From positions 1 through 21,852 of IMG/VR virus record IMGVR_UViG_3300036398_001980: a DNA stretch of 21,852 bases. One strand, 5' to 3'. This DNA is from a virus. The notes below the pieces were generated by a model. That model ran no database searches. It had not been told where the DNA came from and worked only from the letters and a program-made list of their open reading frames with translations. This document shows, in pieces, positions 1 to 21,852 of the stretch. A program made the translations under genes and the position numbers. Numbering within the stretch: the first letter of the stretch is position 1; the number at the start of each line of letters is the position of its first letter.

Positions 1-294
1 AACCTGTGGCGCTTCGACCGCGCCGTCACCAGCTTCTCGTGCGACCGCTGGCGCGTCTTCTACAAGATGCCGCCGGTGACGCTGCTCCAGGACGTGCTCG
101 GCGACGACACGCCAACCGTGCCGTGCATCTTCTGGTACGTCGTCGACAGCGCTGGCCGTCCGACCATGCACGTCGTCGCCAAGGAAGACGAGCACGCCGA
201 GGACATCCGCCCCGCGGCGGAGCGGCTGGCCCGGCTGACGAACCAGGGCCTCATCGACAACTGGCACCGCATGCTCGTGAGGAAGCCGGCATGA
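1..294 (+). CDS. Hypothetical protein, 5' end cut by window edge
   Basis: The reading frame is open from the first base and ends with TGA at 292-294, giving at least 97 residues. An internal ATG at 67 would give only 75 residues, but the frame upstream of it (NLWRFDRAVTSFSCDRW) reads like real protein, so the start is probably outside the window. The sequence is mixed alpha/beta in character with a Trp/Tyr-rich middle (IFWYVVDSAGRP) and no signal peptide or membrane span. The stop overlaps the start of the next gene as ATGA, which indicates translational coupling. I do not recognise the family. Its position just upstream of the RecT gene suggests an early phage accessory protein, but that is inference only. 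Confidence 0.75.
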   Translation, partial: NLWRFDRAVTSFSCDRWRVFYKMPPVTLLQDVLGDDTPTVPCIFWYVVDSAGRPTMHVVAKEDEHAEDIRPAAERLARLTNQGLIDNWHRMLVRKPA

Positions 295-797
295 ACGAGG
301 ACCAAGCACGCGACCTGATCCTCGCCATCCGCGAACTGTCTGCCCGCATCGACTACTGGGGCGAGGAGACGCGCGTCCGCCTCACCGAGCTTATCCGCGC
401 AGAGGCTCACGGCTGGCGAGTCAAGAACTACCAGCCGCGCGGCTCGCTCCAAATGACCGAGGAGTGGGCCCAGGCCAAGAAGGCCATCGTCGAGCGCCTG
501 GCCGACGCGCAGGCCGGCATGACCAAAGAGGAGATCCGGCAGTTCCTCATGGACGTAGGCTTCAAGCGCGTCGCGGCTACCATCGCCGGTACGCGCAACG
601 TAGCCTGCCCGCTCGCGCAACTTGTGAAGGAGCAGAGGGCCTTCGTCAGCGTCGAGCGAACAGTGAAAACCAGCGGGTTCAAGCGGTACCGCTACTGGAG
701 CCGCGAGCACTACCTGCGCAACTACGCGCAGTTCTCAGATGACCAGCAACGCGACCTAGTAGAGGCCGCCATCGCAGAAGCAAAGCAGGAGAAGTAG
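291..797 (+). CDS. Hypothetical protein, possible winged-helix DNA-binding protein
   Basis: 168 residues. I chose the ATG at 291 because it overlaps the previous stop (ATGA) and has a GAGGAA ribosome site about 7 nt upstream. The same frame runs further upstream, but only as an alternative frame of the previous gene. The N-terminal third (residues 1-50) is charged and helical. Residues 60-150 hold a pattern that could be a winged helix: a helix MTKEEIRQFLMDVGF, then CPLAQLVKEQRAFV, then a basic strand pair ending in FKRYRYW. This fold guess rests on pattern alone. The stop TAG at 795-797 is followed after one base by the RecT start, so the two are probably co-translated. The role is unknown. 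Confidence 0.8.
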   Translation: MNEDQARDLILAIRELSARIDYWGEETRVRLTELIRAEAHGWRVKNYQPRGSLQMTEEWAQAKKAIVERLADAQAGMTKEEIRQFLMDVGFKRVAATIAGTRNVACPLAQLVKEQRAFVSVERTVKTSGFKRYRYWSREHYLRNYAQFSDDQQRDLVEAAIAEAKQEK

Positions 798-798
798 C

Positions 799-1632
799 AT
801 GTCGAACATCGTCGTTAGCCAATCTCACACGATCGCGGAGGTGAGCCAGATGGCCTCCGCCGTCGCCAAGTCGAACCTCTTCGGCGTCAAGACGCCGGAC
901 CAGGCGCTCGCCCTCATGCTCCTCGCGCAGGCCGAGGGGCTGCACCCGATGGTCGCTGCGCGCGACTACCACATCATCGAGGGTCGCCCGTCCATGAAGG
1001 CGGACGCGATGCTCGCCCGCTTCCAGCTTGCCGGCGGCAAGGTCAAGTGGACCAGCCTCACGGATCAGAAATGCGTCGGCGAGTTCACCCACGAGGCCGG
1101 CGGCACCGCCACCATCGAGTGGGATATGGAGCGCGCCAAGCAGGCCGGCCTCGGCGGTAAGGGCAACTGGCTCAAGTACCCGCGTCAGATGCTCCGCGCC
1201 CGCGTCATCAGCGAGGGCATCCGCACGGTGTACCCCGCCTGTGTCGTGGGGGTTTACACCCCCGAGGAAGTGGGCGACTTCGAGCAGCCCCGTGGAGGCG
1301 TCTACGAGGCCGTTCCTGCGCCGATCAAGCCGGCGCCCATCCCTGCCAGCGTTAAGGCGCTCCAGGCCGTTAAAGAGGCCGTGGGCGTCGCTCCCGAGCC
1401 CGAGGCGTCCAACATCGACGACGACGAGCTGCTTGGCCTACGCGAGGCCATCGAAGCCTGCACGACCGAGCACGCGCTCAAGGTGGTCGCGGCGCAGATC
1501 AAGAAGCGCGGCGTCACCGGCCCCGCGCAGAAGGAACTCCGCGCCCTGCACGACGCTCAGAAGGCGGCGCTGAAGGCCGCTGCGCAGGAGCTTTCGCCCG
1601 AGGTGACGGGGGAGGTGGTCGATGGCAACTAA
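799..1632 (+). CDS. recT: RecT-family single-strand annealing protein
   Basis: 277 residues. RecT-type proteins bind single-stranded DNA and anneal complementary strands during phage homologous recombination, usually with a partner exonuclease. Residues 30-160 carry the recognisable pattern: PDQALALMLLAQAEGLHP, then IIEGRPSMKADAMLARF, then IEWDMERAKQAGL, then YPRQMLRARVISEGIRTVYP and GVYTPEEV. Residues 170-205 are a Pro/Ala linker, and the C-terminal 70 residues are helical, charged and less conserved-looking. The start ATG has an AGGAG site about 8 nt upstream. The gene ends 11 nt inside the next small gene, and a PD-(D/E)XK exonuclease follows within 250 nt, matching the usual annealing-protein plus nuclease pairing. 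The family call rests on remembered motif similarity, not on a search. Confidence 0.9.
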   Translation: MSNIVVSQSHTIAEVSQMASAVAKSNLFGVKTPDQALALMLLAQAEGLHPMVAARDYHIIEGRPSMKADAMLARFQLAGGKVKWTSLTDQKCVGEFTHEAGGTATIEWDMERAKQAGLGGKGNWLKYPRQMLRARVISEGIRTVYPACVVGVYTPEEVGDFEQPRGGVYEAVPAPIKPAPIPASVKALQAVKEAVGVAPEPEASNIDDDELLGLREAIEACTTEHALKVVAAQIKKRGVTGPAQKELRALHDAQKAALKAAAQELSPEVTGEVVDGN

Positions 1633-1873
1633 GCACGGAGAAGTGCTCTCATGGGAGAGCGTCGGTAACGCAGGGACCGAAACGCAGGCGTATGTCGAGA
1701 CGCATGTCTGCGAGGTTCCTGGCGGCGTGATCGTGCGATGCATGACGACCGTCAAGAACGCAGATTATTCGGTTGGGAACGCGAGCGTCGCGATGGTCTT
1801 CATCCCGAACGTACACGCGGAGTTCCCAGAGGACGAGTGCGTTCTTTACCAGGGAGCCCGTGAAAATGCGTAG
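1622..1873 (+). CDS. Small hypothetical protein between RecT and exonuclease
   Basis: 83 residues. The ATG at 1622 lies inside the end of the RecT gene (11 nt overlap) and has a strong GGGAGG site 6 nt upstream, so it is very probably translated. The TAG stop at 1871-1873 overlaps the exonuclease start by 8 nt. The protein looks like a small beta-rich domain (YVETHVCEVPGGVIVRCMT and ASVAMVFIPNVHAEFP), with three cysteines that do not form an evident metal site. I do not recognise it. Lying between two recombination partners and overlapping both, it could modulate that pair, but nothing in the sequence proves it. Confidence 0.75.
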   Translation: MATKHGEVLSWESVGNAGTETQAYVETHVCEVPGGVIVRCMTTVKNADYSVGNASVAMVFIPNVHAEFPEDECVLYQGARENA

Positions 1874-2942
1874 CCTCCCCGTCCTCCGCGCGTCCGCCAC
1901 GACGCGCTGGCTCAACTGCACCTACTTCGCCGGCCACGAGTGGCCCGAGGGCGAGTCCTCCACGGCGGCCGAGCGCGGCACCCGCGTCCACAACACGATC
2001 GCCCGTACGCTCGGCGCGTCGCCCGAAGGCGCGTTCGCGCAGGACGACGACGAAATCGCCCTCGCCACGGTGGGCGTGACCTACGCGCACGCCATCATCG
2101 AGGAGGCCGGCGAAGGCTGGCATCAGCTCGTCGAGCGTACGATGGTCTTCCAGTCCCCGGCCGGCGTCGACGCCATCCAGGGCACCTGCGACTTCGCCCT
2201 CGTCTCGCCGAGCCTCGACTACGCCGTGCTCGTCGACTGGAAGACTGGCCAGCGGCACGGCGTCTACGAGGACCAGATGCTCACGTACGCATGGCTCCTG
2301 CGCACGCTCTACCCGACCCTGCGCAAGGTCGACGTCCGCGTCGTCTACCTCCAGACCGGCGAGGAGGACCGCAAGATGCTCCACGCCGAGGACTTGGAGC
2401 AGCACAGCCTCCGCATGATGGGCGCCCTCAGCGACCGCTCCGAGGAGCCGCTGAAGGCCGTCGTCGGCCCGTGGTGCCAGTGGTGCCCGGCTACGCTCCA
2501 GTGCCCCAAGAACGAGGCGCTGGCCGTTGCCGTGCAGCGCGGCCTCGACGTCCCCAACATCGACAAGCTCATCACAAAGATCGAGAACGAGGACGAGGCG
2601 GCTACGGCTCACGCGCTCCTCGCCTACGCGAGCGAACTGCTCGCCAAGATCGAGCTTCAGATGAAGGCGTTCGCCCGCTCGAACGGCGGGCGCTTCCGCA
2701 CCCGCGACGGAGGCGAATACTACCGGGTCGAGGCGACCCGCGTGACGCTCGCGAACGACGACCGCGCCCTCGCGCTCATCGAGCAGGCGGGCGCCGGCGA
2801 GGCCATCAAGCCCAGCGTCGCGTGGCCTGACGTGAAGAAGAAGCTCGCCAAGCAGGCGACCGCTCTCGAAATCCTGGAGGGCAACCTCCGCGACCTCAAC
2901 CTCCTCAAGGAAACCCGGTACGACACATGGAAGACCAAGTAA
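1866..2942 (+). CDS. PD-(D/E)XK exonuclease, DUF2800/Cas4-AddB-like, probable RecT partner
   Basis: 358 residues from the ATG at 1866, which has GGGAG about 9 nt upstream; the frame is open further upstream, but the family-like sequence begins here (MRSLPVLRASATTRWLNC). The nuclease core is visible: D109 in GTCDFALVS, D124-x-K126 in VLVDWKTGQR, and the trailing Q137...Y141 of the helix DQMLTYAWLL. C18 (WLNC) together with C204, C207 and C213 (C-x2-C-x5-C) is the spacing of the iron-sulphur cysteines in Cas4- and AddB-type nucleases, so an Fe-S cluster is plausible. Such enzymes resect DNA ends to give single strands for the annealing protein. The C-terminal third (230-358) is helical and charged with no recognised domain. 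The 8-nt overlap with the gene before and 16-nt overlap with the gene after place it in the recombination operon. Confidence 0.88.
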   Translation: MRSLPVLRASATTRWLNCTYFAGHEWPEGESSTAAERGTRVHNTIARTLGASPEGAFAQDDDEIALATVGVTYAHAIIEEAGEGWHQLVERTMVFQSPAGVDAIQGTCDFALVSPSLDYAVLVDWKTGQRHGVYEDQMLTYAWLLRTLYPTLRKVDVRVVYLQTGEEDRKMLHAEDLEQHSLRMMGALSDRSEEPLKAVVGPWCQWCPATLQCPKNEALAVAVQRGLDVPNIDKLITKIENEDEAATAHALLAYASELLAKIELQMKAFARSNGGRFRTRDGGEYYRVEATRVTLANDDRALALIEQAGAGEAIKPSVAWPDVKKKLAKQATALEILEGNLRDLNLLKETRYDTWKTK

Positions 2943-3505
2943 CGATGGAGCAGCGCGTCGCGCTGCTTGAGAACGCGATGGCCCGCACGCAGAAGGAGCT
3001 GTTCGAGCTTCAGCAGGCCATGAAGAAGGTGCAGACTGGCCCTGCGCCTAGCCCCTACGCGCCTGCGCAGCCGGTGCAGAACACGCTCATTCCTGAGCAC
3101 GCGCGCCCGTGGTTCGCTGGCTTCAACGAGCGCGGCTTCCCGCAGGCACGCATCGCCATGCTGCACGAGATCCAGAAGCAGGGCGGCAGCGGTCGTGGCG
3201 ACTGGACGGGCGACCCGGAGGTGAAGCGCGACCCGGCCCGCTGGAAGGGCGAGTCCATGGTCGGACGGCGCTTCTCGGAGACCTCTCCGGAGTGGCTGGA
3301 CCAGCACGCGGGCTTCTGCGAGTGGCGAGCAAGCAAGGACCTGCAGAACCCCGAGAAGGTCAAGTGGGCCGGCTACTCGCTGCGCGAAGCTGCGCTCGCG
3401 AAGGGCTGGGCGCAGGCTCTCAAGAGCGGCGCGGTGAAGGCGACGGCGTACTCGCACCCGCGGGACGACGACGACTTCGCGTCTGACGACGGGATTCCGT
3501 TCTAG
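2927..3505 (+). CDS. Recombination/replication accessory protein with SSB-like acidic C-terminal tip
   Basis: 192 residues. Residues 3-36 look like a short coiled coil (VALLENAMARTQKELFELQQ), then a Pro-rich linker (39-60), then a compact Trp-rich domain at about 60-170 with MVGRRFSETSPEWLD and YSLREAALAKGWAQAL. The chain ends DDDDFASDDGIPF, closely resembling the acidic Asp-rich, ...IPF tip by which bacterial SSB recruits its partners. I see no SSB oligonucleotide-binding fold in the rest. It is encoded straight after the exonuclease with a 16-nt overlap. An in-frame ATG at 2945, two nt after the exonuclease stop, is an alternative start; neither has a good ribosome site. The likely role is handling single-stranded DNA or recruiting host repair proteins, by inference. 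Confidence 0.82.
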   Translation: MEDQVTMEQRVALLENAMARTQKELFELQQAMKKVQTGPAPSPYAPAQPVQNTLIPEHARPWFAGFNERGFPQARIAMLHEIQKQGGSGRGDWTGDPEVKRDPARWKGESMVGRRFSETSPEWLDQHAGFCEWRASKDLQNPEKVKWAGYSLREAALAKGWAQALKSGAVKATAYSHPRDDDDFASDDGIPF

Positions 3506-3507
3506 GC

Positions 3508-3984
3508 ATGAGCCGGTGGACGTACATGGGGACGAGCGAGCTAGCCGCCATCGGTGGTATGCGGGCTGGCGAGGCTCGCCGTCTCATCATCGAAGTCACC
3601 GGCGTCGACCTCTACGGCCGGCCGCAGCGTGTTACGGCAGGGCAGGTCGAGGACTACCTTCGTGAGCATGACGAAGCGGTCCCGGCCCTCCTGCTCGCAC
3701 TCTGCGCCGACAAGCGCGAGTACCCTCGCTGGCTCGTAGACCTGGCGCACGAGTGGCGGCAGGCATGCAAGCGGCTCAAGGGCAACCGCCAGGGTCCGAC
3801 TCCGCGTAGGCCGATGATGGCCGACGCACAGACACTCGACGAGGCTTACGAGATCGCCCAGGTGTTCCCTGAGCTTGAGATCCGCGGCCAGCTCGACGCC
3901 GGTGAATTGCCACCGGAGTACAAGATGAGAGATCACTGGCACTTAGGAGAAGACGATGGGGAAGGCCCAGCGAGAGAAGGGTAA
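3508..3984 (+). CDS. Hypothetical protein, possible HTH domain
   Basis: 158 residues from ATG 3508, two nt after the previous stop. An in-frame ATG at 3526 has a better ribosome site (GGTGGA) and would give 152 residues beginning MGTSELAAIGG, so the start is uncertain. The first 55 residues (TSELAAIGGMRAGEARRLI ... VTAGQVEDYLREH) could be a small helix-turn-helix of the excisionase or MerR type. The middle is Trp/Arg-rich (WLVDLAHEWRQACKRLKG) and the end acidic. It overlaps the following nuclease gene by 29 nt. I do not recognise the family. Confidence 0.75.
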   Translation: MSRWTYMGTSELAAIGGMRAGEARRLIIEVTGVDLYGRPQRVTAGQVEDYLREHDEAVPALLLALCADKREYPRWLVDLAHEWRQACKRLKGNRQGPTPRRPMMADAQTLDEAYEIAQVFPELEIRGQLDAGELPPEYKMRDHWHLGEDDGEGPAREG

Positions 3985-4303
3985 GCGCGGCGAGCGTGCT
4001 ACCGCGAAGGAGATTGCCGAGCGATTCGGCGTGGATGCGCACCGTGGCTGGCAGGCGAGGGACGGTGCCGATGCCCCGGATGTCGTCGGTCTCCACGGCT
4101 GGTGGATCGAGGTGAAGACCGGGAAGAACCTCAGCCCGAAGGCCGCGCTCGAACAGGCCGATGCGGCGCGCAAGCCTGACGACGTGCCGGTCGCCGTGCT
4201 GCGATACGACCGGGAGAGACCCATGGCCATCATGTACTGGGAGGACCTGCTCTTCCTCATGCAGAAAGGCGGCGTCGGTGCGAAGCCGAGCGGTCACGAA
4301 TGA
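3956..4303 (+). CDS. PD-(D/E)XK nuclease, Holliday junction resolvase (Hjc)-like
   Basis: 115 residues with an AGGAG site 6 nt before the ATG, inside the end of the previous gene. The layout matches small Hjc-like resolvases: a basic start (KREKGKRGE-type, E13), the acidic residue D42 in ADAPDVVGL, the E52-x-K54 pair in WWIEVKTGK, and a following helix with Q67 (SPKAALEQADAARK). Its length is right for this group (about 110-130 residues). Family members cut branched DNA or nick at junctions, so here it could resolve recombination or replication intermediates before packaging. A restriction-type or VRR-NUC-type nuclease of similar size cannot be excluded. Confidence 0.83.
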   Translation: MGKAQREKGKRGERATAKEIAERFGVDAHRGWQARDGADAPDVVGLHGWWIEVKTGKNLSPKAALEQADAARKPDDVPVAVLRYDRERPMAIMYWEDLLFLMQKGGVGAKPSGHE

Positions 4304-4658
4304 GGCCATCGAGGTAGGCGCCAAGTTCGGCGCGCTCACCATCGTCAGCACGACGCCGATGATCCAGCGCTGCGACTGCGGGGAGACCTGCAAGTGGAAG
4401 CGCATCGACATCGTGAAGAACGGCGTCCGCTCGTGCGGCTGCCGGGGTCGTGGTCGCGGCATCGTCGGCCACGCACGATGGGCGCCCGGCGTCGAGTTTG
4501 GCACCTACCGCGTTGTCGAGAAGGCAGACGGCTACCGCAAGTGGCTCGTCAAGTGTGTGCGCTGCGGCACTGAGGCCGTGCGCGGAGAACCCAACCTGCA
4601 TGCGAAGAACCGCCGCTGCTCTACCTGCGGCGGCATCGGAGTGAGAGATCCCAAATGA
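4278..4658 (+). CDS. Tandem zinc-ribbon protein (two Cys4 modules), GTG start
   Basis: 126 residues if it begins at GTG 4278, which has AAAGG about 8 nt upstream and overlaps the nuclease gene by 26 nt. The next in-frame ATG (4359) would cut into the first domain, so GTG is preferred. The protein holds two related halves. Half one: VGAKFGALTIVS, C32-x-C34 (CDCG) and C53-x-C55 (SCGC). Half two: PGVEFGTYRVVE, C93-x2-C96 (CVRC) and C114-x2-C117 (CSTC). The first half resembles the widespread phage domain that begins with FGRLTV-type strands and ends SCGC. Each half should bind one zinc. Related proteins are thought to bind nucleic acid, but no specific function is known to me. Confidence 0.82.
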   Translation: MRSRAVTNEAIEVGAKFGALTIVSTTPMIQRCDCGETCKWKRIDIVKNGVRSCGCRGRGRGIVGHARWAPGVEFGTYRVVEKADGYRKWLVKCVRCGTEAVRGEPNLHAKNRRCSTCGGIGVRDPK

Positions 4659-4987
4659 ACCTGAAGACCCTGCACCTGCTCTACCCCATCAAACTCCCCT
4701 GGAGCGTCCACTACTCGGAGTTCGTCGAGCCTCGCGACGACTGGAAGGCGACCATCGAGGGCAACCTCATCTACATCCGGCAGGCCGGCATCACCCGCTT
4801 CATCATCAGCGCCGCCATGCTGCGCTTCGCCGAGGTGGTCGAGGACGCTGCTCCGCAGGCCCTCGTTGCGGCGCCTACGCCGCCCGCTACGCCGCTTGTC
4901 GTGACCAACCCGGAGCACGCCAAGGTCATCGAGCAAACGTTCGTTAAACGGCGCCCTGGACGGCCTCCGAAGGCCAAGCTAGTCTGA
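4655..4987 (+). CDS. Hypothetical protein with AT-hook-like C-terminal tail
   Basis: 110 residues. The ATG overlaps the zinc-ribbon gene stop as ATGA. Residues 1-62 form a compact domain (NLKTLHLLYPIKLPWSVHYS and IRQAGITRFIISAAML). Residues 65-85 are an Ala/Pro/Thr linker, and the tail at 98-106 reads KRRPGRPPK. The GRP core flanked by basic residues is the AT-hook pattern, which binds the minor groove of A/T-rich DNA. Such tails occur in many phage proteins, and the core here is PGRP rather than the classical RGRP, so DNA binding is likely but not certain. It ends the first rightward gene run, 76 nt before the next gene. Confidence 0.78.
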   Translation: MNLKTLHLLYPIKLPWSVHYSEFVEPRDDWKATIEGNLIYIRQAGITRFIISAAMLRFAEVVEDAAPQALVAAPTPPATPLVVTNPEHAKVIEQTFVKRRPGRPPKAKLV

Positions 4988-4992
4988 CCTGT

Positions 4993-5042
4993 GTGCCGGC
5001 CCTGCCGCGGCCCCTCCCCCTCCTGCACGTCGGGGCCGGCAC
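4993..5042. repeat. Perfect 10-bp inverted repeat in the only rightward intergenic gap
   Basis: The arms GTGCCGGCCC (4993-5002) and GGGCCGGCAC (5033-5042) are exact reverse complements separated by 30 nt. A further T-G and G-C pair can extend the stem inward. The loop contains a smaller palindrome, GCCGCGGC (5004-5011). No T-run follows on either strand, so this is not a classical intrinsic terminator. It lies in the 76-nt gap 4988-5063 between the recombination-type genes and the packaging-type genes. It could be an mRNA hairpin that processes or attenuates the transcript, or a protein binding site. I see no convincing -35/-10 promoter in the gap. Confidence 0.6.
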
Positions 5043-5063
5043 CCTATCTTCGGAGCAGCAACG

Positions 5064-5396
5064 ATGGGAATTGCGAAGAGACTGAAGAACCCCGAGGGTG
5101 GCCTCACCGCGGCCGGGCGCGCGTACTACAAGCGCACCGAAGGCGCCAACCTGAAGCCTGGCGTCAAGGGCGCCGCCGACACGCCCCAGAAGCTGCGCCG
5201 CAAGGGCTCGTTCCTCACGCGCATGTTCTCGAACCCCAAGGGCGGGGCCGTGAAGCCCAATGGCAAGCCGACGCGCCGTGCGCTCTCGGCGGCAGCCTGG
5301 GGCGAGCCGGTGCCGAAGACAGCAGCCGGCATGGCCAAGCTCGCGGCCAAGGGCCGCAGCCTGCTCGAACGCTACCGTAGGCAGAAGAATGGCTAG
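5064..5396 (+). CDS. DUF6321-like basic phage protein
   Basis: 110 residues, ATG with GGAG about 9 nt upstream. The sequence matches what I remember of the DUF6321 group: GGLTAAGRAYYKRTEGANL, KPGVKGAADTPQKLRRKGSF, then NPKGG, NGKPTRRALSAAAWGEPVPK and a helical basic end (LLERYRRQ). It is strongly basic, rich in Lys, Arg and Gly, with no membrane span. The family is found in many phages, and its function is not known to me. It opens the short rightward unit after the inverted repeat, and its stop overlaps the following gene by 8 nt, so the two are probably expressed together. A role with DNA or in packaging is only a guess from the company it keeps. Confidence 0.82.
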   Translation: MGIAKRLKNPEGGLTAAGRAYYKRTEGANLKPGVKGAADTPQKLRRKGSFLTRMFSNPKGGAVKPNGKPTRRALSAAAWGEPVPKTAAGMAKLAAKGRSLLERYRRQKNG

Positions 5397-5928
5397 GCGG
5401 AAGCAGCACCCCGTCATGGCGACGGTCGACGTGGCGCAGCAAGCGCCCGCCTCGCAGGCCCTTGCCCGCTTCCCGCGCGCACCTTTCTCGCTCACCAAGG
5501 ACGAGAGCGAGTTCTTCGCGGTCGAGCAGATCACGAAGTACATGCTGGAGTCCGACTGGGACGCCGAGCGGGACTCGGAGGAGATCGGCAAGGCGTACAA
5601 GCTCACGCCGCGGCAGGTCGAGCAATGCGTGCGCGAGGCCCAGCGCAACATGCGCCGCAGCATCATGCGCCCGCAGTCCGCCCACCAGCTCGTCGCCTCC
5701 ACCCTGGCCCGCGTCATCACCGAGAGCTTCGAGCAGGGAGACCTGCGCGGGGCCGCCGACGCTGCCGCCAAGCTCTCGACCGCTACGGGCACCCAGGCGG
5801 CGCTCAAGCTGAAGGTCTTGGAGACGCAGCAGCGCATGGACCAGATGCGTACGCGCCTTCTCACCGGCCAGGCCACGGCCGAAGAGGTTGCGGACCTCGT
5901 GGTCAAGGACCTGCTCGGGCAGGACTAG
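5389..5928 (+). CDS. Putative small terminase subunit (HTH protein)
   Basis: 179 residues from ATG 5389 (MARRKQHPVM). A longer frame reaches back to 5260, but that part is an out-of-frame shadow of the previous gene. After a flexible N-terminus there is an acidic stretch, then a helix-turn-helix candidate at about 63-87 (SEEIGKAYKLTPRQVEQCV). Long helices follow to the end (TLARVITESFEQGDLRGAAD; ALKLKVLETQQRMDQMRTRL), the layout expected of a small terminase: DNA-recognition helix-turn-helix, then oligomerisation helices. The small terminase binds the packaging site and stimulates the large subunit. No large terminase is adjacent, as the next gene is on the other strand, so the call stays tentative; a transcription regulator is the main alternative. 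Confidence 0.55.
   Translation: MARRKQHPVMATVDVAQQAPASQALARFPRAPFSLTKDESEFFAVEQITKYMLESDWDAERDSEEIGKAYKLTPRQVEQCVREAQRNMRRSIMRPQSAHQLVASTLARVITESFEQGDLRGAADAAAKLSTATGTQAALKLKVLETQQRMDQMRTRLLTGQATAEEVADLVVKDLLGQD
5925..5928. other. Convergent stop codons sharing one CTAG
   Basis: The rightward gene ends with TAG at 5926-5928, and the leftward endolysin gene ends with TAG at 5927-5925 on the minus strand. Both stops are read from the same palindrome CTAG. There is thus no space for a terminator between the two converging transcription units, so transcripts from each side must run into the opposite coding region unless stopped inside a gene. Confidence 0.9.
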
Positions 5929-6527
5929 AGCACAATCACCGACGGCAGCGTCACGCCTTGCAGCTTCTTCTCGTAGCTGCGGGCGATGCTTCCGACCGCC
6001 TTCATGTACTCCTCTTCCGAGGCCGTGAAGTAGCCGCGCTTCTTCAGTTCCTTCACGTAGCCGTCCGCGTCGCCAGCCTTGGCGCGCTCGATGGCCGCAG
6101 GGAAGCGCCGGAAGAGCAGTTCAAGGTGAGCCTTGGCCGCGGAGTCCAAGTCTTCCCAGGAGGCGAAGCAGTTCATCGGCTGCTTGCCACTGAAGCGCAG
6201 GGTCTTGTGCGTCGCGTCCTGCTTCACGAGCGCAACCTCGGAACCAGGCTTCGAGGATGCCAGGTACTTGTCCGCATCCGCGTGCTTGAACCGCTCCGTC
6301 GTCGTGAAGTGCGTCCAATCGCACTGGCCGTGCTTCTTCGCCCCGCCCAGGTTGTAGTTCCATAGGCTCTTCCAATGGCCAGTTTCGAGTGCGCTCTGCG
6401 CGTGTAGGATGTGGAGCACGCGCCGCTGGGGCGGCGACCCGGCAAGCAGTTGCCAGGCCGTCGCCAGTGCGAGGAATACCTGTTCAGGAGTCACAGGCGT
6501 CCGCTTAGCGGGCCGTTCTACTCCCAT
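5925..6527 (-). CDS. Endolysin, N-acetylglucosaminidase-type (FlgJ-like) domain
   Basis: 200 residues. I chose ATG 6527, which overlaps the upstream stop as TGATG; a TTG one codon earlier is possible. The signature AQSALETGHWKSLWNYNLGG (residues 44-62) is the catalytic region of the glucosaminidase superfamily, with E48 the likely catalytic acid. The later parts FASWEDLDSAAKAHLELLFR and GDADGYVKELKKRGYFTAS also fit the family, ending in a helix. It would cleave the glycan strands of host peptidoglycan. There is no signal peptide, so release through a holin is expected, consistent with the membrane proteins encoded upstream. It is the last gene of the leftward operon. A virion-associated wall-degrading role is less likely given its position in the lysis cluster. 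Confidence 0.87.
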   Translation of the reverse strand: MGVERPAKRTPVTPEQVFLALATAWQLLAGSPPQRRVLHILHAQSALETGHWKSLWNYNLGGAKKHGQCDWTHFTTTERFKHADADKYLASSKPGSEVALVKQDATHKTLRFSGKQPMNCFASWEDLDSAAKAHLELLFRRFPAAIERAKAGDADGYVKELKKRGYFTASEEEYMKAVGSIARSYEKKLQGVTLPSVIVL

Positions 6528-6682
6528 CAACCCATCTTCGACTTGCCAGCCGCGCGCATGGCGATGGCAATCATCTGGCTGCGCTTGCGCTTCTTACCGC
6601 CAGCGCCCTTCTCCTTGCCCGACTTCTCGTTGTCGGCGTAGAGTTCCTTCATGTTCTTCGAGACAGACTTGGACAGCGGCAT
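6527..6682 (-). CDS. Small Lys/Arg-rich phage protein (DUF6496-like)
   Basis: 51 residues. The ATG at 6682 has a very strong AGGAGGG ribosome site about 6 nt upstream, and its TGA overlaps the endolysin start (TGATG), so it is clearly a real gene. The protein is highly basic: a helical N-terminus (KNMKELYADNEKSG), a Gly/Lys linker and the end QMIAIAMRAAGKSKMG. The basic stretch followed by an IAIA...AGKSK end resembles small phage proteins grouped as DUF6496, from memory. The function is unknown to me. It lies between a 57-residue protein and the endolysin, inside the lysis cluster. Confidence 0.8.
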   Translation of the reverse strand: MPLSKSVSKNMKELYADNEKSGKEKGAGGKKRKRSQMIAIAMRAAGKSKMG

Positions 6683-6684
6683 GG

Positions 6685-6858
6685 TCAGCCCTCCTTGGCT
6701 TTGAGTTCTTCGAGCTTCTTCTCGGCTGCACTGCGGCCAGACAGGATGACCGCCGCAGAGGGGATGTCGTCGAGCATGCGCTCGAAGATGTCTTCGTGCC
6801 GGTACTTCACCCAGTCAAGGATGTAGAGCACGAGGTCGATGGCTTCCTTCTCGGTCAC
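6685..6858 (-). CDS. Small hypothetical protein in lysis cluster, GTG start
   Basis: 57 residues from GTG 6858, which overlaps the lipoprotein stop as GTGA and has GGAGGG a few nt upstream. The chain (VTEKEAIDLVLYILDWV ... AAEKKLEELKAKEG) is helical: an amphipathic first helix, an acidic middle (HEDIFERMLDDIPS) and a charged C-terminal helix. No membrane span is long enough to call. It resembles small helical bundle proteins but I recognise no family. Its position suggests a helper of lysis, but this is only by location. Confidence 0.72.
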   Translation of the reverse strand: MTEKEAIDLVLYILDWVKYRHEDIFERMLDDIPSAAVILSGRSAAEKKLEELKAKEG

Positions 6859-7100
6859 GGTCCCTCCAGCTTGATGAGCACGGTCTTCACCTCGCCGTAG
6901 ACCTGCACGCAACCCTCAAGTTCTACTTGAGAGTTCGACTCCTTGGCGCACCGCTCGTCCGCCTCCTTGAGCGCCTGGGCGAGGTAGCGGACCGCTCGCT
7001 GCGCCGGAGGCAGAGGAGCCTGCGTAGGCCAACGCGGACCACAGCAGCCAGAAGCCGCGCCAGCAAGAACCAAAAGGACAGCCCCTGTCGCATGACGCAT
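6855..7100 (-). CDS. Putative lipoprotein, outer-membrane spanin candidate
   Basis: 81 residues. The ATG at 7100 overlaps the upstream stop as TGATG. The first 19 residues are a signal peptide (MRHATGAVLLVLAGAASGC) ending in a lipobox-like ASGC, so C19 (or C20) would be lipidated. The mature part starts with a Pro-rich stretch (CGPRWPTQAPLPPAQ) and continues with a helix containing two more cysteines (C51, C64). Small Pro-rich lipoproteins in lysis clusters are typical of the outer-membrane spanin (Rz1 type) that helps disrupt the outer membrane. No clear inner-membrane spanin is seen, and the lipobox has Ala where Leu is usual, so the spanin role is tentative while the lipoprotein prediction is firmer. 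Confidence 0.7.
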   Translation of the reverse strand: MRHATGAVLLVLAGAASGCCGPRWPTQAPLPPAQRAVRYLAQALKEADERCAKESNSQVELEGCVQVYGEVKTVLIKLEGP

Positions 7101-7318
7101 CACGACTTGCCTCCAGCGGTGAACTCCGCGATGGACGAGACCATCTTCACCGGATCGAGACCGGTCGCACGGAGGAACCGAGTAAACGCCGCGAGGCGTG
7201 GGTGGCGCTCGCAACGCTCGACCCACTCCTCGGGCGTACGGGTGCGCAGGATGATGTTCAGGATGCCGGTGATGGCCGGCCAGATGAACACCGCCCAGAG
7301 CTGTACCTTGTCGTTCAC
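7100..7318 (-). CDS. Small single-span membrane protein, holin candidate A
   Basis: 72 residues if it starts at GTG 7318, which overlaps the upstream stop as GTGA. A GTG at 7348 would add ten residues but has no better ribosome site. Residues 5-24 (VQLWAVFIWPAITGILNIIL) form one membrane span, followed by a soluble amphipathic tail (RTRTPEEWVERCERHPRLAA). The pattern matches small phage membrane proteins often found by lysins. It could be a holin, an antiholin or a lysis regulator. One span is the minimum for a class III-type holin. No experimental inference is possible from sequence alone. Confidence 0.7.
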   Translation of the reverse strand: MNDKVQLWAVFIWPAITGILNIILRTRTPEEWVERCERHPRLAAFTRFLRATGLDPVKMVSSIAEFTAGGKS

Positions 7319-7569
7319 GAGTGCGCCCCGGGGTGGAGATACTTCCACACGGCGGAGATGACCGCCGTCGCGATGCTCGCGAAGACGAGCTTGAAGAAGA
7401 CATCGACGCCTTGCTCCGCTCTCTTCCGCATGCCGCGCGAGAAGGACATATCCTCGCGGAACGACTCGACGCTGGCGTGGTCGTCAACGTTGACGCCGAG
7501 CAGGAGGAACGTCTCGCGGACGGCCTTCTCGGCAGCTTCCTCGGCAACGGTCTTCGTGCTCGGCGCCAT
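7315..7569 (-). CDS. Small membrane protein with C-terminal span, holin candidate B
   Basis: 84 residues. ATG 7569 sits two nt after the upstream stop (TGACCATG). Residues 8-55 are soluble and charged (VAEEAAEKAVRETFLLLGVN; FREDMSFSRGMRKRAEQG), and residues 58-76 are one hydrophobic span (DVFFKLVFASIATAVISAVW) near the C-terminus. This arrangement recurs in phage proteins next to lysins that are usually labelled membrane protein or putative holin. The frame is open further upstream, but that part lies over the previous gene and has no start with a ribosome site. Its stop overlaps the next gene. Confidence 0.75.
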   Translation of the reverse strand: MAPSTKTVAEEAAEKAVRETFLLLGVNVDDHASVESFREDMSFSRGMRKRAEQGVDVFFKLVFASIATAVISAVWKYLHPGAHS

Positions 7570-7571
7570 GG

Positions 7572-7727
7572 TCACGACTCCTGGGCAGGAGGTTGCGCGG
7601 TCTTGGCCTTCTCCTCGGCAATGTACTGCGCGAGGAAGCCGGCCTCTTCGAGCGTCACGGGGCGCTTGTCGAGCCAAGCGCGGGTGACGTTCTCAAGGAC
7701 TTGCAACACACTGGGACGCTCATTCAT
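7572..7727 (-). CDS. Small hypothetical protein
   Basis: 51 residues from ATG 7727, which has GGAGGAACC just upstream; an ATG four codons earlier is possible. The start lies inside the end of the preceding gene (8 nt overlap). The sequence is helical and acidic at its end (VLENVTRAWLDKRPVTLEEA, EEKAKTAQPPAQES). No motif is recognised. It is the first of the run of seven small genes that leads to the endolysin. Confidence 0.72.
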   Translation of the reverse strand: MNERPSVLQVLENVTRAWLDKRPVTLEEAGFLAQYIAEEKAKTAQPPAQES

Positions 7728-8121
7728 CGGTTCCTCCATCCACCGCAGGTGCGGCTTCATCGGAAGGTGCCACGGGAGCGGCTGGTGCGTCAACAGGAGC
7801 GGGCTCCTCTACCACGGGCGCGGGCTCGTCGGCCACGGGCGGCGAAGGGGGCGCAGGTGGCGCGTCGGGCACGATCTCGACGATGGTCAGGCCGAGCTGC
7901 TGCGCGGTGTAGGTGTAGAGGTAGTCGTCGTCGGTGCCCCACGCGGCGTAGGCGTCGCCCGTGAGGTTGATGGTGCCGGTCGTGAGCGTGGCGCCGTTGG
8001 GAGCGCTCTGGAGCCACCACTGGTAGCTCGCGCTCGTGCCGGGCTGCACGTTGACGTTGTTGATGAAGAGAACCGTCGCGGTGGACGGGAACACGGTTAC
8101 GGGTTCGATGATGGCGTACAT
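7720..8121 (-). CDS. Phage protein with compact N-terminal domain and Pro/Ala/Glu tail
   Basis: 133 residues, ATG with GAGG four nt upstream and six nt after the fibre stop. Residues 1-82 form a beta-rich domain (MYAIIEPVTVFPSTATVLFI; SYQWWLQSAPNGATLTTGTI). Residues 86-133 are a low-complexity acidic tail of Pro, Ala, Val, Glu and Asp (PAPVVEEPAPVDAPAAPVAP). The first part looks like small virion or fibre-accessory proteins that follow tail fibre genes in other phages. I cannot name it. It may be a fibre chaperone or a minor virion protein. Confidence 0.75.
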   Translation of the reverse strand: MYAIIEPVTVFPSTATVLFINNVNVQPGTSASYQWWLQSAPNGATLTTGTINLTGDAYAAWGTDDDYLYTYTAQQLGLTIVEIVPDAPPAPPSPPVADEPAPVVEEPAPVDAPAAPVAPSDEAAPAVDGGTDE

Positions 8122-8125
8122 GGTG

Positions 8126-8137
8126 CCTCAGGTCGCG
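8126..8137. repeat. 12-bp direct repeat, copy 1 (fibre gene 3' end)
   Basis: CCTCAGGTCGCG at the 3' end of the fibre gene, spanning its stop codon and the ribosome site of the next gene. An identical copy sits at 9456-9467, at the other side of the fibre gene. On the coding strand both read CGCGACCTGAGG, so both genes end in Ala-Thr-stop. Confidence 0.75.
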
Positions 8138-9447
8138 GGGTAACAGACGGTAAACAGAATTTCGCCAGTATCGGCGAACTGCGTATCGGTAATGGCGGTT
8201 GCGGCACCCGCCGGCGTCGTCTGCGTCAACGTGAGCGAAGTGCTGTTCGGATTGATGCGCAAACAAAGCTGACCAGTGGTTGTAATGTTTGCGTAAAATC
8301 CGATGGACCCAGAACCAAACAAATCTGCCGTGTTTGAGGAGGTCGGAAGCCCGCCAATCGTAACTGATCCGGTGCCGGTCCCGTTGCTTGTGAGTTTGAC
8401 GTAGCCGTGCGCGATGATGGTATTGCCGATGCGCGTATATCGCCCAACTTGCACAGCATACGCCACGCCAGCGGTCGATCCGCCAACTGCGACTGTCGGC
8501 GTCCACGTCACGCCGCCCGAGTTGAGCGCACCGCCGTCCTGGTAGCAGTCGAGCGTTTGCGAATCGGTGTTGCCCGGCGTCGCGGGGAGCTTGATGCCGT
8601 AGCCGGAGACGAACGACGCGTCGATGGCCGTCGAGCTGATGCGCATGTAGTTCGTTAGGCCTTCGGCACCGAGTGCGCCAGAGACGCCGCCGATCTCCAG
8701 GAGGCCAGAGCCGCCGCTGTTGTACGCGTTGAGGTAGATTCCTCGCGACGAACCAGAATCGTAGAGGTACTGATTCACTCCTCCCGCGCTGTTCACGACG
8801 AGCTTTACGCTCGAATAAGCGGGACTGGAGGCGGTGCCGACGAGCAGCTGGCCGACGTTATTGATTGTCGCTCGGCCAGCTCCAGCAGTGGTAAACGTGA
8901 CCGTCGAACCTTGAAGCGTGAAAGGCGCTTCGCCGCCAGCGTCGGTAGCAGAAAGGAGCTGAAAGCCGGATGCGGCACCGTACGCGCGGAGATTCTTATT
9001 CGTCCCGTCGTTGACGTGGAATTTAACGGCCGGACTCGCCGTGCCGATGCCGACATTGCCGCCACTCGGATTGAGTGCAAGAGGAGATGCGCCCGTCCCG
9101 TCGATGAACGCCTGGACACTGCCGTAATTGCTGGTCGTGTTGTAGCCGACCCAAATGTTTTTGTTGCCATCCGTGGCGCCACGAATGGAAAGGGCGCGCG
9201 GCGCCGTAGCCGTGTCGTCGGAGACGAGCTGCAAGATTCCGTATCCAGTCGGCGCTCCGCCTACCGAGATACTTGTGTTTGCTCGAAGGCTCCCGCCAAC
9301 GGTCACAAGAGAGCCGCTCTGCGTGATGATGCTGTTCCCCAGCGTCGTCCCCGTGGCCCACCGCGGGATCGTGTCGGGGGTGCCGGAGCCGCCGACAGGG
9401 GTGCCGCCGGTCGAGGCAGGCGGATAGATGAAGGTAGGTGCGCTCAT
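8128..9447 (-). CDS. Tail fibre / receptor-binding protein
   Basis: 439 residues, ATG with GAGGAGG upstream. The N-terminus is Gly/Pro/Thr-rich with PDTIPRWATGTTLGNSIITQ, a pattern common near the base of phage fibres. Residues 126-146 carry the fibre motif SGGNVGIGTASPAVKFHV, and 197-218 a related second copy (NVGQLLVGTASSPAY, then VKLVV), suggesting repeated beta-prism or beta-roll trimer units. From about 314 (VTWTPTVAVGG; VGRYTRIGNTIIAHGYV) to the end lies a C-terminal domain typical of receptor-contacting fibre tips. It would trimerise and bind the host surface. The base composition is visibly more A/T-rich than its neighbours (for example 8281-8340), consistent with exchange between phages. 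It is flanked by 12-bp direct repeats. The specific receptor cannot be told. Confidence 0.88.
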   Translation of the reverse strand: MSAPTFIYPPASTGGTPVGGSGTPDTIPRWATGTTLGNSIITQSGSLVTVGGSLRANTSISVGGAPTGYGILQLVSDDTATAPRALSIRGATDGNKNIWVGYNTTSNYGSVQAFIDGTGASPLALNPSGGNVGIGTASPAVKFHVNDGTNKNLRAYGAASGFQLLSATDAGGEAPFTLQGSTVTFTTAGAGRATINNVGQLLVGTASSPAYSSVKLVVNSAGGVNQYLYDSGSSRGIYLNAYNSGGSGLLEIGGVSGALGAEGLTNYMRISSTAIDASFVSGYGIKLPATPGNTDSQTLDCYQDGGALNSGGVTWTPTVAVGGSTAGVAYAVQVGRYTRIGNTIIAHGYVKLTSNGTGTGSVTIGGLPTSSNTADLFGSGSIGFYANITTTGQLCLRINPNSTSLTLTQTTPAGAATAITDTQFADTGEILFTVCYPAT

Positions 9448-9455
9448 GGCTTCCT

Positions 9456-9467
9456 CCTCAGGTCGCG
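9456..9467. repeat. 12-bp direct repeat, copy 2 (fibre gene 5' side)
   Basis: CCTCAGGTCGCG, identical to 8126-8137, at the stop codon of the 140-residue gene and the ribosome site region of the fibre gene. The two copies bracket the fibre gene exactly at its gene borders. Confidence 0.75.
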
Positions 9468-9880
9468 AGAACCGCGACGACGATGGTGCCCGCCGTAGCA
9501 GCGCGCAGGTAGATCTTCGTTGCGTCCGTGTTGTCGAGCTTCAGGCTGCCACCAGGCCCAATCGCGATGGCGTTCGCCACCGTGCGCGACGTAGGCGCAA
9601 GACCGGTCTGGTCGTCCGTCGTCGTCAGGCAGAGCGTCAGCGTCGCGCTCGTGTTCTGGATGAGGATGCCCTGCACGTAGTCCTGCGGGGTGCGCTCCTG
9701 GGCCGCCGTGTTCGTCCCCGTGCCGACCTGCCCGCGCCAGCGGCGCACAGGCATCGCAGCCGCGAGGCCGGTGTTCGCGACGACGCCGCCGGTCGAGCTT
9801 TCGAGCTGATACCACGCCGCGTTGTCCACGCTCACCGCGTACTGACGCACCCCATTCGCAATCGCGCTTCCACTTCGCAT
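9458..9880 (-). CDS. Virion-type hypothetical protein upstream of tail fibre
   Basis: 140 residues, ATG 9880 with GAGGAGAAG upstream. It is small, Thr/Ala/Gly-rich and beta-like throughout (YAVSVDNAAWYQLESSTGG; GILIQNTSATLTLCL; ATKIYLRAATAGTIVVAVLA). Such compact beta proteins occur as fibre-attachment, decoration or minor tail proteins. It is the first gene after a 44-nt spacer in the leftward operon and directly precedes the fibre gene, so a role joining fibre to tail is a reasonable inference. I do not recognise the family. Confidence 0.77.
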   Translation of the reverse strand: MRSGSAIANGVRQYAVSVDNAAWYQLESSTGGVVANTGLAAAMPVRRWRGQVGTGTNTAAQERTPQDYVQGILIQNTSATLTLCLTTTDDQTGLAPTSRTVANAIAIGPGGSLKLDNTDATKIYLRAATAGTIVVAVLAT

Positions 9881-9924
9881 AGCCTTCTCCTCTCAGTTGG
9901 ACAGTCTAAGTGAGTCTCACCCTA
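9881..9924 (-). promoter_or_regulatory. Only sizeable non-coding spacer in late operon; palindrome, possible promoter
   Basis: This 44-nt spacer separates the 1049-residue protein from the fibre module, while all other gaps in the leftward operon are ten nt or less. On the minus strand it contains GTGAGACTCAC, a palindrome with a one-base centre (9920-9910), followed by TTAGACT. The string GACTCACT is identical to the core of the T7 RNA polymerase promoter, but the rest of that promoter is not matched. Tandem stops TGA-TAG close the upstream gene. It may hold a phage promoter or an operator for the fibre genes; no clear sigma-70 boxes are seen. Confidence 0.4.
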
Positions 9925-12900
9925 TCATCGCTGCGTCGCAGAGGCACCGCCAAAGGCGTTTCGCGCCGCAGCCTGCCCGGAGGCGCCCGGCGTCGGCAAA
10001 CGCCCGCCAGCGGGCGGCTGGAAGGCCTGCTGGCCCATGCCGCTCACGATGCGCTGGATGCGGATGCCGCCGCCGCCCGTCTTCACCTTGGCGAAGTTGC
10101 GGGCCACGGTCGCGAGCTGCTGGTTCCCGCGCAGCTTCTCGTTCTCCGCGATGGCGCGCTGGAGGTTGCTCGCCAGCTCGTCGAGGTACTTCTGCCCGTT
10201 CGGAATCATGGCGAGCCCCTGCGCCGCCGCCGGAGCCATCGGGCCACCGTTGGCGATGAGCTGCGTCGCGTAGGCGTGGTCGAACAGGCTGCGCGCCATG
10301 ACCGTCCAGCGACGCTCCGCCTCGCTCAGCGCCTTCTGCGTCGGGATGCCCTTCGGCATCTCGTCGACGAGCTTCTGCATCGTCGCGTCGTAGTCGGCGA
10401 TGAAGCGCTCCTGCTGGTCGGGCGGCAGGTTGGCCGTCGCCTGGCGGATGCGCTCGTGCGCGAAGTCCGTCGACGCGGCCAGCTCGCGGATGCCCTGCGA
10501 AAGGCTCGTGTAGTCGGTCGGCTTCACGTCGACCAGCTTCTCCGCGTTCATGGCCGCGAGCATCGGGCGCTGCGCGTTGATGATGCTCTGCGTGACTTCG
10601 CGTGCGGCAACCTCCGGAGCGGCTGCCACGCTTGCGGACTTGCGGGCCACCTTCCCGGCCATGTCGGCGATGAAGCCGTCGCCGCGCTGGTTGTAGAGCC
10701 CACGCAGCGCCGTCGTGCCGAGGAAGAAGAGCGCAGCCGGGAAGGGCTGCACCATCGCGAACGCACCGAGGGCGAACTGCGCAAGCGAGTCGCGGCCCAC
10801 CGCGGACGTCGTTTCCCCCTTGGCCAGCGCATCCTCCGCACCGACCGCGAGCATGTCGGCGAGCGTGTAGTTGCGGTTAGGCACCACAAGCTGCTGCCGG
10901 ATGCCAGGCGTGACCTGTTCCGCGGCGTCGAGGTAGAGGTTCTTGATCTCGTTGCGGAAGGTGGACTGCGCGCTGGTCAGAGGCTCGTGGATGCCCTGGC
11001 GCTCCTGGAAGCGCCGGCTCGTGGCGATCTCGTACTGTCGCAGGTCGCCGACCGTATACGGCTCACGCTTGGCGAGTGATTCGCGCAGCGCGTCCAACTC
11101 GGCGCGGATGTCTTGGAGCGGGATGTCGCCCATACCGCGCGTGCGGAGCTTCTTCTCGACGCGCGCAAGAGCAGCGTCGATGGCCTGCGGGCTGACGATC
11201 TGATTGAGCGCCGGGCCGTACATGGCCTCGACAGCCTTGCCGGCCTCCTCGCGGAGCACCTGCGCCATGGCGTTGCGCTGCTCGGCCGAGAGGTTCGTGA
11301 ACGTGAGGCCCTTCGTCCCGACGTTGATGCTCTGGAGGAACTGGTTCTCCGGATGCGCTGCCTTCAGCTCCTCGATGCGCGCCGCCGCGTTGCGAACGTA
11401 GTCCGTCATCGCGGTCGAGCCGAGCTTGCCAAGCTCGTCCTCGGTGAAGCGCTCGTTGAGCTTGCGCACGGCCTTCTGCGACTGTCCCCACTGGCGAAGC
11501 AGGTGAGTGCGCTCGACGCTCGACGCAGCCTTGCCGATCATGCTCGCGAGCGAGCCAGGCGCGCTCTCCGCGGCGACGTCCGTGAGCGCCTTCTGGCCCT
11601 TCACGAGCGCCTTGCCGCCGAGCGACAGGCCCTTGCCGATGGCGCCGCCGAGCGCCGTGGCCGCGAGCACTTCGCCTACGCCACCAGGCTCCAGGCCAAG
11701 CTCCTGCTTGTACGCCTGCGAGGCGCCCGAGTAGAGCGCACCCTCGATGGCTGGACGGCCGATGCGCTCCACAAGGCCGGGCGCAGCCGCCGCGGCCATG
11801 TCGGTCGCCGCCTCCGCCGCACGAGCCTCGATGGGTGCGCCAAGCGCGAGGCCACGGGCCGCAGGCATGACGCCCGTCTCGGCCATGCCCAGGCCGAGCG
11901 GCGAGACGTTCGGCTCCGCAGCAGCGGGGATGCCGAGCCGCGGCGAGACGTCTTCTGCCACGACCCGCGTCTCCGCGGTACGCAGTGTCGAAGGCAGAGT
12001 GTTCGCCGCCTCTACCTCGCTGGCAAGGCGGCCAGCGCGCGCAGCCTCGGCGGCAGCGGCGTCCGCCGCGGCGAGGTCCCGCATCTGGAGAGCATCGTTC
12101 ACGCGCTCCATCTGCGCGGCTTCGAGCTGACGGAAGCCTTCTGCACGCCCTGTCAGCTCCTCAGCCTGCCGGCCACGCATCAGCGTCTCTTCCGTGCGGA
12201 ACGGGTCGGCACCGAGGCGCAGTCCGGGCTCCGCAGGCGACGTCGGGCCGGTGAGCGGGCGCATCCGGAGCGACGCTTCCTCGACAACCTGGCCAGCCTC
12301 GTCGGTCGCCACAGCACGAGCGCGGTCGATGGCGCCCTGGCGGATGGCCGCCTGACGCGCCTCAAACTCGGCAGTAAGGCGAGCCGCCTCCTCCGCCGTG
12401 GGAGCCGCGGCTTGCCGACCAAGAGCAAGCGGGCTAACTTCACGACCGATGGCTCCTCGACCGACCTGCGCCGCCTCTCCAGCCACCTGCGCTGCCACGC
12501 CTGCGGGGGCCTGCCTCGCGGGACCAAACAGGGCCGCTGCCTGCCCTGCGCCGATCTCCGGCGACACGACTGCGCGCGCTGCTGCCTGCTCCGCCTCGCG
12601 CGCCGCAAGCTGCTCCGCGCCCCTCAGCGCCGCCCTCTGACCGAGACGGCCGGCAAGGGCGAACGGGTCGACGAGCAGGCCGCCAAACTCCGCTGCGGCG
12701 GTGATGTTCGGACGGCCAAGCTCAAGCTCGCGCATGCGCTCGCGAGCCGTCTCGCTGACTGCGCCGAGGACTGCGGGGCCTACGCCAAACGTCAGCGCCT
12801 TGCCTAGACCGAGCGCCGTTGCTTCTACTGCGCCGCCGAGGCCAGCCGTGGCCCGTTCCGCCGAAGCCTGCTCGACATCTGCCTCGTTGGCAAACGTGAG

Positions 12901-13074
12901 CCTGTCGCGATAACGACCAGCGTACTCCGGGGTCGTGAACATGAGCTTGCCCTCGTAGTTGATAGGAACCTTCTGGTTCTTCTCAAACGAGAACTTGCCC
13001 GTCGCGAGCGCGGCCGGCACGTCGCCAGGGTTGACGTCGATGAGCTGCTTCGCGGTCTTGTCGTAGAGCTTCAT
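9925..13074 (-). CDS. Putative large internal virion / DNA-ejection protein (T7 gp16 position)
   Basis: 1049 residues. ATG 13074 overlaps the upstream stop as ATGA. The N-terminus (residues 1-62) is a small domain of the type DVPAALATGKFSFEKNQKVP, followed at 75-140 by Gly/Ala-rich hydrophobic helices (GLGGAVEATALGLGKALTFG; EFGGLLVDPFALAGRLG). The middle is long, Ala/Glu/Arg-rich and helical. Further hydrophobic stretches lie near 480-500 and 766-786 (FALGAFAMVQPFPAALFFLG). The C-terminal 60 residues are Gly/Pro-rich. As third and largest of three such proteins between the tail nozzle and the fibre it fits T7 gp16, which enters the host membrane during DNA entry. I do not see the lytic transglycosylase motif of T7 gp16, so equivalence is by position and character only. 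Confidence 0.68.
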   Translation of the reverse strand: MKLYDKTAKQLIDVNPGDVPAALATGKFSFEKNQKVPINYEGKLMFTTPEYAGRYRDRLTFANEADVEQASAERATAGLGGAVEATALGLGKALTFGVGPAVLGAVSETARERMRELELGRPNITAAAEFGGLLVDPFALAGRLGQRAALRGAEQLAAREAEQAAARAVVSPEIGAGQAAALFGPARQAPAGVAAQVAGEAAQVGRGAIGREVSPLALGRQAAAPTAEEAARLTAEFEARQAAIRQGAIDRARAVATDEAGQVVEEASLRMRPLTGPTSPAEPGLRLGADPFRTEETLMRGRQAEELTGRAEGFRQLEAAQMERVNDALQMRDLAAADAAAAEAARAGRLASEVEAANTLPSTLRTAETRVVAEDVSPRLGIPAAAEPNVSPLGLGMAETGVMPAARGLALGAPIEARAAEAATDMAAAAAPGLVERIGRPAIEGALYSGASQAYKQELGLEPGGVGEVLAATALGGAIGKGLSLGGKALVKGQKALTDVAAESAPGSLASMIGKAASSVERTHLLRQWGQSQKAVRKLNERFTEDELGKLGSTAMTDYVRNAAARIEELKAAHPENQFLQSINVGTKGLTFTNLSAEQRNAMAQVLREEAGKAVEAMYGPALNQIVSPQAIDAALARVEKKLRTRGMGDIPLQDIRAELDALRESLAKREPYTVGDLRQYEIATSRRFQERQGIHEPLTSAQSTFRNEIKNLYLDAAEQVTPGIRQQLVVPNRNYTLADMLAVGAEDALAKGETTSAVGRDSLAQFALGAFAMVQPFPAALFFLGTTALRGLYNQRGDGFIADMAGKVARKSASVAAAPEVAAREVTQSIINAQRPMLAAMNAEKLVDVKPTDYTSLSQGIRELAASTDFAHERIRQATANLPPDQQERFIADYDATMQKLVDEMPKGIPTQKALSEAERRWTVMARSLFDHAYATQLIANGGPMAPAAAQGLAMIPNGQKYLDELASNLQRAIAENEKLRGNQQLATVARNFAKVKTGGGGIRIQRIVSGMGQQAFQPPAGGRLPTPGASGQAAARNAFGGASATQR

Positions 13075-14765
13075 TTGGTCCCCGGAGCGGCAGGCGGCGG
13101 CGGCGGCGGAGTAACGACGTCGCCGTACAGGTCTTTGAGCTGGTAGGCGAGCCAGTCGCGAGCAGCGCCACTCGTGCCTGAAGACTTGAGCAGCGACTCA
13201 GCTTCAGTGCGAACCTTGCGCGACTCCTCGCCGATGAGCGCCTGCATCTGTTGAGGGCTGGCGTAGTTACGCATGTCGAAGAGCGCACGCTCGTTCGCCG
13301 TGATTGCGGTACCGCCAAGCGCACGCAGACGCGCCCCGACGAAGCTCTGCCACGACCGCACAAAGGTTTGTCCTTCTGGCGAAAGCTGTTCGAGCGCGAT
13401 GTTGCGCACGATGTTGTCGATCGTGGAGATGTCCTTCTCGTTCGCGATGCTACGCACCACGTTCGCGATGACGCCACTGGCTTCCTTGGCCACGTTCGGG
13501 TTGGCCTTGAGCTGGTTGAGCATGTCGCGCGTCTGCTCGCCGCGCGTGTAGAGCCCCTGCTTCTCTGCGAGCGTAAGCTGCTCGCGCACGCGCGCCTTGT
13601 CCTCTTTGTCGAGGGCGCCGTAGCTGACGCTAGAAGCCCTGAGCTGCGCTTCGAGCTGACGGCGCTGCGCTTCGAGCTGCGCGTTGAACTGCGCCTGCTG
13701 GTTCTGCGCCGCCACGTTGAACTGCTCGACGCGGCCCTTCTGCTCGCCGAGGCCCTGAAGGATGCGCGCTTGCGCTTCGAGGAGCGGGCGGGCTGCCTGC
13801 GCGTCCGTAAGCCCCACCTGCTTGGCAATCTTGCCGAGCTGGTCCGCGTAGAAGAGCCCCTGCTGCTTCGCAAGCGCCTCGGCGCCCTGCCGCTCGTCGC
13901 CGACCTGACGGATGGCATCCATGAGGCCGTTGCGCTTCACCTCGTACCCCTGGAGCATGCGACGGTAGTCGTTCTCCTGAAGGCCGATGTCCTGCGCGAT
14001 GCGGTTCTGCACCAGCGAGAGGATCTGGTTCGTCGCGCCCTTGCCCTGCATGGCCTCGCCGATGTTCGACAAGGCGCTCGCGAGCCCGAGCCCGAACGTC
14101 GTCGCGGCTCGTTCTGCACCCTGACCGAAGATACGGTTCGGGTCGACGCGGAAGGACTCAACGCGCTTCCCCATCTCATCGGTGAGAGTCTGCTGCTGCT
14201 TGCCAAGGTCGACGAGGCGGCCCATGCGGCCTTCCTCTGCGGCCATGCGCTGCTGCACGCGCTGCGACTCCTGGGCCTGGAGCGGCGCCGCCTGCTGTGC
14301 GTAGCGTCGACCCGCTTCAAGCTCGGCCTGGATGGCGCCGGTCGCTTGCGTGGACGCCTGCTGGATCTCTTCGGGCAGCGAAAGCGTGCGAGCCCTGTAA
14401 CCGCCGAGAGAGCCAACGCTGACACCACCAGCGGCACCAGCGGCACCAGCGCCTCCCACAGGCTGCTGCCCGAATCGTGCGGCAAGGCGCTCGACCTCGT
14501 TGGGGTCTTGCCGCTCAATACCCGGCAGGTCCACAGGCGCCATTTGAGGCGCCGCCGTCGCTTGAGGCTCTGGCACAACGCCGCCCTTGGCCAACCCATA
14601 GCTCATGTCGCCAGGTCTGGCTGCGCCGGGAGCCGAGAGGACGCGCTTAGCAAGCTCCGTCCATGTGAAGTTCTGTGCGTTGAGCCCAGGGTCTTTGAGT
14701 TGAGCAGGCTGAGCCGCTGGCGCCGGCTGCGCCATGTTCGCTGCCGCGAGATCACCGATACCCAT
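13071..14765 (-). CDS. Putative internal virion protein, coiled coil (T7 gp15 position)
   Basis: 564 residues. ATG 14765 overlaps the upstream stop (TGATG) with a GGGGG ribosome site; a GTG one codon earlier is possible. The first 130 residues are Ala/Pro/Gly-rich and look disordered. Residues 140-420 are long charged helices, with heptads near 355-380 (QFNAQLEAQRRQLEAQLRA) repeated at DNA level. A globular helical part follows (SGVIANVVRSIANEKDISTI; FVRSWQSFVGARLRALGG), and the chain ends in six prolines and an Ala/Pro tail. It has no signal peptide. It sits between the 296- and 1049-residue proteins and would form part of the ejection core. No enzymatic motif is seen. Confidence 0.68.
   Translation of the reverse strand: MGIGDLAAANMAQPAPAAQPAQLKDPGLNAQNFTWTELAKRVLSAPGAARPGDMSYGLAKGGVVPEPQATAAPQMAPVDLPGIERQDPNEVERLAARFGQQPVGGAGAAGAAGGVSVGSLGGYRARTLSLPEEIQQASTQATGAIQAELEAGRRYAQQAAPLQAQESQRVQQRMAAEEGRMGRLVDLGKQQQTLTDEMGKRVESFRVDPNRIFGQGAERAATTFGLGLASALSNIGEAMQGKGATNQILSLVQNRIAQDIGLQENDYRRMLQGYEVKRNGLMDAIRQVGDERQGAEALAKQQGLFYADQLGKIAKQVGLTDAQAARPLLEAQARILQGLGEQKGRVEQFNVAAQNQQAQFNAQLEAQRRQLEAQLRASSVSYGALDKEDKARVREQLTLAEKQGLYTRGEQTRDMLNQLKANPNVAKEASGVIANVVRSIANEKDISTIDNIVRNIALEQLSPEGQTFVRSWQSFVGARLRALGGTAITANERALFDMRNYASPQQMQALIGEESRKVRTEAESLLKSSGTSGAARDWLAYQLKDLYGDVVTPPPPPPAAPGTK
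13643..13684 (-). repeat. Period-21 tandem repeat encoding coiled-coil heptads
   Basis: GCTGCGCTTCGAGCTG occurs at 13643-13658 and again at 13664-13679, exactly 21 nt apart. On the minus strand this encodes successive QLEAQ heptads in the 564-residue protein. A degenerate third unit (TTGAACTGCGC) follows. Confidence 0.75.
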
Positions 14766-15655
14766 CACCGACCCCCGAGATTGAGAGAGAACGGACGGGC
14801 TCGACGGTTCATGCCAGCCGCACCAAGCGGCGCCAGCGCGTTAAGCCGTTCCCGACTGCCAGCGATGCCGGCCCCGAGCTGGAGCCCACCATGGCCAAGC
14901 TGGCTTTCCGCATCGAAAGGCTGAAACTGCTGACCAAGCGTGACCGAAGCCGCCGGCCCCTGCGCAGCCATCGAGCGCGGAGCCATGGCCGCCTGTACGC
15001 CCTGTTCGCTCAATGCCGTGCGCTGCACTGGCGCAGCCGTCTGAGCCTGCGCGGTGGTGCCCGTCGCCGGAGCCGCCGCGGTCGCTGCCGGCGTTGCTGC
15101 CGGAGCCGCCGCGCCAGTACCACCAGTCGCAGCGTCGGGGCTGCGGGTCATCACGTCGCCCGTGACGGCCGCAGCACCTTGGATGCCTGCGCCGATGAGG
15201 CGTTGCATGTACTCGCGACGAGCGGCGCCCTGAGCCGCCTCCTGCGTCGCCACGCCCATCTGCGCCTGCGCGAGGGCGTTGCGAGCGCGAGCCATCTCCT
15301 CGGCGCGCGTCTGCGCCGCGACAGCGCCCTGCTGCGCCATGACCTCAGGAGCCGCTTGCATGGCCGCGCGTACGTTGCCCGCACGCTGCTGCACGTTGCC
15401 ACGCTGCGCGAGGCTCGCGAGCGCCTGCTGCGTGCGCTGCTGCTGTGCGAGCGCCGCGAGCTGCGCCGGAGAAGCCGTACGACCCTCAGCCTCCGCCGTG
15501 AGCCGGTCGATGGCCTCCTGCCTACGAGCTGCCGCGCGGCGCTCTTCCTCGCTCGGCTCGTCCAGGCCAAACAGGCCGCCGATGCCCTTCGCGACGACCG
15601 GCGCGAGCAGGTTTACGCCTACCGCTGTCCCGAGAGAAACTGGATCGATCGCCAT
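14765..15655 (-). CDS. Putative small internal virion protein (T7 gp14 position)
   Basis: 296 residues, ATG with AGGAG upstream. Residues 6-31 are hydrophobic with glycines (VSLGTAVGVNLLAPVVAKGI), then a long Ala/Gln/Arg-rich helical region (35-165) broken by a second Gly/Ala-rich stretch (GAGIQGAAAVTGDVM). Residues 173-212 are an Ala/Pro/Thr linker with an internal DNA repeat (15066-15080 and 15099-15113), and the end is Gly/Leu-rich. In T7-like order the gene after the tail nozzle encodes gp14, which inserts in the outer membrane as part of the ejection channel. The size, the hydrophobic N-terminus and the position all fit, but there is no sequence match that I can claim. Confidence 0.68.
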   Translation of the reverse strand: MAIDPVSLGTAVGVNLLAPVVAKGIGGLFGLDEPSEEERRAAARRQEAIDRLTAEAEGRTASPAQLAALAQQQRTQQALASLAQRGNVQQRAGNVRAAMQAAPEVMAQQGAVAAQTRAEEMARARNALAQAQMGVATQEAAQGAARREYMQRLIGAGIQGAAAVTGDVMTRSPDAATGGTGAAAPAATPAATAAAPATGTTAQAQTAAPVQRTALSEQGVQAAMAPRSMAAQGPAASVTLGQQFQPFDAESQLGHGGLQLGAGIAGSRERLNALAPLGAAGMNRRARPFSLNLGGR

Positions 15656-15663
15656 GGCTACTC

Positions 15664-18600
15664 CTAATGCTTGGCTCCGCTGGTGATACGCTTATCGAGG
15701 CCGGTCTTCAAGCCGACGATCAGAGCGAGGTTAGAGAAAGCGGTGCCGTACCCGTGCGTGAGCCCGGTGATGCTTGCCGGCGCCGTCTCCGTGTACGAGA
15801 GCGTGAGCTTCTGCCCCTTCTGCTCCGCAACGTGGACCTCGTACACCTCGCGGTTCTGGTCGTTGTAGACCGCCGTGGCCTCCGCTTCCGTCCAGGAAGC
15901 CGTTTGCGAGCCGATGTTGAGCCCGGCGGTGGCGTAGTCGGTCTGGAGCGTGAAAGACGCGCCATGGGCGTTCCTGGTGGCAGGAGCGCCCGTGCTCGGC
16001 GTCGGGATGGGGCTGCCGATGACGCGCACGCGCTTGAGGCGCTGGTAGCCCTGGATCTGGTTCATGGCGATAGGCGCCGTCTGCCAGGACATCGGCACGT
16101 AGAGCCGCCCGTTGTTCGTCGCGTTCGGCCCCACGTCGAAGAACGTCGAGTCGCTTTGCCGGAACACGACGGTCGTCGAGTTGGCCGAGATTGGCGCCAC
16201 ATAGCGCGCCATGATGTGCGGCGTGTTGCCGACCATGGTGACGGCAGCCTGCGTCCGCACCAGGTTCCCCCACGGGCCGAGGGCGTGCGTAGACCAGGTG
16301 TCTGTCAGGTAGTTGTACGTCGCCCAGGCAACCTGCTCAGCGCCGGTCGCCTGGAACACGAACCAGACTTCGTTGTCCTTGGCGTTGTGCGCCGCCGACA
16401 CGATCTTGCCAAGGCTGGTTAGGCTGTCGTCGAGTTTCAAGCCGACCGGCGTGATGCTCATGTCGCGGGCGAGCAGTTCGATGGTGCGCGCCGACTGGAA
16501 GAACACGCCGACCGGCGTCTCGACGACGCTGCGGTGGTCGATGCAGCCGATGCCGTGCGGCATCCGCACGGGCGTCCCGAGCGTGTTCGAGACGTAGCCG
16601 CGGTTGATGGCGCCGCCCGCGTCGTCCGGCATGTCGCCCGGCACGATGAACGTCATGTTCTGCTTGAAGATGACGAGCACGCTCTCCAGGCTGGCGATGC
16701 CGGTGACAGGGCCGCCGTCCTCGATCTGAATGGTGAGCGCGTCGTTGAAGCCAGGCGCGTCGGTCGGCGATAGTTCCTTCGAGAACCACACGACCGTCGC
16801 GTCGTCCGCACCGCCCGCCACGAGGCGGTTCTGATGCACGGTCATGCAGAGCGCGCTCGGCGGCGGCACGTTGTCGAGCACGCCGCCCGTCGTGTAGAGG
16901 AACGGCTGCGAGAGCAGGCCGTTGTAGTCGCCCTGCGGCCCGTCGAAGCACTTGAAGTTGTTCGTGACGAGGCCGTATGGGTTGTCGTTGACGCCGCCTG
17001 CGTTCGCCGACGAGTACGGCACGACGCCGCGGGTCGCGTTGCGGCTGATCGTGAAGTCGTTCTTGTACTCGGGTAGGAAGTTCGTAAACGGCACGCGGTA
17101 GAACACCGTCGCGAATGGCTCCGCGGTGAAGTACGGCTGGAGCACCGTGCGCTTCGAGTCGGCAGTCGCCGTCTTGAGGCGGTTCGTCAGTTCCAGACGA
17201 GGCACGTAGAAGCCGTAGCGGTACTCGTCGACGTCGACGTCTGGTTTCGTTAGCGTGGCGCTGCCGAATACTCGCTCGGTAAACCGGATCGCAGCGCAAA
17301 CTGAGAACGTCACCGCTTGACTAGGCGCGCTGCGCACTACGCGGCCAGTGCCGTCGACGGCCTCGTAGCACCAGCGGGCGAGGAAGTCGCCATTGGCCAC
17401 GAGCGGGTTGTAAACGCTGTTTAGGACGTTTGTCAGGCCGCCCGCCGTCCTCGGCGCCCAAATAACGACCTTGATCGGAGACCCTGCCGTGGTGATCTCG
17501 ACGCTGTAACCAGACTGGAAGCGTCCATAGTAGTGCGCTGCGCCGGCTTGAGCGACACCCGCTCCCGTATTGTAGTTCGACCCTGTAATTTGCAAAAGTC
17601 GAGGGTCTGCGTATACGGACTGGAAGTCCTTTGTCGGGTCGCCGCCCCACGCCGTCGTGATCCGCGACCAGAACATGTCTGTGTACGCAAGGGTGAACGG
17701 GTCGAATGCGTTTCTGTTTCTAAATCCAGCCTCGTAGGCGAACCAGGGGCGTGAGATGTTGGCCAGGAACGGCCCGGCTCCATTCTCTAGCGTATACGCA
17801 GAAAGCGCAAGGTCGATGGCCGCAGGGGCCGGGGCCGACGTGGCGAACAGATTGGTCGGCGGCAGCGGGTACGCGATGCTCGTCATGTCGCGCTGCGGCC
17901 AGAGGAGCATCGTCGCTTCGTTGCACGAGCTACCGTCGTACGCCGACAGGATGCCGCCGTTGACGATGGTGTAGTCGCCCCACTGCCGCATCGTGCGCCA
18001 GTTGCTCGGCTGCGTCGTGTAGTCGAGCGCAAATACCTCGCTTCCGCCGTCGCTCTGGCCTTGGCGAATGGCGCCACAAGTAAAGCCGACGACCGCGCCA
18101 GACGGGTTCCTCACGGTCAGCCTGGGGCAGTTGAGCGGCGCGGCGGCGATGCGCGCCATGTTCATCGACTCGACGAACACGCCCCTGTTGTTCGAGTAGA
18201 CGACGCCGCCTGCGTACTGGATGGGATTGTTGTCGATGGGGTCGAGCAACGTCTCCACCTGCGCATCTCCATCGGAGAACGAGACAAGGAAAGCGCTGCG
18301 CTGGTAGTCGTCGCCGGATGGCATGAGCACGCAGCCGAGCCGGCCGTACACGGGGTCGATCTTGACGAGGCTGCTGATCATGCGCCACGGGCCGCCCATC
18401 GCGCACCAGATCGGCCTAGCCGTACTGCTCCCCGTCGTCGCGTAGTCGTTGAAGTCGTAGCCGCTCACGTTGTCATAGTCCCACGGGTAGACCTCGAAGT
18501 AGTTGCTTCGGGCAAACGGGCTCACGTAGCCAAGCGGAGCGTCCCCGTTGGGACCGCTAAACGTCGCAGCGCTCGTCGACGACACGGCCAGAACAAGCAA

Positions 18601-20670
18601 GTCGGGGCCGGTGGTGAGCTTCACGTCCCATCGGTGGACGCACTGCTCGACGCCGATGTCTGTCTCAACGACGGCCTGCTGCACCGGGTCCGTGTTCGAC
18701 CCGATGTCGTTAAAGATGTAGTCCGTGCCGCCAATCGCTGCGACTGCGTTGAAGTCGTCGAATACCTCAATCGTCGCCACCGGGACGACATACGGAGCGC
18801 TCCATGCGCCGCTGTACGGGTTTGGCCTCGTCTCAAGCTGCGTAATAGTCGCAAGCGCCGGCACGCCGAGGACGTTAGCCGCGCCGCGGCCATCGTACAG
18901 GTCGACCTCATACGGCGTCCCCGTCCCGTCGAACGCGACGACCGCAAGGCACTTTACCCCGGCGCCAGTCGATAGCCGGCAATATTGAATGGTGTTTGCA
19001 AGCACTGCGGACACAACGGCCGGGGCGCCTCCGAGTTGTGCCCTGGTGATGTTGCGCTGGTCAACCGTGGCCTCTTGAGCGTTTGCTGGAGCCAACGTGT
19101 TCGGGGTCTCAACCGCAACCAGGTTGCTTGGCGGATAGCCATGAAGCGGACTCGGGTAAACTCCAGCGCCAACGATGTCGGTGTTGAGTTGTGAGCCTCG
19201 GTATACGGCCGGATTCATATACGCGGCAGCCGCCGGCGTAGCCTGAATTTTCTCGACCGAGTACGTCTGCGTCGAGCCGTCAAAGAACAGGGCGGTCACA
19301 ATTGCCTGTGTCGAACTAGACGTCGAGTACGTTGTCGGTAGTAGGTAATTTCCAGTCGCGCTGACCGACGCGCTGTACTTAAACTGCTGGCCCGTGCCGC
19401 CACTCTTGAACGTCGAGAAGTTGTCCTCGGTCTGAAAGCCGAGGCGGTGGAGCCATGCGAAGTCGCCGGCCGTGACGACGATGGTGCTGCCAGAGCAAGC
19501 GGCGCGCGTAGTCACGATCTTGCCGTCGAGGTAGAACGGCGCCGCGTCCATCTCGTAGACCATGCGCAGGCCGATGGCGATGGTCGACGTGCCTGGGTCG
19601 GTCTCAAGCACGATGCCGCGGGGCGTGAAGCGCTGCCAGTCGTGGACGCTGAGCCCGGTCGACCCGCTCGCACCCGAGGCGGCGATAACGCCGCCAATAA
19701 GGTTGTAGACAATCGTGAACACACCCGTCGTCGCGCTGAATGATACCAGGCGCAAGTAGGCGTCGGACGAGCCTGGCGACGTATCGTTGTCGCACCAGGC
19801 AAAGAGAAAGTACGGCTGCCCAGGCACGTTCGTGATGTCGAACGCGCGCCAGTACGGGCGCCCCGTGAACGCCGTCGTCGTCGGCGGGTTGGGGAAGGAG
19901 AAGATTTGGGTCGGCTGAACCACTCCGCTTGTCGAGCTGACCACGAACGCCTCGACGACCGCGTAGTTGCGGCGGAACGCAACGACCCAGTGCCGGGTCG
20001 GCCCAGTGTCTGACTGAGACAGCATCATGCGCACGTCGCTGACGCCCGCCGTCGCGACGCCAGATGAGTCGAGGATGCGCGTTGGCGCGGTCACGAACGA
20101 GCCGTCGCTGACCCGCTGCACGGCCACGTAGATGCCGTGCGTCGTCGATGGCTGCTGCCGAATGGCCTTGTCGTTTGTGAGGTCCTGGCCGTTGCGCACG
20201 CCGATGACCCAGGTTGTGCAGCGGAACGTGCCGGCGTCGTTGACCATCGACTCCGTTTCGATGACCTCGCCGCCCGTTGCGTCGACCGGGTGCAGGGTGC
20301 CATAGCAGGACGGGAGGCGATTGACCTCGCGATAGCCCTTAGACGCGGTGGCGCCGACGTACTCGAAGAGCGTGCTGCCTGCCGCCACGAGGAGCTTAGA
20401 GCCGTCCTGCGACTCGTTCGCTCCAACCGTCTCCGCGTCCGCCGGCAAGAGGCCGACGTTGAGCCCAGAGAACGAGTTGGCCGGGTCCCACGGGCTGCCG
20501 CCCGAAACCGAAATCAGGTGCATCCCAGCGCGCTTCTCGATGCGACCAGGCTTGCGCACGACGCAGTTGTCCAGCCGCGCCATGTTCGGCGGCTGAAGCT
20601 GGTCCGGGTCCGTGTGCTGGTCGATGCCGCCGACGAACGGAACCTGGACGATGGAATCACGAGTCGGCAT
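15664..20670 (-). CDS. Very large tail nozzle / stabilisation protein (P22 gp10, T7 gp12-like)
   Basis: 1668 residues. ATG 20670 overlaps the upstream stop (TGATG) with GGAG about 9 nt before. The N-terminus VPFVGGIDQHTDPDQLQPPN, followed by N...GRIEKRAGM, is the start seen in tail nozzle and stabilisation proteins of podoviruses. Near residues 1277-1440 the typical region follows: HQNRLVAGG, VVWFSKELSPTD, VTGIASLESVLVIFKQN, IGCIDHRSVVETPVGVFFQS and DNEVWFVFQATG with YNYLTDTWS, a beta-propeller-like pattern. The part between (about 150-1200) is beta-rich and not recognised. It would close the tail tube below the portal and hold the fibres. T7 gp12 has about 794 and P22 gp10 about 472 residues, so this protein is two to three times longer. 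No frameshift or internal stop is seen. Confidence 0.83.
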   Translation of the reverse strand: MPTRDSIVQVPFVGGIDQHTDPDQLQPPNMARLDNCVVRKPGRIEKRAGMHLISVSGGSPWDPANSFSGLNVGLLPADAETVGANESQDGSKLLVAAGSTLFEYVGATASKGYREVNRLPSCYGTLHPVDATGGEVIETESMVNDAGTFRCTTWVIGVRNGQDLTNDKAIRQQPSTTHGIYVAVQRVSDGSFVTAPTRILDSSGVATAGVSDVRMMLSQSDTGPTRHWVVAFRRNYAVVEAFVVSSTSGVVQPTQIFSFPNPPTTTAFTGRPYWRAFDITNVPGQPYFLFAWCDNDTSPGSSDAYLRLVSFSATTGVFTIVYNLIGGVIAASGASGSTGLSVHDWQRFTPRGIVLETDPGTSTIAIGLRMVYEMDAAPFYLDGKIVTTRAACSGSTIVVTAGDFAWLHRLGFQTEDNFSTFKSGGTGQQFKYSASVSATGNYLLPTTYSTSSSTQAIVTALFFDGSTQTYSVEKIQATPAAAAYMNPAVYRGSQLNTDIVGAGVYPSPLHGYPPSNLVAVETPNTLAPANAQEATVDQRNITRAQLGGAPAVVSAVLANTIQYCRLSTGAGVKCLAVVAFDGTGTPYEVDLYDGRGAANVLGVPALATITQLETRPNPYSGAWSAPYVVPVATIEVFDDFNAVAAIGGTDYIFNDIGSNTDPVQQAVVETDIGVEQCVHRWDVKLTTGPDLLVLAVSSTSAATFSGPNGDAPLGYVSPFARSNYFEVYPWDYDNVSGYDFNDYATTGSSTARPIWCAMGGPWRMISSLVKIDPVYGRLGCVLMPSGDDYQRSAFLVSFSDGDAQVETLLDPIDNNPIQYAGGVVYSNNRGVFVESMNMARIAAAPLNCPRLTVRNPSGAVVGFTCGAIRQGQSDGGSEVFALDYTTQPSNWRTMRQWGDYTIVNGGILSAYDGSSCNEATMLLWPQRDMTSIAYPLPPTNLFATSAPAPAAIDLALSAYTLENGAGPFLANISRPWFAYEAGFRNRNAFDPFTLAYTDMFWSRITTAWGGDPTKDFQSVYADPRLLQITGSNYNTGAGVAQAGAAHYYGRFQSGYSVEITTAGSPIKVVIWAPRTAGGLTNVLNSVYNPLVANGDFLARWCYEAVDGTGRVVRSAPSQAVTFSVCAAIRFTERVFGSATLTKPDVDVDEYRYGFYVPRLELTNRLKTATADSKRTVLQPYFTAEPFATVFYRVPFTNFLPEYKNDFTISRNATRGVVPYSSANAGGVNDNPYGLVTNNFKCFDGPQGDYNGLLSQPFLYTTGGVLDNVPPPSALCMTVHQNRLVAGGADDATVVWFSKELSPTDAPGFNDALTIQIEDGGPVTGIASLESVLVIFKQNMTFIVPGDMPDDAGGAINRGYVSNTLGTPVRMPHGIGCIDHRSVVETPVGVFFQSARTIELLARDMSITPVGLKLDDSLTSLGKIVSAAHNAKDNEVWFVFQATGAEQVAWATYNYLTDTWSTHALGPWGNLVRTQAAVTMVGNTPHIMARYVAPISANSTTVVFRQSDSTFFDVGPNATNNGRLYVPMSWQTAPIAMNQIQGYQRLKRVRVIGSPIPTPSTGAPATRNAHGASFTLQTDYATAGLNIGSQTASWTEAEATAVYNDQNREVYEVHVAEQKGQKLTLSYTETAPASITGLTHGYGTAFSNLALIVGLKTGLDKRITSGAKH

Positions 20671-21089
20671 CAGAAAATCTCCAGGTGCAGGCGTACCGGC
20701 GTCGTGACGTCGTTCCCGTTGTCGTCCTTCGGGGCGATGTAGCGCAGCCGCATGATCTTCTGCCCGAGTGGTCCAGGAACTTCAACCACTTGCAGGTTCG
20801 GAGCGGCGTACGGAGCCGATGATGCGTTCGGCGTGTCGGTCACGACCTTGGCGATGTTGAAGCCAGCGGCGCTGCGGCCGAGCGAGTGCGGGATGTCGAC
20901 GATCTGACCCGGCTTGAACTGCACGCCCGCGTCCGGCGTCTGCTGCCCGAGCGCCGTGACGAGCTGCTTGGGCGGCGGCTGCTGCCGCAGAGCCTTGGTC
21001 GCCTGCGCCAGGCTGTCCTGCATGGCGTTGACGAGCGGGTCCTTCGCGTCGCGGGTGAGGTACTGCGACGGCTTATCGAGCTGCGGCAT
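20670..21089 (-). CDS. Small virion-associated protein, tail/neck region
   Basis: 139 residues with a strong AGGAGG site before ATG 21089. The first 50 residues are helical with a Pro/Gln patch (KALRQQPPPKQLV). Residues 55-139 look like a beta domain with FKPGQIVDIPHSLGRSAAGF near its start and RLHLEIF at its end; the H-x-LGR-x3-GF plus strand-ending pattern occurs in many phage tail-region proteins. It is placed between the neck-like gene and the large tail gene and overlaps the latter by one base. A minor tail or assembly role is likely; the function is not known to me. Confidence 0.75.
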   Translation of the reverse strand: MPQLDKPSQYLTRDAKDPLVNAMQDSLAQATKALRQQPPPKQLVTALGQQTPDAGVQFKPGQIVDIPHSLGRSAAGFNIAKVVTDTPNASSAPYAAPNLQVVEVPGPLGQKIMRLRYIAPKDDNGNDVTTPVRLHLEIF

Positions 21090-21098
21090 GGCGACCTC

Positions 21099-21852
21099 CT
21101 AGTAGCGACGATTGTAGCCGACGTTGTACGGCCACGAGCCAGAATTGAAGGCGACGTCAGTGATGCGCTTGGCCTGGCCGGCGTCGCGGTTCTCAGCGAC
21201 CGTCGTGATACGAGCCCAGATGCGAGTCGCCTCGCGCTCAAGCGCCGTCGTGTCGCTCTCTTCCTTCGCGAGAATCTTCATCGCGGCGTCGACGACGACC
21301 CACTCTTCCCACCCGCTGCGGCCATCGAGGCTGTCCGTGTCGGCGACGAGCACCTTGGGGTTCGGGTAGTACCAGACGCGGTAGTAGCTGACGCCGTTCG
21401 GCGTCGACGGGATGAACTGCATACAGTCGTTCCCGTTCAGCGGGTTCTGAATAACGCGGTACGCCGTTACCGGCATGTACGGGTTAAGCTCAGGCGCCGC
21501 ATTGTAGATGTTGCGCTCTTCCCAGTTGTAGCGCGGGAGGTTGATCGTGACCTCGCTGGAGTACACCGCATCGACGCCGCGAACCTGGTAGACATCGGTG
21601 GCAAGTTGGCCGTTCGACGCCGCGTAGTTTTGGAAGTCGTAGTAGTCGCTTGACGTCGAGGCGGAGTAGACGAGGTTTGCCGTGTCAAAAAACGCTGGGG
21701 CAGCATTTCGTGGGTACGTGCATCGCGATGCGATGAACTTGGTCTGCGTCTTAAGCGCCCATAGCCCATGCGATGCCGGGAAGGAGGCGACGGCGGTGCA
21801 GTCGAGCGTAGCGGGGTCGACCTCGACGACGCCAGGCAGGCCGACGTTGATG
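21099..21852 (-). CDS. Neck / head-to-tail adaptor-like structural protein, 5' end cut by window edge
   Basis: At least 250 residues. The frame stays open to the right edge, starting INVGLPGVVEVDPATLDCTA in the window, so the GTG at 21566 is internal rather than the start. The order of parts fits small podoviral neck proteins: a variable first half with FAN-like strands (YSASTSSDYYDFQNYAASNG), a strand region (QFIPSTPNGVSYYRVWYYPN), then the helical end GWEEWVVVDAAMKILAKEES followed by AENRDAGQAKRITDV. The last part is what I remember from proteins next to stabilisation protein genes. It probably docks between portal and tail nozzle. The TAG stop is nine nt before the next start. Confidence 0.72.
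   Translation of the reverse strand, partial: INVGLPGVVEVDPATLDCTAVASFPASHGLWALKTQTKFIASRCTYPRNAAPAFFDTANLVYSASTSSDYYDFQNYAASNGQLATDVYQVRGVDAVYSSEVTINLPRYNWEERNIYNAAPELNPYMPVTAYRVIQNPLNGNDCMQFIPSTPNGVSYYRVWYYPNPKVLVADTDSLDGRSGWEEWVVVDAAMKILAKEESDTTALEREATRIWARITTVAENRDAGQAKRITDVAFNSGSWPYNVGYNRRY

Follow-up and report, generated by a model that had tools for sequence, protein, structure and literature searches.

The window analysed here is the whole 21,852-nt stretch of a 21.9-kb virus record. A gene for a RecT-family single-strand annealing protein (SSAP) is followed in it by that of a PDDEXK exonuclease and then by an intact ORF of 192 aa, with its ATG at 2927 and its TAG ending at 3505 (Table 1). 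The presence of a RecT-exonuclease pair next to this ORF, proposed by a first-pass annotation made from the letters alone, is thus confirmed by Pfam and PHROG matches for both genes. The start codon of the 192-aa ORF lies within the final codons of the exonuclease gene. The last 13 residues of the encoded protein are exactly DDDDFASDDGIPF, i.e., the SSB-like acidic tip that had been claimed. The description of its body as a coiled coil plus a Trp-rich part also fits: the protein has an N-terminal helix of 30 residues and its 7 Trp are all found within residues 62-161. Downstream, the ORF at 3956..4303 has in addition a weak Pfam PDDEXK_15 match (0.003, below the cut-off of that model). A very long ORF (1,668 aa, 15664-20670, minus strand) is found amid probable structural genes of the window.

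Table 1. Genes and protein segments around the SSB-tipped ORF of the window (feature, position, strand, evidence or remark)
RecT-family single-strand annealing protein, 277 aa	799..1632	+	Pfam RecT 1.3e-7; PHROG_561 RecT-like 8.2e-30
PDDEXK exonuclease, 358 aa	1866..2942	+	Pfam PDDEXK_1 9.6e-11, DUF2800 4.1e-9; PHROG_69 4.8e-20
SSB-tipped protein, 192 aa	2927..3505	+	16-nt overlap with the exonuclease gene, also in L002, L009, L039
Long helix at the N-terminus (residues 7-36), a probable coiled coil	2945..3034	+	AlphaFold model, pLDDT ~97
Conserved core, residues 96-168	3212..3430	+	48-member alignment and model; motif GDPxVKxDPxxWxGxS..G...S..PEYLD..A........A.K....Y...DAARARGWA.R.R; helical hairpin 121-140 / 142-167
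Variable low-confidence linker, residues 169-179	3431..3463	+	pLDDT 57-64
SSB-like acidic tip DDDDFASDDGIPF, residues 180-192	3464..3502	+	
Uncharacterised protein, 158 aa	3508..3984	+	Syntenic in L002, L009, L039; no Pfam or PHROG match
Resolvase-like nuclease	3956..4303	+	PHROG_244 RusA-like Holliday junction resolvase 2.7e-16; syntenic in L009, L039

Relatives of the window protein were retrieved from viral contigs (loci designated L001 onwards). The first search gave (i) the orthologues L001 (100% identity) and L002 (86%); (ii) a distant set, L003-L005, with 36% identity over the core and located in ERF-exonuclease modules. L028, L030 and L031 came from DNA-pattern scans with the core motif, and two profile scans yielded L035, L039 and eventually brought the set to 47 loci. 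An iterated HMM search over all ORFs of the fetched loci led to 48 distinct members, which were then aligned; most of them are only 23-36% identical to the window protein. All were detected by the sequence of the window protein itself, except L009, which was reached with the exonuclease as query and whose neighbouring protein, 46% identical to that of the window, ends in FDDNFPSDDIPF.

This family has almost no counterpart in the collections searched. None of the 48 members, each scanned singly, matches Pfam at E <= 0.01; 4 of the 48 match PHROGs, merely over short pieces of families of unknown function. The six members tested against NCBIfam have no match and no significant match was found among PDB sequences. 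Likewise, tblastn gave nothing for six diverse members against 50,697 phage records, nor for two members against plasmids. Two pattern scans of bacterial genomes retrieved none, the patterns being narrow, so that absence from prophages is not implied. No earlier account of the family was found in the open-licence papers searched. In BFVD, the model of the window protein has a sole confident structural relative, A0A6J5MP36 (E 3e-7, 28% identity), described in UniProt as an uncharacterised protein of an uncultured Caudovirales phage with no assigned function; it probably belongs to the SSB-tipped family.

All full-length members share the N-terminal helix and a core of ~69-85 residues, whose consensus in the 48-member alignment is GDPxVxxDPxxWxGxS..G...S.CPPEYLD..A......A.K....Y..KDAARARGWA.R.R. 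Linker plus tip range from 5 to 55 residues. The suggested check, whether the tip is conserved while the body varies, had another outcome: body and tip are both conserved, and the linker is the variable part. Averaged over the family, the core carries a net charge of +3 (range 0 to +8; +2 in P0001) and the tail one of −4. The window gene is under purifying selection, with dN 0.09 and dS 0.52 against its L002 orthologue, and the codons of the tip show synonymous differences.

The pLDDT of the AlphaFold model increases from 76 with 11 sequences to 85.9 with 48 sequences. The latter model has three long helices (7-36, 121-140 and 142-167), just two strands of 3-4 residues and a tail of low confidence; its first helix is a probable coiled coil or oligomerisation element. 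An OB-fold SSB is rejected by HMM and by both AlphaFold predictions; the 48-sequence model is helical and devoid of a five-stranded beta barrel. The lack of a visible SSB fold, noted at first from the letters, is thus upheld by the structure prediction that had been suggested as a check. The protein falls outside the SSB family, because it neither matches the PF00436 profile nor is predicted to have the OB fold. Foldseek searches of the PDB with either model gave no significant hit (best E 3.6 for the 48-sequence model). The best VIA-align hit is the hypothetical protein 2yxy with Z 4.9, a value within the range of common arrangements.

The tip was defined in two ways: (i) strict, i.e., [ILVFMP]PF with >=2 acids among the eight preceding residues; (ii) loose, i.e., terminal F or W behind acids. 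These definitions were set after some of the tails had already been viewed. The strict tip is found in 28/48 members and the loose form in 42/48. The final residue is F in 38 members and W in 4, the penultimate one is P in 31, and positions −4 to −6 are mostly D or E. Among the other ORFs of the same loci, a set which contains non-genic ORFs, only 6/3,791 have the strict tip and one of these is the family itself (thus ~5/3,790). With the 30 C-terminal residues shuffled, the mean is 0.045 strict tips per 48 and the maximum 2/48. After single-linkage clustering at 50% identity, tail excluded, the strict tip is present in 9 of 11 clusters. Homologues without it do exist (20/48, of which 6 also lack the loose form), as a scattered minority. 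Their existence had been put forward as a sign that the tail is a coincidence; such a coincidence is excluded by the background and shuffle controls.

The tip is nevertheless labile, because ~40% of the members lack the strict form: it is favoured within the family without being fixed, and its state switches ~12 times on a weakly supported tree. The L003-L005 lineage as a whole is tipless in the strict sense and ends in ...SEADPAW; other acidic ends of strict-tipless members are EEQIKW, NDGWN and DDTI. In the tipless loci, the C-termini of the SSAP and exonuclease were inspected for a relocated tip and none was found. Because of the tipless members and of the ~12 changes of state, the core must have a job which is independent of a perfect tip.

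Several other tip-like ends were observed in these records. One family member (L044:4932-5519) has a tip-like PSDDDIQF followed by 10 extra residues (VRAEERWWRP), as if the stop had been lost. In L031, a 125-aa protein predicted to be coiled-coil-like (446-823), upstream of a RecE-like/RecT pair, ends in RRLINEYEEIPF, which makes a second tip-like end in that phage. L011:5807-6055 and an ORF of L010 (82-aa frame) encode small proteins ending in ...DAGDVPF and ...NDDDVPF, respectively; both belong to RecT-module phages from Manatee Spring and their scaffold looks different. A 366-residue frame of Salinibacter phage 12_10 (L014:3920-4933, WVL94327.1) ends in ...EDADGELPF; it is probably the RecT-like protein of this locus, in which case the tip would be carried by the annealase itself.

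An SSAP and/or exonuclease ORF is located upstream of the family gene in 45/48 loci, at a distance <=20 nt in 41 of these 45. The commonest overlaps are of 4 nt (18 loci) and 1 nt (9 loci), which is suggestive of translational coupling. Two of the three remaining loci, L078 and L082, are near contig ends. In the third, L047, the gene has no SSAP or nuclease nearby and the upstream ORF is cytosine-methylase-like, as judged from its sequence. According to the PHROG scan, 24 of 31 annealase neighbours are RecT-like and 2 Erf-like, while 23 of 28 nuclease neighbours are PHROG_69 exonucleases and 5 RecE-like (PHROG_434); in 14 neighbour ORFs, a PHROG_107 exonuclease and RecT are in one polypeptide. 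ERF genes are additionally present in the L077 and L083 records. The unrelated partner pairs are thus: PDDEXK+RecT, RecE-like+RecT, PDDEXK+ERF and the 5'-nuclease-RecT fusion. Since the members, L009 excepted, were fetched by the sequence of the window protein, one small protein does trail several unrelated annealase/nuclease pairs.

The fusion deserves a separate description. L072:2172-3719 apparently combines a PHROG_107 5'-nuclease-like domain (residues 64-265 of the stop-to-stop frame) with a RecT domain (441-566), and similar apparent fusions occur in ~14 other loci (e.g., L064:3441-4883, L057:2806-4917 and L085:2366-3916). From its predicted domains, such an ORF appears to be a natural single-chain exonuclease-annealase.

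A conventional phage SSB was also searched for. PF00436 has no match in 50 virus records, its controls being positive; this is weak evidence for the absence of an ssb gene because most records are fragments. The other phage SSB types, PF10991 and PF05037, have no match in 30 records, where their controls were silent too.

In bacterial DNA repair, the C-terminal tip of SSB is the chief docking motif, and the tip of the phage family probably acts like an SSB tail. The protein is best read as a general module component, given that its gene trails annealases and nucleases of several unrelated kinds. We favour, with modest confidence, a third component of annealase-exonuclease modules, i.e., an adaptor whose SSB-type docking tip is borne by a new helical scaffold. 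In its favour are the gene linkage, a tip far more frequent than in background ORFs and under purifying selection, the SSB-like linker of variable length, the tail-dependent recruitment of an annealase by the SSB of phage HK620 (PMC5928155), and the position of the gene where many phages have ssb (PMC8093625), no PF00436 gene being found in the 50 records. The exonuclease would expose ssDNA and the annealase (RecT or ERF) would take it over. The SSB-tipped protein, oligomerised via its N-terminal helix, would dock on the exonuclease-annealase complex by its conserved core and display several flexible acidic ...DDxIPF tips, able to fill the pocket usually occupied by the SSB tail. The enzymes brought in by these tips may be those of the module (annealase or nuclease), host partners of SSB, or both; phage and host partners are equally possible. 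Two results do not fit the adaptor easily: (i) 20 members lack the strict tip, 6 of them even the loose form, with ~12 changes of state; (ii) L047 carries the gene away from any SSAP or nuclease.

The main rival to the adaptor is a stand-alone non-OB SSB replacing that of the phage, whose basic Trp/Lys/Arg core would coat ssDNA while its tip would serve to attract the annealase and replication proteins. In many phage SSAP modules the ssb gene neighbours, and often follows, the SSAP gene (PMC8093625); this slot is the one filled by the family. The layout is also SSB-like (core, then flexible linker, then acidic PF tip), core and tail have the opposite mean charges given above, PF00436 was not found in the 50 records, and a precedent exists in ThermoDBP, an archaeal non-OB ssDNA-binding protein in which a coiled coil holds the dimer together (described in PMC8998557). 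However, the charge of the core is modest, much of the strong conservation falls on residues that look structural (G, A, S, P, L), and neither Foldseek nor VIA-align relates the model to the fold of any known ssDNA-binding protein; we regard this reading as rather unlikely. A decoy comes next: the free tip would block the SSB pocket of host RecO, RecQ, RecJ, ExoI, PriA and RecG, sparing phage DNA and RecT intermediates. It has in its favour that a free SSB tip peptide by itself binds SSB partners, which are also the subject of inhibitor work (e.g., PMC5872125), and that the tip of the window protein matches the host motif. It leaves unexplained, however, why the gene so tightly overlaps SSAP/exonuclease genes of several unrelated pairs and why tipless members have kept core and position, and is thus improbable.

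The last explanation is that the acidic C-terminus resembles SSB by chance, in a helical protein which only assists the exonuclease or annealase, as an accessory factor or chaperone. The tipless members, including the entire L003-L005 lineage, and the different acidic motifs at some C-termini would agree with it. On the contrary, the frequency of the strict tip against background ORFs and shuffled tails, the dominance of terminal F and penultimate P, and a tip kept despite synonymous change make a chance tail highly improbable, and it was rejected on the two controls.

A bolder formulation, which we hold as a doubtful but serious possibility, goes further than the adaptor: an undescribed non-OB phage family would replace SSB in annealase-exonuclease modules by means of a helical ssDNA- or annealase-binding core and an SSB-type tip, and would be common to RecT, ERF, RecE-like and 5'-nuclease-RecT systems. 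If so, the so-called «two-component» recombinases would in effect have three components. Annealase-exonuclease pairs such as Red and RecET are in wide use for recombineering, and how portable they are is generally considered to depend on the host SSB. That a phage module encodes its own tip on a different scaffold, next to annealases and nucleases of several unrelated kinds, suggests an ability of phages to provide the SSB link on their own, and the SSB-tipped protein may link phage recombination to repair partners by an undescribed route. If this is true, adding the protein could lower the host dependence of recombineering systems, and the family would be a natural test of SSB tip function apart from the OB fold.

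The comparison with known systems leads to the following picture. The SSB of E. coli has a 9-residue acidic tip, a 56-residue disordered linker and at least 17 bound partners (PMC7145534). The SSB of phage HK620 requires its NDYPPF tail to recruit the annealase Sak4 to ssDNA, and removal of six tail residues decreases recombineering 10-fold (PMC5928155); stimulation of an annealase through the tail is documented for this SSB only. Like these PF00436 proteins, the phage family has an amphipathic acidic PF-ending tip hanging on a low-pLDDT linker of variable length, and like ssb in many phages (PMC8093625, PMC5928155) its gene adjoins that of a single-strand annealing protein. Unlike them, it has no PF00436 match or predicted OB fold, and its core is helical and preceded by a long N-terminal helix.

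As for lambda, the C-terminal domain of Red-beta binds Exo and potentially SSB (PMC9512822, with its reference to Caldwell 2019). No sequence relation to lambda Red (Exo and Red-beta) or Orf was found; the family belongs to the same recombination pathway, with the difference that the lambda proteins bind SSB whereas the family member itself bears the SSB-like tip. Like ThermoDBP, the family would fill the SSB role without OB fold, its model combining a coiled-coil element and a distinct domain. The two differ in their domain of life and in that ssDNA binding by ThermoDBP is experimental, while the phage family is known from sequence and model; no sequence or fold match between them was found, which does not exclude kinship. 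A further comparison is with PriB-SSBc, where fusion of the SSB C-terminus to PriB raised ssDNA binding and PriA stimulation (PMC8509808). Both place an SSB-type C-terminus on another protein; however, PriB-SSBc is engineered and PriB is structurally SSB-like, whereas the family from phages occurs in nature and has a predicted helical fold.
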